From positions 1,057,501-1,121,500 of the forward strand of contig NZ_AP014627.1 of assembly GCF_001547895.1 (NCBI RefSeq): a DNA stretch of 64,000 nt, written 5' to 3'. The notes beneath the pieces were generated by a model. The model saw only the letters and a program-made list of their open reading frames with translations. It was not told where the DNA came from and made no database searches. Position numbers and translations under genes: made by a program. Source of the DNA: Pseudomonas sp. Os17 (lineage in GTDB: Bacteria; Pseudomonadota; Gammaproteobacteria; Pseudomonadales; Pseudomonadaceae). Positions 1 through 64,000 of the stretch are shown piece after piece. Numbering within the stretch: the stretch's first letter is position 1; every line of letters starts with the position of its first letter.

Positions 1-1
1 C

Positions 2-1276
2 GACAACGTGGTGAACAAGAGCGAGCGTTCGCCCTGGTACACCGGGCAGTCGCTGATGGAAATCCTCGAAACCGTGGAAGTGGCCGGTGACCGCAACTTC
101 ACCGACCTGCGTTTCCCGGTGCAATACGTCAACCGTCCGAACCTGAACTTCCGTGGTTTTGCCGGCACCCTGGCCAGCGGCATCGTGCACAAGGGTGACG
201 AAGTCGTGGTGCTGCCGTCGGGCAAGAGCAGCCGGGTCAAGTCCATCGTCACCTTCGAGGGCGAGCTGGAGCAGGCCGGTCCTGGCCAGGCCGTGACCCT
301 GACCATGGAAGACGAGATCGACATCTCCCGCGGCGACCTGCTGGTGCATGCCGACAACGTGCCGCCGGTCACCGACAGCTTCGAAGCCATGCTGGTGTGG
401 ATGGCCGAAGAGCCGATGCTGCCGGGCAAGAAATACGACATCAAGCGTGCGACCAGCTACGTGCCGGGCTCGATCGCCAGCATCAACCACAAGGTGGATG
501 TGAACACCCTGGAAGAGGGCGCGGCCAGCGCGCTGCAACTGAACGAGATCGGCAAGGTCAAGATCAGCCTCGATGCACCGATCGCCCTGGATGGCTACGA
601 AAGCAACCGCACCACCGGCGCTTTCATCGTCATCGACCGCTTGACCAACGGCACCGTCGGCGCCGGCATGATCATCGCCCAGCCGGTGGCCCATGGCAGC
701 GCCACCCACCATGGCAAGCTGGCTCATGTGGCCACCGAAGAGCGTGCCCAGCGCTTCGGCCAGCAACCGGCCACCGTGCTGTTCAGCGGCCTGTCGGGCG
801 CCGGCAAGAGCACCCTGGCCTACGCCGTGGAGCGCAAGCTGTTCGATATGGGCCGTGCGGTGTACGTGCTCGATGGCCAGAACCTGCGGCACGACCTGAA
901 CAAGGGCCTGCCCCAGGACCGTGCCGGGCGGACCGAGAACTGGCGCCGTGCGGCCCACGTCGCCCGTCAGTTCAACGAAGCCGGCCTGCTGACCCTGGCC
1001 GCGTTCGTGGCACCGAGTGCCGAAGGGCGCGAGCAGGCCAAGGACCTGATCGGCAAGGAGCGTCTGCTGACGGTGTATGTCCAGGCATCGCCTGCGGTGT
1101 GCGCCGAGCGTGATCCGCAAGGCCTGTACGCGGCGGGTGGGGATAACATCCCGGGCGAATCCTTCCCTTACGACGTGCCGCTCAATGCCGATCTGGTGAT
1201 CGACACCCAGGCGCTGTCGGTGGAAGAGAGCGTCAAGCAGGTGCTGGACCTGCTGCGCAGCCGCGGCGCGATCTAA
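2..1276 (+). CDS. cysNC: Bifunctional sulfate adenylyltransferase subunit 1 / adenylylsulfate kinase CysNC, 3' part
   Basis: The frame is open from the first bases of the window, so the 5' end (the GTPase G domain) lies outside. What remains is the beta-barrel elongation-factor-like domains 2 and 3 of CysN, then a fused CysC domain. The CysC part has a Walker A motif GLSGAGKS (codons at 788-811), followed by [10 protein letters not shown] and RDPQGLY, in the places of the APS kinase signature motifs. CysN with CysD makes APS from sulfate and ATP, and CysC phosphorylates it to PAPS for cytoplasmic sulfate assimilation. The CysN-CysC fusion is normal for pseudomonads. A strong terminator follows. 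The GTG at 8 is only an internal Val codon. Confidence 0.95.
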
Positions 1277-1285
1277 GCCGTAGCC

Positions 1286-1323
1286 AAAAGCCCGCAGTCG
1301 AGTGATCGGCTGCGGGCTTTTTT
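1286..1323 (+). terminator. Rho-independent terminator of cysNC
   Basis: A 12-bp perfect stem AAAAGCCCGCAG / CTGCGGGCTTTT with a 12-nt loop runs into a T tract, ten bases after the cysNC stop codon. Confidence 0.9.
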
Positions 1324-1366
1324 GTGCGCTTGAATTAGCCTTCCCCGGCCAGGACGGTACAGCTCC

Positions 1367-1395
1367 GTAGGAGCTGGCTTGCCAGCGAAGAGGCC
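1367..1395 (+). repeat. Single REP palindrome
   Basis: The stretch starting GTAGGAGCTGGCTTGCCAGC has the core of the common Pseudomonas REP family: GGAGC, then a palindromic GGCTTGCC-type core, then GCGAAGAGGC. It lies between cysNC and the acyltransferase gene, next to the latter's stop codon. Related copies are at 10716-10776 and 13276-13347. Confidence 0.7.
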
Positions 1396-1396
1396 C

Positions 1397-2302
1397 TCAG
1401 GGTTTTGCCGGATACTCTCGATGCAGCACTTCCAGCAGCGCATCCTTGGCCAGCCACTGCTGGTTGATCCAGCCCTGGAATTCCTGGCGATAGGCCGTGT
1501 CCTGTTCGTAGTTCTTGCCAATGAACTGCGGCGGAATCCGTACCTCTTCAAAGCGCACCACCACATCCTTGACCCTGCCGCACAACAGGTCCCAGAAACC
1601 GGGCCGGCCAGCGGGGTAGTGCAGGGTCACATCGATGATCGATTGCAGTTGCTCGCCCATGGCGTCCAACACAAAGGCGATACCACCGGCCTTGGGCTTG
1701 AGCAGGTAGCGAAACGGTGATTGCTGCTGGGCGTGCTTGGCGTCGGTAAAGCGCGTGCCTTCGACGAAGTTGAAGATGCCCACCGGGTTGTTGCGAAACT
1801 TCGCGCAGGTCTTGCGGGTGGTTTCCAGGTCCTTGCCTTTCTTCTCCGGATGCTTTTCCAGGTAGGCCTTGGAGTAGCGCTTCATGAACGGGAAGCCCAG
1901 AGCCCACCAGGCGAGGCCAATCACCGGCACCCAGATCAACTCCTGCTTGAGGAAGAACTTCAACGGGCGAATGCGCCGGTTGAACACGTACTGCAGGACC
2001 ATGATGTCGACCCAGCTCTGGTGGTTGCTGGTGACCAGGTAGGAGTGCTGGTAATCCAGGCCTTGCAGGTCCTGCACATGCCAGCGGGTGCGGCACACCA
2101 GCTGCATCCAGGCCTTGTTGTTGCTGATCCAGGCTTCGTGGGTGTGGTTCATCAGCCAGTGAGTCAAGCGCTGGGTGAGGGCGAAGGGCAGGGCCTTGCA
2201 GATCGCCACGCAGAACAGGAACGAGCACAGCAGGATGGTGTTCAGCGCCAGCAGGATCGAGGCAATGATCCCGCGCACGACGGCAGGTAGAAATTCCAGC
2301 AT
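1397..2302 (-). CDS. yihG: YihG-type membrane acyltransferase (PlsC superfamily)
   Basis: 301 residues with an N-terminal hydrophobic segment (about residues 8-40) and the 1-acyl-glycerol-phosphate acyltransferase signature: an HX4D box NHQSWVD near residue 93 and the acceptor motif FVEGTR. The segments KFFLKQELIWVP, PFMKRYSKAYL and GKDLETTRKTC closely match my memory of E. coli YihG, including its length of about 310 residues. It probably acylates lysophospholipids at the inner membrane. Its ATG follows the pta stop codon with no intervening base, so the two are almost certainly co-transcribed and translationally coupled. The exact acyl acceptor cannot be read from sequence. Confidence 0.88.
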   Translation of the reverse strand: MLEFLPAVVRGIIASILLALNTILLCSFLFCVAICKALPFALTQRLTHWLMNHTHEAWISNNKAWMQLVCRTRWHVQDLQGLDYQHSYLVTSNHQSWVDIMVLQYVFNRRIRPLKFFLKQELIWVPVIGLAWWALGFPFMKRYSKAYLEKHPEKKGKDLETTRKTCAKFRNNPVGIFNFVEGTRFTDAKHAQQQSPFRYLLKPKAGGIAFVLDAMGEQLQSIIDVTLHYPAGRPGFWDLLCGRVKDVVVRFEEVRIPPQFIGKNYEQDTAYRQEFQGWINQQWLAKDALLEVLHREYPAKP

Positions 2303-4402
2303 TTAGACATCCATGGGTCGGTTGGCGGCTTGAATCGCGGTCAGGGCGATGGTGTAGACGATGTCGTCCACCTGGGCGCCCCGGGGCAGGTCGTTCACGG
2401 GTTTGCGCAGGCCTTGCAGCATCGGGCCCAGGCTCACGCAATCGGCGCTGCGCTGCACGGCCTTGTGGGTGGTGTTGCCGGTGTTCAGGTCTGGGAACAC
2501 GAACACCGTGGCTTTGCCCGCCACCTGGCTGTTGGGCGCCAGTTGTCGGGCGACGTTCTCGTTGGCCGCGGCGTCGTATTGCAGCGGGCCGTCGATCAGC
2601 AGTGAGCGCTGGGCTTCGTGGGCCAGCAGGGTCGCCTCGCGGACTTTCTCCACTTCTTCGCCGCTGGCCGAATCGCCGCTGGAGTAGCTGATCATTGCCA
2701 CCCGTGGGGTGATGCCGAAGGCCGCCGCCGAATCGGCGCTCTGCAAGGCGATTTCCGCCAGCTCGCTGGCGCTGGGGTGCGGGTTCATCACGCAGTCGCC
2801 GTAGACCAGCACCTGCTCGGGGAACAGCATGAAGAACACCGAAGACACCAGGGTGCAGCCCGGGGCGGTCTTGATCAGTTGCAGGGCCGGACGGATGGTG
2901 TTGGCGGTGGAGTGGATCACCCCGGATACCAGGCCGTCCACTTCATCCAGGGCCAGCATCACGGTGCCGATCACCACCGGGTCTTCCAGTTGCTGCTCGG
3001 CCATGGGCGCGTTGAGGCTCTTGCTCTTGCGCAGGGCAACCATGGGCTCCACGTAGCGCTCGCGGATCAGGTCCGGGTCGAGAATCTCCAGGCCTTCGGG
3101 CAACTCGATGCCCTGGGCCCGGGCCACCGCATGAACTTCCTCCGGCTTGGCCAGCAGCACACAACGGGCAATGCCACGGGCCTGGCAGATGGCGGCGGCC
3201 TGTACGGTCAGCGGCTCGCTGCCTTCGGGCAGGACGATGCGTTTGTTGGCCTGCTGGGCTCGCTGGATCAACTGGTAGCGGAACACGGCCGGCGACAGGC
3301 GCATTTCCCGCGGGGTGCCGCAGCGCTGGTGCAGCCAGTTGGCGTCCAGGTGGCTGGCGACGAAGTCGGTGATGATTTCCGCGCGCTCGCGGTCATCGAT
3401 GGGGATTTCCTTGTTCAGGCCATTGAGCTGGTTGGCGGTGTCGTAGGACCCGGTGCTGACCGACAGCACCGGCAGGCCGGCGTTCAGGGCGCCACGGCAC
3501 AGCTCCATGATCCGCGGGTCGGGCAGGGTGTCGCTGGTCAGCAGCAGGCCGGCCAGGGGCACGCCGTTGATCGCCGCCAGGCTCACGGCGAGGATGATGT
3601 CATCGCGGTCCCCCGGCGTCACCACCAGCACGCCGGGCTTGAGCAGCTCCACGGTGTTGCGCATGGTGCGGGCGCAAATGATGATCTTGGTCATGCGCCG
3701 GCTTTCGTAGTCGCCGGCGTTGAGCACCTGGGCTCCCATCAGCTCCGCTACGTCGCGGGTGCGTGGGGCGTTGAGTTCCGGCTGGAAGGGAATGCACCCC
3801 AGCAGGCGGAAGTCGCCGCTGCGCAGCAATGGCGAATGCTCCTTCAAGCGTGCGGAGAAGGCCTCCATGCTTTCATCGGTGCGCACCTTGTTGAGGATCA
3901 CACCCAGCACTTTCGGGTCCCGCGGGCCGCCGAACAACTGTGCCTGCAGCTCGACCCGGCCGGACAGTTCGGTGAGCACTTCGTTTTCCGGGGCGGACAC
4001 CAGGATCACCTCGGCATCCAGGCTTTTCGCCAGGTGCAGGTTGACCCGGGCGGCGTAGCTGGCGCTGCGGGTCGGCACCATGCCTTCGACGATCAGCACG
4101 TCCTTGCCGATGGCGGCTTGCTGGTAGAGGGTGATGATTTCCTCCAGCAGCTCATCCAGCTGACCGTCGCCGAGCATCCGCTCGACATGGGCCAGGCCCA
4201 GGGGTTGTGGCGGTTTCAGACCGTGGGTGCGGGCCACCAGCTCGGTGGAGCGCTCGGGACCGGTATCGCCCGGATGAGGCTGGGCAATGGGTTTGAAAAA
4301 GCCGACCTTGAGGCCGGCCCGTTCCAGGGTACGCACCAGCCCGAGGCTGATGGAGGTCAGACCCACACCAAAATCGGTGGGCGCGATAAAAAAAGTTTGC
4401 AT
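2303..4402 (-). CDS. pta: Phosphate acetyltransferase
   Basis: Interconverts acetyl-CoA and acetyl phosphate. I chose the start at 4402 (protein begins MQTFFIAPT, 699 aa) because it aligns with the family start; an ATG 21 bases upstream adds only seven unlike residues. The long form has an N-terminal P-loop-like dethiobiotin-synthase fold (TDFGVGLTSISLGL, about residues 8-21), a central DRTGG domain, and a C-terminal PTA_PTB catalytic domain of about 320 residues (from LSPAVFRYQLIQRA). This is the usual long Pta length. No ackA lies beside it in this window; a DUF3565 gene occupies the upstream position. yihG follows immediately. Confidence 0.95.
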   Translation of the reverse strand: MQTFFIAPTDFGVGLTSISLGLVRTLERAGLKVGFFKPIAQPHPGDTGPERSTELVARTHGLKPPQPLGLAHVERMLGDGQLDELLEEIITLYQQAAIGKDVLIVEGMVPTRSASYAARVNLHLAKSLDAEVILVSAPENEVLTELSGRVELQAQLFGGPRDPKVLGVILNKVRTDESMEAFSARLKEHSPLLRSGDFRLLGCIPFQPELNAPRTRDVAELMGAQVLNAGDYESRRMTKIIICARTMRNTVELLKPGVLVVTPGDRDDIILAVSLAAINGVPLAGLLLTSDTLPDPRIMELCRGALNAGLPVLSVSTGSYDTANQLNGLNKEIPIDDRERAEIITDFVASHLDANWLHQRCGTPREMRLSPAVFRYQLIQRAQQANKRIVLPEGSEPLTVQAAAICQARGIARCVLLAKPEEVHAVARAQGIELPEGLEILDPDLIRERYVEPMVALRKSKSLNAPMAEQQLEDPVVIGTVMLALDEVDGLVSGVIHSTANTIRPALQLIKTAPGCTLVSSVFFMLFPEQVLVYGDCVMNPHPSASELAEIALQSADSAAAFGITPRVAMISYSSGDSASGEEVEKVREATLLAHEAQRSLLIDGPLQYDAAANENVARQLAPNSQVAGKATVFVFPDLNTGNTTHKAVQRSADCVSLGPMLQGLRKPVNDLPRGAQVDDIVYTIALTAIQAANRPMDV

Positions 4403-4459
4403 GCGAATTCTCGGAAGGTGCATGGCAAGGGCGACGGTCTAAGGCCGTCTGCCGAATCG

Positions 4460-4768
4460 TCAGGCGCTAAGGTTATCGCTTCCCGGGGGCTGAGCACACC
4501 AGCCACAGTCAAAGGGCTTGCCTATTTTTTCTGCCCGCCGCTGTGGGTCCAGGACCCAGGCCCGGGATTGCCAGGGGGGCTGGTGGCGCAGGTGCTGGGT
4601 ATGGCCGCAGGACAGCTCCACCACCCAGTGGCCGTCTTCATCCTGATGAAATCCACGAATTGTCGGCCGGCTTTTCCCGTTCCGTTGGTCCGGGTTCCGT
4701 TCGCTTTCGAGCGATTGCTTCGCTAAACTTCGACGCTCTTCATTCTTATGCAAAAGGTCCCGCCCCAT
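4460..4768 (-). CDS. DUF3565 small Cys/His protein
   Basis: A short cytoplasmic protein. Its C-terminal half carries the conserved DUF3565 pattern: GFHQDEDGHWVVELSCGH, then RHQPPW, then FDCGWC. The Cys-X-His and CXXC pairs suggest metal binding (inference), but no function is established. The first 30 residues are basic and polar. The start is uncertain: ATG at 4768 gives 102 aa and overlaps the divergent slyD start codon, while internal starts would also keep the whole domain. It lies 57 bp upstream of pta on the same strand. Confidence 0.7.
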   Translation of the reverse strand: MGRDLLHKNEERRSLAKQSLESERNPDQRNGKSRPTIRGFHQDEDGHWVVELSCGHTQHLRHQPPWQSRAWVLDPQRRAEKIGKPFDCGWCAQPPGSDNLSA

Positions 4769-5252
4769 GCTGATCGCCGCCAATAAGGCTGTCTCCATCG
4801 ACTATACCCTCACCAATGACGCTGGTGAGGTCATCGACAGCTCTGCCGGCGGCGCCCCGCTGGTTTACCTGCAAGGCGCAGGTAACATCATTCCTGGTCT
4901 GGAAAAGGCTCTGGAAGGCAAGCAAGTCGGTGACGAGCTGAACGTTTCCGTAGAACCTGAAGATGCCTACGGCGAATACGCTGCCGAACTGGTCAGCACC
5001 CTGAGCCGCAGCATGTTCGAAGGTGTCGACGAGCTGGAAGTGGGCATGCAGTTCCACGCATCCGCTCCGGACGGCCAGATGCAGATCGTGACCATCCGTG
5101 ACCTGGACGGCGACGACGTGACCGTCGACGGCAACCACCCGCTGGCCGGTCAGCGCCTGAACTTCCAGGTCAAGATCGTTGCCATCCGTGATGCCAGCCA
5201 GGAAGAAATCGCTCATGGCCACGTCCATGGCGAAGGTGGCCATCACCACTGA
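4767..5252 (+). CDS. slyD: FKBP-type peptidyl-prolyl isomerase SlyD
   Basis: 161 residues. The FKBP domain is split by the insert-in-flap chaperone domain: the start MLIAANKAVSIDYTLTNDAG and YLQGAGNIIPGLEKALEGK belong to the FKBP part, and EDAYGEYAAELV opens the insert. The short tail GHVHGEGGHHH is histidine-rich and is a nickel-binding feature in the family, though much shorter than the E. coli tail. It catalyses cis-trans proline isomerisation, acts as a cytoplasmic chaperone and may contribute to nickel handling. The start codon abuts the divergent DUF3565 gene, so the two promoters must sit inside each other's coding sequence. Confidence 0.93.
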   Translation: MLIAANKAVSIDYTLTNDAGEVIDSSAGGAPLVYLQGAGNIIPGLEKALEGKQVGDELNVSVEPEDAYGEYAAELVSTLSRSMFEGVDELEVGMQFHASAPDGQMQIVTIRDLDGDDVTVDGNHPLAGQRLNFQVKIVAIRDASQEEIAHGHVHGEGGHHH

Positions 5253-5280
5253 TTTTCTGCGCTAAGCTCAAGCGTGCTGG

Positions 5281-5446
5281 AGAGGCGCCCGAGCAGGCTG
5301 TGTGAAAACTACTGCGTTTGGCAATACTGCGTTAAAAACAGGCTCGGAATGCTCATTTGGGCTCCTAAACTCCGCTTCCTCGCCTGTTTTTGCCTTGTCT
5401 TGCCTGCACTCGCGACGTTTTCACACAGCCTGCGAGGGCGCCTTTT
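5281..5446 (+). terminator. slyD terminator hairpin with an inserted element in its loop
   Basis: AGGCGCCC downstream of slyD pairs with GGGCGCCT followed by a T run at 5436-5446, a normal terminator except that the arms are about 140 bp apart. Everything between them is an inverted-repeat element (5294-5433). Restoring the gap gives a compact hairpin, suggesting insertion into an existing terminator loop. Confidence 0.6.
5294..5433. mobile_element. Short MITE-like element with 17-bp terminal inverted repeats
   Basis: Perfect terminal inverted repeats GCAGGCTGTGTGAAAAC (5294-5310) and its reverse complement (5417-5433) bound 140 bp with no plausible gene. ACTGCGTT occurs twice inside (5311-5318 and 5326-5333). 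There is no transposase, so if mobile it would depend on one supplied elsewhere. No target-site duplication can be assigned because the element is embedded in the slyD terminator stem. The family was not identified. Confidence 0.6.
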
Positions 5447-5516
5447 TAGTCCGCGGCTTTTGGCTGTACTGTCGAGAGGCTGTTTTCTGTAAGAACACAG
5501 GAATTTGGAGTTCGTC

Positions 5517-5999
5517 ATGAGTGCTTTTCACGACCTTAAATTGAAAGCCCTGGATGGTCAGGAGCTGCCGCTCGCGCCCTTCAAGGGGCAAGTCGTGCTG
5601 GTGGTCAACGTCGCCTCCAAATGTGGTCTGACACCACAATATGCGGCGTTGGAAAATCTCTACCAGCAATACAAGGGCCAGGGGTTCAGCGTACTGGGCC
5701 TGCCCTGCAATCAGTTCGCCGGGCAGGAGCCGGGCACCGAGCAGCAGATCCAGGAGTTTTGCAGCCTCAACTACGGGGTGACCTTTCCCCTGAGCAGCAA
5801 GCTCGAGGTCAACGGTCCCGAGCGGCATCAGCTGTACCGTTTGCTGGCGGGCGAGGGGGCCGAGTTTCCGGGGGACATCACCTGGAACTTCGAAAAATTC
5901 CTCCTGGGCAAGGATGGCCGGGTTCTGGCGCGCTTCTCGCCACGCACCGCGCCGGATGATCCCACCGTGGTCCAGGCTATCGAGAAGGCCTTGAGCTGA
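5517..5999 (+). CDS. Glutathione peroxidase (thiol peroxidase, Cys type)
   Basis: 160 residues from ATG 5517, with GGAG six bases upstream; the alternative TTG at 5505 overlaps that Shine-Dalgarno and is less likely. Family motifs are clear: NVASKCGLTPQY with the peroxidatic Cys36, LGLPCNQFAGQEPG carrying the catalytic Gln, and WNFEKFL with the catalytic Trp and Asn. It reduces hydroperoxides in the cytoplasm; bacterial Cys-type members usually use thioredoxin rather than glutathione as reductant. It is monocistronic, with a terminator just downstream. Confidence 0.93.
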   Translation: MSAFHDLKLKALDGQELPLAPFKGQVVLVVNVASKCGLTPQYAALENLYQQYKGQGFSVLGLPCNQFAGQEPGTEQQIQEFCSLNYGVTFPLSSKLEVNGPERHQLYRLLAGEGAEFPGDITWNFEKFLLGKDGRVLARFSPRTAPDDPTVVQAIEKALS

Positions 6000-6048
6000 G
6001 GCGGCCAGCCGGGTGCACCCGCCCGGCCCATTGTTATTGCCTGCCTCG

Positions 6049-6071
6049 CGCCGCTCTCATGCGGCGTTTTT
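6049..6071 (+). terminator. Terminator after the glutathione peroxidase gene
   Basis: CGCCGC / GCGGCG stem with a six-base loop followed by TTTTT, 50 bp after the stop codon. Confidence 0.75.
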
Positions 6072-6113
6072 GCATCTAAATCACTTAAATCAATAATGCT
6101 GTGCAGGGCTTTG

Positions 6114-6132
6114 GGGGATGAATATTATCCCC
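6114..6132. promoter_or_regulatory. Perfect inverted repeat upstream of the OYE gene, candidate operator
   Basis: GGGGAT-N7-ATCCCC with an AT-rich centre lies 80 bp before the start codon of the Old Yellow Enzyme gene. It looks like a repressor site of the TetR type that controls many OYE genes, but no regulator gene is adjacent, so this is inference. Confidence 0.35.
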
Positions 6133-6212
6133 ATCATAAGTGCGCCGGGGCCGGTACCCGGCGCAGTCTTGTGCGTCGAATATCGACTCAAGCCTTTTTG
6201 TCGGAGTGCAGC

Positions 6213-7316
6213 ATGCCTGTTCAAGCCTTGTTCAAACCCTTTCAACTCGGCGCGCTGGAGCTGCCGACCCGCGTGGTGATGGCGCCCATGACCCGCTCGT
6301 TTTCCCCGGGTGGGGTGCCCAACGCCAAGGTCATCGAGTATTACCGGCGCCGTGCCGCCGCCGGCGTGGGCCTGATCATCACCGAGGGCACCACGGTCGG
6401 ACACAAGGCCGCCAACGGTTACCCCAACGTGCCGCAGTTTTATGGCGAAGCGGCCCTGGCCGGCTGGAAGAAGGTGGTGGACGCGGTTCATGCCGAGGGC
6501 GGCAAGATCGTCCCGCAGCTGTGGCATGTGGGCAATGTGCGGCGCCTGGGCACCGAGCCGGATGCCAGCGTGCCCGGCTACGGCCCCAGTGAGAAGCTCA
6601 AGGATGGCAAGGTGGTGGTGCATGGCATGACCCACGAGGACATCCGGGAGGTGATCGCAGCCTTCGCCCAGGCCGCCAAGGATGCCCAGAGCATCGGCAT
6701 GGACGGCGTGGAAATCCACGGCGCCCACGGTTATCTGGTGGACCAGTTCTTCTGGGAAGGCAGCAACCAGCGCACCGATGAATATGGCGGCGACCTGGCC
6801 CAGCGTTCGCGTTTCGCCATCGAGCTGATCCAGGCCGTGCGTGCCGCCGTCGGCCCGGAATTCCCGATCATCCTGCGCTTTTCCCAATGGAAGCAGCAGG
6901 ACTACAGCGCTCGCCTGGTACAGACTCCGCAAGCCCTGGGCGCATTCCTCAAGCCGCTGGCGGATGCCGGTGTGGATATCTTCCACTGCTCGACCCGGCG
7001 CTTCTGGGAGCCGGAGTTCGAAGGTTCGGACCTGAACCTGGCCGGCTGGACCCGCAAGCTCACCGGCAAGCCGACCATCACCGTGGGCAGCGTCGGCCTG
7101 GACGGCGAGTTCCTGCAGTTCATGGTCAACACCGACAAGGTGGCGCAGCCGGCCAGCCTGGAAAACCTGCTGCAGCGCCTGAACAACGACGAGTTCGATC
7201 TGGTGGCCGTGGGCCGGGCCCTGCTGGTGGATCCGGATTGGGCGCAGAAAGTCCGTGAAGGCCGTGAGCAGGACATTCTGCCGTTCAGCCGCGAAGCCCT
7301 GATGACCCTGGTCTAA
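6213..7316 (+). CDS. Old Yellow Enzyme family NADH:flavin oxidoreductase
   Basis: 367 residues from ATG 6213; upstream ATG 6096 would add 39 residues unlike the family. A single FMN-binding TIM barrel: MAPMTRSFSPGG at the N-terminus, the active-site segment IHGAHGYLVDQFFW, the NQRTDEYGG motif, and a C-terminal phosphate-binding region around FDLVAVGRALLVDPDW. Members reduce activated C=C bonds (enones, nitro compounds, maleimides) with NAD(P)H. The physiological substrate is unknown; the redox neighbourhood hints at detoxification of electrophiles. The stop codon overlaps that of the convergent glycosyltransferase gene by two bases. Confidence 0.92.
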   Translation: MPVQALFKPFQLGALELPTRVVMAPMTRSFSPGGVPNAKVIEYYRRRAAAGVGLIITEGTTVGHKAANGYPNVPQFYGEAALAGWKKVVDAVHAEGGKIVPQLWHVGNVRRLGTEPDASVPGYGPSEKLKDGKVVVHGMTHEDIREVIAAFAQAAKDAQSIGMDGVEIHGAHGYLVDQFFWEGSNQRTDEYGGDLAQRSRFAIELIQAVRAAVGPEFPIILRFSQWKQQDYSARLVQTPQALGAFLKPLADAGVDIFHCSTRRFWEPEFEGSDLNLAGWTRKLTGKPTITVGSVGLDGEFLQFMVNTDKVAQPASLENLLQRLNNDEFDLVAVGRALLVDPDWAQKVREGREQDILPFSREALMTLV

Positions 7317-8572
7317 CGTCCGGCTCCGGGCGGCGAGGGGGGCAGCCCTCTCACCGCCTGGAGTGTCTTGACCGTACCTGGCGTTTTTTGCAGCGCCGCT
7401 TCGATCATTGCCTCGTAGTCTCCGGCTGGAGCCGGCTGGCAGGCATTGCGCAACTGATCTTCAAACTGTTCGATCACGGCGGGCCACCCTTGGCGGCTGG
7501 CGTGTTGCCGGGCATTGAGACGTACCCGGCGCAGGGTTTCGGCTTCCTCCAGCAGCCAGCCGGTAGCCTCACAGAACGCGCCTTCATCCCCGGGCATGGC
7601 CAGCACGCCGTTGTAGCCATGGCGGATATGCTGGGCTGCCGCGGCCTGATCGTAAGCCACCACCGCCAAGCCGGACGCCAGGGCTTCAAGCACCACATTG
7701 CCGAAGGTTTCGGTCAGGCTGGGAAACAGGAACACATCCCCCGAGGCGTAATGGGCCGCCAGTGCCTCGCCGCGCTGGCTGCCGCAGAACAGGGCTTCGG
7801 GCAGGTTTTTTTCCAGGGCGGCACGTTGTGGGCCGTCACCCACCACGATCAACTTCATCCGACGCTGTGGATAACTGGCCTTGAGCTGTTCGAAGCAGCG
7901 CTTGAGCAGCCCGAGATTCTTCTCCGGCGCCAGGCGCCCGACATGGATCACCGCCAGGTCGTCGTTGCCCAGGCCCCAATGGCTGCGCAGCTCATTGAGC
8001 CGCTTGGCCGGATGGAACAACTGGCTGTCGACGCCTCGGGACAGCAGGGCCAGGCGTTCGAAGTGGCGGCGCTCCAGCTCCAGGCGCTGGCTGACACTGG
8101 GCACCAGGGTCAGCTTCGAGCGGTTGTGGAACCAGCGCAGGTAGTGGGTCAGCAGGCGAGTCAGCAAACCCAGGCCGTATTGGCTGGAGTACTGCTGGAA
8201 GTTGGTATGGAAGCCGCTGACCACCGAGATCCCCAGGCGCTGGGCGGCCCGCAGTGCAGACAGTCCCAGGGGACCTTCGGTGGCAATGTAGAGCACGTCC
8301 GGGCGCTGGCGTTTCCAGCGCCGCAGCAGTTTGTGCATCGACGACTGACCCCATTGCAGCCCCGGATAGCCCGGTAGCGGCCAGCCGCGGCACAGCAGCA
8401 GCGCTTCATCGCTGGGCCGACTCTGGTCGCAGCCCTGGCGCGGGCGCACCAGCTCCACCTGATGCCCGCGGGCGCGCAGGCCATCGCACAGGCGGCCAAG
8501 GGTATTGGCCACGCCATTGATTTCCGGCGGGAAGGTTTCAGTGATGAGGGTGATATGCAGAGCGGTCGTCAT
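7313..8572 (-). CDS. GT4-type glycosyltransferase
   Basis: 419 residues from ATG 8572. GT-B fold: the N-terminal acceptor domain opens with ITETFPPEINGVANTLGRL and contains GFHTNFQQYS. The C-terminal nucleotide-sugar domain contains HVGRLAPEKNLGLL and FLFPSLTETFGNVVLEALASG, the EX7E region of GT4 enzymes. This architecture matches alpha-mannosyltransferase/sulfoquinovosyl-type glycolipid enzymes; the sugar and acceptor are not readable. No export or polysaccharide genes are adjacent. It may share a transcript with upstream cysZ (69 bp apart). Confidence 0.88.
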   Translation of the reverse strand: MTTALHITLITETFPPEINGVANTLGRLCDGLRARGHQVELVRPRQGCDQSRPSDEALLLCRGWPLPGYPGLQWGQSSMHKLLRRWKRQRPDVLYIATEGPLGLSALRAAQRLGISVVSGFHTNFQQYSSQYGLGLLTRLLTHYLRWFHNRSKLTLVPSVSQRLELERRHFERLALLSRGVDSQLFHPAKRLNELRSHWGLGNDDLAVIHVGRLAPEKNLGLLKRCFEQLKASYPQRRMKLIVVGDGPQRAALEKNLPEALFCGSQRGEALAAHYASGDVFLFPSLTETFGNVVLEALASGLAVVAYDQAAAAQHIRHGYNGVLAMPGDEGAFCEATGWLLEEAETLRRVRLNARQHASRQGWPAVIEQFEDQLRNACQPAPAGDYEAMIEAALQKTPGTVKTLQAVRGLPPSPPGAGR

Positions 8573-8641
8573 GGCCTCAGTGTCGACTGAGGCCATGTCG
8601 CCATTGTGACGTGCGGATGATGGATTTATGACGCCGGCAGC

Positions 8642-9391
8642 CTATTTGCCCGGCGGGTTCTCCACCCCGCGTTCGCGCACCCAGAACAGCGTCGCTCCGG
8701 CCACGGCGGCCGGCATCATCAGGATGTTGACGAAGGGGATCATCAGCGCCAGGTAGACGATGCCGCCAAAGCCCAGGCTCTGCCAGCGCTTCTGCCGCAG
8801 CCAGGCGAGCATGTCCTGCCAGCTCATCTTGTGGTTGTCCGCCGGGTAGTCGATGTACTGGATAGCCATCATCCAGATGCCGAACAGCAGCCACAGGGGC
8901 GCGGCCACCAGGTTGATCACCGGGATCAGCGAGAGGATGAACAGGCCGATGGCCCGGGGCAGGAAGTAGCCGAGCTTGCGCATTTCCCGGGACAGGGTGC
9001 GGGGGATCATGGCGATCAGCTCGCCCCAGCTGAAGGCGGGGAAATCATCGGTGCCGCGGACCACGGTTTCGACCTTTTCCGATAGAAAGCCGTTGAAGGG
9101 CGCGGCGATGATGTTGGCCAGCATGGTGAAGGTGAAAAACACCATCAGCGCCACCAGCACCATGAACAGTGGCCACAGGATGTAGCTGAGAAAGCTCAGC
9201 CAGTCCGGCAGGGTCGGCATCAGGCTGTCGATCCACAGGCTGAACTGGTGGCCGGCGAAATAGATCAATCCGACGAACAGTATCAGGTTGATCGCCAGGG
9301 GCAGGAGCACGAACAGGCGCAGGCCAGGGCTGAGGACCAGCTTCAGGCCTTCACGCAGGTATTGCGGTCCGGACAGTACGGGGGCGGGCAT
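8642..9391 (-). CDS. cysZ: Sulfate uptake protein CysZ
   Basis: 249 residues with four hydrophobic segments (about residues 25-47, 68-95, 145-170 and 205-235), the CysZ/EI24 topology. Typical segments are [21 protein letters not shown] at the N-terminus, [16 protein letters not shown] in the centre and [14 protein letters not shown]. CysZ is an inner-membrane high-affinity sulfate transporter feeding assimilation, which fits the presence of cysNC in the same window. It is divergent from trxB across a 310-bp gap. Confidence 0.9.
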
Positions 9392-10664
<1,273 letters not shown>

Positions 10665-10676
10665 TTTCCAGGCAAT

Positions 10677-10703
10677 AAAAAAACCGGCGCAAGCCGGTTT
10701 TTT
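10677..10703 (+). terminator. Terminator after trxB
   Basis: AAACCGGC / GCCGGTTT stem with a four-base loop, flanked by an A run upstream and TTTTTT downstream. It may work in both directions. Confidence 0.9.
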
Positions 10704-10715
10704 ATGGGGGTTGCA

Positions 10716-10776
10716 CTGTCGGAGCCGGTTTGTCAGTGGCGAGGCTGTCGCCTTCGCTGGCAAGCCGGCTGCTACA
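10716..10776. repeat. Degenerate REP pair (REPIN-like)
   Basis: Two imperfect REP cores in inverted orientation: a left arm with GGAGCCGGTTTGTC and a right arm with TTCGCTGGCAAGCCGGC ending GCTACAG. They form one long hairpin between the convergent trxB and hopJ-like genes. Confidence 0.6.
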
Positions 10777-10785
10777 GGCTCCGGA

Positions 10786-11124
10786 TCAGCGGCGGGTCAG
10801 CGGCTGGGCGGCGAACTTCACCCCGGCCAGGCCGTGGGCGATCAGGGCGCGGATGTTGCCGTGATCAGTGCCTTCGGGAGTGGCCAGTACCGAGCGGTAG
10901 TGTTCGCCAAAGGCCAGCAGGGCCTCGTTGTCGCTCAGGCCTTCCAGCAGGGCCAGGCCCAGGGTCTTGCACGAGCCTTCATTCTGTCCGGCAGCGTTTT
11001 CCACGCCGCCGTTGTTGAACGCCTGGGGCTGGTAGTGGTAACCGGCGGCGACAAAGGCCAGGGTGTCGGCAAAAGCATGTTCGCCGCTGTTCAGGCTGGC
11101 GCGCAGGGTGTTCAGGTCAGTCAT
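10786..11124 (-). CDS. HopJ-family small protein
   Basis: 112 residues from ATG 11124 (MTDLNTLRASL), with an AAAGGAAAG ribosome site inside the preceding gene; the longer upstream frame is unlike the family. It matches the HopJ type III effector family by YHYQPQAFNNGG, NEGSCKTLGLALL and FGEHYRSVLATPEGTDHGNI. The family name comes from a P. syringae effector screen, but related proteins are common in non-pathogenic pseudomonads with no secretion system nearby, so a housekeeping role is more likely. Its start overlaps the end of the DUF1244 gene by 8 nt, implying translational coupling. Confidence 0.82.
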   Translation of the reverse strand: MTDLNTLRASLNSGEHAFADTLAFVAAGYHYQPQAFNNGGVENAAGQNEGSCKTLGLALLEGLSDNEALLAFGEHYRSVLATPEGTDHGNIRALIAHGLAGVKFAAQPLTRR

Positions 11125-11413
11125 GGGGCTTTCCTTTGGCGAACGCCGCTTGCTGCTCGGCGCTGGCTTCTTTCTGGTAGAGATTTTTCCATTCGGCGTA
11201 GGGCATGCCGTACACCACTTCACGGGCCTCATCGAGGCTGACCTCGATCTGGCGTTCATCGGCCTCGGCCTTGTACCACTTGGACAGGCAGTTACGGCAG
11301 AACCCGGCCAGGTTCATCAGGTCGATGTTCTGCACGTCCTTGCGGTTGTCCAGGTGGGCCACCAGGCGGCGAAAGGCCGCGGCTTCCAGTTCCAGGCGTT
11401 GTTGAGGGGACAT
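11117..11413 (-). CDS. DUF1244 family protein
   Basis: 98 residues from ATG 11413; GTG at 11422 would add three residues. Conserved features are LEAAAFRRLVAHLDNR.DVQNIDLMNLAGFCRNCL and the pair KWYKAEADE and MPYAEWK. The family is small and alpha-helical, without catalytic assignment; the FCRNC cysteines are its most conserved feature. It is overlapped by the hopJ-like gene, and the two form a conserved-looking pair. Confidence 0.8.
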   Translation of the reverse strand: MSPQQRLELEAAAFRRLVAHLDNRKDVQNIDLMNLAGFCRNCLSKWYKAEADERQIEVSLDEAREVVYGMPYAEWKNLYQKEASAEQQAAFAKGKPHD

Positions 11414-11507
11414 AAGACTCACTGCACGTAGAAGGATGGGAACAGCTGCAAGCTACAAGCTGCCGGCGGCCAGTCAAAGCCCAATCGCCTTGACCGGCCG
11501 CTTGGCG

Positions 11508-11879
11508 CTAGCGACTTGCGGCCAATGTGATCGACACCGATTCGGCAAAGCGCAGGGCGTGGGGCTTGTCGACCTCGACCTCGGCGTAGTGCACCGAGTC
11601 GTTGCTCATCACCAGGTCCAGCAGTTCCTGGGTCAGGCGCTCCAGCAGGGCGAAGCGATTGCCTTCGACGTGAGCGATGATCGCCTTGGTGATGGTGCGA
11701 TAGTTCAGCGCATGATCGATATCGTTGTCACGCACCGCCTCCTGGGCGGGGTACAGGATGGTCAGGTTGATCAGCACATCCTGCTTGTTGAGGATTTCTT
11801 CCTCGTTGATTCCGATGTAGGTCCGCAGGAGCAGGTCCTTGACTCGGATACGAGCCATTCCTGGCTGAAGTTGTGGCAT
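11508..11879 (-). CDS. folX: Dihydroneopterin triphosphate 2'-epimerase
   Basis: 123 residues from ATG 11879 ([20 protein letters not shown]). FolB/FolX tunnelling fold: [32 protein letters not shown] and [17 protein letters not shown]. The N-terminus and the location after folE with only 2 bp between them point to FolX rather than the aldolase FolB. FolX converts 7,8-dihydroneopterin triphosphate to dihydromonapterin triphosphate, which FolM then reduces (after dephosphorylation) to tetrahydromonapterin. Confidence 0.9.
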
Positions 11880-11881
11880 TG

Positions 11882-12442
11882 CTACTTGCTCCGTCCAATC
11901 AATTGCAGGAATTCCTGGCGAGTGGTGCTCGAATCGCGGAAGGCGCCGAGCATCACCGAGGTGTGCATGGTGGAATTCTGTTTCTCGACGCCGCGCATCA
12001 TCATGCACATGTGCTTGGCCTCGATCACCACCGCGACGCCGGCGGCCTGGGTCACGCTCTGCAGCGCGTCGGCGATTTCCCGGGTGAGATTTTCCTGGAT
12101 CTGCAGGCGCCTGGCGAACATATCGACGATGCGGGCGATCTTCGACAGCCCCAGCACCTTGCCGGTGGGAATATAAGCCACATGGGCCTTGCCGATGAAG
12201 GGCAGCAGGTGATGTTCGCACAGCGAATACAGTTCGATGTCGGCGACTATCACCATTTCATCGCTGTCGGAGGCGAACAGCGCGCCGTTGACGATCTCCT
12301 CCAGCGACTGGCTGTAGCCGTGACACAGGTACTGCATGGCTTTGGCTGCGCGCTTGGGGGTGTCGAGCAAACCTTCGCGCTCGGGGTCTTCGCCCAGATC
12401 CTTGAGGATCTCGCGGTAATGCTGGGGCAGGGAAAGGCTCAT
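11882..12442 (-). CDS. folE: GTP cyclohydrolase I, type IA
   Basis: 186 residues. Zinc and active-site motif [21 protein letters not shown] with Cys75 and His77/78, a third zinc ligand Cys in [10 protein letters not shown], and [16 protein letters not shown]. It makes 7,8-dihydroneopterin triphosphate from GTP. Its position between folM and folX argues that this copy serves the monapterin branch; pseudomonads carry more than one GTP cyclohydrolase I gene. Confidence 0.94.
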
Positions 12443-12464
12443 GCATGGTCCTCGCGGGGCCGGC

Positions 12465-13175
12465 TTACTTGATGTGTCGCCCGCCGTTGACGGTCAGGGT
12501 GGTGCCGGTGACATAGGGGTTGTCCAGCAGGTAGCGCAGGCTCTGGTAGATCACTTCGCTGCCGGGTTCGATGCCCAGCGCGGATTTGGCCAGGGTCTTG
12601 GCGCGGTACGCCGCGTCGTCGTCGGGATTGAACAATAGCAGGGCCGGAGCAATGCCGTTGACCTTGATTGTCGGGGCGTATTTCGCCGCGAAGGACAGGG
12701 TCAGGCTGTCCAGCCCGGCTTTGCTGGCGCAGTAGGCAATGTGCTTGCTGCTGCCTTTGCGGGTCACGTCGTCGCTGATGTGGATGATGTCCGCGGGGCT
12801 CGAGCGCTGCAGCAACTCCGCGCAGTGCAGGTTGATCAGGTAGGGCGCGAGCATGTGCACGCTGAACATCCGGGTAAAGGCGGCGCTTTCCTCGCCCGGG
12901 CTTTCTTCCAGCCACTCCGAGGCGTTGTGGACGATGGCCCGCAGGCGGTCGGTTTGGGTTTTCAGCTCGCTGATCAAGGCCAGGATTCCGGCCTCGCTGG
13001 ACAGGTCGGCGAACAGCAGGGTCGCGCCTTTTTCATGCAGGGTTTCAAGGCCTGGGCGCAGGCTGCGGTAAGTGACGATCACCGGCTGTCCGTCTTCGAG
13101 CAAGCGCAGGGCGCAATGCAGGCCGACACGCTGGCTGGCGCCAGTGATCAGGATCGGGGCGGGGGAGGCGTTCAT
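12465..13175 (-). CDS. folM: Dihydromonapterin reductase FolM
   Basis: 236-residue short-chain dehydrogenase: nucleotide-binding TGASQRVG (residues 11-18), IVHNAS, catalytic YCASK and C-terminal TVNGGRHIK. The GASQRVG form and the folE/folX context identify FolM, which reduces dihydromonapterin to tetrahydromonapterin. In pseudomonads this pterin is the cofactor of phenylalanine hydroxylase, which links this operon with the homogentisate genes at 29-33 kb. It is the first gene of folM-folE-folX (22-bp gap to folE). Confidence 0.9.
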
Positions 13176-13275
13176 GGAGGGCTCGCGTCGCGGGTAGTGG
13201 GAAAACTATACCAGCGAGGGGCGGACCTGTGCCTGCAGGCAACAGGCTGGTCGGCGAAAGCGACCTTGCGCGGCT

Positions 13276-13347
13276 CTTCGCTGGCAAGCCAGCTCCTGCG
13301 CTCGGCGCGAATGTTGCGCCAGGTGCTGCAGGAGCCGGCTTGCCGGC
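13276..13347. repeat. REPIN: two inverted REP sequences
   Basis: CTTCGCTGGCAAGCCAGCTCC on the left and GGAGCCGGCTTGCCGGC on the right form an inverted pair about 28 bp apart, between folM and the next gene. Confidence 0.8.
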
Positions 13348-13350
13348 AAA

Positions 13351-13920
13351 TCACGGATTTTGCGTCGAGGGGGCGCTCGGCAATACGCGCGCCGGTGTGC
13401 TGTTGAGCCAGTTGGCCAGCAGGCGGGTGGACAGCGGAATGAAGAAATAGACCATCAGCGGGGTCAGCGCCAGGGTGCTGACAAACACCCGGGGCAGCAG
13501 GCTCAGATCACTGAGCAAGGGGCCGAGGACGAAGTTGAACAGCAGCGATACCGGGAAGAATGCCAGCCAGATGGCCACGGCCTGCTTCCAGCGTGGCGGC
13601 CGTTGTCCGGCGGCGCCGAACCAGCCGTCGATGCCACTGACCCGGTGCTCCGACGGGTGGGCAAACAGATCGCTGCCCCGGGCCAGCCAGGCGGTACGCG
13701 AGGCGGAGTGCTCCCAGGTGTGCAGGGTATGTTCGTCGGCAAAGCGGAAGATGATCTGGAATTCGTCATCGTCGGGCGGTGGTGCAAGGACACCGGAACC
13801 CAGGTAGCCGGGAAAGTCGGTGGCCAGTTGTTCGCCTTCGCGCAGCCAGGCGATCAGGTCCTGGTAACGGCCGTCGGCAACGCGCCGGGCAACCATCAGG
13901 GTGACGGGTGAGGTAGACAT
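13351..13920 (-). CDS. Membrane-anchored antibiotic-biosynthesis-monooxygenase-like protein
   Basis: 189 residues from ATG 13920 (MSTSPVTLMVARRV). The first 90 residues form an ABM-type dimeric alpha/beta barrel (YQDLIAWLREGEQLATDFPGYLG, then FQIIFRFADEHTLHTWEHS). The rest has two or three transmembrane helices (about 115-140 and 145-170). Soluble ABM proteins are monooxygenases or heme/quinone-handling enzymes; the membrane version has no assigned role. It is divergent from the LitR-like regulator across 212 bp, so it is a candidate target of that regulator. Confidence 0.72.
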   Translation of the reverse strand: MSTSPVTLMVARRVADGRYQDLIAWLREGEQLATDFPGYLGSGVLAPPPDDDEFQIIFRFADEHTLHTWEHSASRTAWLARGSDLFAHPSEHRVSGIDGWFGAAGQRPPRWKQAVAIWLAFFPVSLLFNFVLGPLLSDLSLLPRVFVSTLALTPLMVYFFIPLSTRLLANWLNSTPARVLPSAPSTQNP

Positions 13921-14132
13921 TATGTATCTCCGTAAAACCAATGCGCTGCCTGGATAAGGCAGGCGCTTGACGTGGCACCGGGGTAGTGGGCCGCGCCTGA
14001 AACAAGCAAGGATTATTCCCGATTGCTGGCGCGGGACCAACGACGCCGGTCGGTTTTTCTCGGGCTTGAAGCATTTGCGTCGGGGAAGAGTAGAATGAGC
14101 GCCACTTTGTTTACCGGTGTGTTCTCCCCCAG

Positions 14133-15092
14133 ATGCCCGTCATGACTGAACTTGCCCCTGTCACGCCCGCCCCTGACCCTGTCGCTCAGGACGAGTTGTT
14201 TCCGATTCGTGAGGTGGCGCGCCTGACCGGCATCAACCCGGTGACCCTGCGGGCCTGGGAGCGACGCTACGGTCTGATTCAACCCACGCGCACCGAAAGT
14301 GGGCATCGCCTGTATTCCATGCACGATGTTGAGGCGGTGCGGGAGATTCTGGGCTGGATCGAGCGTGGCGTGGCGGTGAGCAAGGTCGGCAAGATCCTGG
14401 CCAAGAACCGCGCTGTCCAGGCGCAGGGCAAGGCGCCGCTGGACGATGCCCTGCAAGGCGAGTACGGCCAGTGGCGCGATCAGTTGAAGCTGGCGGTGAG
14501 CGCCTTCGATGAGGAGCTGCTGGAGCGTCTGTACGGGCAGATTTTTTCCAGTTATGCCCTGCCAGTGGTGTTCCAGGACATCTTCCTGCCGTTCTGGAAG
14601 CAGCTGCTGCAGGTTCGGGACGGTTTCGGCCAGACCAGCGAGTGGTTGTTTCTGGACGGTTTCCTGCGCGCGCGGATCACTCAGCGTCTGTTGTTGCAGC
14701 GGGCCGGGCAGAGCCGGCACTTGTTGCTGACCGCGCTCAACGAACAGTGTCGCGAGCTGGAGCTGTTGGTGGCGGCGCTGATGCTCGGGCATGACCAGCT
14801 CGGTGTGCGTCTGCTGGGGCCGGGGGCGCCCTTGGAGGAGCTGACCCTGGTTTGCGAGAAGCTCCAGCCCGTGGCCCTGGTGGTGTTTTCCAATCATGCG
14901 CCCACGGCGGAACTGCCCAAGCGTCTCCAGCGTCTGGCGCTGACCCTGGATTGTCCGCTGATGCTGGCCGGAGATGCGGCGGACCTGGCGCAGGAGCGTC
15001 TCAGCGGTTCGCCGGTGGCCTGCCTGGGGAATGAAGGACGCCTGATGCAGAAGCGCCTGCGGCAGTTCCTCAGCGGGCGCCTGGATACCTGA
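14133..15092 (+). CDS. MerR-family regulator, class II LitR-like (no B12 histidine)
   Basis: 319 residues. MerR helix-turn-helix at about 20-90 (LFPIREVARLTGINPVTLRAWERRYGL, then ESGHRLYS), a helical linker, then a degenerate cobalamin-binding-like domain. At the place where LitR/CarH proteins have the E-x-H cobalamin motif this protein reads NEQC (Cys near residue 206), so it probably does not bind adenosylcobalamin. That matches the described class II LitR regulators of P. putida, which depend on a LOV photoreceptor for light response. A short LOV gene lies 0.7 kb downstream on the other strand. The ATG lacks a clear Shine-Dalgarno; ATG 14142 is an alternative. Confidence 0.8.
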   Translation: MPVMTELAPVTPAPDPVAQDELFPIREVARLTGINPVTLRAWERRYGLIQPTRTESGHRLYSMHDVEAVREILGWIERGVAVSKVGKILAKNRAVQAQGKAPLDDALQGEYGQWRDQLKLAVSAFDEELLERLYGQIFSSYALPVVFQDIFLPFWKQLLQVRDGFGQTSEWLFLDGFLRARITQRLLLQRAGQSRHLLLTALNEQCRELELLVAALMLGHDQLGVRLLGPGAPLEELTLVCEKLQPVALVVFSNHAPTAELPKRLQRLALTLDCPLMLAGDAADLAQERLSGSPVACLGNEGRLMQKRLRQFLSGRLDT

Positions 15093-15114
15093 GCCCGCCG
15101 TTGGCCCGCCCGCC

Positions 15115-15720
15115 TCAGGCGTGCAGGGCCGGATGGCTGTGGCGATGCTGCTGGAGGATGAACTGGCGCAGGCGCTCGGTTTCTTCCACATCACGCTGAT
15201 CCAGGCGATAGGCATAGAAACCGGCTTCGGTCTGGCGCTCGAAGCGCCCATGCAGGGCAATCCGCTCATACCCCGAGGGGCTGAACCACTGGGCGAACTG
15301 CTTGGGCGGCCGGGTCCGGTTGCGGATCTCCAGCAACACGCCCTTGAACGACACTTCCCGCACCCACAGGCGTCCCGGCTGGCCCTTGGCGTTTTCCAGG
15401 GCCACCGGTTCTTCCAGCGCCAGGCGCCAGGGCCGGACCATCGGGCCGTCCTCGAAGATGCTCGGCACACCCAGGCGCAGATGCAGGGCATGGAACTCGT
15501 CTTCCACCAATTGCAGGGGAAAGGTCATCTGCTGATTGTCGAAGTGCGCCTGGATGGTGACCTTTTCGTTGGCGGCCAGGCGGGTCAGCAAGTCACGGAT
15601 CTGCGAGCCGCCATTGACCAGCAGGCTGGATGTGCTGTCGCGCACATTGAGCTGCGGGTTGTGCTGCATGGTCCGGATGAAATCCAGTTCATCCTGAGTG
15701 AGAAGGGCGTCACGCTGCAT
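15115..15720 (-). CDS. Putative PilZ-like / YcgR-like protein
   Basis: 201 residues from ATG 15720. The N-terminal part (IRDLLTRLAANEKVTIQAHFDNQ, then QLVEDEFHALHL) resembles the YcgR N-terminal domain. The C-terminal part (GRLWVREVSFKGVLLEI, then a tail ending RDVEETERLRQFI) resembles a PilZ beta barrel. The RxxxR c-di-GMP binding motif expected between them is not recognisable, so nucleotide binding is doubtful. It sits directly downstream of the LOV gene on the same strand (69 bp gap), so co-expression is likely. Functional assignment is tentative. Confidence 0.6.
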   Translation of the reverse strand: MQRDALLTQDELDFIRTMQHNPQLNVRDSTSSLLVNGGSQIRDLLTRLAANEKVTIQAHFDNQQMTFPLQLVEDEFHALHLRLGVPSIFEDGPMVRPWRLALEEPVALENAKGQPGRLWVREVSFKGVLLEIRNRTRPPKQFAQWFSPSGYERIALHGRFERQTEAGFYAYRLDQRDVEETERLRQFILQQHRHSHPALHA

Positions 15721-15789
15721 GATGTTGCTCGAAGGGTGGAGTACAGATCGGCGGGGAATATCCCTACAGACCACGAAAGATGGATTTTA

Positions 15790-16248
15790 TTAGTGTCCGT
15801 CGGTCGCCTTGAACGCGGCCAGTTCGGCCTGTGCCGCGGCCAACTGTTGTTCCAGCTGGAGCAGCCGTTGCTGAGCCTTGATCTGTGCGCTGACATCCTT
15901 TTGCACACCGATGAAATAGGTCAGCTGGTCGCTGTCGTTGAACACCGGAGTGATCGACAGCTCGTTCCAGAAGTGGCTGCCGTCCTTGCGGTAGTTGCGC
16001 AGCACCTCGCGGCACGGCTGGCCCTTGCCCAGGGCCTGGCGGATCCGCTCCAGTCCCGGCTGGTCACGGTCTCCGGACTGCAGGAAACGACAGTCCTGAT
16101 AAAGCACCTCATCGGCGCTGTAGCCCGTCAATCGCTCGAAGGCCGGGTTCACGTAAATCACGATGTTGTCTTCGCCTTCCTGTTCCGCGACCACAATCCC
16201 GTCGTTGGAGGCGTCGATCATCCGTTGCAGAAGATGCGCGTTGATCAT
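15790..16248 (-). CDS. Short LOV blue-light photoreceptor
   Basis: 152 residues: one LOV (PAS) domain with a C-terminal coiled-coil-like helix (about 120-148) and no output domain. The photoactive motif is present: YQDCRFLQ with Cys53, and NYRKDGSHFWNELSITPV follows. It is highly similar, from memory, to the P. putida short LOV proteins PpSB1-LOV and PpSB2-LOV. Of the arginines that contact the FMN phosphate in SB1, Arg54 and Arg61 are kept but position 66 is Leu. Such proteins are dimers forming a flavin-cysteine adduct in blue light. Its neighbours suggest signalling to the LitR-like regulator. Confidence 0.93.
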   Translation of the reverse strand: MINAHLLQRMIDASNDGIVVAEQEGEDNIVIYVNPAFERLTGYSADEVLYQDCRFLQSGDRDQPGLERIRQALGKGQPCREVLRNYRKDGSHFWNELSITPVFNDSDQLTYFIGVQKDVSAQIKAQQRLLQLEQQLAAAQAELAAFKATDGH

Positions 16249-16403
16249 CCCGAAGTTCCGCTATCGATCAGTTGGTGCTGGATTCTAAGACATGCTGGCA
16301 CGCTGTCCACTGGGGCTCTCCAGAGGCGCGGGATGCCAGGAAGGGGATTTTACTCCGTAGCTGGTAATATCCCAGTCTTTTAGTCAGCTTCAGGAACAGA
16401 TTG

Positions 16404-16859
16404 ATGAAAGTCGCCATCCTTTCCGGCTCGGTCTACGGCACGGCTGAAGAAGTCGCCCGGCACGCCGCCAAGCTCCTCAACGCTGCAGGCCTGGAGGCCT
16501 GGCACAACCCACGGGCCAGTCTGGCCGAGCTTCAGGCCTTCGCGCCGCAGGCGTTGCTGGCGGTGACCTCGACCACCGGCATGGGGGAACTGCCCGACAA
16601 CCTGCTGCCGCTGTATTCGAGCCTTCGCGATCAGTTGCCCGCCGCCTGTCGCGGGCTGCCGGGGGCGGTGATCGGCCTCGGCGATTCCAGCTATGGCGAT
16701 ACCTTTTGCGGTGGCGGTGAGCAGATGCGCGAATTGTTCGCCGAACTGGGCGTGCGCGAAGTGCTGCCGATGCTGCGCCTGGACGCCAGCGAGAGCGTGA
16801 CCCCGGAAACCGACGCCGAGCCCTGGCTGGCCGAGTTGATCAGCGCCCTGCGGGGCTGA
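16404..16859 (+). CDS. Flavodoxin, MioC type
   Basis: 151 residues from ATG 16404. A single flavodoxin domain: FMN phosphate loop SGSVYGTAEEVA at the start, then TSTTGMGELPDNL and GLGDSSYGDTFCGGG. It is an electron carrier in the cytoplasm; the partner is unknown. Size and motifs fit the MioC-type short flavodoxin of pseudomonads. Its last 20 bases overlap the end of the convergent LysR gene. Confidence 0.88.
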   Translation: MKVAILSGSVYGTAEEVARHAAKLLNAAGLEAWHNPRASLAELQAFAPQALLAVTSTTGMGELPDNLLPLYSSLRDQLPAACRGLPGAVIGLGDSSYGDTFCGGGEQMRELFAELGVREVLPMLRLDASESVTPETDAEPWLAELISALRG

Positions 16860-17736
16860 CCGGCTGTTCCCGCAGCAGCGCGAGCCAGGCTTGCGCTGCC
16901 TTAGACAGATAAGCGCCCTGGCGCCAGATGAAGGCGATATCCCAACGCAGGTAGTCCGGCGCCTTGAGTGTCAGGCGCACCACACCCGGCCGCACCAGGC
17001 CGCGGGCCACCACACTGGGCAGCAACACCACGCCCTGGCCGGCGGCCACCAGCGCCGCGAGAAAATCCGCCTGACCACTGCGCCCGCCCTCCTTGGGAGT
17101 GAAGCCCACCTGCTGGCAGGCCTGGAGCAACCGGTCGTTGAGCACAAAGCTGCGCTGATAGAGGAGGAAGGGGGTATCCGCCAGTTCTTCCAGGCGCACC
17201 TGGGCGTTCATCGCCAGGGGATGATCGGCGGGCAGCAAGGCATCCAGCGGCTCATCGCAAAAGGGCTGGTAGGCAAACGCCGGGTCCTTGGGGGTCAGGC
17301 TGCCGCCCAGTTCCAGCTCGCCATTGCGCACCGCCTGCTCGACATTCAGGCTGCCGCCTTCGAGCAGTGACACCTGAATGTTCGGATAGCGCCGACGGTA
17401 TTCGGCAAAGCGGCTGGCGAACAGCGCGTCGCTGCCCAGCAACGGCAGGCCCAGGCGCAGTTCGCCCCGGGCCAGCTGGCTCAGGTCGTCCAGCTCGCTG
17501 AGCAGCTCGTGGCGCAGGCGTAGCATGCCCTCGGCCCGTTGCAGCACCACCTGGCCGGCGGCGGTGAGGTGAATGTGCGAGCCCTGGCGCTCCAGCAGGG
17601 GCGTGCCCAGGCTCTGTTCCAGCTGAGCGATCTGTTTGCTGACGGCCGACTGGCTGATGTGCAGGGTCTTGGCCGCCTGGGTGAACCCGCCCTGGCGCAT
17701 CACTTCGACGAAGCTGCGCAGTTGTTTGAAATCCAT
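16840..17736 (-). CDS. LysR-family regulator divergent from lrgAB
   Basis: 298 residues from ATG 17736 (MDFKQLRSFVEVMRQGGFTQ). N-terminal winged helix with AKTLHISQSAVSKQIAQLEQSLGTPL, then a periplasmic-binding-like effector domain. The divergent arrangement with lrgA/lrgB and the palindrome between them suggest that it controls these genes, as CidR does for cidAB in other bacteria (analogy, not shown here). Confidence 0.9.
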   Translation of the reverse strand: MDFKQLRSFVEVMRQGGFTQAAKTLHISQSAVSKQIAQLEQSLGTPLLERQGSHIHLTAAGQVVLQRAEGMLRLRHELLSELDDLSQLARGELRLGLPLLGSDALFASRFAEYRRRYPNIQVSLLEGGSLNVEQAVRNGELELGGSLTPKDPAFAYQPFCDEPLDALLPADHPLAMNAQVRLEELADTPFLLYQRSFVLNDRLLQACQQVGFTPKEGGRSGQADFLAALVAAGQGVVLLPSVVARGLVRPGVVRLTLKAPDYLRWDIAFIWRQGAYLSKAAQAWLALLREQPVSPAGR

Positions 17737-17743
17737 GGTGGTG

Positions 17744-17758
17744 ATTCCAGATTGGAAT
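17744..17758. promoter_or_regulatory. Candidate LysR operator ATTCCA-GAT-TGGAAT
   Basis: A perfect 6-3-6 inverted repeat with T-N11-A spacing, eight bases upstream of the LysR start codon and 76 bp before lrgA. This is the expected site type for a LysR protein autoregulating and activating a divergent target. Confidence 0.6.
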
Positions 17759-17833
17759 GGTTTCGAGTCTAACAATTCGCTTCGGTGATGCGGGGGCTTT
17801 TCATAAAATAGCCCCCTGAGAGGACCTGACCCC

Positions 17834-18220
17834 ATGAACATTTCCACCTGTAAACGCCTGAGCCGCCTGATTTACGAGCTGGCGGTGCTGCTGGCCATCT
17901 ATTTTCTCGGTTGCCAACTGGCCACCTGGCTGCCCTGGCCAATTCCCGGCGGAGTCATCGGCCTGGGGCTGTTGCTGCTGGCCTTCGCCCTGGGCTGGGT
18001 CAAGCCGGCGGCGCTGCAACTGGGGGCCGGCCTGCTGATGGCGGAGATGCTGCTGTTTTTCATTCCGGCGCTGATGAGCCTGCTGGATTACGGCAGCCTG
18101 CTGCGCGAGGACGGCTGGCGGATCCTTCTGGTGATCGGCATCAGCACCTTGCTGGTGATGCTGGTGACCGCACTGACCGTGGAATGGGTGTGCCGCTGGA
18201 GAATGCGCCATGAAGCTTGA
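17834..18220 (+). CDS. CidA/LrgA family holin-like protein
   Basis: 128 residues with four predicted membrane helices and the family segment WLPWPIPGGVIGLGLLLLAF, followed by LGAGLLMAEMLLFFIPALM. LrgA/CidA proteins are small inner-membrane proteins that act with LrgB/CidB in overflow metabolite export or regulated lysis. It overlaps the next gene by 11 nt. Confidence 0.9.
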   Translation: MNISTCKRLSRLIYELAVLLAIYFLGCQLATWLPWPIPGGVIGLGLLLLAFALGWVKPAALQLGAGLLMAEMLLFFIPALMSLLDYGSLLREDGWRILLVIGISTLLVMLVTALTVEWVCRWRMRHEA

Positions 18221-18896
18221 GCTGATGCCGATGTTCTGGCTGGCCCTGACCCTGGGGGCCTATCTGTTCAGCCGCTGGATCTATCGGCGCACCGGGCGCT
18301 ACCTGCTGTCGCCGCTGATCCTGGTGCCGGCCCTGTTGCTGGCGATTGCCGTGCCGCTGCACACCGCCTACGCCGAATACGCCGCCAACACCCACTGGCT
18401 GATGCTGGTGCTGGGGCCGGTCACCGTGGCCTTCGCGATTCCCATCTGGCAGCAGCGGCAACTGCTGATGCGCCACTGGTCGGCCCTGTTGCTGGGCATG
18501 CTGGCGGGCAGCGCCGCGTCCATCGGCAGTTCCTTCGGCCTGGCGAAGATGTTGGCCCTGGACAGCTCGGTGACCCTGTCCCTGGTGCCACGCTCGATCA
18601 CCACGCCGTTCGCCATGCCCCTGGCCCATGACCTGGGCGGCGTGCCCGAGCTGACGGCGGTGTTCGTGATGTTCACCGGGGTGTTCGGTGCCATGCTTGG
18701 CGGTGTGCTGCTGCGCTGGCTGCCCTTGCGCAGCGCCCTGGCCCGGGGCGCCCTGTTTGGGGTGGGGGCCCACGGTGCCGGAGTCAGCCGGGCCCATGAA
18801 GTCGGCGGCGAAGAGGGCTCCGTGGCCGGGCTGGTGATGGTGCTGACCGGGCTGTTGAACCTGTTCGCCGCCCCTTTGCTGGCGTCGGTGCTTTGA
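18210..18896 (+). CDS. CidB/LrgB family membrane protein
   Basis: 228 residues, about six or seven helices. Family hallmarks are SVTLSLVPRSITTPFAM, GVPELTAVFVMFTGVFGAMLG and GVGAHGAGVSRAHEVGGEEG near the C-terminus. It is the partner of the upstream LrgA-like protein; in several bacteria these pairs move pyruvate or related acids across the inner membrane. Start and stop overlap of the pair implies coupled translation. Confidence 0.9.
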   Translation: MKLELMPMFWLALTLGAYLFSRWIYRRTGRYLLSPLILVPALLLAIAVPLHTAYAEYAANTHWLMLVLGPVTVAFAIPIWQQRQLLMRHWSALLLGMLAGSAASIGSSFGLAKMLALDSSVTLSLVPRSITTPFAMPLAHDLGGVPELTAVFVMFTGVFGAMLGGVLLRWLPLRSALARGALFGVGAHGAGVSRAHEVGGEEGSVAGLVMVLTGLLNLFAAPLLASVL

Positions 18897-19042
18897 CGTG
18901 AAAACCGCGGGCCAGAGCCTTTTTTCCGGCTGACCCGCTCGGTCATCAAGCTGGCTGGCAATGCAACTCCGCCAGCGCTGCGGGCTGTCTAGACTCTGAG
19001 GGTCCTCTTCCTCCAATAAGAACTGTCACCGAGGTCCTTGCC

Positions 19043-19825
19043 GTGAGCTCAGCCCCCGTTCAATCGACAGCGAGTGTGAAAAACCAGGTTAGTGCCATCG
19101 AGTGGCAAACCCGCCTGGACCTGGCCGCCTGTTATCGCCTGGTGGCGATGCATGGCTGGGATGACCTGATCTTCACCCACATCTCCGCCAAGGTGCCGGG
19201 CACCGAAGACTTTCTGATCAATCCGTTCGGCATGATGTTCCACGAGATCACCGCCTCCAGCCTGGTGAAGGTCGATCAGGCCGGCAACAAGCTGATGGAC
19301 AGCCCCTACGAGATCAACCCGGCCGGCTACACCATTCACAGCGCGGTGCATGCGGTGCGCCACGATGCGCTCTGTGTGCTGCACACCCACACCGCCGCCG
19401 GGGTCGCAGTGTCGGCGCAGAAGCAGGGCGTGCTGCCCATCAGCCAGCAGTCGCTGTTTGTCCTGTCGAGCCTGGGCCATCACCCCTATGAAGGAGTGGC
19501 CCTGAACCCCGAGGAAAAGGTGCGGCTGCAGGCCGACCTGGGCGACAACAACTTTCTGCTGCTGCACAACCATGGCTTGCTGACCTGCGGCGCCAGCATC
19601 GCCGATACCTTTCTGATGATGTTCATCTTCCAGCGTGCCTGTGAGATTCAGGTGCTGGCGCAGAGTGGCGGCGCCGAGCTGATGGCCATTTCCCCGGCGA
19701 TCCTGAGCGGGGCCAAGGCGATGATCGCCGGGGTCACCCGCAGTGCCCAGGGCATGGGCGGGGTGCTGGCCTGGCCGGCCCTGCTGCGCAAACTCGATCA
19801 ACTCGACCCAGGTTATAAAGTCTGA
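19043..19825 (+). CDS. Class II aldolase/adducin-family protein
   Basis: 260 residues, GTG start. Family motifs are LAACYRLVAMHGWDDLIFTHISAK, the metal-binding LHTHTAAGVAVS and LLHNHGLLTCG, with histidines in the zinc-ligand positions. Members include fuculose-phosphate aldolase, ribulose-phosphate epimerase and decarboxylases; this adducin-like subgroup has no settled substrate. Its stop codon shares one base with the start of the following hydrolase (TGATG), so the two are an operon. Confidence 0.85.
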   Translation: MSSAPVQSTASVKNQVSAIEWQTRLDLAACYRLVAMHGWDDLIFTHISAKVPGTEDFLINPFGMMFHEITASSLVKVDQAGNKLMDSPYEINPAGYTIHSAVHAVRHDALCVLHTHTAAGVAVSAQKQGVLPISQQSLFVLSSLGHHPYEGVALNPEEKVRLQADLGDNNFLLLHNHGLLTCGASIADTFLMMFIFQRACEIQVLAQSGGAELMAISPAILSGAKAMIAGVTRSAQGMGGVLAWPALLRKLDQLDPGYKV

Positions 19826-20727
19826 TGCCTATTGCCGAGATTCCTCTATGTGTCTGGCGCAAGCGCGGCAAGGACTTCGAGTTCCGCGGCCGGCGCATTC
19901 GCTACTGGGTGGCGGGGCATGGCGAGCCGCTGCTGTTGATCCATGGCTTTCCCACGGCCAGCTGGGACTGGCATTACCTGTGGCAGCCCCTGGCGCGGCG
20001 TTATCAGGTGATCGCCTGCGACATGCTCGGCTTCGGCGACTCGGACAAGCCCCTGGAGCATGAGTACAGCCTGCTGGAACAGGCGGACTTGCAGCAGGCG
20101 CTGCTGGCTCATTTGCATGTCCGCCAGCCGCTGCACCTGCTGGCCCATGACTATGGCGACAGCGTCGCCCAGGAGCTGCTGGCCCGGCACTATGAACAGC
20201 GCATCGCAATTGCCAGCTGCGTGTTTCTCAATGGCGGCCTGTTTCCGGAAACCCATCGCCCGGTGCTGACCCAGAAGCTCCTGCTCAGCCCGCTGGGCTG
20301 GATGCTTGGGCGGGCCTTCAGCCGCCACGGCCTGGCGAACAGCTTCCGGCAGATCTTCGGCCCCCAGACCCGTCCCAGCGAGTCGGTCCTGGACGACTTC
20401 TGGAGCCTGGTGCACAGCAACAACGGGCCGCGCATCCTGCACAAGCTGATCGCCTACATCCCCGAGCGGCGGCTGCAGCGCGAGCGTTGGGTCAGTGCCA
20501 TGCAACGCGGCGAAGTGCCGCTGCGGGTGATCGACGGCGCCCAGGACCCGATTTCCGGCGCACACATGGTGGAGCGCTATCGCCAGCTGATCCCCGAGCC
20601 GGACACCGTGCTGCTGCCGGGCATCGGCCATTACCCGCAGATCGAGGCGCCGCTGCCGGTGCTCAAGCATTACCTGGGCTTTCGCGACAGGCTGTCGTCG
20701 CCATCGCGTCAGGCCGTGGGCTCCTGA
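19825..20727 (+). CDS. Alpha/beta hydrolase of the MEST / haloalkane dehalogenase-epoxide hydrolase group
   Basis: 300 residues. Oxyanion segment LLLIHGFPTASWDWHYLW, nucleophile elbow AHDYGDSVAQELL with Asp109, likely acid Asp241 and catalytic His269 in GIGHYPQIE. Several blocks (HDYGD-VAQELL, NGG-FPETHRP, FGP-TRPSES, HYPQ-E-P) match my memory of mammalian MEST/PEG1 better than typical dehalogenases. The reaction is unknown; an Asp nucleophile fits epoxide or halide hydrolysis. It is coupled to the upstream class II aldolase. Confidence 0.85.
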   Translation: MPIAEIPLCVWRKRGKDFEFRGRRIRYWVAGHGEPLLLIHGFPTASWDWHYLWQPLARRYQVIACDMLGFGDSDKPLEHEYSLLEQADLQQALLAHLHVRQPLHLLAHDYGDSVAQELLARHYEQRIAIASCVFLNGGLFPETHRPVLTQKLLLSPLGWMLGRAFSRHGLANSFRQIFGPQTRPSESVLDDFWSLVHSNNGPRILHKLIAYIPERRLQRERWVSAMQRGEVPLRVIDGAQDPISGAHMVERYRQLIPEPDTVLLPGIGHYPQIEAPLPVLKHYLGFRDRLSSPSRQAVGS

Positions 20728-20894
20728 GCGCCAGGGCCACACCGTGGCCCCTTGCCGGAGCCCGTTGTTGAGCGCTCGGGGCAATTATCCCGCTGTCTTA
20801 TTGCGCACCATTCAGGTCCGGACGTTTTTATTGTGACCGCCGCCCGGCTGCCTGACACTCGGCCCATTGTCCATTGGCCCTGCTGGAGTTCGGT

Positions 20895-21806
20895 ATGAGT
20901 GAATCTGTGCGCTTGCAAGACAAAGTAGTGATCATCACCGGAGCCGGCGGCGGCCTGGGCCGGGCCCATGCCTTGCTGTTCGCCAGGCACGGGGCCAAGG
21001 TGCTGGTCAACGACCTGGGGGGCTCGGCCCAGGGCGAAGGCGCCAGCGCCTCCGCGGCCGACAAGGTGGTGGCACAGATCCGTGAGGCCGGGGGCATTGC
21101 CGAGGCCAACCACGACTCGGTCACCGATGGCGAAAAGATCGTGCAGAACGCTCTGGACGTTTTCGGCCGGGTCGATGTGGTGGTCAACAACGCCGGCATC
21201 CTGCGGGACAAGACCTTCCACAAGATGGACGACAGCGATTGGGACCTGGTGTACCGGGTGCATGTCGAAGGGGCCTACAAGGTCACCCGTGCCGCCTGGC
21301 CGCACCTGCGGGACCAGGCCTACGGGCGGGTGATCTTCACCGCCTCCACATCGGGCATCTACGGCAACTTCGGCCAGTCCAACTACGGCATGGCCAAGCT
21401 CGGCCTGTACGGCCTGACCCGGACCCTGGCCATCGAAGGGCGCAAGAACAACATCCTGGTCAACGCCATTGCCCCGACCGGTGGCACGCGGATGACCGAG
21501 GGGCTGATCCCGCCGCAAGTGTTCGAACAGCTCAAGCCCGAACTGGTGAGCCCGCTGGTGGTGTACCTGGGCAGCGAGCAATGCCAGGAAACCTCCGGCC
21601 TGTTCGAAGTGGGCGGCGGCTGGATCGGCAAGGTGCGTTGGGAGCGCAGCCTGGGCGTCGGTTTCGATCCGCGCCAGGGCTTTTCGCCCGACGATGTGGC
21701 GGCGCACTGGCAGCAGATCTGCGATTTCGAAGGGGCGGCCCATCCCAAGGACAACATCGAGGCGCTGAAGGAGATGATGCAGAATCTGCAAAAGTACGCC
21801 CTCTGA
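20895..21806 (+). CDS. Short-chain dehydrogenase of the peroxisomal multifunctional enzyme (3-hydroxyacyl-CoA dehydrogenase) type
   Basis: 303 residues from ATG 20895. TGAGGGLG at 15-22, the characteristic insertion VNDLGGSAQGEGAS, NNAGILRDKTFHKM, catalytic Ser151, Tyr164 and Lys168. The C-terminal extension with GGGWIGKVRWERS is typical of the HSD17B4/MFE-2 dehydrogenase domain. It probably oxidises a (3R)-hydroxyacyl-CoA or similar thioester. It follows the aldolase/hydrolase pair on the same strand after 167 bp and may share its pathway. Confidence 0.85.
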   Translation: MSESVRLQDKVVIITGAGGGLGRAHALLFARHGAKVLVNDLGGSAQGEGASASAADKVVAQIREAGGIAEANHDSVTDGEKIVQNALDVFGRVDVVVNNAGILRDKTFHKMDDSDWDLVYRVHVEGAYKVTRAAWPHLRDQAYGRVIFTASTSGIYGNFGQSNYGMAKLGLYGLTRTLAIEGRKNNILVNAIAPTGGTRMTEGLIPPQVFEQLKPELVSPLVVYLGSEQCQETSGLFEVGGGWIGKVRWERSLGVGFDPRQGFSPDDVAAHWQQICDFEGAAHPKDNIEALKEMMQNLQKYAL

Positions 21807-21879
21807 CGCTGCGCGGACCAGCGTTGTCCGGCGCTGATCGGCGGGCACTCTTCCCCGGCTTGAAAACAGCCGTTCAATG

Positions 21880-21910
21880 ACCCGCCGGAGCCTGGGCCCC
21901 GGCGGTTTTA
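21880..21910 (+). terminator. Terminator after the SDR gene
   Basis: CCGCCGG / CCGGCGG stem followed by TTTTA, about 75 bp after the SDR stop codon. Confidence 0.7.
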
Positions 21911-21968
21911 CTCCTGTGGCGTTCGTCTCTATGCTCGACGGTTGGCGAACGCACAAGGAGCGCTTGAG

Positions 21969-22328
21969 ATGTATGAATCAAAGGATCAGCCGGTACTGTC
22001 GCGACTGCTGTTTATCCGGCGTCTATGTGTTCATGGCCTGGTGGTCCTGGCCCTGATCAGCTTTTCGGTGCTGCTGGGGATCAGCGGCCTGCTGTACTTC
22101 GAGCAGGACATTTCCTTTCACGACGCCTTGTATGACGCGGCCATGATCCTCGGCGGCATCGGGCCCATCAACATGCCGCAAACCCCTGGCGGCAAACTGT
22201 TTTTTGCCACCTACGGGCTTTATACCAACCTGGTGTTCGCCGCCACGCTGGGCTTGATCCTGTCTCCGGTGGCGCATCGTCTGTTGCACAAGTTTCACTA
22301 CGACGAAGGGGATGACGACAGGTTGTAA
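21969..22328 (+). CDS. Two-helix membrane protein resembling a minimal K+ channel pore
   Basis: 119 residues from ATG 21969, with AAGGAG upstream. Hydrophobic helices at about 22-43 and 80-101 flank a short amphipathic loop reading ALYDAAMILGGIGPINMPQT, followed by GGKLFFATYGLYTNLVF. The layout (helix, pore loop, P-T-x-G-K, helix) is that of two-helix ion channel modules, but the filter has GGIGPI where potassium channels have TxGYGD. The C-terminus is short and charged. Ion conduction is therefore uncertain. Confidence 0.7.
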   Translation: MYESKDQPVLSRLLFIRRLCVHGLVVLALISFSVLLGISGLLYFEQDISFHDALYDAAMILGGIGPINMPQTPGGKLFFATYGLYTNLVFAATLGLILSPVAHRLLHKFHYDEGDDDRL

Positions 22329-22816
22329 GTTCAACGTCGCGGTTGTCTTGCGCGCATAAAAAAGGCCGCTGCAAGAGCAGCGGCCAAAGTAAGACGTTAG
22401 ATCAAGGAGCTACAAAATCAACGTCAGTGAACCCGGTGTCGCGACTTGAACCCAACCCCTTCAAGCCGCCTGGAAACTGATTCGGGGAACCCGGTTGCCG
22501 GGTGCTTCCCGTGGCAGTGGCGTGGTGCTGTTTGCCGTGACTGCGGGGCAAGAATAAGCCCTGGCCCGCCGTGGAAAAATAGCGATTCAGGACAAGGACT
22601 GTTACAGCCTGAGCAACAGTTCCAAGTGAGCGCCCGCCAATCGGATCGACGCCCCTGATGGGGGCGTATCCAGCCCATGGATAGACCGCTGGAGCGCCCC
22701 AGAGGCAAGGGCATTCATCCTTTCGAGCGACAACGCGAATACCTCCTTGGTGCGCTTATCGGCCGTGGCACCCCGGCAGTAGGGTGACTTCTCCTGTCAT
22801 TCACCGGGGAAGACGC
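22329..22816. other. 488-bp gap before the DUF1302 gene; no confident gene
   Basis: No protein gene was recognised on either strand. A strong hairpin (22364-22385) has its T run on the minus strand. GACGCCCC-TGAT-GGGGGCGT forms a second compact stem near 22650-22670. The right end must contain the promoter of the DUF1302-DUF1329 operon. A minus-strand small RNA ending at the hairpin is possible. Confidence 0.5.
22358..22385 (-). terminator. Strong leftward terminator with no visible upstream gene
   Basis: GGCCGCTGC / GCAGCGGCC nine-base stem with a four-base loop. The six A's on its left are the T tract of a minus-strand transcript. No minus-strand gene lies to its right before 28.7 kb. Confidence 0.65.
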
Positions 22817-24616
22817 ATGACAAAAACAACAATGCGCGCCATCTTCACACCGCAGGCGTTGGCCGCCGCGGTGGCACTGGGCTGTTGCAGCCAGGTGCAA
22901 GCGGTTTCGTTCAACATCGGGGAAATCGAAGGGCAGTTCGACTCGTCGCTATCGGTCGGCGCCAGCTGGGGCATGCGCGATGCCGACCGGGCGTTCGTCG
23001 GCACGGTCAACGGCGGGACCGCGCAGTCTTCCACCGGCGACGATGGCCGCCTGAACTTCAAGAAGGGCGAGACCTTCTCGAAGATCTTCAAGGGCCTGCA
23101 TGACCTGGAGCTCAAGTACGGCGACACCGGCGTCTTCGTGCGCGGCAAGTACTGGTACGACTTCGAGCTCAAGGACGAGGATCGCGAGTTCAAGCCCATC
23201 AGCGATCACAACCGCAAGGAAGGCGCCAAGTCCGCAGGCGGGCAGATCCTCGACGCCTTCGTCTACCACAACTACTCCATCGCCGACCTGCCGGGCACCG
23301 TGCGCGCCGGCAAGCAGGTGGTCAGCTGGGGCGAGAGCACCTTCATCGGCAACTCCATCAACAGCATCAACCCGGTGGACGTCTCGGCCTTTCGCCGCCC
23401 GGGGGCCGAGATCAAGGAAGGCCTGGTGCCGGTGAACATGCTGTTCGCCTCCCAGGGCCTGACCAACCAGTTGACTGTGGAAGGTTTCTATCAGCTGGAG
23501 TGGGACCAGACCGTGGTGGACAACTGCGGCACCTTCTTCGGCAACGATGTGGTGGCCGACGGCTGCACCACCGGCTACACCGTCGGCAGCCCGGCGATCG
23601 CGCCCCTGCAACCGGTTGCCGCGGCGTTCGGCCAGGGCTTTCAGGTGTCCCGTGAAGGGGTGATCCTGCCCCGTGGCGGCGACCGCGATGCCCGGGATTC
23701 CGGGCAGTGGGGCGCCGCTCTGCGCTGGCTAGGCGATGACACCGAGTACGGCCTGTATTTCATGAACTACCATGCGCGCAGCCCGGTGGTGAGCACCACC
23801 ACGGCCAACATCAGTCCGGCCACCCTGGGGGCTATTGGTGCCGCAGGAGCTGCGGCCGCGCCCACGGTTCCCGGCGCGGGAGCCAGCCTGGTGCAAAGCG
23901 TGATGCTCGGCCGTGGCCAGTACTATCTGGAATACCCCGAAGACATCCGCCTGTATGGCGCCAGCTTCTCCACCACGCTGCCCACCGGCACCGCCTGGAC
24001 CGGCGAGATCAGCTACCGCCCCAACGCCCCGGTGCAGGTCAACACCAACGACCTGACCCTGGCCCTGCTCAACCCGATTGCCGGCGGCGCGGCGTCGCCG
24101 ATCAAGACCGCCCTGGGCGCCGACAACACCGGCTACCGGCGCAAGGAAATCACCCAGATCCAGAGCTCCATGACCCAGTTCTTCGACCAGGTGCTGGGGG
24201 CCGACCGCCTGACCCTGGTGGGCGAGGCCGCGGTCGTCCACGTCGGCGGCCTGGAAGACAAGAGCAAGCTGCGCTACGGCCGTGACTCGGCCTACGGCCA
24301 GTACGGCTATGGCGGCGATACCGGCGGTTTCGTCACCGCCACCTCCTGGGGCTATCGGGCCCGGGCGATCCTCGACTACAGCAACGTCATCGCCGGGATC
24401 AACTTCAAGCCCAACCTGTCCTGGTCCCATGACGTCAACGGCTACGGTCCCAACGGCCTGTTCAACCAGGGCGCCAAGGCCCTGAGCGTCGGGGTCGATG
24501 CCGACTACCGCAATACCTACACCGCCAGCCTCAGCTACACCGACTTTTTTGGCGGGCGCTACAACACCCTCACCGACCGGGACTTCCTCGCCTTGAGCTT
24601 TGGCGTGAACTTCTGA
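22817..24616 (+). CDS. DUF1302 outer-membrane-type protein
   Basis: 599 residues from ATG 22817, preceded by GGGGAAG. An N-terminal signal peptide (about 1-30, ending VQA) precedes VSFNIGEIEGQFDSSLSVGASW. The rest is rich in alternating aromatic beta strands, with YNTLTDRDFLALSFGVNF ending in Phe as beta-barrel proteins do. DUF1302 proteins are co-inherited with DUF1329 and often occur with lipid, steroid or ester degradation genes; a role as an outer-membrane channel for hydrophobic substrates is a reasonable inference. It is the first gene of the DUF1302-DUF1329 pair. Confidence 0.88.
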   Translation: MTKTTMRAIFTPQALAAAVALGCCSQVQAVSFNIGEIEGQFDSSLSVGASWGMRDADRAFVGTVNGGTAQSSTGDDGRLNFKKGETFSKIFKGLHDLELKYGDTGVFVRGKYWYDFELKDEDREFKPISDHNRKEGAKSAGGQILDAFVYHNYSIADLPGTVRAGKQVVSWGESTFIGNSINSINPVDVSAFRRPGAEIKEGLVPVNMLFASQGLTNQLTVEGFYQLEWDQTVVDNCGTFFGNDVVADGCTTGYTVGSPAIAPLQPVAAAFGQGFQVSREGVILPRGGDRDARDSGQWGAALRWLGDDTEYGLYFMNYHARSPVVSTTTANISPATLGAIGAAGAAAAPTVPGAGASLVQSVMLGRGQYYLEYPEDIRLYGASFSTTLPTGTAWTGEISYRPNAPVQVNTNDLTLALLNPIAGGAASPIKTALGADNTGYRRKEITQIQSSMTQFFDQVLGADRLTLVGEAAVVHVGGLEDKSKLRYGRDSAYGQYGYGGDTGGFVTATSWGYRARAILDYSNVIAGINFKPNLSWSHDVNGYGPNGLFNQGAKALSVGVDADYRNTYTASLSYTDFFGGRYNTLTDRDFLALSFGVNF

Positions 24617-24640
24617 ACCGGCACAAGAAGGAGCACTTGA

Positions 24641-26008
24641 ATGCGCAACATGATTCTGCAATGCAGCGCCCTGGCACTGAGCCTGTGGGCGGCCAACCTG
24701 ATGGCCGCGGTGAGCCCGCAAGAAGCGGCCCAGCTGGGCACCAGCCTGACGCCCCTGGGGGCGCAGAAGGCCGGCAACGCCGATGGCTCGATCCCGGCCT
24801 GGACCGGCGGCCTCCCGAAGAACGCCGGGGCGGTGGACAGCAAGGGCTTTCTCGCCGACCCGTTCGCCAATGAAAAGCCGCTGTTCATCATCACCGCGGC
24901 CACGGCGGACCAGTACAAGGACAAGCTGTCCGACGGTCAGTTGGCGATGTTCAAGCGCTACCCGGACAGCTACCGGATTCCGGTCTACCCGACCCATCGC
25001 AGCGTCGGCCTGCCACCGGAGATCTACGAGTCGGCCAAGCGCAGCGCGTTGAACGTGACCACCACCAACGATGGCAACGGTCTGGCCAACTTCACCGGCA
25101 ACCGCTACTACGCCTTCCCGATTCCGAAGAACGGCATCGAGGTGCTGTGGAACCACTTGACCCGCTATCACGGCGGCAACCAGAAACGCATCATCACCCA
25201 GGCCACCCCGCAGACCAACGGCAGCTACACCTCGATCCGCTTTGAGGAGGAAGTGGCGGCGCCGCAACTGATCCCCGACCTGGACCCGGCCAAGGGCGCC
25301 AACGTGCAGAACTTCTTCAAGCAGTCGGTGACCGCCCCGGCGCGGCTGGCGGGCAACGTGCTGCTGGTCCATGAAACCCTGGACCAGGTCAAGGAGCCCC
25401 GCTCGGCGTGGATCTACAACGCCGGGCAGCGTCGGGTGCGCCGCGCCCCGCAAGTGGCCTACGACGGTCCGGGCACTGCCGCCGACGGCCTGCGCACCTC
25501 GGACAACTTCGACATGTTCTCCGGCGCCCCCGACCGCTACGACTGGAAGCTGGTGGGCAAGAAGGAGATGTACATCCCCTACAACAGCTACAAGCTGGAC
25601 TCGCCGAGCCTCAAGTACGACGACATCATCAAGGCCGGACACATCAACCAGGACCTGACCCGCTACGAGCTGCACCGGGTCTGGGAGGTGGTGGGCACGG
25701 TCAAGCCGAACCAGCGGCACATCTACGCCACCCGGCACATGTACATCGACGAGGACAGCTGGCAGGTGGCCCTGGTGGATCACTACGACGGCCGTGGCCA
25801 GCTGTGGCGGGTCGCCGAAGGTCACGCGCAGTACTACTACGACCATCAGGTCCCGGCCTACACCCTGGAAGCCCTGTATGACCTCAACGCCGGTCGCTAC
25901 CTGGCCCTGGGCATGAAGAACGAGGAAAAGCACAGCCTGGAATTCGGCTTTGCCGCCAAGGCGGCCGACTACACCCCGGCCGCCTTGCGCGCCAGCGGGG
26001 TGCGCTAG
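24641..26008 (+). CDS. DUF1329 periplasmic protein
   Basis: 455 residues with a signal peptide (about 1-23, ending LMAA). Family marks are GNADGSIPAWTGGL near the mature N-terminus, RYYAFPIPKNGIEVLWNHLTRY, and RRVRRAPQVAYDGPGTA with NFDMFSGAPDRYDWKLVGK. DUF1329 proteins have a LolA/LolB-like fold expected to bind a lipid-like ligand in the periplasm and hand it to or from the DUF1302 partner (inference). It starts 24 bp after the DUF1302 stop. Confidence 0.88.
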   Translation: MRNMILQCSALALSLWAANLMAAVSPQEAAQLGTSLTPLGAQKAGNADGSIPAWTGGLPKNAGAVDSKGFLADPFANEKPLFIITAATADQYKDKLSDGQLAMFKRYPDSYRIPVYPTHRSVGLPPEIYESAKRSALNVTTTNDGNGLANFTGNRYYAFPIPKNGIEVLWNHLTRYHGGNQKRIITQATPQTNGSYTSIRFEEEVAAPQLIPDLDPAKGANVQNFFKQSVTAPARLAGNVLLVHETLDQVKEPRSAWIYNAGQRRVRRAPQVAYDGPGTAADGLRTSDNFDMFSGAPDRYDWKLVGKKEMYIPYNSYKLDSPSLKYDDIIKAGHINQDLTRYELHRVWEVVGTVKPNQRHIYATRHMYIDEDSWQVALVDHYDGRGQLWRVAEGHAQYYYDHQVPAYTLEALYDLNAGRYLALGMKNEEKHSLEFGFAAKAADYTPAALRASGVR

Positions 26009-26032
26009 GCCGCAGGTGACGCAGGCGCTCGA

Positions 26033-26060
26033 AAGGCGACCGCCCGGTCGCCTTTTTTAT
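26033..26060 (+). terminator. Terminator after DUF1329
   Basis: AGGCGACC / GGTCGCCT stem followed by six T's. It separates the DUF1302-DUF1329 operon from the LuxR-type regulator. Confidence 0.9.
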
Positions 26061-26157
26061 GGCAGGGGATCAGCCCGCTGAATACTTCTTCAACAGGCCG
26101 GGAGGTCGGGGCTAGGGTGGGGGCACGCTGGCAAAAACTATAAAAAGGCTCGCCGCA

Positions 26158-28713
26158 ATGACTGCCATGACTCGTTGTCTAGAGCGTCCCGGGTTCATGC
26201 CCCGTTTGTCTTCCCATCATTCTCCACGCCGCCACTTGAGTGAGCCCCTGCTGCTCTCCAGCGCGCGGGTCAAATTGTTGTGCGCCCCCGCCGGCAGCGG
26301 CAAGACCGCACTGCTCAGCGAATGCCTGCAGCAGGCCCCCGAGGGCTGCCGGGTCATCTGGTTGCCCCTGGGCGGCACCCGGCAGACGCCCGAGGACCTG
26401 TGTCGCGCCCTGGCCCAGGCGTTGGGCCTGGCCGCTGCCGAACCGGCTGCGCTGCTGGCTCATCTGGCCCAGCTGCCGGGCCCGGCCTGGCTGTGTCTCG
26501 ATGACTATTGCCGGCTGCCGGCGGCCGATCTGGACCTGCTGCTGGACCGCTTGCTGAGCGTCGACAACCCCGCGCTCACCTGGTGGATCGGCAGTCGCCG
26601 CCGGCCTCAATGCAACTGGCCACGACTGTTGCTGGACGACCAGCTGCATGAACTGGACGGCAGCGCCCTGGCGTTCAGCCAGGACGATATCGAGCGCTTG
26701 CTGCAGCGCCTGCCGCAGCCGTTGTGCGCCCAGACCGCCAGCCGCGTCCTGCAACGCAGCGGTGGCTGGTGCGCGGGGGTGCGTATCGCCTTGCTCGACG
26801 GCAGCGAGTGGGTCAGCCAACCCTGCAAGCCCGGGCGTCCCAACACCTTGCTCGAATACCTGGAGCACGAGCTGTTCAGCGTGCTGTCGGCGGAACTGGC
26901 GGAAGTCTGGCAAGTGCTGGCCCATATGCCGCGGTTCAATGCCGAGCTGTGCGAGCACCTGTTCGGCGCCGGAGAAGGGGCCCGGTACCTGCGGACCCTG
27001 CAGGACCTGGGCTGCTTTATCGAACCCTGGGAAGGCGGTGCCGACTGGCTGCAGGTGTTTGCGCCCCTGGCCCGGCTGATGCGCGATGAGGCCTGGCCTG
27101 CGGGACGCTCCTGGCATCGCCGGGCCTGCCAGTGGTTTACCGCCCAGGAGGATTGGCAGTCGGCCTTTGAACAGGCGCTGCTGGCCCAGGAGTATGAAGT
27201 GGCGGTCAGCCTGCTGGAGCACTTCAATGTCGAGTTCCTGTTCCAGCGCCACAATGGCTTGCTGCTGTTGCAACTGCACGAACGCCAGGGCGCCGAGCTG
27301 TTGCTGGGCAGTCCGCAGTTACTGGGGCTGCTGGTGGCGGCCATGCTGTTTGCCGGACGCTTCGAGCAGGCCGGGCAGTGCATGGCCCAGATGGCCCGTT
27401 TCACGCCGCAGGCGTCGGCCGCCGACCAGCGCCAGCTGCTGGCCCGCTGGCAGGCGCAGCAGGGCTGGCTGTTGCATCTGGGCGGGCGCATGGAGGCCGC
27501 GCGGCAGCACTTTCGCGAAGCCCTGAACGAGTTGGACGACAGCGCCTGGACCATCCGCTTGCTGTGTTTGTCCGGCCTGACCCAGCAAGCGTTGCTGTGC
27601 GGCGAGCTGGATGTGGCCCAGTCCCTCAATCGGCAAGCCCTGTGCCTGGCCCGGGCCCAGGATGCGCAGTTGTTCGAGGGCCTGCTGGAACTCGACCATG
27701 CCCAACTGCTGGAACAACGCGGCGCGCCGCATCGGGCGCAAAGCCTGCTGGAGCAGGTGCTCGAGCGATTGTCCGGGCAAGCGCTGCGGGCCACGCCCCT
27801 GCTGGGGCGCCTGGCCTTGCGCCTGGGGCGTCTGGCCCTGCGCCAGGGACAGGATCAGCAAGCGGCCGGGTATTTTCGCCGGGGCCTTGAGGATTGCCTG
27901 GTCAGTCATGACAAGCGCGCCTTGTATGGCTTTCTCGGCGAGGCGCAGTTGGCGGCCAACCAGGGCGACTACGCCCAGGCCTTCGTCCGCCTGCGAGACG
28001 CCGAGCGACTGATGCAGCAACGGCAGATCCCGGACAGCGTCTACCGTGGCGTGCTGTTGCAGGTCAGCAGCCAGCTCTGGCTGCAGCAGGGGCGGGCGGA
28101 TCTGGCTCACGAAGCCCTGAGTCGGGTACTGCGGCATTATCGCGGGCCCCAGGCACTGCAGGCGCCGCCGGCCAGTCTGGAGCTGATCCCGAGTATCGAA
28201 TGCCTGCTGGTGCTGGCCGAGGTGCATCTGGGGCGGGCCCAGGCACCGGTGGCCAGCTTGCAGGGGCTGCTGGCCCGGGCCCGGCGCCACGGCATGCTGG
28301 GCCTGGAGGTCCAGGTGCAGTTGGTGCTGGCCGAGGTGGCCTTCAGGCTCGACGATCAGGCTCTGGCGGCCCAGGCCCTGCAGGCCGGACAGGAACTGGC
28401 GGCGCGCTGCAATCAGCCCCACGCCCTGCACGAGTTGCGCCTGCGGCAACCCGGCTTGCTGGCGCCAGCCGACAGCCCGCCAGCCATGGCGGCCCAGGCG
28501 CCGCCAGAGCATCACGAGAGCCTGCTCAGCCTGCGGGAGCTGCAGGTGCTGCAATTGATCGCCCAGGGCTGCTCCAACCAGCAGATTGCCGAGCAGTTGT
28601 TCATCTCTCTGCACACGGTGAAGACCCACGGCCGCAGGATCCACAGCAAGCTGGGGGTGGAGCGGCGCACCCAGGCCGTGGCCAAGGCCCAGGCCCTGGG
28701 GCTGATGAGCTGA
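26158..28713 (+). CDS. MalT-type (LAL) LuxR transcriptional regulator
   Basis: 851 residues. Walker A APAGSGKT at 43-50, followed by an ATPase module (LCLDDYCRLPAADLDLLLDR as Walker B region). A long TPR-like helical middle follows, then a C-terminal LuxR helix-turn-helix (SLRELQVLQLIAQGCSNQQIAEQLF, then TVKTHGRRIHSKLGVERR). Proteins of this size and layout are ATP-dependent activators triggered by a small ligand. Location directly after the DUF1302-DUF1329 pair suggests that it activates that operon. AAAAAGG lies nine bases before the ATG. Confidence 0.92.
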   Translation: MTAMTRCLERPGFMPRLSSHHSPRRHLSEPLLLSSARVKLLCAPAGSGKTALLSECLQQAPEGCRVIWLPLGGTRQTPEDLCRALAQALGLAAAEPAALLAHLAQLPGPAWLCLDDYCRLPAADLDLLLDRLLSVDNPALTWWIGSRRRPQCNWPRLLLDDQLHELDGSALAFSQDDIERLLQRLPQPLCAQTASRVLQRSGGWCAGVRIALLDGSEWVSQPCKPGRPNTLLEYLEHELFSVLSAELAEVWQVLAHMPRFNAELCEHLFGAGEGARYLRTLQDLGCFIEPWEGGADWLQVFAPLARLMRDEAWPAGRSWHRRACQWFTAQEDWQSAFEQALLAQEYEVAVSLLEHFNVEFLFQRHNGLLLLQLHERQGAELLLGSPQLLGLLVAAMLFAGRFEQAGQCMAQMARFTPQASAADQRQLLARWQAQQGWLLHLGGRMEAARQHFREALNELDDSAWTIRLLCLSGLTQQALLCGELDVAQSLNRQALCLARAQDAQLFEGLLELDHAQLLEQRGAPHRAQSLLEQVLERLSGQALRATPLLGRLALRLGRLALRQGQDQQAAGYFRRGLEDCLVSHDKRALYGFLGEAQLAANQGDYAQAFVRLRDAERLMQQRQIPDSVYRGVLLQVSSQLWLQQGRADLAHEALSRVLRHYRGPQALQAPPASLELIPSIECLLVLAEVHLGRAQAPVASLQGLLARARRHGMLGLEVQVQLVLAEVAFRLDDQALAAQALQAGQELAARCNQPHALHELRLRQPGLLAPADSPPAMAAQAPPEHHESLLSLRELQVLQLIAQGCSNQQIAEQLFISLHTVKTHGRRIHSKLGVERRTQAVAKAQALGLMS

Positions 28714-28723
28714 GGGGGGGCGG

Positions 28724-29524
28724 TTACTCGGGCTGCGGCTGATAACCCATGCGCCAGCTCACGGCGGCGCTGGCCGCCAGCAGGCGCTGGGCCGCCGGCC
28801 CATGTTCATCGGCGTGAAACAGCGAAGTCGGTCCCACCACGGTCAGCACGGCGGCGATCTTGCCGGTGGCATCGAACACCGGGGCCGACAGCGCATCGAC
28901 CCCGGGCATCAGCAGGCCGTGGACATGGTGCAGGCCGCGCTGGCGAATCTGCTGCGCCAGTGCATCGTGAACCTGGGGATCGGCCAGTGCATGGGGCTCG
29001 CTGCCGGCCAGTTCCTGCTGACGCAGGTCGAGGGTTTCCCGTTGTGGCAGGTAGGCGTTGAACACCAGGCCGGTGGATGAACTGAGCAGCGGCAGCACCG
29101 AACCCAGTTGAGTGACCACGGTCACCGCCCGTACCGCCGGTTCGATGTGCACCACGGTCGCGCCCTGGTTGCCCCACACCGCAAGGAAGCAGGTTTCGTT
29201 CAGCTCATCCCGCAGTTCCGCCAGGGGCAGGGCGCCGACCTTCAGCACATCCATGCTGCCCAGGGCCGCGAGGCCGACCCGCAGGGCTTCGCGACCCAGG
29301 CCGTAATGATTGGTGGCGGTGTTCTGCTCGGCAAAACCGCTGGCGATCAACGCCTGCAGATAACGGTGCACCTTGCTCGCCGGCATCTGCACATGTTCGG
29401 CCAGGCGCGAAAGAGAAGTGGCCGGTGACAGTTCGGCCAGGGCCTTGAGGATGTCGGTGCCGACTTCGGCCGAGCGGACTTTCTGTTTACCGGTGCTGTC
29501 GCTGGTGCTGCGCGGCTTTTCCAT
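28724..29524 (-). CDS. hmgR: IclR-family repressor of homogentisate genes
   Basis: 266 residues from ATG 29524. Winged helix (VGTDILKALAELSPATSLSRLAEHVQMPASKVHRYLQALI) followed by an IclR effector domain (GATVVHIEPAVRAVTVVTQLGSVLPL, then PVFDATGKIAAVLTVVG). It is divergent from hmgA-fahA-maiA exactly as HmgR is in P. putida, where homogentisate releases the repressor. A palindrome suited to it lies between the two start codons. It ends 10 bp from the end of the convergent LuxR gene. Confidence 0.88.
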   Translation of the reverse strand: MEKPRSTSDSTGKQKVRSAEVGTDILKALAELSPATSLSRLAEHVQMPASKVHRYLQALIASGFAEQNTATNHYGLGREALRVGLAALGSMDVLKVGALPLAELRDELNETCFLAVWGNQGATVVHIEPAVRAVTVVTQLGSVLPLLSSSTGLVFNAYLPQRETLDLRQQELAGSEPHALADPQVHDALAQQIRQRGLHHVHGLLMPGVDALSAPVFDATGKIAAVLTVVGPTSLFHADEHGPAAQRLLAASAAVSWRMGYQPQPE

Positions 29525-29585
29525 GGAGGTGTCGGGGTCCCGTGACAAGTGGCGGTCTTTATAGCTTGACGCTCATAGGCAATCA

Positions 29586-29604
29586 AATTACGTTATGCGT
29601 AATT
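29586..29604. promoter_or_regulatory. Candidate HmgR operator
   Basis: AATTACGTTATGCGTAATT is a perfect 7-5-7 inverted repeat in the hmgR/hmgA gap. A further ATTACG half-site follows at 29607-29612. The position between divergent hmgR and hmgA supports control of both. Confidence 0.7.
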
Positions 29605-29691
29605 GGATTACGATAAAAATAACCCAGGCGTGCCGATAACTCTTGTGAAGGAGTAGTGGGCCCCTGCCTATTCCAACTTCCAGGAGGCTCC

Positions 29692-30996
29692 ATGAACCTC
29701 GATTCTTCGGCGTCGGCCCTCAGCTACCAATCGGGCTTCGGCAATGAATTCGCCAGCGAAGCCCTGCCGGGCGCACTGCCCGTCGGCCAGAACTCCCCGC
29801 AAAAAGCCCCTTACGGCCTGTACGCCGAACTGTTTTCCGGCACCGCCTTCACCATGACCCGCAGCGAAGCCCGGCGCACCTGGATGTACCGCATCCAGCC
29901 TTCGGCCAAGCACCCGGCTTTTGCCAAGCTGGCGCGGCAACTGGCAGGCGGCCCGTTGGGTGAAGTCACCCCCAACCGCCTGCGCTGGAGCCCCTTGCAG
30001 ATACCTGGCGAGCCCACCGACTTCATCGACGGCCTGGTGGCCATGGTGGCCAACTCGGCGGCGCAGCATCCAGCCGGTATCAGCGTCTATCACTACCGCG
30101 CCAACCGCTCGATGGAGCGGGTGTTCTTCAACGCCGATGGCGAGTTGCTGCTGGTGCCGGAACTGGGCCGCCTGCGCATCGTCACCGAGTTGGGTGTGCT
30201 GCAGCTGGAGCCGCTGGAGATCGCCGTGCTGCCTCGCGGCCTGAAATTCCGCGTCGAGCTGCTGGACCCGCAAGCCCGTGGCTACGTTGCCGAGAACCAC
30301 GGTGCGCCGTTGCGCCTGCCGGACCTCGGGCCCATTGGCAGCAACGGCCTGGCCAACCCTCGCGACTTCCTGGCGCCGGTGGCCCATTACGAAGACCTGC
30401 GCCAGCCCACCACGCTCATCCAGAAATACCTCGGCGAACTCTGGGGCTGCGAGCTCGACCACTCGCCGCTGAACGTCGTCGCCTGGCACGGCAACAACGT
30501 GCCGTACAAATACGACCTGCGCCGTTTCAACACCATCGGCACGGTCAGCTTCGACCACCCGGACCCGTCGATCTTCACCGTCTTGACCTCGCCCACCAGC
30601 GTGCCGGGCCTGGCCAACCTGGATTTCGTGATCTTCCCGCCACGCTGGATGGTGGCCGAGAACACCTTCCGTCCACCGTGGTTCCACCGCAACCTGATGA
30701 ACGAGTTCATGGGCCTGATCCAGGGCGCCTACGATGCCAAGGCCGAAGGCTTCCTGCCCGGCGGGGCGTCGCTGCACAGCTGCATGAGCGCCCACGGCCC
30801 GGACGGCGAAACCTGCACCAAGGCGATCAACGTCGAGCTGCAGCCGGCCAAGATCGACAACACCATGGCCTTCATGTTCGAAACCAGCCAGGTGCTGCGC
30901 CCGAGCCAGTTCGCCCTGGAATGCCCGGAGCTGCAGAACGACTACGATGCTTGCTGGGCCTCGCTGCCCGTCACCTTCAACCCGAATCGGAGATAA
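29692..30996 (+). CDS. hmgA: Homogentisate 1,2-dioxygenase
   Basis: 434 residues from ATG 29692 with GGAGG just upstream. Starts with [19 protein letters not shown], typical of the family. It carries the iron-site region [20 protein letters not shown] and [10 protein letters not shown], with His/Glu/His ligands. It opens the ring of homogentisate to maleylacetoacetate in Phe/Tyr breakdown. It is the first gene of the hmgA-fahA-maiA operon, and the next gene follows after 3 bp. Confidence 0.97.
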
Positions 30997-30999
30997 CCC

Positions 31000-32304
31000 A
31001 TGACCTTGCCCACCATCACCCGTAGCTGGGTCGAGTCCGCCAACGGTCACCCCGACTTCCCGTTGCAGAACCTGCCCCTGGGCGTCTTCAGCACCCAGGG
31101 TTCGGCGCCCCGCAGCGGGGTCGCCATCGGCGAACAGATTTTCGACCTGGAAGCGGCGCTGGACGCCGGCCTGTTCGAAGGCCAGGCCAAGGCCGCGGTG
31201 CAAGCCGCCCGTGGTGGTCAGTTGAACGCGTTCTTCGAGCTCGGCCGCCCGGCCCGGGTCGCCCTGCGTGAGCGCCTGCTGGAGTTGCTCGGCGAAGGCA
31301 GCAGCCTGCGCGGCAAGATCGAGGCCCTGGGCGCAAAACTGCTGCCCCTGGCGGCCGATTGCCAGATGCACCTGCCGGCCAAGATCAATGACTACACCGA
31401 CTTCTATGTGGGCATCGAGCACGCGCAGAACGTCGGCAAGCTGTTCCGCCCCGACAACCCCCTGCTGCCCAACTACAAGTACGTGCCCATCGGTTATCAC
31501 GGCCGGGCCTCGACCATCCGGGTTTCCGGTGCCGACGTGCGCCGGCCCAAGGGCCAGACCCTGCCGGCCGGGCAGAGCGAGCCGACCTTCGGCCCCTGCG
31601 CGCGGCTGGACTACGAGCTGGAGCTGGGGATCTGGATCGGCCAGGGCAACGAGATGGGCGAGCCGATCGCGATTGGCGACGCCGCCGAGCACATCGCCGG
31701 CTTCTGCCTGCTCAACGACTGGTCGGCGCGGGATATCCAGGCCTGGGAATACCAGCCGCTGGGCCCGTTCCTGTCGAAGAGCTTCATCACCAGCATTTCG
31801 CCCTGGGTGGTGACCGCCGAAGCCCTGGAGCCGTTTCGCCAGGCCCAGGCGCAGCGTCCGGAAGGCGATCCGCAACCGCTGCCGTACCTGCTGGACCCGC
31901 GCGACCAGGCCGCTGGCGGCTTCGACATCGAACTGGAAGTGCTGCTGATCACCCAGGCCATGCGCGAGCAGGGCCTGCCGGCTCACCGCCTGACCCTGAG
32001 CAACACCCAGTACATGTACTGGACCGTGGCCCAGATGGTCGCGCACCACAGCGTCAACGGTTGCCAGTTGCAGGCGGGCGACCTGTTTGGTTCGGGCACC
32101 TTGTCCGGTCCGCAGAGCGGCCAGTTCGGCAGCCTGCTGGAAATCACCGAGGGCGGCAAGAAACCCATCGAGCTGGCCTCCGGCGAGGTGCGCAAGTTCC
32201 TCGAAGACGGCGATGAAATCATCCTGCGCGGGCGTTGCCGCCGCGAAGGCTTCGCCTCCATCGGCTTCGGCGAATGCCGTGGCACGGTCCAACCGGCGCG
32301 TTAA
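31000..32304 (+). CDS. fahA: Fumarylacetoacetase
   Basis: 434 residues (P. putida name hmgB). N-terminal SH3-like domain (SWVESANGHPDFPLQNLPLGVF) and C-terminal FAH domain with INDYTDFYVGIEHAQNVGKLF, YKYVPIGYHGRASTI and LDYELELGIWIG, which carry the metal and catalytic residues. It cleaves fumarylacetoacetate to fumarate and acetoacetate, the last step of the pathway. It is close-coupled to hmgA upstream and maiA downstream (11 bp). Confidence 0.96.
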   Translation: MTLPTITRSWVESANGHPDFPLQNLPLGVFSTQGSAPRSGVAIGEQIFDLEAALDAGLFEGQAKAAVQAARGGQLNAFFELGRPARVALRERLLELLGEGSSLRGKIEALGAKLLPLAADCQMHLPAKINDYTDFYVGIEHAQNVGKLFRPDNPLLPNYKYVPIGYHGRASTIRVSGADVRRPKGQTLPAGQSEPTFGPCARLDYELELGIWIGQGNEMGEPIAIGDAAEHIAGFCLLNDWSARDIQAWEYQPLGPFLSKSFITSISPWVVTAEALEPFRQAQAQRPEGDPQPLPYLLDPRDQAAGGFDIELEVLLITQAMREQGLPAHRLTLSNTQYMYWTVAQMVAHHSVNGCQLQAGDLFGSGTLSGPQSGQFGSLLEITEGGKKPIELASGEVRKFLEDGDEIILRGRCRREGFASIGFGECRGTVQPAR

Positions 32305-32315
32305 GGGAGAGCCCC

Positions 32316-32954
32316 ATGCAGCTCTATACCTACTACCGTTCCACCGCGTCCTATCGGGTGCGAATTGCCCTGGCCCTCAAGGGCCTGGATTTCCAGGCCA
32401 TCCCGGTCAACCTGCTGGTGCCCAAGGGCGGCGCCAACCGCCAGCCGGAATACCTGGAGATCAACCCCCAGGGGCGGGTACCGGCGCTGCGCACCGATGA
32501 CGGCGACCTGTTGATCCAGTCCCTGGCGATCATCGAGTACCTGGAGGAACGTTATCCACAGGTGCCGCTGCTGTCCGAGGACCTGGCCAGCCGTGCCCGG
32601 GAACGGGCGGTGGCGGCGATCATCGGCTGCGACGTCCATCCGCTGCACAACTCCAGCACCCTCAATCTGCTGCGCGAGTGGGGGCATGAGGAAGAACAGT
32701 TGCTGGTGTGGATCGACCACTGGATCAGCCAGGGCCTGGCGGCCCTGGAACAGCTGATCGGCGATCAGGGGTTCTGTTTCGGCGCCGAGCCGGGGCTGGC
32801 CGATGTGTTCCTGATTCCCCAGCTGTACGCGGCCGAGCGTTTCAAGGTGTCCCTGGAAAACTACCCGCGGATTCTCCGGGTCGCGGCCCTGGCGGCCGAA
32901 CACCCGGCGTTCCAGGCCGCGCACCCGGCCAACCAGCCGGACACCCCGGCCTGA
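32316..32954 (+). CDS. maiA: Maleylacetoacetate isomerase
   Basis: 212-residue zeta-class glutathione transferase (P. putida name hmgC). N-terminal thioredoxin-fold domain with YYRSTASYRVRIAL, a variant of the SSCS motif where Ser contacts glutathione, then NPQGRVPAL and IQSLAIIEYLEE. The C-terminal helical domain has CDVHPLHNSSTLNLL. It isomerises maleylacetoacetate to fumarylacetoacetate. GGGAGAG precedes the ATG. Confidence 0.95.
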   Translation: MQLYTYYRSTASYRVRIALALKGLDFQAIPVNLLVPKGGANRQPEYLEINPQGRVPALRTDDGDLLIQSLAIIEYLEERYPQVPLLSEDLASRARERAVAAIIGCDVHPLHNSSTLNLLREWGHEEEQLLVWIDHWISQGLAALEQLIGDQGFCFGAEPGLADVFLIPQLYAAERFKVSLENYPRILRVAALAAEHPAFQAAHPANQPDTPA

Positions 32955-33093
32955 GCCTGCGCGCGGCCCCGGCATCCGGGGCCGCGCGGCATCCGCATCA
33001 CCCGGGCCCCGCAAGGGGGCCCGAGCGGTCACCACCGGTGACCTGTGCAACACCGCTGCCCATCACCATAAAAAACCGAACAGGTACCTTGCG

Positions 33094-34464
33094 ATGCAAA
33101 ATCAGATTGCCAGCTTTCGCGCGGCGCTCGACGCCCGCCCGGTGTCCCGCTACCAGTGGTTGCTCCTGTTGCTTCTCGCCTTGCTGTTGGTCACCGATGG
33201 CTACGATGCCCAGGTCCTGGGGTATGTGGTGCCGGCCCTGGCTCAGAACTGGGGCCTGGAAAAGGCTGCCTTCGGCCCGGTGTTCAGCGCCAACCTGTTG
33301 GGCCTGACCCTGGGCTCCCTGGCAGTGACGCCCCTGGCGGACCGTTTTGGCGTGCGGCGCATCCTGCTTTGCTGTGTGCTGATCTACGCCAGCCTGACGG
33401 TGCTGATGGTGTTCGCCCATTCTCTGCAGAGCCTGATGGTGGCGCGCTTTATCTGCGGCATCGGCATGGGTGGGGCGATGCCCAGCGCCATGGCGCTGAT
33501 GTCGGAATACTCGCCGCCGCGCCTGCGCACCCTGATGGTCACCCTGGCGGCCTGTGGTTTCTCCTTTGGCGGTGCTGCCGGTGGTTTTGTGGCCGCCGGC
33601 TTCATCGATCGCTTTGGTTGGGAGGCGGTGTTCCTTGCCGGTGGCATCACCCCGCTGCTGTTGTTTCCTTTCCTGCTCTGGCGCTTGCCCGAATCGCTGC
33701 CGCGGCTGCTGCGCGATGCACCGCCTTATGCGCGGCTGCGCAAGCTCACCGCACAGATGCTTCCGGGTTGGCAGCCGCCGGCTGCCGAGCTGGGCCGCGA
33801 CGAAGCGCAGGCGGACAGCAAGCTCACGGTGCTGGAACTGTTTCTCCACGGTTATGCGCGGCCGACCCTGCTGATCTGGTCGACCTTTTTCGTCAGCTTG
33901 ATCCTGCTGTATTTCATGATCAGCTGGCTGCCGACGCTGCTGCTGGAGAGTGGCCTGGCGCTGCAGCAGGCCAACCTGGTGACCTCGATGTTCCTCTTCG
34001 CCGGCACCCTCGGCGCGATCTGCATGGCCTGGTTCGCCGACCGCCTGAAACGCAAGGTGCGCCTGCTGGCGGTGGTGCTCGCGGCGGCTGCGCTGTGCAC
34101 CGTGCTGCTGGGGCTGAACCACGACAACCCGCGCTACCTGGTGCTGTTCGTGTTTGCCGCGGGCTTTTGCATCATCGGTGGCCAGCTGACCCTGAATGCC
34201 TTCGCCAGCAACTTCTACCCGGCCCAGGTGCGCGCCACCGGCACCGGCTGGGCTTTGGGCGTGGGGCGTTTCGGTTCGATCCTCGGTCCGCTGTTCGGCA
34301 GCATGCTGCTGGCGATGCATATTCCGGTGCAGCAGATTTTCTTCTTCTGTGGGATTCCGGCCCTGCTTGCGGCGTTGTTGATCATCCAGGTGCGTTCGCC
34401 CCTGGCGTCGGCCTCGGGTGAGGCGGGGCCGGCCGTGCAACGGCAGGCCCCGCTCAAGTCCTGA
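33094..34464 (+). CDS. MFS transporter, aromatic acid:H+ symporter (AAHS) type
   Basis: 456 residues, 12 predicted helices. AAHS marks are DGYDAQVLGYVVPAL in helix 1, PLADRFGVRR in the first cytoplasmic loop, and GIGMGGAMPSAMALMSEYSP in helix 4. It follows maiA on the same strand after 139 bp containing two GC-rich hairpins without a T run, so it is probably part of the hmg transcript or tuned by partial attenuation. The likely cargo is homogentisate or a related phenyl acid; this is inference from context. Confidence 0.87.
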   Translation: MQNQIASFRAALDARPVSRYQWLLLLLLALLLVTDGYDAQVLGYVVPALAQNWGLEKAAFGPVFSANLLGLTLGSLAVTPLADRFGVRRILLCCVLIYASLTVLMVFAHSLQSLMVARFICGIGMGGAMPSAMALMSEYSPPRLRTLMVTLAACGFSFGGAAGGFVAAGFIDRFGWEAVFLAGGITPLLLFPFLLWRLPESLPRLLRDAPPYARLRKLTAQMLPGWQPPAAELGRDEAQADSKLTVLELFLHGYARPTLLIWSTFFVSLILLYFMISWLPTLLLESGLALQQANLVTSMFLFAGTLGAICMAWFADRLKRKVRLLAVVLAAAALCTVLLGLNHDNPRYLVLFVFAAGFCIIGGQLTLNAFASNFYPAQVRATGTGWALGVGRFGSILGPLFGSMLLAMHIPVQQIFFFCGIPALLAALLIIQVRSPLASASGEAGPAVQRQAPLKS

Positions 34465-34477
34465 GGGGCGGGGTGGT

Positions 34478-34945
34478 TCAGCGTGCCAGGTGCTTGATCA
34501 TCGGCACGCAGGCCAGGGTCAGGCCCCGGGGCGACTGGTACTGGGCGATGCGCTCACCGACAAAGCCACAGCGGCGATAGAAGTCGGCGGCGTTGAGGGT
34601 CGAGTCCAGGATCAGGTGGGGCAACTCGGCCTCCAGCGCCCGTTCTTCGAGGTACTCCATCATCTTGCGGCCGATGCCGCGTCCCATGTAGGCCGGGTCG
34701 ACGAACACCGCGTCGACCTGCCCGGTCTCCAGGTCGAGCATGCCGCTGGCGGTCACCTGATTGTCGATGACCGCGACATGGCCGGTGTTTTCCACCACTT
34801 CGATGAAGTAGTCGCTCAGTTCGCCAGCCGTCCAGACCTGGAGGTCCGCTTCGGGGTAATGGCCGGCGCACTGCTGGTTGATGGCCTGGTTGCGAATGTC
34901 GAAGACCCGTTGCGCGTCGGCGCCGTGGGCTTTTCTGATGAGCAT
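34478..34945 (-). CDS. GNAT-family N-acetyltransferase
   Basis: 155 residues from ATG 34945 (MLIRKAHGADAQRVFDIRNQ). Acetyl-CoA-binding motif VDPAYMGRGIGRKMMEYLE and the C-terminal strand/helix LNAADFYRRCGFVGE. Small-molecule or protein N-acetylation; the substrate is not predictable. A much longer overlapping open frame on this strand is an artefact of high GC. Confidence 0.88.
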   Translation of the reverse strand: MLIRKAHGADAQRVFDIRNQAINQQCAGHYPEADLQVWTAGELSDYFIEVVENTGHVAVIDNQVTASGMLDLETGQVDAVFVDPAYMGRGIGRKMMEYLEERALEAELPHLILDSTLNAADFYRRCGFVGERIAQYQSPRGLTLACVPMIKHLAR

Positions 34946-35001
34946 GCTGTGTCCGTTCCCTGGAGTTAGCCGCCCATCCTGCCAGAGCCCGGGCGCTGCT
35001 G

Positions 35002-35814
35002 TCATGCGGCCCTGGCCTGTATCAGCAACAGCCCCCAGCCGGTGGGCAGGGTGCCGTCTGCGCATTGCAAGTGCCGGGTGGCGTCGTGCAGCTCCTGCTT
35101 CATCCTGGCGCGGTTGGCAGGGCTCAGGCGATCCAGGTCGTAGGTGTCGCCGAGGGCAACCCAGAGTTCCTCGAAGGTTGGCGTCCAGGGCAGGTCCAAG
35201 TCTTCGAAGTGCAGCGCGGTGAAGTGCCGACCCAGCAGTTGCCGCCAGCCATCCTCCGACTGCGCCCGTGGGTCCACCAGGGGCAGGTGCGCCAGGTGGT
35301 CGCGTCGGGCGGCGGCGCGGAACACCTGCAGGTAGTGCTGGCCCAGTTCCCCGAGGAGAAATTTCCGGCCGACCACCGCTGACAGTTGGCCGCCCGGGAC
35401 CAGCACTCGATGAGCCTCCTGCAGCACCTGCTCGATATCGCTCATGAGCATCAGCGCCAGGTGGGAAAGCACCGCGTCGACGCTGGCGCTGGCGAGGGAA
35501 AGGGCTTGCGCCCGCTCCTCCAGCAGCAGGCCCCGGCCCGCCAGGCGCACATGGGCCGCCTGTAATTCGGTGGCGCTCATGTCGACCCCGAGCAACCGTG
35601 CCGTGGGGTGGTGCCTGGCCAGCAGGTCGAGCAGGAAACCGTCGCCGCAACCCAGGTCCAGCACCCGCGCCTCGGGTGGCAGGGCCTTGAGGGTGGTTGC
35701 CAGTATGTCGTAGGAGGAACCACGCCCTGCCAGGCTCAGCCCGGCGAAGGCCGGTGGCGTGGTGCCGGGGTGGCGCTGGTGGAAATCCTGGAGGAAGCGT
35801 TCGGCGCTGTTCAT
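35002..35814 (-). CDS. Class I SAM-dependent methyltransferase
   Basis: 270 residues. Motif I VLDLGCGDGFLLDLLA at about 50-65, then LLGVDMSATEL, and motif IV region ASVDAVLSHLALMLM. It is of the Methyltransf_11 type, acting on an unknown small molecule. It is upstream of the GNAT gene on the same strand (56 bp). Confidence 0.85.
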   Translation of the reverse strand: MNSAERFLQDFHQRHPGTTPPAFAGLSLAGRGSSYDILATTLKALPPEARVLDLGCGDGFLLDLLARHHPTARLLGVDMSATELQAAHVRLAGRGLLLEERAQALSLASASVDAVLSHLALMLMSDIEQVLQEAHRVLVPGGQLSAVVGRKFLLGELGQHYLQVFRAAARRDHLAHLPLVDPRAQSEDGWRQLLGRHFTALHFEDLDLPWTPTFEELWVALGDTYDLDRLSPANRARMKQELHDATRHLQCADGTLPTGWGLLLIQARAA

Positions 35815-35887
35815 GCTTTTTCATCCTTGCAGCAGGCGGGTGGGCGGCGGGCATTGTTGCACGGCAGGCGCGGAACCGCGGGGGGAT

Positions 35888-36691
35888 TCAGTGCACGATG
35901 GTGTTGGGCGGCAGGTGCCCCAGGCGTTCGGTCAGGCGCAGGCGCTGGATCGGGTCGTCGCTGAGCAGCAGGGCGTGCTCCAGGTCGAAGCGCTCGGCAT
36001 TCGGGCATTCCAGGCGCTGGTAGAGGCTGGCCCGGGCCAGGTAGTCGGCGGCGGTGCCATTGCCCAGCTCCAGTACGCGCTCGGCATTGATCAGGGCCCC
36101 CAGGTGGTCGTCGTAGGACAGGTGCAACTGGCGCAGGTTGCGCGACAGGCGCTGGAACATCTGCGTGGGCTCGGCGCTGACCAGGTGTTCGGCACTGAGC
36201 TTGATGTGGGCACCGTATTGGCGTTGCAGCAGTTCCCGGCAGTCGGCGGGGTACAAGCGGCGTCCGCCGCAGGGATCGAGCAAATGATCGGCGCCGGGCA
36301 CCCGCAGCAGGAAGTGCCCGGGGAAGTTCACGCCCACCAGGGGAATCTGCAAGCGTTGCGCCAGCTCCAGGGCGATCAGCGCCAGGGCCAGGGGCTGTCC
36401 GCGGCGCGTCTCCAGGACCTTGTCCATCAGCGCTGCCTGGGGCCGCAGGGGCAGGTGTTCGTCCTGCTGGAAGCCCAGGTCGTTCATCCGGCGCAACAGC
36501 GGCTGGCCCAGTTCGTTTGCCGGCAGAGGGGGCAGGCTGTGGCCGATCTGCAGTTGGATTTCCTTGAAGGCTTCCAGCTGGCGTTCGGGGACCAGTTGCG
36601 GGGCGTGTTCGGCGGCAATCCACAGGGCCGCCTCCAGCAGAGCGGGCGGCGAGCGGTGCAGGCAGGCGAAAAAGGCTTGGCGCGGGTTCAT
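35888..36691 (-). CDS. SirB1-family transglutaminase-like/TPR protein
   Basis: 267 residues. A transglutaminase-like core with GQPLALALIALELAQRLQIPLVGVNFPGHFLLR and LLDPCGGRRLY, followed by helical repeats (LERYLELGNGTAADYLARASLYQ region). The protease-type Cys of active transglutaminases is not evident, as is usual for SirB1 proteins. Role unknown; probably protein-protein interaction. Confidence 0.82.
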   Translation of the reverse strand: MNPRQAFFACLHRSPPALLEAALWIAAEHAPQLVPERQLEAFKEIQLQIGHSLPPLPANELGQPLLRRMNDLGFQQDEHLPLRPQAALMDKVLETRRGQPLALALIALELAQRLQIPLVGVNFPGHFLLRVPGADHLLDPCGGRRLYPADCRELLQRQYGAHIKLSAEHLVSAEPTQMFQRLSRNLRQLHLSYDDHLGALINAERVLELGNGTAADYLARASLYQRLECPNAERFDLEHALLLSDDPIQRLRLTERLGHLPPNTIVH

Positions 36692-36873
36692 CTCAACCTC
36701 CGACGGATGCCTCGTTTTAGCCTCGTGGCGCCGCTTCGTCCAGTGCTGACACAGGTGGTTGCAGGTTATTTCCCAATGCCTGCAAACACTCTCGGCTTAT
36801 TCCTGCGCGGCGCAGCAAATTCCAGGCGCAAGCCTATACTGGCGACTACCAGAAGTGATTCGGGAGCCTGTCG

Positions 36874-37893
36874 ATGTTTGCTCTCATGCACAGCACCCGC
36901 CTTGAATCGCTGCACCTCAGCGTCGACCCCAGCACCGGGTTGAAGGCAGTGATCGCCATCCACAACAACCGCCTGGGGCCCGCCCTGGGCGGTTGCCGTT
37001 ATCTGGCCTATCCCGACGCCACCAGTGCCGTGGAAGATGCCGCGCGCCTGGCCCGGGGCATGAGTTACAAGGCCGCCCTGGCCGGATTGCCGCAAGGTGG
37101 CGGTACCGCGGTGATCATCCGCCCGGCCCATGTGGAAAATCGCGCCGCGCTGTTCGAGGCCTTTGGCCGCTGCGTCGAGCAACTGGACGGCCGCTACATC
37201 ACCGCCATCGACAGCGGCACCTCGGTGGCCGACATGGACTGCATCGCCCAGCAGACTCGCTATGTCACCAGCACCAGCGCTGCCGGCGATCCTTCGCCCC
37301 ACGCTGCCATGGGGGTGTTCGCCGGCATCCGCAGCACGGCCATGGCGCGCCTGGGCAGCGACAACCTGGAAGGCCTGCGGGTGGCGATCCAGGGCCTGGG
37401 CAACGTCGGCTTCGCCCTGGCCGAACAACTGCATGCGGTCGGGGCCGAACTGCTGGTCAGCGACATCGATGCCGGCAAGGTGCAACTGGCCATGGAGCAA
37501 CTGGGCGCCCATCCGATTGCCAACGATGCGCTGCTCAGCACCCCCTGCGACATCCTTGCGCCGTGCGGCCTGGGGGCCGTGCTCAACAGTCATAGCGTGG
37601 CGCAATTGCGCTGCGCGGCGGTGGCGGGGTCGGCCAACAACCAACTGACCAACCTGGAGGTGGCCGACCAGCTTGAACGTCGCGGCATCCTTTATGCGCC
37701 GGATTACGTGATCAATGCTGGCGGGCTGATTTATGTCTCGCTCAAGCACCGGGGCGAGGAGCTGTCGACCATCACCGCCCACCTCTCGAAGATCAGTTCA
37801 CGGCTGACCGAAGTTTTCGCCCACGCCCAGGCGGAAAAACGCTCCCCGGCGCGGGTGGCCGATGAGCTGGCGGAGCGGGTGCTGTATCGCTAG
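36874..37893 (+). CDS. Leu/Phe/Val dehydrogenase family protein with altered active site
   Basis: 339 residues. Dimerisation/catalytic domain GPALGGCRYLAYPD, MSYKAALAGL with Lys66, then GGGTAVII. The NAD domain has VAIQGLGNVGFALAEQL and the C-terminus VINAGGLIYVSLK. In leucine dehydrogenases the glycine-rich motif reads GGGKxVI, and that lysine is catalytic; here it is Thr78. Either the enzyme is inactive or altered, or it has another substrate. It is monocistronic, with a TATACT -10 candidate near 36834. This family deaminates branched or aromatic amino acids. Confidence 0.85.
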   Translation: MFALMHSTRLESLHLSVDPSTGLKAVIAIHNNRLGPALGGCRYLAYPDATSAVEDAARLARGMSYKAALAGLPQGGGTAVIIRPAHVENRAALFEAFGRCVEQLDGRYITAIDSGTSVADMDCIAQQTRYVTSTSAAGDPSPHAAMGVFAGIRSTAMARLGSDNLEGLRVAIQGLGNVGFALAEQLHAVGAELLVSDIDAGKVQLAMEQLGAHPIANDALLSTPCDILAPCGLGAVLNSHSVAQLRCAAVAGSANNQLTNLEVADQLERRGILYAPDYVINAGGLIYVSLKHRGEELSTITAHLSKISSRLTEVFAHAQAEKRSPARVADELAERVLYR

Positions 37894-37999
37894 GCCCAGG
37901 CCTTCATCCTTGCCCACGCCCTCTGTAGTATCTGGCCCCGAAAACGCGGCGCTGAACCCGCCCCCTGGCAGGCCCAATGGACAAGGAATGTATTCGACG

Positions 38000-38254
38000 A
38001 TGCGTGAAGCACTGGATAGTGGGCTGGATGAGCAGCTGTCTTGCCTGTTGCGGGCAGGGGCGGATATAGAGTCGGTGCGCAATATTCTTGTGCTGTACCG
38101 GGACCGGGGCTTTTCGGCGGCGGCGGTGTACAACTACCTGGCATTACTCAGGCTTGATGCATCCGATGCGGCCGAGGACCGAATCCTGGAAGCCATGGAT
38201 ATCGCGTCCGGCCATTGCTCGGCAGGTTGCAGGGTATGGGGCGTTGGGCAATGA
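38000..38254 (+). CDS. Hypothetical protein, first of a coupled pair
   Basis: 84 residues from ATG 38000 (or 88 from ATG 37988, whose AAGGA would be too close). Acidic and helical: LDEQLSCLLRAGADIESVRNILVLYRDRGFSAAAVYNYLALLRL. No recognised domain or signal sequence. Its stop codon overlaps the next start as ATGA, indicating translational coupling. The C-terminus has two cysteines (GHCSAGC). Confidence 0.65.
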   Translation: MREALDSGLDEQLSCLLRAGADIESVRNILVLYRDRGFSAAAVYNYLALLRLDASDAAEDRILEAMDIASGHCSAGCRVWGVGQ

Positions 38255-38676
38255 CCGTGGCAGATGCGGACAAAACGTTTGCCGAGTGTTCAGTCAGGGA
38301 TCTGCAGCGATACGCTGCGACCTGCCTGGAGGCGTACTGCCAGGGGAAGGGCATTCGCCATTGCGCTGTCGATGCGCTGATCCGGCACCTCAAGGATTAT
38401 CCGGACAGGGGTTCTGTACTGGCCTGGGAGCGGGCCGGGGCCTTGCTGGCGTTGAATGGTCGCGGGGATGACTGGCCACAGGACCTTGTCGCTCTGATAC
38501 CGCCCTCGGAGACCGAGGCGTTCTCCAGCCTCGTCGACAGCGCGGTGGAGGTTGGCCTTGTCGACCTGTTTGGCGAATCGACTGATTTGCCGGTGACCTT
38601 TGTGCGCAAGATCACTTCCATACTGCGTGGCCAGTCTCTCGATCTGCCCGAGTTGCCAGGACCAAGGGCCATTTGA
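38251..38676 (+). CDS. Hypothetical protein, second of a coupled pair
   Basis: 141 residues from ATG 38251, which overlaps the upstream stop codon by ATGA; an ATG at 38215 would overlap the neighbour further and is less likely. It is a soluble mixed protein with SVRDLQRYAATCLEAYCQGKGIRHCAVDALIRHL and a C-terminal SILRGQSLDLPELPGP. No domain recognised. A toxin/immunity-like or regulatory pair is possible but unsupported. Confidence 0.65.
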   Translation: MTVADADKTFAECSVRDLQRYAATCLEAYCQGKGIRHCAVDALIRHLKDYPDRGSVLAWERAGALLALNGRGDDWPQDLVALIPPSETEAFSSLVDSAVEVGLVDLFGESTDLPVTFVRKITSILRGQSLDLPELPGPRAI

Positions 38677-38717
38677 GCGGCCGTTGTGCACGCCGCTTTC
38701 GGTTATCCGCAGGCATG

Positions 38718-38749
38718 AAAAAAGCCCTGGGTCATGGACACAGGGCTGA
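38718..38749 (-). terminator. Terminator after yebG
   Basis: AGCCCTG / CAGGGCT stem; the A run on the left is the T tract of the leftward yebG transcript. Confidence 0.8.
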
Positions 38750-38766
38750 TTCAATTCGCGTGAAAC

Positions 38767-39108
38767 CTACTTTGCCGCCTTGGCCGCTTTCGCCGGTTTG
38801 GCTGGCGCCTCGGCTTCGGCAGGTTGCTGCGCCTCGACCGCTTCCACCACGGGGGCGGGGGCGCTGAGCAACTCGGACAACGCATCCGGCTGGCTCTTGA
38901 ATGCCTTGGCGAACACATCGCGATTTTTCGCCATGTAGATCCCGGCTTCTTCCACCTGCTGCTCGCTCAACGACGGCACGGCTTTCTGCAACACTTGCGC
39001 CAGCAATTCAGCCAGTTCGAGCATTTTGTCATGACGGTCAGCTTCGGCTTTATCCATGAACAAGCGCTCCAGATCTCGGCTGCTGCGGTATACCACTTCG
39101 ACGGCCAT
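38767..39108 (-). CDS. yebG: YebG family SOS-response protein
   Basis: 113 residues. The start MAVEVVYRSSRDLERLF followed by DKAEADRHDKMLELAELLAQVL matches YebG of E. coli, a small DNA-damage-inducible protein of unclear function. The C-terminus is extended by an Ala/Lys/Pro-rich tail (PAEAEAPAKPAKAAKAAK), resembling histone-like tails and suggesting nucleic-acid contact (inference). A consensus LexA box lies 44 bp upstream of the start codon. Confidence 0.9.
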   Translation of the reverse strand: MAVEVVYRSSRDLERLFMDKAEADRHDKMLELAELLAQVLQKAVPSLSEQQVEEAGIYMAKNRDVFAKAFKSQPDALSELLSAPAPVVEAVEAQQPAEAEAPAKPAKAAKAAK

Positions 39109-39151
39109 TCACCACCTCACATGCCTTCACGATAATGGGTCTGTATAAACA

Positions 39152-39167
39152 CTGTATCTATATACAG
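39152..39167 (-). promoter_or_regulatory. LexA (SOS) box of yebG
   Basis: CTGTATCTATATACAG has the CTGT-N8-ACAG consensus exactly, in the yebG promoter region. A second partial CTGTAT lies just beside it (39141). Confidence 0.9.
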
Positions 39168-39374
39168 GTCGAGAGAATAGGCGAATCCTTTTCCCTTGGA
39201 TAGTGGCTTTTTAATGTAGACGGATTTTTTTTCCCGGGCCGATTGTTACCGGGCCGTGCCTCGTTGCAAGTGGCCACCATCTCATTGACGGCTCCTGGCC
39301 TTTTTTCTGCATGCAGAACAACCGTCACGTCCAATCCGCATCATCCGGTCGAACCGACCTAAGGAAGTACCATC

Positions 39375-39875
39375 GTGAAAATCAATTGGGCCGAGAACCT
39401 GCGGCAGAACGTCCATCAGTTGGCCGAATCCCTGGGCAACCTGTTCGTCGAGACATTTCATTACCTGGCGCTGTTCGCCATTGGTGCGGTGACCGCCTGG
39501 GCCGCGGTGATGGAATTCTTGCAGATGATCGAGGCAGGGCACATCAAGATCGATGACATCCTGCTGTTGTTCATCTACCTGGAGTTGGGGGCGATGGTCG
39601 GTATCTACTTCAAGACCAACCACATGCCGGTGCGCTTCCTGATCTACGTGGCGATCACCGCGCTGACCCGGCTGCTGATCTCCAACGTTTCCCACCACAA
39701 CCCGCCGGACCTGGGGATCATCTACCTGTGCGGCGGCATCCTGTTGCTGGCCTTCGCCATTCTGGTGGTGCGCTACGCCTCGTCGCAATTTCCCTCGGTG
39801 AAGATCGAGCATCCGCAGCGCAAGCTCGGCGCCGGCTCCGGCGAGCACCCTGAAGTGGAGAAGGGCGAGCTTTAA
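39375..39875 (+). CDS. psiE: PsiE phosphate-starvation-inducible membrane protein
   Basis: 166 residues, GTG start preceded by AAGGAAG. Four predicted helices and the family segments LELGAMVGIYFKTNHMPVRFLIYVAITALTR and VRYASSQFPS. The E. coli gene is induced by phosphate starvation; its biochemical role is unknown. I found no convincing Pho box upstream. The last four bases overlap the convergent DUF3509 gene. Confidence 0.9.
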   Translation: MKINWAENLRQNVHQLAESLGNLFVETFHYLALFAIGAVTAWAAVMEFLQMIEAGHIKIDDILLLFIYLELGAMVGIYFKTNHMPVRFLIYVAITALTRLLISNVSHHNPPDLGIIYLCGGILLLAFAILVVRYASSQFPSVKIEHPQRKLGAGSGEHPEVEKGEL

Positions 39876-40189
39876 ATCCTCAGGGCCTGGGGCGCGGGCT
39901 TGTGGCCGGCGGGCGGCAACTGCGCCAGGTTGTCGCCGTTGGTCATGGCTTCGAGGATGGCCACGGCGCTGTGGCCCTGTTCGATGGCGATGCCGAACTG
40001 GATGCTCTGCACCAGGCGCTTGATGCGTTGCGGGTCATTGCGCTGGGCCGCGCTGATGATGCGTTTGGCCACCACCCGACCGGCCTGGGACAGGGTCAGC
40101 ATGATGCTGCCGTCCAGGCCCTGGATGCTCAGGTTGACCTGATAGTCCGGGGTGAAGGTGTCGGTAATCAGTTGGAAGGGGTTGTCCAT
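39872..40189 (-). CDS. DUF3509 family protein
   Basis: 105 residues, a small soluble Pseudomonas family: MDNPFQLITDTFTPDYQVNL, ISAAQRNDPQRIKRLVQSIQF. No function known. It is convergent with psiE. Confidence 0.8.
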   Translation of the reverse strand: MDNPFQLITDTFTPDYQVNLSIQGLDGSIMLTLSQAGRVVAKRIISAAQRNDPQRIKRLVQSIQFGIAIEQGHSAVAILEAMTNGDNLAQLPPAGHKPAPQALRI

Positions 40190-40364
40190 GATGCCTCACC
40201 GCTTGATTGGGTCGTGCAGTCATTGACCGGCAGGGCGCGCAATAGGTTCGCGATTCCAGACCACTGGCCGGTCGTTCGCCGAGGTTTGTCTACGTCCGTG
40301 TGGCTCAAGGACGAACAAAGCAAGGGGCATGCCGGGAACCGCGGGAGGCAATGATTGCAGGGAT

Positions 40365-40396
40365 AAAAAAGCGGACCGCAAGGTCCGCTTTTTTTA
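40365..40396. terminator. Bidirectional terminator downstream of sdaC
   Basis: AAGCGGACC / GGTCCGCTT stem with A and T runs on both sides; it ends the leftward sdaC transcript. Confidence 0.9.
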
Positions 40397-40408
40397 TTCC
40401 GGTCCGTT

Positions 40409-41710
40409 TCAGGGCAGGAACGAGTAAATGATCGCAGACAGTGCGATCAGGCCGATCAACACCACGAACAGGTTCGACAGCTGGCCCGAGTACTGGCGCA
40501 GTGAAGGCACCCGCTGGATCGCGTACATCGGCATCAAAAACAGCAGGCAGGCAATCACCGGGCCGCCCAGGGTTTCGATCATGCCGAGGATGCTTGGGTT
40601 GAAGGTGGCCACGGCCCAGCAGGTGAGGACCATGAACAGCGCGGTGATCTTTTCCAGCTTGCCGGCCGAGAGGACACGGCCGCGGCTGCGCAGGCTTTTC
40701 ACGATCAGCCCCTGGAAGCCTTCGCTGGCGCCGATGTAGTGGCCCAGGAACGACTTGGTAATGGCCACCAGGGCGATCAGCGGCGCGGCGTAGGCAATCA
40801 CCGGGGTCTGGAAGTGGTTGGCCAGGTAGGACAGGATCGAGATGTTCTGTTCCTTGGCCGCCACCAGGTCCGCCGGCGACAGGGCCAGCACACAGCTGAA
40901 GCAGAAGAACATCACCGTCAGCACCATCATGCCGTGGGCAGTGGCCAGGATGCCGCTGCTCTTGCGCTCGGCCAGGGCACCGTACTGGCGCTTCTGGTCC
41001 ACCGCGAAGGCCGAGATGATCGGCGAGTGGTTGAAGGAAAACACCATCACCGGAATCGCCAGCCACAGGGTCTTGAAGAACAGCGGCAGGGCCATGCCTT
41101 CGCTGGCCGAGGCGAAGAAGGCGCCGTTCCAGTTGGGGATCAGGCTCAGGGCCAGAAGCAGCAAGGCGGCGACGAACGGATAGACCAGCAGGCTCATGGC
41201 CCGCACGATCACGCCCTGGCCGCAACGCACGATGGCCATCAGGCCGAGGATCAGCAGCAGCGACAGCAGCGCCCGGGGCGGTGGCGTCATGTGCAGCTGG
41301 TGCTCCATGAAACTGCCCAGGGTGTTGGTCAGGGCCACGCTGTACACCAGCAGGATCGGGAAGATGGCAAAGAAGTACAGCAGGGTGATCAGCTTGCCGG
41401 CGCCGATCCCGAAATGTTCCTCGACCACTTCGGTGATGTCCCCGGAGCGTCCGGAGAGGACGAAGCGGGTCAGGCCGCGGTGGGCGAAGAAGGTCATGGG
41501 AAAGGCCAGCAGCGCCAGCACGATCAGCGGCCAGAAGCCCCCGACCCCGGCGTTGATCGGCAGGAACAGGGTGCCGGCGCCGATGGCGGTGCCATACAGG
41601 CCGAGCATCCAGGTGGTGTCGTGCTTGCTCCAGCCCTGGTGGGCTGTCGCGGTGTCGCGGGGTGTGGCTACAGCAGGGTGTTCGGCAGCAGGTGTCGGTA
41701 CATCGGTCAT
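40409..41710 (-). CDS. sdaC: Serine/threonine:H+ symporter, HAAAP family
   Basis: 433 residues from ATG 41710 (MTDVPTPAAEHP). Eleven predicted helices. HAAAP hallmarks are YGTAIGAGTLFLPINAG in helix 1 and VMVFSFNHSPIISAF. SdaC-type transporters bring in serine; the L-serine dehydratase gene lies 63 bp upstream on the same strand, so uptake and deamination are one operon. The reading frame could start 12 codons earlier without a better ribosome site. Confidence 0.9.
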   Translation of the reverse strand: MTDVPTPAAEHPAVATPRDTATAHQGWSKHDTTWMLGLYGTAIGAGTLFLPINAGVGGFWPLIVLALLAFPMTFFAHRGLTRFVLSGRSGDITEVVEEHFGIGAGKLITLLYFFAIFPILLVYSVALTNTLGSFMEHQLHMTPPPRALLSLLLILGLMAIVRCGQGVIVRAMSLLVYPFVAALLLLALSLIPNWNGAFFASASEGMALPLFFKTLWLAIPVMVFSFNHSPIISAFAVDQKRQYGALAERKSSGILATAHGMMVLTVMFFCFSCVLALSPADLVAAKEQNISILSYLANHFQTPVIAYAAPLIALVAITKSFLGHYIGASEGFQGLIVKSLRSRGRVLSAGKLEKITALFMVLTCWAVATFNPSILGMIETLGGPVIACLLFLMPMYAIQRVPSLRQYSGQLSNLFVVLIGLIALSAIIYSFLP

Positions 41711-41773
41711 CGGTATCGCCTCGTTATTATTTTTGCTCGGGCTCACGTTTTACGGACGGTCAGGCAAGGCTCC

Positions 41774-43150
41774 TCAGCATTCCACCCAGCTCACCGCCAG
41801 GCCGCCCCGTGAAGTTTCTTTGTATTTGTCGTGCATATCGGCGCCGGTATCGCGCATGGTGCGGATCACCCGGTCCAGGGAAATGAAATGCTGGCCGTTG
41901 CCGCGCAGGGCCATCTGGGTGGCGTTGATCGCCTTCACCGCGGCAATCGCGTTGCGCTCGATGCACGGCACTTGCACCAGGCCGCCCACCGGGTCGCAGG
42001 TCAGGCCGAGGTTGTGTTCCAGGCCGATCTCGGCAGCGTTCTCCAGTTGCTCGGGCGTGGCGCCGAGAACTTCCGCCAGGCCGGCGGCGGCCATGGCGCA
42101 GGCCGAGCCCACTTCACCCTGGCAACCGACTTCGGCGCCGGAGATGGAAGCGTTCTTCTTGCACAGGATGCCCACGGCCGCGGCGCCGAGGAAAAAGCTC
42201 ACGACGTCGTCGTCACAGGCCTGGGGATTGAACTTCATGTAGTAGTGCAGCACCGCCGGAATGATCCCCGCCGCACCATTGGTGGGGGCGGTGACCATGC
42301 GGCCGCCGGCGGCGTTTTCCTCGTTCACCGCCAGGGCGTAGAGGTTGACCCACTCCATGGCCGAGAGCGTCGAGGTGATGACGTTCGGCTTGCCGATTTC
42401 CAGCAGGCTGCGGTGCAGCTTGGCGGCGCGCCGCGGGACGTCGAGGCCGCCGGGCAGGGTGCCTTCGTGGCGCAGGCCCTGTTCGACGCACTCACGCATC
42501 ACCGACCAGATATGCAGCAGGCCGCTGCGGATTTCCGCATCGCTGCGCCAGGCCCGTTCGTTGGCCAGCATCAGTTCGCCGACCCGCAGCTTGTGGGTCT
42601 TGCACAGGGCCAGCAGTTCGGCGGCGCTGTTGAAGTCGTAAGGCAATTCGACGCTGGCGGCGGCGTCGGCACCGGCCTCGACCTGGGCGGCCTCGATGAT
42701 GAAGCCACCGCCCACCGAGTAGTAGGTCTGCTCCAGCAGCATGCCCTGCTCGCCGGAGGCGCTCAGGGACATGGCGTTGGGATGGTAGGGCAGGCTTTCG
42801 TCCAGCAGCAGCAAGTCCTGCTGCCAGTCAAAGGCGATGGGCGTGCGTCCGCCCAGCAGCAGTTGGCCGCTTTCGCGCAGTTGCGCTATGCAAGGGTTGA
42901 TGCTGCTGGGGTCGATGCTGTCTGGCCATTGGCCCATCAGGCCCATGACGCTGGCGCGGTCGGTGGCATGGCCGACGCCGGTGGCCGACAGCGAGCCGTA
43001 GAGGCGGATTTGCACCCGCTGCACCTGCTGCTCCAGGCCCTGGTCGAACAGTGCCTGGGCGAAGGTGGCGGCGGCGCGCATCGGGCCTACGGTGTGGGAG
43101 CTGGAGGGGCCGATACCGACTTTGAAAAGATCGAAAACACTGATAGCCAT
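41774..43150 (-). CDS. sdaB: L-serine ammonia-lyase, iron-sulfur type
   Basis: 458 residues. N-terminal SDH-beta domain ([24 protein letters not shown]) and C-terminal SDH-alpha domain. Cysteines in [19 protein letters not shown] and [16 protein letters not shown] are the expected 4Fe-4S ligands. It converts L-serine to pyruvate and ammonia. The single-chain form is that of SdaA/SdaB; which letter applies cannot be decided from sequence. Transcribed with sdaC and divergent from a LysR gene. Confidence 0.93.
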
Positions 43151-43285
43151 GCTAAAGCCTTACAAGCAATGGAAGGTGGATCGCTGCCATTTTTTGTAGG
43201 CCAAGCGCAATGTCGGCGATACTGCCCGGGTCGGTCGCGGCTGACCAACGAAAATTCCTAAGAGATCCTTTAGCAGGACTAAACA

Positions 43286-44233
43286 ATGAGTCGTCAGTTT
43301 CATGCCCAGACCTATGTCTGGCTGCATGTGTTTTCCTGTGCCGCGCGGCACCTGTCCTTCACTCGCTGTGCCGAAGAACTGCACATCACCCCCGGCGCGG
43401 TGAGCCAGCAGATTCGCCAGTTGGAAGAGCGCCTGGGGCTGCGCCTGTTTCATCGCCGGCCCCGGGGCGTCGAGCTGAGTGCCGAGGGCCAGCGGCTGGC
43501 GCTGACGGTGAGCGAGGCCTACGGCAGCATCGATGCGGAACTGCGGCGCCTGGACGCGGGAATGATCAGCGGCACCTTGCGCCTGCGTTCGATCCCGTCG
43601 TTCCTTGGCAAGTGGCTGACCCCGCGTCTGCCGCGGCTGCAGCAGCGTTATCCGGAGATCCAGCTGCGTCTGGTGGCCGAAGACAGCAGCGTGGCCCTGC
43701 ACGAAGGCGACTTCGATCTGGCCATCGACCTGAACGACGGCAGCTACCCCGGTTTGCAATCCACCGCGCTGCTGGATGAGCAGATCTTTCCTGTGTGTGC
43801 CCCGAGCCTCTTGCGCGGCCGACCGCCGCTGCACGGCCCGGCAGACCTGGCGCATTTTCCGCTGTTGCACGACATCACCGCCTGGCGCGGCAGCTACGAA
43901 TACGCCGAATGGGAGTTTTACCTCAATGCCATCGGTTTCGAGGGCGCGGACGTGCGCCGTGGCCATACCTTCAACCGCAATCACCTGACCATCGAGGCGG
44001 CGATTGCCGGCATGGGCGTGGCGATTGCCCGACGCACCCTGCTCAACGACGAGCTGGAGCGCGGCACCCTGATCGTGCCTTTCGGCCTGGCGGTGCCTAA
44101 CCACAAGCGTTATGTGCTGCTCTATGCGCCGGGCGCGCTGAGTCATCCGGGCGTACGCGCGGTGCATGACTGGCTGGTGGAGGAGGCGGAGATTTTTCGC
44201 GGTCTGCACCCTCTGGGAGAGGGGCAATTGTGA
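43286..44233 (+). CDS. LysR-family regulator of the serine operon (DsdC/GcvA-like)
   Basis: 315 residues. Helix-turn-helix with SFTRCAEELHITPGAVSQQIRQLEERLGLRLF and an effector domain starting GTLRLRSIPSFLGKWLTPRL. The pattern GDFDLAIDLNDGSYPGLQ and the overall layout resemble DsdC and GcvA, both amino-acid regulators. It is divergent from the serine dehydratase gene across 135 bp, so it is the likely activator of sdaB-sdaC with serine as ligand (inference). Confidence 0.87.
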   Translation: MSRQFHAQTYVWLHVFSCAARHLSFTRCAEELHITPGAVSQQIRQLEERLGLRLFHRRPRGVELSAEGQRLALTVSEAYGSIDAELRRLDAGMISGTLRLRSIPSFLGKWLTPRLPRLQQRYPEIQLRLVAEDSSVALHEGDFDLAIDLNDGSYPGLQSTALLDEQIFPVCAPSLLRGRPPLHGPADLAHFPLLHDITAWRGSYEYAEWEFYLNAIGFEGADVRRGHTFNRNHLTIEAAIAGMGVAIARRTLLNDELERGTLIVPFGLAVPNHKRYVLLYAPGALSHPGVRAVHDWLVEEAEIFRGLHPLGEGQL

Positions 44234-44446
44234 GGGGGCAAGCGCAGTAGCCGAGTGGAGCTAACTCCCGACAGTAACAGCGCTTTTGCAGTTTGTCCGG
44301 GTTTATTTGCGTATGAATATTTATCTTTTTTTAGGGGTTGAAATGTTCGTCGCCGTGCCTAATTGTGTAACCAAGAGGTCACGAAACGCAGGTCCAAACG
44401 CCCTGCCTTGACCCTCTTACGAGCAAGCTGAAATAAGGGAAGAACT

Positions 44447-44854
44447 ATGCAAATCCAAGTCCATAGCGATAACCATATTCAAAGCAGCCTTCGGATGGAG
44501 GAGTGGGTGCGCAGCACCGTTGAAAGCACGCTCGAACGCTACGAAGAAGATTTGACCCGGGTCGTGGTCCACCTGCGGGACGAGAACGGCGGCAAGTCGG
44601 GTCCGGACGATATGCGCTGCCAGCTGGAAGCCCGTCCGAAAGGTCACCAACCGATTTCCGTGACCCACAAGGCCGACACCCTGGAACAGGCCATCGATGG
44701 TGCCACCATCAAGCTGGAAAGCGCCCTGGAGCACATGTTCGGCAAACTGCGCGGCAAACGTGCGGCGGCCGTACCCAGCAGCGATGGCAGCGAGGCCGAT
44801 GCCCTGCTTGAAGAAGAATTCCTGGAAAACCAACAGGCCGCGCTCAATAGCTGA
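44447..44854 (+). CDS. HPF/RaiA-family ribosome-associated protein
   Basis: 135 residues: MQIQVHSDNHIQSSLRMEEWV, then TRVVVHLRDENGGKSGPDDMRCQLEARPKGHQPISV and TLEQAIDGATIKLESALEHMFGKL, which fit the sigma-54 modulation/HPF fold. Residues differ from canonical HPF, so this is a divergent paralogue that may bind ribosomes or another partner. AAGGGAAG precedes the ATG. Terminator downstream. Confidence 0.75.
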   Translation: MQIQVHSDNHIQSSLRMEEWVRSTVESTLERYEEDLTRVVVHLRDENGGKSGPDDMRCQLEARPKGHQPISVTHKADTLEQAIDGATIKLESALEHMFGKLRGKRAAAVPSSDGSEADALLEEEFLENQQAALNS

Positions 44855-44876
44855 CGGCTGAGCTTCACTCCCAACG

Positions 44877-44906
44877 ACGGGCCTGCATTGCAGGCCCGTT
44901 TTGTTT
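44877..44906 (+). terminator. Terminator after the HPF-like gene
   Basis: CGGGCCTGCA / TGCAGGCCCG ten-base stem followed by TTTTGTTTT. Confidence 0.9.
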
Positions 44907-44920
44907 TGTGGCGAAACGAA

Positions 44921-47281
44921 TCAGAACGCGACCGAAGTCTGCACGTAGAGAGTGCGCGGTTCACCCACGTACTTGCCCTTGTTGTTGTCGTCGAAGGAGC
45001 GGGTGAAGTACTGGTGGTTGAAGATGTTCTTCACCCCCACCGCCACATTCAGGTCCGACAGCTGCGGGCCGAAGTCGTAGCCGGCCCGGGTGCTGAACAG
45101 CATGTAGCCGGGGATGCGCCCGTTGCTGCCGTCGGCACTTTCGCGTGACGTGTTGGCGTTGTCGGCGAACTGGCTGCTCTGGTAGCTGCTGTCGAGGTTG
45201 AGCTTCCATGGGCCTTCGGTGTAGCTCACCCCCAGTGTCCCCTTGTGCTTGGACGAGAAGGGCACGCGGTTGCCCTGGTTCGGGCCGTCCTCACGAATGG
45301 TGGCGTCGACGTAGGCATAGGTGGCGTAGACATTGAAACCGGCCAGCGCCGGATCGAGGCCGTCCAGGGCGTAGTTGATGCTGCTCTCGATGCCCTGGTG
45401 CCGGGTTTCGCCCCGGGCGATCACCGTGTCGTTGGTCTGGTTGCTGTCGTACTGGTTGTCGAAGTTGATCAGGAACGCCCCGATCTCCGCCCGCAGGGTG
45501 CCATCGTCATAGCGGGTGCCCAGTTCCCAGGTGCGAGCCTTTTCCGGCTTGACCTGGCCGCTGGCCACGCGGTTGGGCATCTGGCTGTACTGCACGCTGC
45601 CGAAGGAGCCTTCGGTGTTGGCGTAGAGGTTCCAGCTCTCGTTGAGGTGATACAGCACATTCAGCGCCGGCAGGGCGGTGTTGTAGTCGCCCTGGTATTT
45701 GACGTGGGTGAGGTTGTTGCTCTGCTGGGACTCGATCATCTCGTAGCGGATCCCCGGGGTCAGGGTCCACTTGCCGATATCGATCCGGTCGTCGACGAAG
45801 AACGCATGGGCCTCGGTGCCGCCGCGGGTATCCCGGTCGTTGCGGCTGTTGCTGCTGGGCAGTGCCTGGTTGGCGGTCACCGGCGTGCGGTAGCGCAGTT
45901 CATGCCCGGCTTCGTTGATGTAGCGATAGCCGACGCCCACTTCATGGCTGCTGTCTCCCAGGTCGAAGCCCTGGGCGAAGCGGGTTTCCAGGCCTCGCAC
46001 CCAGTACTCCCGGGGCGACAGGGAGAGGAAGCTGCCCTGGTCCAGGTAGCCGCTGCGCAGGGTCTTGGTGAAGAAGCTGTTGACGCTGAACTCCCGGCGA
46101 TCTTCCTGATAGCGATAGCCGAGGTTGAACATCGTGCGCCGGCCCCAGAACTTGTCGTAGGGGCGGGTCGACTGATACGGGTCGGCCTTGTAGTCCGCCA
46201 CGTTCAGACCGCCGGGCATGTCCGCTTCACCCTCGTAGTACTGGGCCATGGCGTTGAAGCTGTTGGCCTCGTCGAGCTGGTACTTGCCCTTGAGGATCAG
46301 GTCGTCGATCTGTGTGTCGCTGTGTTCGCGCCAGTCGCCGCCGCGGGTGCCGGAATACAGCAGGGCGCCCCCCAGGCCGTTGTCGGCGGTGCCGCCGGCC
46401 AGCAGGTTGCTGCTGGTCTTGAAACCGTCGTGGCTGGAGGAGGGGCTGGTCTCGGTCTGAAAACCACCCTTGACCGTCGGTGTGTCGGGAATCGCCCGGG
46501 TCACGAAGTTGACGATGCCACCGACGTTCTGCGGGCCGTAGCGCACCGCGCCACCACCGCGCACCACGTCCACGGCATCCATGTTGCCCATGCTGATGGG
46601 GGCAAACGACAGCTGCGGCTGACCGTAGGGGGCGAACGGCACCGGGATGCCGTCCATCAGCACCGTGGAGCGCGAGGCCAGTCGCGGATTGAGGCCGCGG
46701 ATGCCGAAGTTCAGGGCCATGTCGTGGCTGCCGGTGCCGTTGTTGTCCGGTGCATTGACCCCGGGAATCCGATTGAGCACGTCCCGGGCCTGGGTCGCGC
46801 CCTGGCGCTCGAACTCGTCCCGGCGGATCACGTCCCGGGCGCCGGGGTGCTCGAAGACATCGCCCTGCCGGGCATCGCCGAGCCAGTCGCCGACCACGCT
46901 GGAAGCCTCCAGTTGCACCGACGCCGGGGCTGTCTCGGGGCTGGCCGGTTGCAGGCTGAAGGCATTCTGGCCCTCGGGCCGGGCTTGCAGGCCGGTGCCT
47001 TGCAGCAGGGCTTTGAGGCCCTGTTCCGGGCTGTAGTTACCTTCCAGGCCACGGCTTTTCACGCCACGGGTGACCTCTGAGCCGAAGGAGATCAGCACCC
47101 CGGCTGCACGACCGAACTGGTTCAGCGCGCTTTCCAGGCTGGTCGGGGCAATGTGGTAGGGCTTGGTCTCGGTGGTGGCGGCCAGGACCTGGGGCAGGCT
47201 GGCAAGACTCAGGCTGGCGCCCAGCAACAGGTGACGCAGGGTACGGGCCAGGGGCGTGAGGCGGGTGGGGTGCTCGGTCAT
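44921..47281 (-). CDS. fecA: Ferric citrate outer-membrane receptor FecA
   Basis: 786 residues from ATG 47281, with a signal peptide (about 1-35, ending VLAA). An N-terminal STN signalling domain follows (about 40-110: YHIAPTSLESALNQFGRAAG), then plug and 22-strand barrel ending VQTSVAF. Many blocks match my memory of E. coli FecA almost word for word (VVGDWLGDARQGDVFEHPGA, DVLNRIPGVNAPDNNGTGSH, FGIRGLNPRLASRSTVLMDG). It imports ferric citrate using TonB and signals through FecR to FecI, both encoded immediately upstream. Confidence 0.95.
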   Translation of the reverse strand: MTEHPTRLTPLARTLRHLLLGASLSLASLPQVLAATTETKPYHIAPTSLESALNQFGRAAGVLISFGSEVTRGVKSRGLEGNYSPEQGLKALLQGTGLQARPEGQNAFSLQPASPETAPASVQLEASSVVGDWLGDARQGDVFEHPGARDVIRRDEFERQGATQARDVLNRIPGVNAPDNNGTGSHDMALNFGIRGLNPRLASRSTVLMDGIPVPFAPYGQPQLSFAPISMGNMDAVDVVRGGGAVRYGPQNVGGIVNFVTRAIPDTPTVKGGFQTETSPSSSHDGFKTSSNLLAGGTADNGLGGALLYSGTRGGDWREHSDTQIDDLILKGKYQLDEANSFNAMAQYYEGEADMPGGLNVADYKADPYQSTRPYDKFWGRRTMFNLGYRYQEDRREFSVNSFFTKTLRSGYLDQGSFLSLSPREYWVRGLETRFAQGFDLGDSSHEVGVGYRYINEAGHELRYRTPVTANQALPSSNSRNDRDTRGGTEAHAFFVDDRIDIGKWTLTPGIRYEMIESQQSNNLTHVKYQGDYNTALPALNVLYHLNESWNLYANTEGSFGSVQYSQMPNRVASGQVKPEKARTWELGTRYDDGTLRAEIGAFLINFDNQYDSNQTNDTVIARGETRHQGIESSINYALDGLDPALAGFNVYATYAYVDATIREDGPNQGNRVPFSSKHKGTLGVSYTEGPWKLNLDSSYQSSQFADNANTSRESADGSNGRIPGYMLFSTRAGYDFGPQLSDLNVAVGVKNIFNHQYFTRSFDDNNKGKYVGEPRTLYVQTSVAF

Positions 47282-47415
47282 GAACGGCGATCCTGAGAAG
47301 GGGGAATCAAGGTGGCTTTCCCTCTCTGTCACCCGAGCCGGGCAAAACGGCTCAACGGCCATGAAAAAAATCTTCCTGAGCGAAAGAACCAGCGACGGAT
47401 GGCGGTTGCCGACAA

Positions 47416-48381
47416 TCAGGCCCGAGCCTCAACCGTGACCCAATAGCGGGTAAAACGCCGCACCCTGACCGGCAGGCTGATGGCCAGCAGGTCGAGAATC
47501 CGCTCGCTGTCATCCAGCGGATAACTGCCTGAGATCAGCAGGTCCGCCACCTGGGCATCGCAGTTCAACTGGCCACGACGGTAGCGCCCCAACTCGTCGA
47601 GGAAATCCGCCAGGCGCATATGGGCCGCCACCAGCATGCCTTCGCTCCAGGCACCGCTGCCGGCATCCAGGGCCCGGGGCGGCTGCCAGCTGCTGTGGGT
47701 GAAATTCAGTTGCTGTCCGGCCGCTACCTGAGGCGGCATTGCGCTGTAGTGCGCCGGCGTCACGCTGACCGTTCCGGAAAACACCGCCAGCTGACTGTGC
47801 TCCTTGAACTGGCGCAGGTTGATTCGTGCGGCAGCGGGGCGGACCTGCCCCTGGGCGGTCTGTACCAGCAGCGGCCGGGCGTCCTGGCCGGCGCTGAGCA
47901 TGATCTCGCCCTCCAGCAGGCGGATCAGTCGTTGTTGTCCATCGAAGCGCACATCCACCGCGCTGCGGGTGTTGAGCTGCAACTGGCTGCCATCGCTCAG
48001 TTGCAAGGTGCGCCGCTGGCCCACGGCGCTGCGGTAGTCCGCCAACAGCGGCGGCAGCGGGTTGTGTTCCCGCAGGCCCCAGGCGGCGGCCGAGCCGGCA
48101 CCGAGCATCAGCAACAGCTTCATCGCTTGGCGCCGGCTGGCGGATTTCGGTGCATTCAAGGCCGCGTGGGCCAGGGGCGAGGACACGCCGCGCAAGCGCT
48201 GATTGACCCGTTGGATATGCGCCCAGGCTCGCTGGTGTTCGCTATGGGCGTCGTGCCATTGCTGCCAGGCCGCTTGCTGGCGCGGGCTCAAGGGGCCGCC
48301 TTGCATTTCGATCAGCCAGTGCACGGCCTGTTCAGCCACGGCGTTGCTGAAGTCGGGCTGGCCATTGAGGTGTGGATTCAT
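47416..48381 (-). CDS. fecR: FecR-type anti-sigma regulator
   Basis: 321 residues from ATG 48381 (MNPHLNGQPDF). An N-terminal cytoplasmic domain has AVHWLIEMQGGPLSPRQQAAWQQWH, a membrane helix at about 87-103 (MKLLLMLGAGSAAAWGL), and the periplasmic FecR domain holds LQLNTRSAVDVRFDGQQRLIRLLEGEI and ends FTRYWVTVEA. It senses occupied FecA and activates FecI. A GTG four codons upstream overlaps the fecI stop as GTGA and is an alternative start. The next gene is fecA after 134 bp. Confidence 0.92.
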   Translation of the reverse strand: MNPHLNGQPDFSNAVAEQAVHWLIEMQGGPLSPRQQAAWQQWHDAHSEHQRAWAHIQRVNQRLRGVSSPLAHAALNAPKSASRRQAMKLLLMLGAGSAAAWGLREHNPLPPLLADYRSAVGQRRTLQLSDGSQLQLNTRSAVDVRFDGQQRLIRLLEGEIMLSAGQDARPLLVQTAQGQVRPAAARINLRQFKEHSQLAVFSGTVSVTPAHYSAMPPQVAAGQQLNFTHSSWQPPRALDAGSGAWSEGMLVAAHMRLADFLDELGRYRRGQLNCDAQVADLLISGSYPLDDSERILDLLAISLPVRVRRFTRYWVTVEARA

Positions 48382-48389
48382 CGAGGCGC

Positions 48390-48878
48390 TCACAGGGCGA
48401 AGTAACAACGCATGGCGGCTTTGTTCAGGTGACGTTTGACCGTGGCAATGGAAATGTTCAACTCCCGGGCAATTTCGCCGTAGCTCAGGCCGTCGAGCTG
48501 ACAGAGCAGAAAGGCCCGCTTGACCGGGCGTGGCAGGCCGTCGAGCAGGGCATCCAGTTCCATCAGGGTCTGCAGGATGATGGCCCGGTCCTCCTCGGAG
48601 GGGGCCAGTTGCTCCGGCATGTGCGCCAGGGCTTCCTGGTAGGCCCGCTCCAGGTCCTGGCGGCGGTAGTGGTTGCACAGCACGCGTTTGGCGATGGTGG
48701 TGAGGAACGCCCGGGGCTCGATCAGGGCCGGCGTTTCCCGGGCGCTGAGCACCCGGATAAAGGTGTCCTGGGCCAGGTCGGCGGCGCTGTGGGGGCAGCC
48801 GAGCCGACGCCGCAACCAGTTGTTCAGCCAGCTGTGATGGGCCTGGTAGAGGCCTTCGACGGTAGCGCAATGGGACAA
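48390..48878 (-). CDS. fecI: ECF sigma factor FecI
   Basis: 162 residues. Sigma-2 region ADLAQDTFIRVLSARE and sigma-4 region LDGLPRPVKRAFLLCQLDGLSYGEIARELNISIATVKRHL. I prefer a TTG start at 48878, because CAGGAG lies eight bases before it and the protein then begins SHCATVEGLYQAHHSWL, like other FecI proteins; GTG at 48908 would add 10 residues. It directs transcription of fecA when FecR signals. A Fur-box-like site lies upstream. Confidence 0.9.
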   Translation of the reverse strand: MSHCATVEGLYQAHHSWLNNWLRRRLGCPHSAADLAQDTFIRVLSARETPALIEPRAFLTTIAKRVLCNHYRRQDLERAYQEALAHMPEQLAPSEEDRAIILQTLMELDALLDGLPRPVKRAFLLCQLDGLSYGEIARELNISIATVKRHLNKAAMRCYFAL

Positions 48879-49009
48879 GCGGGACGCTCCTGCACCCGCA
48901 GGGCGCACAAGAGAACAAGAATTGTTCGCATTGTAGTGTCGCTACCTGGCATTCGGCAATCCGCCCGCATCGCCGGCAGCCAGTGGCTGTGCCTGGGCTT
49001 TTTTGCATA

Positions 49010-49032
49010 TGAGAATATTTATCATTATTATC
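49010..49032. promoter_or_regulatory. Fur-box-like site shared by fecI and the PepSY operon
   Basis: Read leftward, the site begins GATAATAATGATAAATATTC, close to the 19-bp Fur consensus of repeated GATAAT hexamers. It lies in the 221-bp gap between divergent fecI and the DUF3649 gene. Iron repression of both operons is inferred. Confidence 0.65.
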
Positions 49033-49099
49033 GTGCGCCTGTTGGCTCCGGGTGCTTGCGTGGCATCCCGGGCTTCTCCCTTCGTTTCCAGGTCCAAAC

Positions 49100-49405
49100 A
49101 TGAAAAGCAAGGCCGGCGGGCTCCCCGCTTCCTATCGTCTGGCGGTTGCCTCGCGGGTCTGCGCCGCAGTCCTGGGGGGCTACCTGCTGGCGGCGCTGTC
49201 CAGTGTCTGCCTGACCCTGCTGCTGCCTGGCCCCAGGGTCGATGCCGTGCTCAGCGGGATGCTCCTGTCCTTCGTGTTCTACCTGCTGGCGGTGCTCTGG
49301 TGCTTCGCCTGTCGCAGTGCCTGGCAGGCCTGGGCCGGGGTATTGCTGCCGAGCCTGGTGCTGGCGCTGGTGAGCGGTAGTCTCTACTGGGCGGCCTGGT
49401 CATGA
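49100..49405 (+). CDS. DUF3649 small membrane protein
   Basis: 101 residues from ATG 49100 (MKSKAGGLPASYRLAVASRV). Three predicted helices; small iron-regulated membrane family found next to PepSY and DUF3325 genes. It overlaps the PepSY gene by 4 nt (ATGA). Function unknown. Confidence 0.8.
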   Translation: MKSKAGGLPASYRLAVASRVCAAVLGGYLLAALSSVCLTLLLPGPRVDAVLSGMLLSFVFYLLAVLWCFACRSAWQAWAGVLLPSLVLALVSGSLYWAAWS

Positions 49406-50976
49406 AGGAGGGGTTGCGGCAATCCATGGCCTGGCTGCACACCTGGAGCGGGCTGCTGCTGGGCTGGTTGCTGTTCGCGATTTTCTTCACCGGCACCCTG
49501 TCCTACTTCAAGGCGGAAATCACCCACTGGATGCAGCCCGAGGCGCCGGCCCGCGCCCTGAACGCCGACGTCAGTCTGGAGCTGGCCCAGCGCTACCTGG
49601 AACAGCACGGCCAGGGCGCCCAGCGCTGGTTCATCGACCTGCCGGACCCGCGCCAGCCGCTGCTGGCGGTGGCCTGGCAGGCGCCGAGCGCCCCCGGCGA
49701 GCGCGGCGTGTTCACGGAAAAGCTCCTGGACCCCGGCACCGGCAGCGAACTGCACGTGCGCGATACCCGTGGCGGCGAGTTCTTCTACCGCTTCCACTTC
49801 CAGTTGCAGATGCCCTATCCCTGGGGCCGCTGGCTCTCGACCCTGGCGGCCATGGTGATGTTCGTGGCGCTGATCAGCGGCATCATCACCCACAAGAAAA
49901 TCTTCAAGGACTTCTTCACCTTCCGCCCGCGCAAGGGCCAGCGCACCTGGCTCGACGGGCACAACGCGCTGGGCGTGCTGGTGCTGCCGTTCCACTTGAT
50001 GATCACCTACAGCAGCCTGGTGATCTTCATGTCCATGGTCATGCCGGCGAGCATCCAGGTGGCCTACAAGGGTGACAGCAACGCCTACTTCAAGGACCTG
50101 CGACCGGCCAGCAACAACACCCCGGCGGCCGCTCGGGCAGCGCCCCTGACCGCCCTCGACCCGCTGCTCGAACAGGCCCTGGACCATTGGCCGGGGGGCC
50201 GGGTGCAGCGGCTGGTGATCAATCACCCGGGGGATGCCAACGCTTCGGTGCACGTCATGCGCCACAGCGCCGACCGGGTGGTGCGCGATGGGGGCTGCAC
50301 CCTGTCGTTCAACGGGGTCAGTGGCCAGCTGTTGCAGGCCAGCCCGGAACAATCCCTGCCCAAGGCCATCAGCGGCAGTTTCTATGGTTTGCACATGGGG
50401 CTGTTCGCCGGTCCGCTGTTGCGCTGGCTGTACTTCGCCTGTGGCCTGGCAAGCACCGCGATGATCGGCACCGGCCTGGTGCTCTGGCTCGGCAAGCGTC
50501 AGCTCAAGCACGCCAGGAGCCCGGCGCTGCCCTTCGAGCTGCGTCTGGTGCAGGTGCTGAACCTGGCCAGCATGGCCGGGCTGGTGCTGGCGGTGGCCGG
50601 GTTCTTCTGGGCCAACCGGCTGTTGCCGGTGACCCTGGCCGAACGTGCCGATTGGGAGGTCAACGGCTTCTTCATGCTGTGGGGCCTGAGCTTGCTGCAT
50701 GCCGTGCTGCGGCCGGAGCGTCGTGCCTGGGTCGAGCAACTGAGCCTGGCGGCCTTGCTGTTCGCCGGCATTCCTTTGCTGGACGTCCTGACCAGCCCGA
50801 GCCGGGCCGACGGCCTCATGGTCCGCGGCGACTGGATGCTGGCGGGCTTCGACCTGACCTGCCTGGGCAGCGGCCTGTTCCTGGCCTGGGCGGCGCGCAA
50901 GATGCATCGCGGCCAGCCGGCGGCGGCCCGTGCCCCACGACAACGGCCACCGGCCCCTGACACCGAGGTGAACTGA
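49402..50976 (+). CDS. PepSY-domain iron-regulated membrane protein
   Basis: 524 residues. Four helices, with the family start SMAWLHTWSGLLLGWLLFAIFFTGTLSYF. The central motif HKKIFKDFFTFRPRKGQRTWLDGHNALGVLVLPFHLMITYS has histidines in membrane-proximal positions, suggesting heme or metal redox. Such proteins (FsrB/PiuB-like) probably reduce ferric siderophores at the inner membrane (inference). Central gene of the DUF3649-PepSY-DUF3325 trio. Confidence 0.87.
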   Translation: MKEGLRQSMAWLHTWSGLLLGWLLFAIFFTGTLSYFKAEITHWMQPEAPARALNADVSLELAQRYLEQHGQGAQRWFIDLPDPRQPLLAVAWQAPSAPGERGVFTEKLLDPGTGSELHVRDTRGGEFFYRFHFQLQMPYPWGRWLSTLAAMVMFVALISGIITHKKIFKDFFTFRPRKGQRTWLDGHNALGVLVLPFHLMITYSSLVIFMSMVMPASIQVAYKGDSNAYFKDLRPASNNTPAAARAAPLTALDPLLEQALDHWPGGRVQRLVINHPGDANASVHVMRHSADRVVRDGGCTLSFNGVSGQLLQASPEQSLPKAISGSFYGLHMGLFAGPLLRWLYFACGLASTAMIGTGLVLWLGKRQLKHARSPALPFELRLVQVLNLASMAGLVLAVAGFFWANRLLPVTLAERADWEVNGFFMLWGLSLLHAVLRPERRAWVEQLSLAALLFAGIPLLDVLTSPSRADGLMVRGDWMLAGFDLTCLGSGLFLAWAARKMHRGQPAAARAPRQRPPAPDTEVN

Positions 50977-51303
50977 ATGCTGCTGGCGCTGCTGCTGTGC
51001 TTTGCCGGATTCACCGGTCTGTGCCTGTCCCTGGACCGGCACCACGCTGAGGTGCTCGGGCGCAAGCCCACGACCCGGCGCCGACACGGCCTGCGCCTGG
51101 GCGGCTGGCTGTTGCTGGGCCTGTCGCTGGCGGCGGCGGTGCTCGAAACCGGCTGGAGCCTGGGCCTGGTGCAGTGGTGCGCGGTGCTGATGGCCAGCGC
51201 CCTGCTGTTGGTGTTGCTGCTGCCCTACCGCCCGCGCCTGGTGCTGTCGATGGCGGGGGCCAGTCTGTTGGCCAGCCCGCTCGCCGCCCTGGCCGGATTC
51301 TGA
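50977..51303 (+). CDS. DUF3325 small membrane protein
   Basis: 108 residues, starting directly after the PepSY stop. Three helices; MLLALLLCFAGFTGLCLSLDRHH start and PLAALAGF end. It always travels with DUF3649/PepSY genes in pseudomonads, as far as I recall; function unknown. Confidence 0.8.
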   Translation: MLLALLLCFAGFTGLCLSLDRHHAEVLGRKPTTRRRHGLRLGGWLLLGLSLAAAVLETGWSLGLVQWCAVLMASALLLVLLLPYRPRLVLSMAGASLLASPLAALAGF

Positions 51304-51314
51304 AGGAGCGGCCC

Positions 51315-51893
51315 ATGATGAGCGCCCTGCCACCGGAACCCTCCGATCTGGATCACCCCGATCTGCGGGGCAGTCGCGCGCATTTTCTCCAGGTGTTCCT
51401 GTCCCAGCGGGCGCAGATGGAAGCCCTGGTCAGCCGCCGGGTCGGTTGCCGGGCCACCGCCGCGGATCTGGTGCAGGACCTGTTCCTGCGCTTCTGGCGC
51501 CGGCCGCTGGTGCAGGTCGAAGAACTCAGCACCTACCTGCTGCGCTGCGCCGGCAACATCGCCATCGATCACCTGCGCAGCGAGGGCGCGCGGGTGCGGG
51601 TCAGCGAAGGCTGGCTGCCGGAGCAACAGGACAACCAGGGCTGCGAACCCCAGGCCGCCCTGGAAGCCGGCAACGATCTGCGCCATGTCGAGGCCGCCCT
51701 GCGCAGCCTGCCGCAACGCACCCGGCAGATCTTCCTGCTCAACCGCATCCATGGGCGCAAGTACGCCGAGATCGCCAAGGTCATGGGCCTGTCCCAAAGC
51801 GCCGTGGAAAAACACATGATGCGCGCCCTCGAAGCCTGCAAGGCCAGCCTGCGGGACCCCTCGACCTCGCGCACGCCAAGGAATGCACCGTGA
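51315..51893 (+). CDS. FecI-type ECF sigma factor (second system)
   Basis: 192 residues from ATG 51315, with AAGGAG nine bases upstream, 11 bp after DUF3325. Sigma-2 ATAADLVQDLFLRFWRRP and sigma-4 LRSLPQRTRQIFLLNRIHGRKYAEIAKVMGLSQSAVEKHM. It is of the iron-starvation ECF class. Unlike fecI it has no receptor gene directly after its FecR partner. It is co-transcribed with the PepSY trio. Confidence 0.9.
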   Translation: MMSALPPEPSDLDHPDLRGSRAHFLQVFLSQRAQMEALVSRRVGCRATAADLVQDLFLRFWRRPLVQVEELSTYLLRCAGNIAIDHLRSEGARVRVSEGWLPEQQDNQGCEPQAALEAGNDLRHVEAALRSLPQRTRQIFLLNRIHGRKYAEIAKVMGLSQSAVEKHMMRALEACKASLRDPSTSRTPRNAP

Positions 51894-52879
51894 ACCACCG
51901 CTCCCGCGTTATCCCGACGCCCGCCCAGGAACAGGCGGCCCTGGCCTGGCTGAGCCTGCTCCACGATCAGCCCAGCAGCGGTGATCAGGCGACGTTCAGC
52001 CAGTGGCTGCAGGCCGATCCCGCGCACATCGAGGCCTATGCCCAGGCCCAGGTGCTGTGGGAGTTGAGCGAACAGCCGGCGCGCACCCTGGCCGATGAAG
52101 ACGCCCTGGCCCTGCAAGGCCTGCTGCGTTCCATGGATGGCGCCCGCGCCCGGAGCCGACGACGCTGGTCGGCGGGCCTGGCCATGGCCGCCAGCCTGTT
52201 GCTGGCGGTGGCCCTGGGCGCCGGTTGGCAGCCCGGGCGCTGGGTCGATGACCTGGGGGCCGACTACGTTTCCGCGCCGGGCCAGGTGCGCACCGTGACC
52301 CTGGCCGACCAGAGCCAGGTGACCCTGGATGCCGACAGCGCCATTGCCGTGGATTTCAGCGGCGGCGAGCGGCATGTGCAACTGCGCCGCGGCGCCGGGT
52401 TCTTCAGTGTCAGCCACACCGGCGCGCCCTTCGTGGTGGCGGCCGGGGAGGGCGAGACGCGGGTCCTGGGCACCCAGTTCGAAGTGCGCCTGCAACCGCA
52501 AGGGGCCCAGGTCACGGTGCTGTCCGGGCGGGTCGGAGTCACGGCGGCCCAGGGCGCGGCGCAGCAGGTACTCGGTGCCGGCCAGCAAGTGGCCTACGGG
52601 CATGCTGCGGCGACCCCGTTGCATGGCGTCGACAGTGAAGCGCAACTGGCCTGGCGCCAGGGCTGGCTGAACTACTACCACGCGCCCCTGGGCGAGGTGG
52701 TGGCCGACCTGCGGCGCTATTTCCCCGGACGCATCGTGCTGCTCAACGACGAGTTGGCGGCGCGCCGGGTCAGCGGCAGTTTCTCCAGCAAGGACCCGCA
52801 AGCGGTCCTCGATTCCCTGCAGGCCGTCCTGGGCTTCGAGCTGCACCAGCTCTTTGGCCGACTCCTGGTCCTGCGCTGA
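51890..52879 (+). CDS. FecR-domain anti-sigma regulator (second system)
   Basis: 329 residues from GTG 51890, overlapping the sigma stop codon as GTGA. An N-terminal DUF4880-like domain has QEQAALAWLSLLHDQPSSGDQATFSQWLQADPAHIEAY, one membrane helix lies at about 97-115, and the FecR domain has VRTVTLADQSQVTLDADSAIAVDF. The C-terminus carries an STN-like segment (LRRYFPGRIVLLN, then LDSLQAVLGFEL). It should control the preceding sigma factor; the cognate receptor is unassigned. Confidence 0.9.
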   Translation: MNHRSRVIPTPAQEQAALAWLSLLHDQPSSGDQATFSQWLQADPAHIEAYAQAQVLWELSEQPARTLADEDALALQGLLRSMDGARARSRRRWSAGLAMAASLLLAVALGAGWQPGRWVDDLGADYVSAPGQVRTVTLADQSQVTLDADSAIAVDFSGGERHVQLRRGAGFFSVSHTGAPFVVAAGEGETRVLGTQFEVRLQPQGAQVTVLSGRVGVTAAQGAAQQVLGAGQQVAYGHAAATPLHGVDSEAQLAWRQGWLNYYHAPLGEVVADLRRYFPGRIVLLNDELAARRVSGSFSSKDPQAVLDSLQAVLGFELHQLFGRLLVLR

Positions 52880-52925
52880 AAGGCCCGTCCCAGAGCTCCC
52901 GAACATTCATCGAGATCACACCGTT

Positions 52926-52961
52926 CTGTCACCAAATCGTTACATGGGGCGCGGATCATCT
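52926..52961 (+). promoter_or_regulatory. Candidate PhoB box and -10 upstream of exbD
   Basis: CTGTCACCAAATCGTTAC (52926-52943) fits a PhoB box of two 7-bp repeats separated by four A/C-rich bases: the first is CTGTCAC and the second keeps GT-x-AC. GATCAT follows after exactly 10 bp, where a PhoB-dependent -10 should be. It lies 87 bp before the exbD start. Confidence 0.55.
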
Positions 52962-53047
52962 GCGCATTCCTGAGCACATGGTCAGGATCGGCGAGGGTTG
53001 TGATTCAGCTCTCACAAGGGAGGGAAGGCTGAAGCGGGAGCAAGACG

Positions 53048-53455
53048 ATGCGCAGCTGGGATGTCGCTAAAAAGAAGAAGGCCCACATCGAAATCATTCC
53101 GATGATCGATGTGATGATGTTTCTCCTGGTGTTCTTCGTACTCATCAGTCTCAACGTGATTCCCGCCGTGGGAATCAAGACGCAGTTGCCGGTGGCCAGC
53201 ACCGCGCAACAGTTGAAGCCGCAAAACAAGGCGGTGATTACCCTGGGTCTGCAGGAACGTCTGCAACTGGACGGACAGGACCTGGATGAAGGGGCACTGT
53301 TGGCCCAACTCAAAGTGCTGAATAACGGCAGTGAAAAGTTGGTGATCATTATCAATAGCGATCAGGGCGTGGAAGTTAAGCGCCTGGTGTCGGTGATGGA
53401 CTTGCTCAAGGGCAATGGCTTCTCTTCCGTCTCCATCGCTACACGCAAGTCCTGA
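53048..53455 (+). CDS. exbD: ExbD-type TonB-system proton channel subunit
   Basis: 135 residues with one helix (about 20-40) holding the proton-path Asp in IPMIDVMMFLLVFFVLI, followed by a periplasmic domain. It works with ExbB and TonB to energise an outer-membrane receptor. GGGAG precedes the ATG. It leads an unusual exbD-tonB-receptor-exbB order; the usual order is exbB-exbD-tonB. Confidence 0.92.
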   Translation: MRSWDVAKKKKAHIEIIPMIDVMMFLLVFFVLISLNVIPAVGIKTQLPVASTAQQLKPQNKAVITLGLQERLQLDGQDLDEGALLAQLKVLNNGSEKLVIIINSDQGVEVKRLVSVMDLLKGNGFSSVSIATRKS

Positions 53456-53459
53456 CGCC

Positions 53460-54227
53460 ATGTTCGCCTTATATAAAACACGCAAGTGGCTGGCGTGCCT
53501 GCTGCCGGCTGGCCTGTTGTTGCTGGTGATCTATACCAGCCAGTTGCAACAGTTGCAGATCAAGCCGGTGTACGACGAAAGCACGGTGGAAATTGCCCTG
53601 GTCGATGCCGCCGAACTGCTGGCCGCTGCCGAGCCACCGCCGCCGCCCGAGCCGCTGCCGGTCGAGCCCGAGCCGCCGCAGGTGGTGCCCGAGGAAGAGC
53701 CGCTGGTGATCGAGCCGCCCAAGCCCAAGCCGGTGGTCAAGCCCAAACCGCCGGCGCCCAAGCCGCTGGTGGCCAAGCCGCAGCCGCCCAAGCCGGCCCC
53801 GGCCGCCGTGGCCCAGAGCACTCCGGTGGCGCCGCAGCCCGCGGTGGCCGCCGCCCCCAAGCCGGTGGCGCCACCGGCCGCCGTACCTGCTCCGGCCCCC
53901 GCACCCGCGGCGCCCAGCAGTGCCATCAAGGAAAGCCTGTACACCGCCGCTTTGCGCAAGGAACTGGAAAAGCACAAGCAATACCCCAGCGGCCGCGAGG
54001 CCTCGTTGCAACGTCCCCAGGGCGATGTGGTGATCTGGCTGGAAGTCGATCGGGCCGGCAACGTGCTCGACAGTGGCATCGAAAACAAGGCGTCGAACAT
54101 GTTGCTCAATCGCGCCGCGCAAACCAGTTTGCGCCGCGTGGAGAAAGTTTCACCGTTTCCCTCGGACGCGTTCTCCGGCAAGAACAAGCAACGTTTTACC
54201 GCGACCTTTAGTTACAACGTGGAATAA
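53460..54227 (+). CDS. tonB: Energy transducer TonB
   Basis: 255 residues from ATG 53460, only 4 bp after exbD. One N-terminal helix (about 10-27), a Pro/Lys/Glu-rich rigid linker (about 55-160, repeats of PKP and PPEP), and a C-terminal TonB domain (KQYPSGREASLQRPQGDVVIWLEVDRAGNV). The linker length fits crossing the periplasm. It is dedicated by position to the receptor that follows. Confidence 0.92.
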   Translation: MFALYKTRKWLACLLPAGLLLLVIYTSQLQQLQIKPVYDESTVEIALVDAAELLAAAEPPPPPEPLPVEPEPPQVVPEEEPLVIEPPKPKPVVKPKPPAPKPLVAKPQPPKPAPAAVAQSTPVAPQPAVAAAPKPVAPPAAVPAPAPAPAAPSSAIKESLYTAALRKELEKHKQYPSGREASLQRPQGDVVIWLEVDRAGNVLDSGIENKASNMLLNRAAQTSLRRVEKVSPFPSDAFSGKNKQRFTATFSYNVE

Positions 54228-54270
54228 ACCCATCACCTATTAACGAAAGTTGTAAGCAAGGGATTGACCC

Positions 54271-56511
54271 GTGAAGATCAATAAACTTTATGCCCTGCTT
54301 CTGGCATCGGGCCTGGGCAGTTTTGCGCCATTGGTTCTGGCCGAAGATACAGTTGACGTCGGTGCGGTGAACGTTGCCGGTAAACAGACCCTGGGCAACG
54401 GCCACATGATCAAGGAAGAAAGCGCCAAGGGGCGCTCCACCGTGACCAAGGAAGCCATGGACCAGATGGCCCCCACCGCCAACGCCGTGGACAAGCTCAA
54501 GTACACCCCGGGGATCAACGTCTCCAGCACCGACGCCACGGGCTTGAGTGGCACCAACTTCACCATGCGCGGGATGAACTCCGACCAGGTGGGGCTGTCC
54601 GCCGACGGTTTCCCGATCAACGACTCGGGGGACTACAGCATCTACCCGAACCTCATGGGCGACCCGGAGAACTTCAGCGAAGTCTTCGTCACCCAGGGCT
54701 CGTCCGAGGCCGACGGCCCGCACATCGGCTCCAGCGGCGGCAACATCGGCCTGGTGACCGTGCGCCCGACCAAGGATTTTGGCGTGTTCGCCAAGCAGTC
54801 CATCGGTTCGAACAACGTGCGCAAGAGCTTCGCCCGGCTCAATACCGGTGACCTGGGCGGCTTCAAGACCTGGGTTTCGGCGTCCCACACCGAGGGCGAC
54901 AAGTGGCGCGGCAAGGGCACGCTGCGTGCCGACAAGGTCGAGTGGAACACCCTGTTCGAAGACGGCAACGGCAACTCCACCAACGCCATCGTCAAGTACA
55001 ACCTGCAGGAAAACTACAACTACAACAGCCTGAGCAAGGCCCAGTTCCAGAACCAGGGCCGGCGCCTGGACTACTCGGAAAGCACCGTGTTCAAGAACGG
55101 CAGCGTGTCCCAGTCCTACAAGCTCAACCGCAACCCCTTCGAGAGCGTGACCGCTTCGCTGACCCAGCGCTTTCAGCTGCGTGACGACCTGAGCCTGACC
55201 TTCAACCCCTACTACGTGTGGTCCAACGGCGGCAGCTTCAGCGGCCAGACCGCCACCAGCTTGTCCGCCAGCTCGAACAAGGCCGGCAACTACGACCTGG
55301 CCGGCTTGCCTGCCGGCACCTACTACCGGCCGTCGTGGACCGAAACCTGGCGCCCCGGGATGACCACCAAGCTCAAGTGGGATCTCAACGAAGAGCACAG
55401 CCTGGACGTCGGCTACTGGTACGAACGCGCCCGCCAGCGCCAGACCCAGCCCTTCATCGGCATCAAGGGCAACGGTGCTCCGGAGAATGTCTGGGGCGAC
55501 TACAACGGTTCCGACCAACTGGTGGACCGCAACGGCGTCACGGTCCAGGGCCGTCACCAGTACACCGTGACCCCGGCACAGAAGCTCTGGGTGCAGGACA
55601 CCTGGCAGGCGACCCCGGACCTGACCCTTACCGGAGCCCTGGCCTACCAGTACGTGGAACGCGACGGCAACAACCTCGGCAGCCTCACCGACAAGCCGGA
55701 AAAACGCGACGCCAAGTACCACCAGTTCCTGCCCAGCTTCAACGCCAAGTACCAGGTAGACCCGAACAACCAGGCGTTCTACAACGTCACCCGCAACATG
55801 CGCACACCGCCCAACTACGTGCTCTACAACAAGGGCGACTCCATCAGCCTGAAACCCGAGCTGAGCTGGAACCAGGAACTAGGCTGGCGCTACAGCGAAG
55901 AGAACATGGCCCTGAGCGCGACCCTGTTCTACATCAGCTTCAAGGACCGGCAGATCTCCACCACCGACCTCAACGGCGACTACGTCGTGGCCAACGTCGG
56001 CGAAGTGAAGAACCGCGGCCTGGAGCTGGAGTGGAGCGGCAAGCTGCCCCACGACTTCAACTACTACGCCTCGTACACCTACACCAAGTCCGAGCAGATG
56101 GACGACCTGACCAACAAGAACGTGCTGCTGCCGACCTCCGGCAAGCAACTGGCCAACGTGCCGGAAAACATGTTCAACCTGAGCCTGGGCTACGACGACT
56201 CGCGCTACTACGGCAACGTCGTCGGCAAGTACGTCGGCGCCTTCTACGGCGACCTGACCAACGACGAGAAGATCGCCGGCCGCACCGTGGTCGACCTCAA
56301 CGCCGGTATCCACCTGCCGGTGGACAAGAAGGTGCTGAAGTCCGCGACCCTGCGCTTCTCCATGCTCAACGTGTTCGACAAGGAATACCTGGCCTCGACC
56401 CGTACCGTGTCGTTCAACACCCAGCGCACCAACGGTCTGGCGCCGAGCACCGCCTACTACAACGTCGGTGAGGAACGCACCGCGATGGTCTCCCTGGAAG
56501 CCGGGTTCTGA
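54271..56511 (+). CDS. TonB-dependent receptor of the phosphate-box operon
   Basis: 746 residues, GTG start. The signal peptide ends at LA (about residue 24). No STN signalling domain: the mature protein starts EDTVDVGAVNVAGKQTLGNG and goes straight into the plug (AVDKLKYTPGINVSSTDATG). The barrel ends MVSLEAGF with the terminal Phe typical of these receptors. It does not resemble FecA or typical siderophore receptors. Its place between tonB and exbB, and before a 5'-nucleotidase, points to a phosphorylated organic substrate (inference). Confidence 0.88.
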   Translation: MKINKLYALLLASGLGSFAPLVLAEDTVDVGAVNVAGKQTLGNGHMIKEESAKGRSTVTKEAMDQMAPTANAVDKLKYTPGINVSSTDATGLSGTNFTMRGMNSDQVGLSADGFPINDSGDYSIYPNLMGDPENFSEVFVTQGSSEADGPHIGSSGGNIGLVTVRPTKDFGVFAKQSIGSNNVRKSFARLNTGDLGGFKTWVSASHTEGDKWRGKGTLRADKVEWNTLFEDGNGNSTNAIVKYNLQENYNYNSLSKAQFQNQGRRLDYSESTVFKNGSVSQSYKLNRNPFESVTASLTQRFQLRDDLSLTFNPYYVWSNGGSFSGQTATSLSASSNKAGNYDLAGLPAGTYYRPSWTETWRPGMTTKLKWDLNEEHSLDVGYWYERARQRQTQPFIGIKGNGAPENVWGDYNGSDQLVDRNGVTVQGRHQYTVTPAQKLWVQDTWQATPDLTLTGALAYQYVERDGNNLGSLTDKPEKRDAKYHQFLPSFNAKYQVDPNNQAFYNVTRNMRTPPNYVLYNKGDSISLKPELSWNQELGWRYSEENMALSATLFYISFKDRQISTTDLNGDYVVANVGEVKNRGLELEWSGKLPHDFNYYASYTYTKSEQMDDLTNKNVLLPTSGKQLANVPENMFNLSLGYDDSRYYGNVVGKYVGAFYGDLTNDEKIAGRTVVDLNAGIHLPVDKKVLKSATLRFSMLNVFDKEYLASTRTVSFNTQRTNGLAPSTAYYNVGEERTAMVSLEAGF

Positions 56512-56533
56512 TGCCCTTCGGGGCCAAGAGGAA

Positions 56534-57184
56534 ATGACGATGGACATGAATCTGCTGCACGACATCACCTTCTACACCATGTACGGCGCCGCCGCGATTG
56601 CCGCCTTTATCGCCGTGGAGCGGGGCATCTACTTCAGTTTCAGCCTGCGCCAGGCGAAGAAACTGGAGAGCGTGCTCAACCCGAAGATGCACAGCGTCGA
56701 CGACCTGCCCGCCGAGCTGCGCCAGCGCAACAGCCTGCCCCTGGAGATGGTCGCCGAGCTGTTTGCCCACAAGCAGGGGCTGGCCAGCCACAAGGACCTG
56801 GAAGACCTCAGCGAGTCGATCTACATCGCCACCCGCAGCAAGCTGATGCATGGCCTGTGGCTGCTGGAAACCGTGGTCACCGCCGCGCCCCTGCTGGGCC
56901 TTCTGGGCACCATCCTGGGGATCATCGACACCTTCAAGGCCCTGGCCGAAACCGGCGTCAGCGACCCGGGCGAAGTGTCCAAGGGCATCGGCACCGCGCT
57001 GTACGCCACCGCCCTGGGGATCGCCATCGCCCTGGGCAGCATGATCTTCCACAACCACTTCCAGGACCGGGTCGAGCGCATCACCGACCACCTGAAGATC
57101 CTGCTGCTGCGCGCCGGCATGGGCACCGCGCTGAAGGCGCCGCCCGCACCGCAAGCGCTCCACGGCAGCCTGCAACCGGCCTGA
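56534..57184 (+). CDS. exbB: ExbB-type TonB-system proton channel subunit
   Basis: 216 residues from ATG 56534, with AGAGGA upstream. Three helices and the MotA/TolQ/ExbB domain: LLETVVTAAPLLGLLGTILGIIDTFKAL, then ISKGIGTALYATALGIAIAL region. Complements the exbD four genes earlier, and 22 bp separate it from the receptor gene. The acidic/Thr proton-path positions are present. Confidence 0.9.
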   Translation: MTMDMNLLHDITFYTMYGAAAIAAFIAVERGIYFSFSLRQAKKLESVLNPKMHSVDDLPAELRQRNSLPLEMVAELFAHKQGLASHKDLEDLSESIYIATRSKLMHGLWLLETVVTAAPLLGLLGTILGIIDTFKALAETGVSDPGEVSKGIGTALYATALGIAIALGSMIFHNHFQDRVERITDHLKILLLRAGMGTALKAPPAPQALHGSLQPA

Positions 57185-57318
57185 TGGCCTAGCCTGTCGC
57201 CGCTGGCGCAGGCTGTGATCGACGACCGGACCGGTGCTGTTGTCCAGCCCCCCGGGTCGTCCCCTCACAGCTTTGGCCAGCGGCTTTTTTTTTCGTCGAC
57301 TTTCCAAGGATTTTTTCC

Positions 57319-59022
57319 ATGTCCCGTCTTCGTCCCATGCCCCGGTTGCTGGGTGCACTGACCCTGGCCCTGGTGACCCTGGCCGGTTGCAGCTCGCTGA
57401 CCCGCGAGCCGCAACCGGTGGCGGTGAACATCGTCGCCATCAACGATTTGCACGGCTACCTGCAGGCCAACCCCTTCAGCTACAAGGACCCTCAGGCCCC
57501 GGGCGGGGTGCGCAAGCTTGCGGCCGGCGGCATCGCCACCCTGGGCGGCATGCTCACCCAGTTGCGCCAGCAGGATCCGCAGCTGCTGTTCATCGGCGCC
57601 GGCGACCTGGTGGGCGGCAGCCCGCCGCTGTCGGCCATGTGGGCCGACGAGCCGACCCTGGAGGCCCTGCGCCAGATGGGCATGAAGCTCAGCGCCATCG
57701 GCAACCACGAACTGGACAACGGCAAGGCCGAGTTCCTGCGCCAGCTCAACGGTGGCTGCCAGTCGTCGCGGCCGGACAAGGCCTGCCAGTTCCGCCCGAA
57801 CTACCCGGGCAGCGGCTTCCCCTACCTGGCGGCCAACCTGCTGGACAGCGACACCGGCCAGCCGCTGTTGCCGGCCTATCGCATCGAGGAGGTGCGCGGG
57901 GTCAAGGTGGCCTTTGTCGGCGCGGTACTGCGGGACGTGGCCTCGGTGGTCAGCGCCAAGGGCATGCGCGGCCTGCAGGTGAGCGATGAAGCCGACGCCA
58001 TCAACCGGCTGATTCCCGAACTCAACGCCAAGGGGGTCAACGCCATCGTCGCCGTGGTGCACCAGGGCGGCTCGACCCCGGAGCCGTTCGACAAGCCGGA
58101 CTGCTCGCAACTGGGCGGCGATATCGTCGAAGTGGCCAAGCGCCTGGACCCGGCGGTGGACGTGCTGATCAGCGCCCACTCGCACCAGGGCTACCTGTGC
58201 CAGGTCGGGCCGCTGCTGGTGACCCAGGGCCATTCATACGGCCACCTGCTGACCCACCTGACCCTGCAAGTGACCCCGGGCCAGCACCGGGTGGCGAGCA
58301 TCCAGGCGGTCAACCTGCTGGCCGATCCGGCCCGTTATCCACAGGACCCGGCCCTGGCGCAGCTGCAGCAACAGGTCGAGGCGCGCAGCAACCAGGTGCT
58401 GCTCAAACCGGTGGGCGCGATCGCCGACTCGCCGATTGCCCGGCGCGCCGATGCCGCCGGAGAAATGCCCATCGGCGACCTGATCGCCGACGCGCATCTG
58501 GCCGGCGGCCGGGCCAACGGTGCACAGATCGCCTTCATGAACACCGGTGGCATTCGCAGCGACCTGGCCCTGGAGCCCGGGCAGACCCGGGTGAACTACG
58601 GACAACTGGCGACCCTGCAACCGTTCAACAACAACCTGATCGCCTTCGACCTCACGGGCCGGCAGATCGAGCAGGTGCTCAACCAGCAATGGAAGGGCGC
58701 GGAGGATGCCAACATCCTGCAAGTGTCCGAGGGCTTCAGTTACCGCTGGGACGCCAAGCGCCCGCCGGACAGCCGCGTAGTGCCCGGCAGCCTGCGCCTC
58801 AATGGCCAGCCGCTGCAGGCCGAGGCGAACTACCGGGTGGTGATGAACGGCTTCCTGGCCGATGGCGGCGACCGCTTCAGCCTGTTCAAGAGCGGGGGCA
58901 ACCGCAGCGACCTCGGGCTCAGCGACCTGGACGCGATGCTGCAGTACCTCAAGGCCATGGACCAGCAGGGCCGGCCTGTGGGCTCCAGCACCAGCGCCGG
59001 GCGTATCCAGCGCCTCAACTGA
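57319..59022 (+). CDS. Lipoprotein 5'-nucleotidase / metallophosphoesterase (UshA-like)
   Basis: 567 residues. Lipobox LAGC with Cys24, so it is a membrane-anchored periplasmic or surface lipoprotein. N-terminal metallophosphatase domain with AINDLHGYLQ, GAGDLVGGSP, GNHELDNG and SAHSHQGY; C-terminal 5'-nucleotidase domain with MNTGGIRSDL and NGFLADGGDRF. It should release phosphate and nucleosides from nucleotides. It follows exbB after 134 bp that contain a hairpin without a T run, so it may be co-transcribed with the TonB block. Confidence 0.9.
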   Translation: MSRLRPMPRLLGALTLALVTLAGCSSLTREPQPVAVNIVAINDLHGYLQANPFSYKDPQAPGGVRKLAAGGIATLGGMLTQLRQQDPQLLFIGAGDLVGGSPPLSAMWADEPTLEALRQMGMKLSAIGNHELDNGKAEFLRQLNGGCQSSRPDKACQFRPNYPGSGFPYLAANLLDSDTGQPLLPAYRIEEVRGVKVAFVGAVLRDVASVVSAKGMRGLQVSDEADAINRLIPELNAKGVNAIVAVVHQGGSTPEPFDKPDCSQLGGDIVEVAKRLDPAVDVLISAHSHQGYLCQVGPLLVTQGHSYGHLLTHLTLQVTPGQHRVASIQAVNLLADPARYPQDPALAQLQQQVEARSNQVLLKPVGAIADSPIARRADAAGEMPIGDLIADAHLAGGRANGAQIAFMNTGGIRSDLALEPGQTRVNYGQLATLQPFNNNLIAFDLTGRQIEQVLNQQWKGAEDANILQVSEGFSYRWDAKRPPDSRVVPGSLRLNGQPLQAEANYRVVMNGFLADGGDRFSLFKSGGNRSDLGLSDLDAMLQYLKAMDQQGRPVGSSTSAGRIQRLN

Positions 59023-59026
59023 CGCT

Positions 59027-59154
59027 TGTAGCCGCTGCCGAGCCTGCGAGGCTGCGAAAAGGTCCGCAGGACCTTGCTTGGCGATCTTTAGACCGCCGCG
59101 ACCGCTTCGTCGGAATACCGCCCAGCCCGTTCGCCGCCTGCGCCAGCGGCTACA
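59027..59154. repeat. REP/ERIC-like palindromic element
   Basis: TGTAGCCGCTG at 59027 and CAGCGGCTACA at 59144 are perfect 11-bp ends. Inside lie CGAGCCTGCGAGGCTGCG and other palindromic blocks, known as a dispersed element in fluorescent pseudomonads. It lies between the nucleotidase and the receptor gene. Confidence 0.7.
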
Positions 59155-59251
59155 GGGGATGCATCGGGCGGGGGGCGTTTTCGCCGTCGTGAAAATATTT
59201 TCAAAAAACAGGTGAGGTCTTGGCGTTCGAGCTACGTGTAGTGCTTGAAAG

Positions 59252-59266
59252 TGCGACTAATTCGCA
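59252..59266. promoter_or_regulatory. Candidate Fur/iron-box inverted repeat before the receptor
   Basis: TGCGA-CTAAT-TCGCA inverted repeat, 32 bp before the receptor start. A perfect palindrome TGAAAATATTTTCA sits 50 bp further up (59190-59203). Either could be a metal-regulator site; neither matches the Fur consensus strongly. Confidence 0.4.
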
Positions 59267-59297
59267 TTCACGGCTTTTTTACACGCGAGTCTCAAGC

Positions 59298-61736
59298 ATG
59301 AAGTCCAGGGCACATTCGGCGGCAAACGCTTCGGTCAAACGGTGGTTCGGCGCCTCGGCGCTGGTGGTGTCGGGGTTGGCCATGCTGCCCCTGGGCGTGG
59401 CGCTGGCGAGCGAGTCCGGCGTTGCGCAACACAGCGCGCTGTTCAACTTTTCCATCGCGGCCAAGCCGCTGCCCCAGGCCCTCAGCGACTTCACCCGGAT
59501 CACCGGGATCAGTGTGATCTACACCGACCAAGCGCCTTATGCGCTGACGGCACCGGCCCTTAGCGGCCAGTTCAGCGCCGATCAGGCCTTGCAGCGCCTG
59601 CTGGGCAACTCCGGCTTCGGCTACCGCCGCAGCGATGCCCACACCCTGGTCCTGGAACCCTTGCCGAGCGGCGCCGGGCTGAACCTGGAGGCGACCCAGG
59701 TCACCACCCAGGGGCCAGACGACAGCGCCAGCTACCAGCCGCCGGCCAGCACCTCGGTGGCCCGTTCCCAGGCGCTGAACCAGGAGATCCCGCAGATCAT
59801 CAACGTGGTTCCAGCCCAGGTACTGCGGGACCAGACCCCGCGCAACCTGGATGACGCCCTGGCCAATGTCAGCGGCATCACCCAGACCAACACCCTGGGC
59901 GGCACCCAGGACGCGGTGCTGCTGCGCGGCTTCGGCGACAACCGCAACGGCTCGATCATGCGCGACAGCATGCCAGTGGTGCAGGGCCGGGCGCTCAATG
60001 CCACGGCGGAACGGGTGGAAGTGCTCAAGGGGCCCTCGTCGCTGCTGTATGGCATCCAGGACCCGGGCGGCGTGGTCAACGTGGTCAGCAAGAAGCCCGA
60101 GCTTCAGCAATCCACGGCCCTGACCGTGCGCGGCTCGACCTATGGCTCGGGCAAGAACGGCAGCGGCGGCAGCCTCGACACCACCGGGCCGCTCGGCGAT
60201 TCCGGGCTGGCCTACCGCTTGATCGTCGACCATGAAGACGAGGACTACTGGCGCAATTTCGGCACCCATCGCGAATCCCTGGTGGCGCCGTCCCTGGCCT
60301 GGTACGGCGAGAGTACCCGGGTGCTGCTGGCCTACGAGCACCGCGAGTTCCTCACCCCGTTCGATCGCGGCACCGCCATCGATCCCAAGACCAACCACCC
60401 GCTGGACATTCCGGCCACCCGGCGCCTGGACGAGCCGTTCAACAACATGGAAGGGCGCTCGGACCTGTATCGCCTTGAAGTCGATCATGAGCTCAGCGAC
60501 GACTGGAAAGCCCACTTCGGCTACAGCTGGAACCGCGAGACCTACGACGCCAGCCAGGTGCGCCTGACCGCGGTCAACCCCAACGGCACCCTGACCCGGA
60601 GCATGGACGGCACCCAGAACGCCCTGACCACCGACCGCTACGCCACCGTCAGCCTGGAAGGCAAGGTGCAGCTGGGCGGCATGCAGCACGACCTGGTGTT
60701 CGGCCTGGACGACGAGTACCGCAAGATCTACCGCGCCGACCTGATCCGGCAGAAAAGCCGCACCACCTTCAACTACCTGAACCCGGTCTACGGTCGGGAA
60801 GTGGCCGGCACCACGGTCAGCGCCCCGGACAGCGACCAGACCGACCTGCTGCGCAGCGACTCGCTGTTCTTCCAGGACGCCATCCACCTCACCGACCAGT
60901 GGATCCTGGTGGGCGGCGGACGCTTCCAGGAATACGACCAGTACGCCGGCAAGGGCCGGCCGTTCCACGCCAACACCGACAGCAACGGACAGAAGTTCGT
61001 GCCCCGTGCCGGGCTGGTGTATCGCTACACCGATCAGTTGTCGTTCTACGGCAGCTACACCGAGTCGTTCAAACCCAACTCCAGCATCGCCCAGCTGGCC
61101 GGCGGCACCGCGGTGTTGGACGGTTCCATCGCCCCGGAAGAGGCCAAGTCCTGGGAGCTGGGAGCCAAGCTCGACATCCCCGGGCGCATCACCGCCAGCG
61201 CGGCGCTGTTCGACATCACCAAGCGCAATGTGCTGGTGTCCACGGCCACCGCCACCGAGACCGTCACCAGCGTGGCCGGTGAAGTGCACTCCCAGGGCCT
61301 GGAGTTGGACCTGACCGGGCAGCTCACTGATCAGTGGAGCCTGATCGGCAGCTATGCCTACACCGACACCGAGGTGACCAAGGACACCCAGTACAAGGGC
61401 AAGCAGTTGCAGAACGTGGCCAAGAACAGCGGCTCGCTGTCGGCGGTCTACGACTTCGGCAGCCTGATCGGCGGCGACCGCCTGCGGGTCGGCGCCGGGG
61501 CCCGTTATGTCGGCCAGCGCGCCGGGGACGCGCCCAACAGCTTCGACCTGCCGGGCTACACCGTGGCCGATGCCTTCGCCACCTACGACACCCGGGTCGA
61601 AGGGCAGAAGGTCAAGTTCCAGCTCAACGTGAAGAACCTGTTCGACAAGACCTACTACACCTCGTCGGCCAGCAAGTACTTCGTGTCCATGGGGGATGCC
61701 CGTCAGGTGTCGCTGTCCAGCACCCTGGAGTTCTGA
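59298..61736 (+). CDS. TonB-dependent siderophore receptor with STN domain
   Basis: 812 residues from ATG 59298. A long signal peptide ends near residue 38. The STN signalling domain follows (about 50-120: FNFSIAAKPLPQALSDFTRITGISVIY), then the plug (VPAQVLRDQTPRNLDDALANVSGIT, GGVVNVVSKKP) and a barrel ending SLSSTLEF. The plug resembles ferrichrome/hydroxamate receptors. The STN implies a FecI/FecR pair; the receptorless sigma/FecR pair at 51.3-52.9 kb is the nearest candidate. Ligand unknown. Confidence 0.9.
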   Translation: MKSRAHSAANASVKRWFGASALVVSGLAMLPLGVALASESGVAQHSALFNFSIAAKPLPQALSDFTRITGISVIYTDQAPYALTAPALSGQFSADQALQRLLGNSGFGYRRSDAHTLVLEPLPSGAGLNLEATQVTTQGPDDSASYQPPASTSVARSQALNQEIPQIINVVPAQVLRDQTPRNLDDALANVSGITQTNTLGGTQDAVLLRGFGDNRNGSIMRDSMPVVQGRALNATAERVEVLKGPSSLLYGIQDPGGVVNVVSKKPELQQSTALTVRGSTYGSGKNGSGGSLDTTGPLGDSGLAYRLIVDHEDEDYWRNFGTHRESLVAPSLAWYGESTRVLLAYEHREFLTPFDRGTAIDPKTNHPLDIPATRRLDEPFNNMEGRSDLYRLEVDHELSDDWKAHFGYSWNRETYDASQVRLTAVNPNGTLTRSMDGTQNALTTDRYATVSLEGKVQLGGMQHDLVFGLDDEYRKIYRADLIRQKSRTTFNYLNPVYGREVAGTTVSAPDSDQTDLLRSDSLFFQDAIHLTDQWILVGGGRFQEYDQYAGKGRPFHANTDSNGQKFVPRAGLVYRYTDQLSFYGSYTESFKPNSSIAQLAGGTAVLDGSIAPEEAKSWELGAKLDIPGRITASAALFDITKRNVLVSTATATETVTSVAGEVHSQGLELDLTGQLTDQWSLIGSYAYTDTEVTKDTQYKGKQLQNVAKNSGSLSAVYDFGSLIGGDRLRVGAGARYVGQRAGDAPNSFDLPGYTVADAFATYDTRVEGQKVKFQLNVKNLFDKTYYTSSASKYFVSMGDARQVSLSSTLEF

Positions 61737-61770
61737 TGAGCACCCTGATCCCGGGCCTGGCCGTGGCGCC

Positions 61771-62598
61771 TTAGTCGGCGCCCAGTGCCAGGGCTTGCGC
61801 TTGTGCCGCACAGTCGCCGCTGGCGGTCAGGCCCCTGGCGCGGACGGCCAGCAGCTCTTGCCGGGCGACGGCGAAGTCGGCCTGGAAGGTCGGATCGGTG
61901 TGCAAGCGTGCCACGGTGGTCGCGCCGATCTCGCGCCCTTCACGTACGTCGCTGTACCAATGCACGTTGCACACCATGCGGCTCTCCGAATAGGCCCGGC
62001 CACGGGCCCAGAGCGCGTCGCCGTGCTCGGGGGACAGTTCGCTCAACAGCAGCGCCCAGGCCCAGCCAATGGCGCTGTGGCCCGACGGGTAGGAACCATC
62101 TTCGGCGAGCTTGGCCTCATCTTCCGGGGTGCAGCTGGGCTGCTGGTTGTAGACGAAGGGCCGTGTGCGCTGGTAGCGCTTCTTGGCGCTATAGGTGGCC
62201 AGCCCGGCATCGGTCAGGGTCCGGCGCAAGACTCTGTACAGCGCAGGTGTCTGCTGTTCGCTGATGGGCGCATTCAGCGCACAGGAAAACGTCTCTGCGG
62301 CGGCGGGGAACTTCAGGTTGGCATCGCTGATGGCCAGCGCCCAGCGTTTGCTGCCACGCAAGACCTGGCTTTTTTCAGCCATGCTCTGGTCCAGCGCGAA
62401 GGCTTGTGAGCCCACCGCGGGAGGTGGCGGTAACAGCGCAAGACTATTGGGCAGATCCTGCTGTTTCAGATATCCGATCAAGTAACCGGGTCGGAACTCC
62501 GGGACATTGTCCGTTTGGCTGTGGTGTTGGGCCACGGCTGGGTGGATCAGGCTTGAAAGCAATACACCGGCCAAACATTTCGATAGTAGGCGTTGCAT
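61771..62598 (-). CDS. Class A acid phosphatase (PAP2 superfamily)
   Basis: 275 residues with a signal peptide (about 1-23, ending AVAQ). The complete three-part phosphatase signature is present: Lys139-x6-Arg146-Pro147, Pro171-Ser-Gly-His174 and Ser206-Arg-x5-His213-x3-Asp217. The GSYPSGHSA form and size fit periplasmic class A nonspecific acid phosphatases such as PhoN. It hydrolyses phosphomonoesters. It starts 52 bp after the end of oprD on the same strand, so the two may be co-transcribed. Confidence 0.92.
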   Translation of the reverse strand: MQRLLSKCLAGVLLSSLIHPAVAQHHSQTDNVPEFRPGYLIGYLKQQDLPNSLALLPPPPAVGSQAFALDQSMAEKSQVLRGSKRWALAISDANLKFPAAAETFSCALNAPISEQQTPALYRVLRRTLTDAGLATYSAKKRYQRTRPFVYNQQPSCTPEDEAKLAEDGSYPSGHSAIGWAWALLLSELSPEHGDALWARGRAYSESRMVCNVHWYSDVREGREIGATTVARLHTDPTFQADFAVARQELLAVRARGLTASGDCAAQAQALALGAD

Positions 62599-62650
62599 GT
62601 GGATATCACCTCTAGGAGTTTGATTCGCTACATGGGGTCTGCTAGTTGGG

Positions 62651-63925
62651 TTACTTGAAGTTCCAGGCGTAATTGAACATCAGCCGTGTATCATCGGTGT
62701 CACGAATGAAGTTCTTGGCATAGTTGGAGCGATAGTTCGCGGTGCGCAGGCGCACACTCAAGTTTTTCAGCGGGCCTTGTTGTACGACGTAACGCAGTTC
62801 GTTATCCAACTCCCATGATTTGCCAATGGTTTGGCTACCGGTGATCTGGGCATGGCTGCCGGATATATAGCGGCTGTTGAAACTCAGGCCCGGCAAGCCC
62901 AGGCTGGCGAAGTCGTAGCCATAACGCAGTGCCCAGGAGCGTTCCTTGGCATTGGCGAAGTCACCCAGTACCGACAAGTTGATCAAGTTGGCATCGGCGC
63001 CCAGGATGTTGGCATAACCGGTGTCTCCCAACATTCGCTGATAAGCCAGGCCAAGGCTGTGGCCTTCATAGGCATAGCCGACGAGTCCCTGCAGGGCGCG
63101 GTTGTCGATCTTGCCGCCTTTGGCATCGCCGTAGTCGTTCATCAGGCTCAAGCGCAGATCGCTGCTGAATGTTCCCGCTCCCCAGGGGCTCTTGTTGACC
63201 AGGGTGAAGACCCGCTGGCGGTAGATGTCCTGCAGTTGGGCGACATGCACACGCGCCAGCCATTGCTTGTTGAACCGATAGTCGACGCCCGCCATGTCGA
63301 AGTGTTCCGCCGTGGCCCCCTGACCCTGAAAGCGCCGGTTCAAGGGGCTTAAGGTCAGTGGCGTGTACTGCGTGGCGTTGCGCTGCATGACCCGGCTCAG
63401 GCGCCCGGCGGTCAATTCCAGGTCTTCGATTTCATTCGAGGTCAGCAGCCCGCCTTCGAAAACTTGCGGAAACAGACGGCCGTCGTTGGGTTTCAAGGTT
63501 GGCAGCACCGGTGGCACCAGCGCGCCGAACTTGAACAGGGTCTTGCCGGTCTTGAGCTTTCCGGCCAGGGCCAGTTTCCAATAGTCATCCTCTGCCCGGC
63601 CATCGCGCGCCACCTTCAGCAGCCCGGTGCCGGTTCGGCCAGGCGAGGAGTCGAGCTTGATGCCGAGCATGCCGATGGCGTCGGCACCGACACCGATGGC
63701 ACCTTCGGTCAACCCCGAGTCCAGGCGCAAGAGCAAACCTTGCGCCCATTCTTCACGGCTCGGGGCCGTGCCTTCGCGATAGTCCCGATTGAAGTAATAG
63801 TTACGCAGTTCCAGGCGAGCGCTGCTGTCGCCCAGCAGTTCGGCGTTGACCGGAATGGCCAGCATCGAGGCACACATCAGGGTCGAGCGCTTGACCCATT
63901 GTCGTGGCCAGTTTCTTGAAAGCAT
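62651..63925 (-). CDS. OprD-family outer-membrane porin
   Basis: 424 residues with a signal peptide (about 1-28, ending VNA). OprD pattern: ELRNYYFNRDYREG near the N-terminus, WAQGLLLRLDSGLTEGAIGVGADAIGMLGIKLD, and an aromatic C-terminal strand ending YAWNFK. A substrate-selective porin for small carboxylic or amino acids, or other anions. The subfamily cannot be fixed. It stands upstream of the acid phosphatase, so passage of phosphate esters or their products is an attractive but unproven idea. Confidence 0.9.
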   Translation of the reverse strand: MLSRNWPRQWVKRSTLMCASMLAIPVNAELLGDSSARLELRNYYFNRDYREGTAPSREEWAQGLLLRLDSGLTEGAIGVGADAIGMLGIKLDSSPGRTGTGLLKVARDGRAEDDYWKLALAGKLKTGKTLFKFGALVPPVLPTLKPNDGRLFPQVFEGGLLTSNEIEDLELTAGRLSRVMQRNATQYTPLTLSPLNRRFQGQGATAEHFDMAGVDYRFNKQWLARVHVAQLQDIYRQRVFTLVNKSPWGAGTFSSDLRLSLMNDYGDAKGGKIDNRALQGLVGYAYEGHSLGLAYQRMLGDTGYANILGADANLINLSVLGDFANAKERSWALRYGYDFASLGLPGLSFNSRYISGSHAQITGSQTIGKSWELDNELRYVVQQGPLKNLSVRLRTANYRSNYAKNFIRDTDDTRLMFNYAWNFK

Positions 63926-64000
63926 TGCATCGTCCTCTGTTCTTGTTGTTTTTGGAGTCAGGCGATTGACGAATGACGTGTTGAGTTGTTGCCGGTTGGT

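Follow-up and report, generated by a model that had tools for sequence, protein, structure and literature searches.

The closest published analogue that we saw for the locus described here is formed by the PUS loci of Flavobacterium, which combine PusCD with low-phosphate TonB-dependent transporters and which, as far as the excerpted text of PMC8115612 goes, carry transporter genes next to phosphomono- and phosphodiesterases, are induced by phosphate depletion and are proposed to import organic phosphate. The cassette in our window (the whole stretch of 64,000 nucleotides that was analysed) likewise places a TonB-dependent transporter gene beside a phosphoesterase. Unlike the PUS loci it is gammaproteobacterial, has its own exbD-tonB-exbB within the operon, seems to vary in regulation between lineages and has relatives linked to deo and nupC; a SusD-like partner, which is part of the PUS definition, was found in none of the 10 proteins of 49402-62598 (Pfam). 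The sigma-VreI region of P. aeruginosa, which we take to be PUMA3, shares exb/tonB genes and an ECF pair with the window. In the parts of PMC7035377 that describe it, this region comprises exbB2-exbD2-tonB4 and the ECF pair in a phosphate-starvation context, but its gene order is different, its partners are hxc and pdtA/B, and no receptor and nucleotidase appear around exbB/exbD. TonB-dependent siderophore and PqqU-type receptors have Plug and barrel in common with the window receptor, which among solved chains comes closest to PqqU/YncD and to iron receptors including FecA, the similarity lying mainly in the C-terminal half. It differs from siderophore receptors in scoring under their cut-off, in lacking a Fur box above shuffles and in its phosphoesterase partners. 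The deo, nupC and cdd genes serve nucleoside catabolism in E. coli; enzymes identical in kind occur in basal cassettes of our family, where, unlike in E. coli, a TonB importer and a 5'-nucleotidase precede the deo genes in one row. The excerpts of a 2024 review of TonB-dependent substrates (PMC11658791) name no nucleic-acid transporter of such type under nucleotide, nucleoside or phosphate.

The original prediction described five genes in this order: exbD, tonB, that of an STN-less receptor, exbB and that of an UshA-like lipoprotein. Open reading frames and profile matches bear out both the set and the order. The five genes form a single row on the plus strand (53048-59022) with gaps of 4 to 134 bp. 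The host genome is Pseudomonas protegens-like. The features of the region are:

51318-52879, plus strand: ECF sigma factor and FecR anti-sigma, neighbours (Pfam/NCBIfam)
52904-52943, plus strand: PHO-like array of four half-sites in 11-bp phase, rank 1 as a four-unit site; its last two units are CTGTCACCAAATCGTTAC
52954-52959, plus strand: probable -10 element GATCAT, 10 bp 3' of the box; invariant at 5 of 6 positions across 13 promoters
52967-52988, plus strand: conserved dyad TTCCTGA-N8-TCAGGAT, a 5' hairpin or operator; 15 of 22 columns invariant
53048-53455, plus strand: exbD of a cassette-specific clade (Pfam ExbD, E 1e-29)
53460-54227, plus strand: divergent tonB (NCBIfam tonB_Cterm 29.0, over the 27.1 cut-off)
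54271-56511, plus strand: TonB-dependent receptor without STN, proposed nucleotide/oligonucleotide importer (Plug and barrel in Pfam; tree)
56537-57184, plus strand: exbB (Pfam MotA_ExbB)
57319-59022, plus strand: UshA-type 5'-nucleotidase lipoprotein (5_nucleotid_C and Metallophos; lipobox LAGC; active-site motifs)
59298-61736, plus strand: STN-bearing siderophore-type receptor, neighbour (TIGR01783 over cut-off; STN in Pfam)
61771-62598, strand opposite the cassette, behind the STN receptor: acid phosphatase (best NCBIfam match PhoC, 215.7 bits, under the 430 cut-off)

ExbB, ExbD, TonB and a Plug/barrel receptor, the components of TonB-ExbB-ExbD energised transport, are all present in the operon, although TonB scores slightly below the Pfam TonB_C cut-off (24.4 against 24.6 bits). 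Relatives of the window ExbD with 67-100% identity occur in 17 of 18 receptor-bearing genomes. The receptor gave no STN match at E<=0.001 (Pfam) and so lacks the mark of a cell-surface-signalling receptor. A class-level search (E<=1e-150) recovered it in 1 of 369 genomes, its own, hence the receptor family is patchy at that sampling. Metallophos and 5_nucleotid_C domains, together with metal and substrate motifs, place the last protein in the 5'-nucleotidase superfamily, and its best solved relatives are nucleotidases; since it reaches only 124.5 bits against the cut-off of 600 for the UshA equivalog NF007109, we call it UshA-type.

The unusual exbD-tonB-receptor-exbB order is that of a conserved cassette. 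Among 80 named loci 63 are complete, and in all 63 a phosphoesterase follows exbB and ExbD carries a P-M-[IVL]-D motif. The enzyme is UshA in 23 cassettes and PLD3/PLD4-like in 40, 16 of which have PhoD in addition. A comparison of gene order across genomes had been proposed as a check, with a nucleotidase unlinked elsewhere as the result that would speak against the system: the order held, and the nucleotidase is indeed missing from the PLD branch, but another phosphoesterase substitutes for it there. UshA-type nucleotidases are rare in the genus: 11 of 249 genomes have them, at 12 places in all, and 9 of these places lie within a cassette (the window included), 1 follows an ExbB remnant and 2 have neither. 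One locus (L069) combines PhoD, PLD and UshA, its genome G051 being listed with 9% contamination; in the receptor tree it was labelled UshA although it also bears PLD, and the truncated L147 was left out. Cassettes are distributed over Pseudomonas, a halomonad and Enterobacterales, and those of enterobacteria keep PLD while the flanking genes vary between genera. The best solved match of the relatives' PLD is SpPLD (2.4e-171); two 5'-3' exonucleases come next, PLD4 at 2.7e-35 and then PLD3. One member has two HKD motifs, HAKYMVVD and HSKTLEID, and with this similarity the enzyme classes as PLD3/PLD4-like, a putative exonuclease.

Neighbouring genes are less constant. We rejected ECF/FecR as a core part of the cassette because it is absent from 54 of the 63 complete cassettes; it accompanies the other 9, adjoins lone receptors too and may yet be linked to the receptor in the P. 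fluorescens group. The STN receptor is found in all 13 genomes of the window's group, adjoining the cassette receptor in 3 and lying elsewhere in 10. The acid phosphatase, which had been thought to fit the phosphate theme, is a real gene but a poorly conserved neighbour, occurring in 4 of 9 named window-type loci (L116-L119; the contig of L121 stops short of that point), and was therefore rejected as part of the system.

Upstream of exbD a PhoB box, CTGTCACCAAATCGTTAC, had been predicted, followed after exactly 10 bp by GATCAT; box (52926-52943), hexamer (52954-52959) and spacer were all recovered. As a two-unit PHO site the 18-mer has 9 of 14 consensus letters and ranks 93 of 127,966 window positions on both strands, and with this rank it was rejected as PHO evidence taken alone. 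The four-unit array (CATTCAT-N4-ATCACAC-N4-CTGTCAC-N4-TCGTTAC) ranks first of 127,922 window positions and its first three units rank second; a fifth unit is not present (rank 32). Mean identity across the 13 promoters of orthologous receptors is 96% within the box, where 14 columns out of 18 never vary, and 65-66% in the flanks. Half-sites diverge from the consensus, and no two-unit site in the window promoter exceeds shuffles, the best (p 0.087) lying at a place other than the box. The conserved dyad lies at or just past the predicted transcription start. Over 18 chosen sequences both sides change in 4 of 8 pairs, with a covariation of 0.157 against 0.070 in shuffles (0 of 500); sliding by -2 gives 0.127, but with 39.6% paired against 75.7%. 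The leader RNA fold is unexceptional (z -1.23, 26 of 200 shuffles folding equally well) and Rfam gave 0 matches at the gathering threshold in 52000-60000.

To score related promoters we used a PHO matrix of five sites from the window's own genome, which is small and, coming from a consensus search (252 matches against 118 for the reversed pattern), biased to the consensus. The sites adjoin a PBP-domain protein taken for PstS, ExbB, a response regulator (Pfam) and another solute-binding protein, the pstC label being assigned by eye; near-consensus PHO boxes mark a TonB/ExbB locus apart from the cassette, at 4.34 Mb. In a one-strand scan for three units with 60 shuffles per promoter, 6 of 9 window-type and 14 of 16 PhoD-type promoters passed, against 1 of the 14 from other UshA-type loci and 1 of the 24 from enterobacteria. 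A two-strand scan with a pooled null at 0.05, again for three units, retained 4/13 in the window group, 8/17 of the PhoD type (L054-L070) and 0/4 other UshA-type promoters. Plain consensus counts against 20 shuffles were mixed (window-type 1/10, PhoD-type 7/16, other UshA-type 1/14, enterobacterial 7/24). A PhoB-type array is plausible in the window promoter, where the four-unit site ranks first, and clearer in the PhoD-linked relatives; the 18-mer itself is not distinctive. Phosphate control, judged from these motif scans, seems specific to certain lineages, with a good case in the PhoD branch, a plausible one in the window and a weak or mixed one elsewhere. Given the 1/14 and 1/24 matrix passes and the mixed counts, phosphate starvation does not define the family. 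What stands of the predicted self-contained phosphate-starvation TonB system is the tie between TonB and phosphoester hydrolysis by UshA or PLD; the starvation part is not family-wide.

The promoter may instead be read by the adjoining ECF sigma factor or another OmpR-type regulator, a possibility that we take seriously while holding it for the less probable one. GTTAC/GTAAC, not GTCAT, closes several of the conserved half-sites, ECF-FecR is kept beside the promoter in lone-receptor genomes, and for CRP-like sites 6 of 10 promoters of the window type and 15 of 24 from enterobacteria score above shuffles. The 11-bp phase, the 10-bp spacing to the -10 element and the top rank of the array point back to PhoB, as do the PHO arrays of PhoD-linked relatives without an ECF gene.

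The cargo is indicated by the genes that follow the nucleotidase in other species. In basal Pseudomonas the operon runs on into cdd-nupC-deoC-deoA-deoB(-deoD), a deoxynucleoside pathway. Because cdd and nupC occur in 13 of 24 UshA loci and deoC-deoA-deoB in 10 of 24, nucleotides are the best-fitting cargo. The cdd, nupC and deo families each exceed an NCBIfam cut-off, deoD as a partial read; deoC was not found in the window's genome. Going by gene content, nucleotides or oligonucleotides, those of DNA among them, are the most likely cargo. Five arginines of the receptor (353, 361, 388, 508 and 511 in its own numbering) are invariant in 11 sequences. With 72 K+R and 79 D+E the receptor carries a small negative net charge, which we count against nucleic-acid cargo. 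Of 11 genomes in which an orthologous receptor stands alone, 10 have cassette-type ExbD beside a second receptor copy, and all four second copies examined (L055, L057, L059 and L065) have PhoD and PLD. In the remaining genome, G185, the lone receptor is present and cassette-type ExbD was not found, and among 15 lone receptors with long flanks in the named loci none adjoins a phosphoesterase of the UshA, PLD or PhoD kind; both observations count against a nucleic-acid cassette.

Other phosphorylated compounds, such as phospholipid head-group diesters or nucleotide sugars, would make PLD, PhoD and UshA simply the matching hydrolases. PhoD and UshA enzymes are broad in substrate range, which agrees with this, and no cdd, nupC or deo genes lie near any of the 40 named loci of the PLD type. 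Entry 7e0m, a PLD relative, is classed as a phospholipase, and SpPLD was studied as such in PMC8004604, yet excerpts of that paper report motif and loop features in SpPLD that are nuclease-like. With the similarity of PLD to the PLD3/PLD4 exonucleases and the nucleoside genes of basal UshA cassettes, we consider such cargo unlikely.

Iron uptake would make the receptor a ferric-siderophore carrier that goes with the adjoining ECF/FecR/PepSY genes, and the nucleotidase a bystander. In 12 of the 13 group genomes the receptor is indeed preceded by PepSY-ECF-FecR, and in the 13th (L049) by FecR, at which the contig ends; ECF-FecR (FecR in L049) stays with the cassette receptor in the 10 genomes where the STN receptor is located elsewhere. 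In Pf-5, according to the excerpts of PMC3377617, the non-STN receptor PFL_0932, its substrate unassigned, is raised when iron is low and has no Fur box (PFL_3177 is another such receptor). PFL_0932 lies 23 tags from sodA1 (PFL_0909) and the window receptor about 78 kb from a SodA match, so the two look unlikely to be the same gene. Iron uptake is quite unlikely, given the 54 cassettes without ECF-FecR, the missing STN domain, the iron regulation that PMC3377617 reports for two of five exb clusters of Pf-5, neither of them mapped to the window cluster, a TIGR01783 siderophore-receptor score of 146.3 bits against a cut-off of 223.5, and Fur consensus matches at shuffle level in four promoter groups (0/10 window-type, 0/14, 0/16 and 1/24 at p<=0.05).

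We therefore return to nucleic acids and think it rather likely, from gene content and protein families, that the operon is a dedicated TonB transport cassette for their breakdown products. Its own ExbB-ExbD-TonB would power the receptor, which may move nucleotides or short oligonucleotides through the outer membrane. In the periplasm a phosphoesterase would free the phosphate: UshA in the window, exonuclease-like PLD with or without PhoD in relatives. The nucleosides would then be taken up by NupC-type transporters; in basal lineages, where the deo genes belong to the same row, the deo pathway would receive them. Within the window's genome, where deoC was not found, phosphate salvage is the probable role of the cassette, and the array at 52904-52943 may be where PhoB, or a regulator related to it, turns it on. 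Evenly poised in our view is the wider proposal of a nucleic-acid utilisation locus, perhaps with the first known TonB importer of DNA-derived oligonucleotides or nucleotides, in which UshA and PLD are interchangeable hydrolases, the basal branch holds the deoxynucleoside pathway in its operon and the whole has spread over Pseudomonas, a halomonad and Enterobacterales.

How nucleotides and pieces of DNA, too large or too scarce for porins, cross the outer membrane as food is poorly defined in Gram-negatives. An operon uniting a receptor, its own motor and a phosphoesterase, with deo genes in relatives, offers a direct genetic test. If the proposal is true, a well-known transporter type would gain a new kind of cargo, and phosphorus, or carbon and nitrogen from DNA, would join the cargo of TonB in a field mostly concerned with iron.

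As originally predicted, one strand of the window carries a row of five genes, separated by intergenic gaps of 4–134 bp: exbD, tonB, a gene for a receptor lacking the STN domain, exbB and a gene for a UshA-type lipoprotein. The genome is a single Pseudomonas contig of 6.89 Mb with the window at 1.0575–1.1215 Mb, and the cassette receptor shows 98% identity to receptors of P. protegens FD6 and 14B2.

Upstream of the cassette: PepSY protein
Upstream of the cassette: small protein
Upstream of the cassette: ECF sigma factor
Upstream of the cassette: FecR
53048–53455, + strand: exbD
53460–54227, + strand: tonB
54271–56511, + strand: receptor
56537–57184, + strand: exbB
57319–59022, + strand: UshA-type nucleotidase
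Downstream of the cassette: STN siderophore-type receptor
Downstream of the cassette, opposite strand: PhoC-like acid phosphatase

The TonB membrane segment, judged by eye in the window and at 16 cassette TonB starts, lacks the S-x3-H motif of E. coli TonB.

Of 159 relatives identified in named genomes, the analysis retained the best 80; genera represented include Pseudomonas, Stutzerimonas, Phytohalomonas, Serratia, Klebsiella, Pectobacterium, Pantoea and Erwinia. Among these best 80 of 159, exbD-tonB-receptor-exbB is complete in 63 loci, the remainder being 16 receptors without the other three genes beside them (lone receptors; a 6.4-kb contig carries one of them) and one locus interrupted by a contig end. 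In all 63 complete cassettes of this set a phosphoesterase follows exbB, UshA in 23 and a PLD3/PLD4-like enzyme (PLD) in 40, and 16 of the 40 also possess PhoD upstream of exbD on the opposite strand. The claimed association with a nucleotidase does not extend to the PLD loci of this set, where PLD as a different phosphoesterase stands in for UshA. Genes flanking the enterobacterial copies vary from genus to genus. In a receptor tree (n = 86) UshA types are basal relative to three distant Pseudomonas receptors, lone receptors form one clade and PLD types form one derived group, which also contains loci L069 and L070. L069 connects the UshA and PLD branches because PhoD, PLD and UshA co-occur there; its genome is listed with 9% contamination. 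In P. piscis MC042 the same cassette with identical receptors was seen on two scaffolds of one assembly (L120 and L139), reflecting either a duplication or an assembly artefact.

At E ≤ 1e-60 the receptor was detected in 44 of 249 same-genus genomes, 41 of them with an identity of at least 57%. Thirteen genomes carry the window-type receptor (78–100% identity). The full operon is present in two of these, the window's own genome and G107; in the other 11 the receptor is located behind FecR without adjacent exbD, tonB, exbB or ushA. Ten of the 11 contain a cassette-type ExbD (67–69%) adjoining a second receptor copy, and none was found in the eleventh, G185. PhoD and PLD are present at all four second copies examined out of the ten (L055, L057, L059, L065). 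All 13 genomes have the STN receptor, which adjoins the cassette receptor in three and lies elsewhere in ten; in those ten FecR, and ECF where the contig reaches, remains beside the cassette receptor, an arrangement that favors some connection of ECF-FecR with this receptor in the window-type group. No ECF-FecR was found in the named loci of other branches. At L083 (genome G023) UshA is preceded only by an ExbB remnant of 40% of the length, perhaps a decayed cassette that retained its nucleotidase.

Both the predicted 18-mer (52926–52943) and its 10-bp spacing to the −10 element GATCAT (52954–52959) are exact. By PHO-like score the 18-mer alone is ordinary (rank 93 of 127,966 window positions); with two more 11-bp units upstream it forms the top four-unit array of the window (52904–52943, rank 1 of 127,922), and a fifth unit was looked for and is absent. 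Across 13 promoters of orthologous receptors or their cassettes, which are kin and represent a footprint, not 13 independent tests, mean identity is 96% in the box and 74% in the box-to-−10 spacer versus 65–66% in the flanks; five of six −10 columns and 15 of 22 columns of a 22-bp dyad behind it are invariant. This dyad (TTCCTGA-N8-TCAGGA, 52967–52988) lies at the predicted transcription start, shows compensating changes in four of eight pairs among 18 related promoters and is either a 5' mRNA hairpin or an operator of a local regulator. The leader also harbors an inverted repeat, TTGTGA-N8-TCACAA (52998–53019), seen likewise in the P. protegens-group loci L116, L117, L119 and L121.

A PHO matrix built on five sites of the own genome was applied to one strand for three-unit arrays, with 60 shuffles per promoter; at p < 0.05, 14/16 PhoD-linked, 6/9 window-type, 1/14 other UshA-type and 1/24 enterobacterial promoters passed. 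A two-strand scan with pooled null passed 8/17 PhoD-type and 4/13 window-group promoters, including the window's own (p 0.015), and a plain consensus-letter count passed 7/16, 1/10, 1/14 and 7/24 in the order of the matrix scan. The strength of the PHO signal varies with the test used. From the differing pass rates of the three scans, the predicted PhoB control appears likely in the PhoD branch and plausible for the window cassette, and is not established as a family trait. A related element, with CAAA-N2-GTTAC or GTAAC at its end, is kept in 5/14 other UshA-type promoters. Fur consensus matches showed no excess over shuffles in any promoter group; CRP-like matches pass in 15/24 enterobacterial and 6/10 window-type promoters. 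Alignment of 17 enterobacterial exbD promoters (L146–L178) revealed TGTGA-N8-TCACA as an element of several loci, as well as a GTAAC-N5/6-TAAAC repeat shortly before a TATAT −10. A second TonB/ExbB locus of the own genome (G000, 4.3402–4.3469 Mb; L004, L088, L098, L099) has near-consensus tandem PHO boxes and is perhaps a second phosphate-linked TonB system.

The cassette resembles the Flavobacterium PUS, described in passages of PMC8115612 as phosphate-induced TonB-dependent transporters beside phosphoesterases. The P. aeruginosa exbB2-exbD2-tonB4 genes, placed in the sigma-VreI/phosphate region in the relevant passages of PMC7035377, have a layout unlike that of the cassette. UshA was reported as enriched under phosphate depletion in P. 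stutzeri DSM4166 (Lidbury 2016, PMC5082522, in part); the terms TonB, ExbB and ExbD are absent from its main text. Titles and abstract openings from a literature collection with few subscription journals yielded no published account of the cassette.

The neighboring genes offer a clue to the cargo. Among 24 UshA loci, ushA is followed by cdd and nupC in 13, by deoC, deoA and deoB in 10 and by deoD in eight, with some loci truncated at the end. The TonB operon of the basal cassettes L052, L141 and L177 extends through cdd-nupC-deoC-deoA-deoB(-deoD), which encode a deoxynucleoside pathway. Cytidine deaminase, NupC, DeoC, thymidine phosphorylase and phosphopentomutase passed NCBIfam cut-offs, and DeoD (partial read) passes TIGR00107. 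DeoC has matches in 35/249 genomes at E ≤ 1e-30, with none in the own genome. AphA lies upstream on the other strand in seven UshA loci. The PLD from the other branch carries two HKD motifs. Among solved structures it matches SpPLD of Serratia plymuthica best, followed by the PLD4 and PLD3 exonucleases, with a viral nicking-joining enzyme ranked among them, and then by a viral envelope phospholipase and NucT. SpPLD is treated as an extracellular phospholipase, with nuclease-like motif and loop features reported (passages of PMC8004604). The enzymes would form a chain from phosphodiester via nucleotide and nucleoside to deoxyribose phosphate, and by guilt by association we infer that the cassette may transport nucleic-acid-derived cargo.
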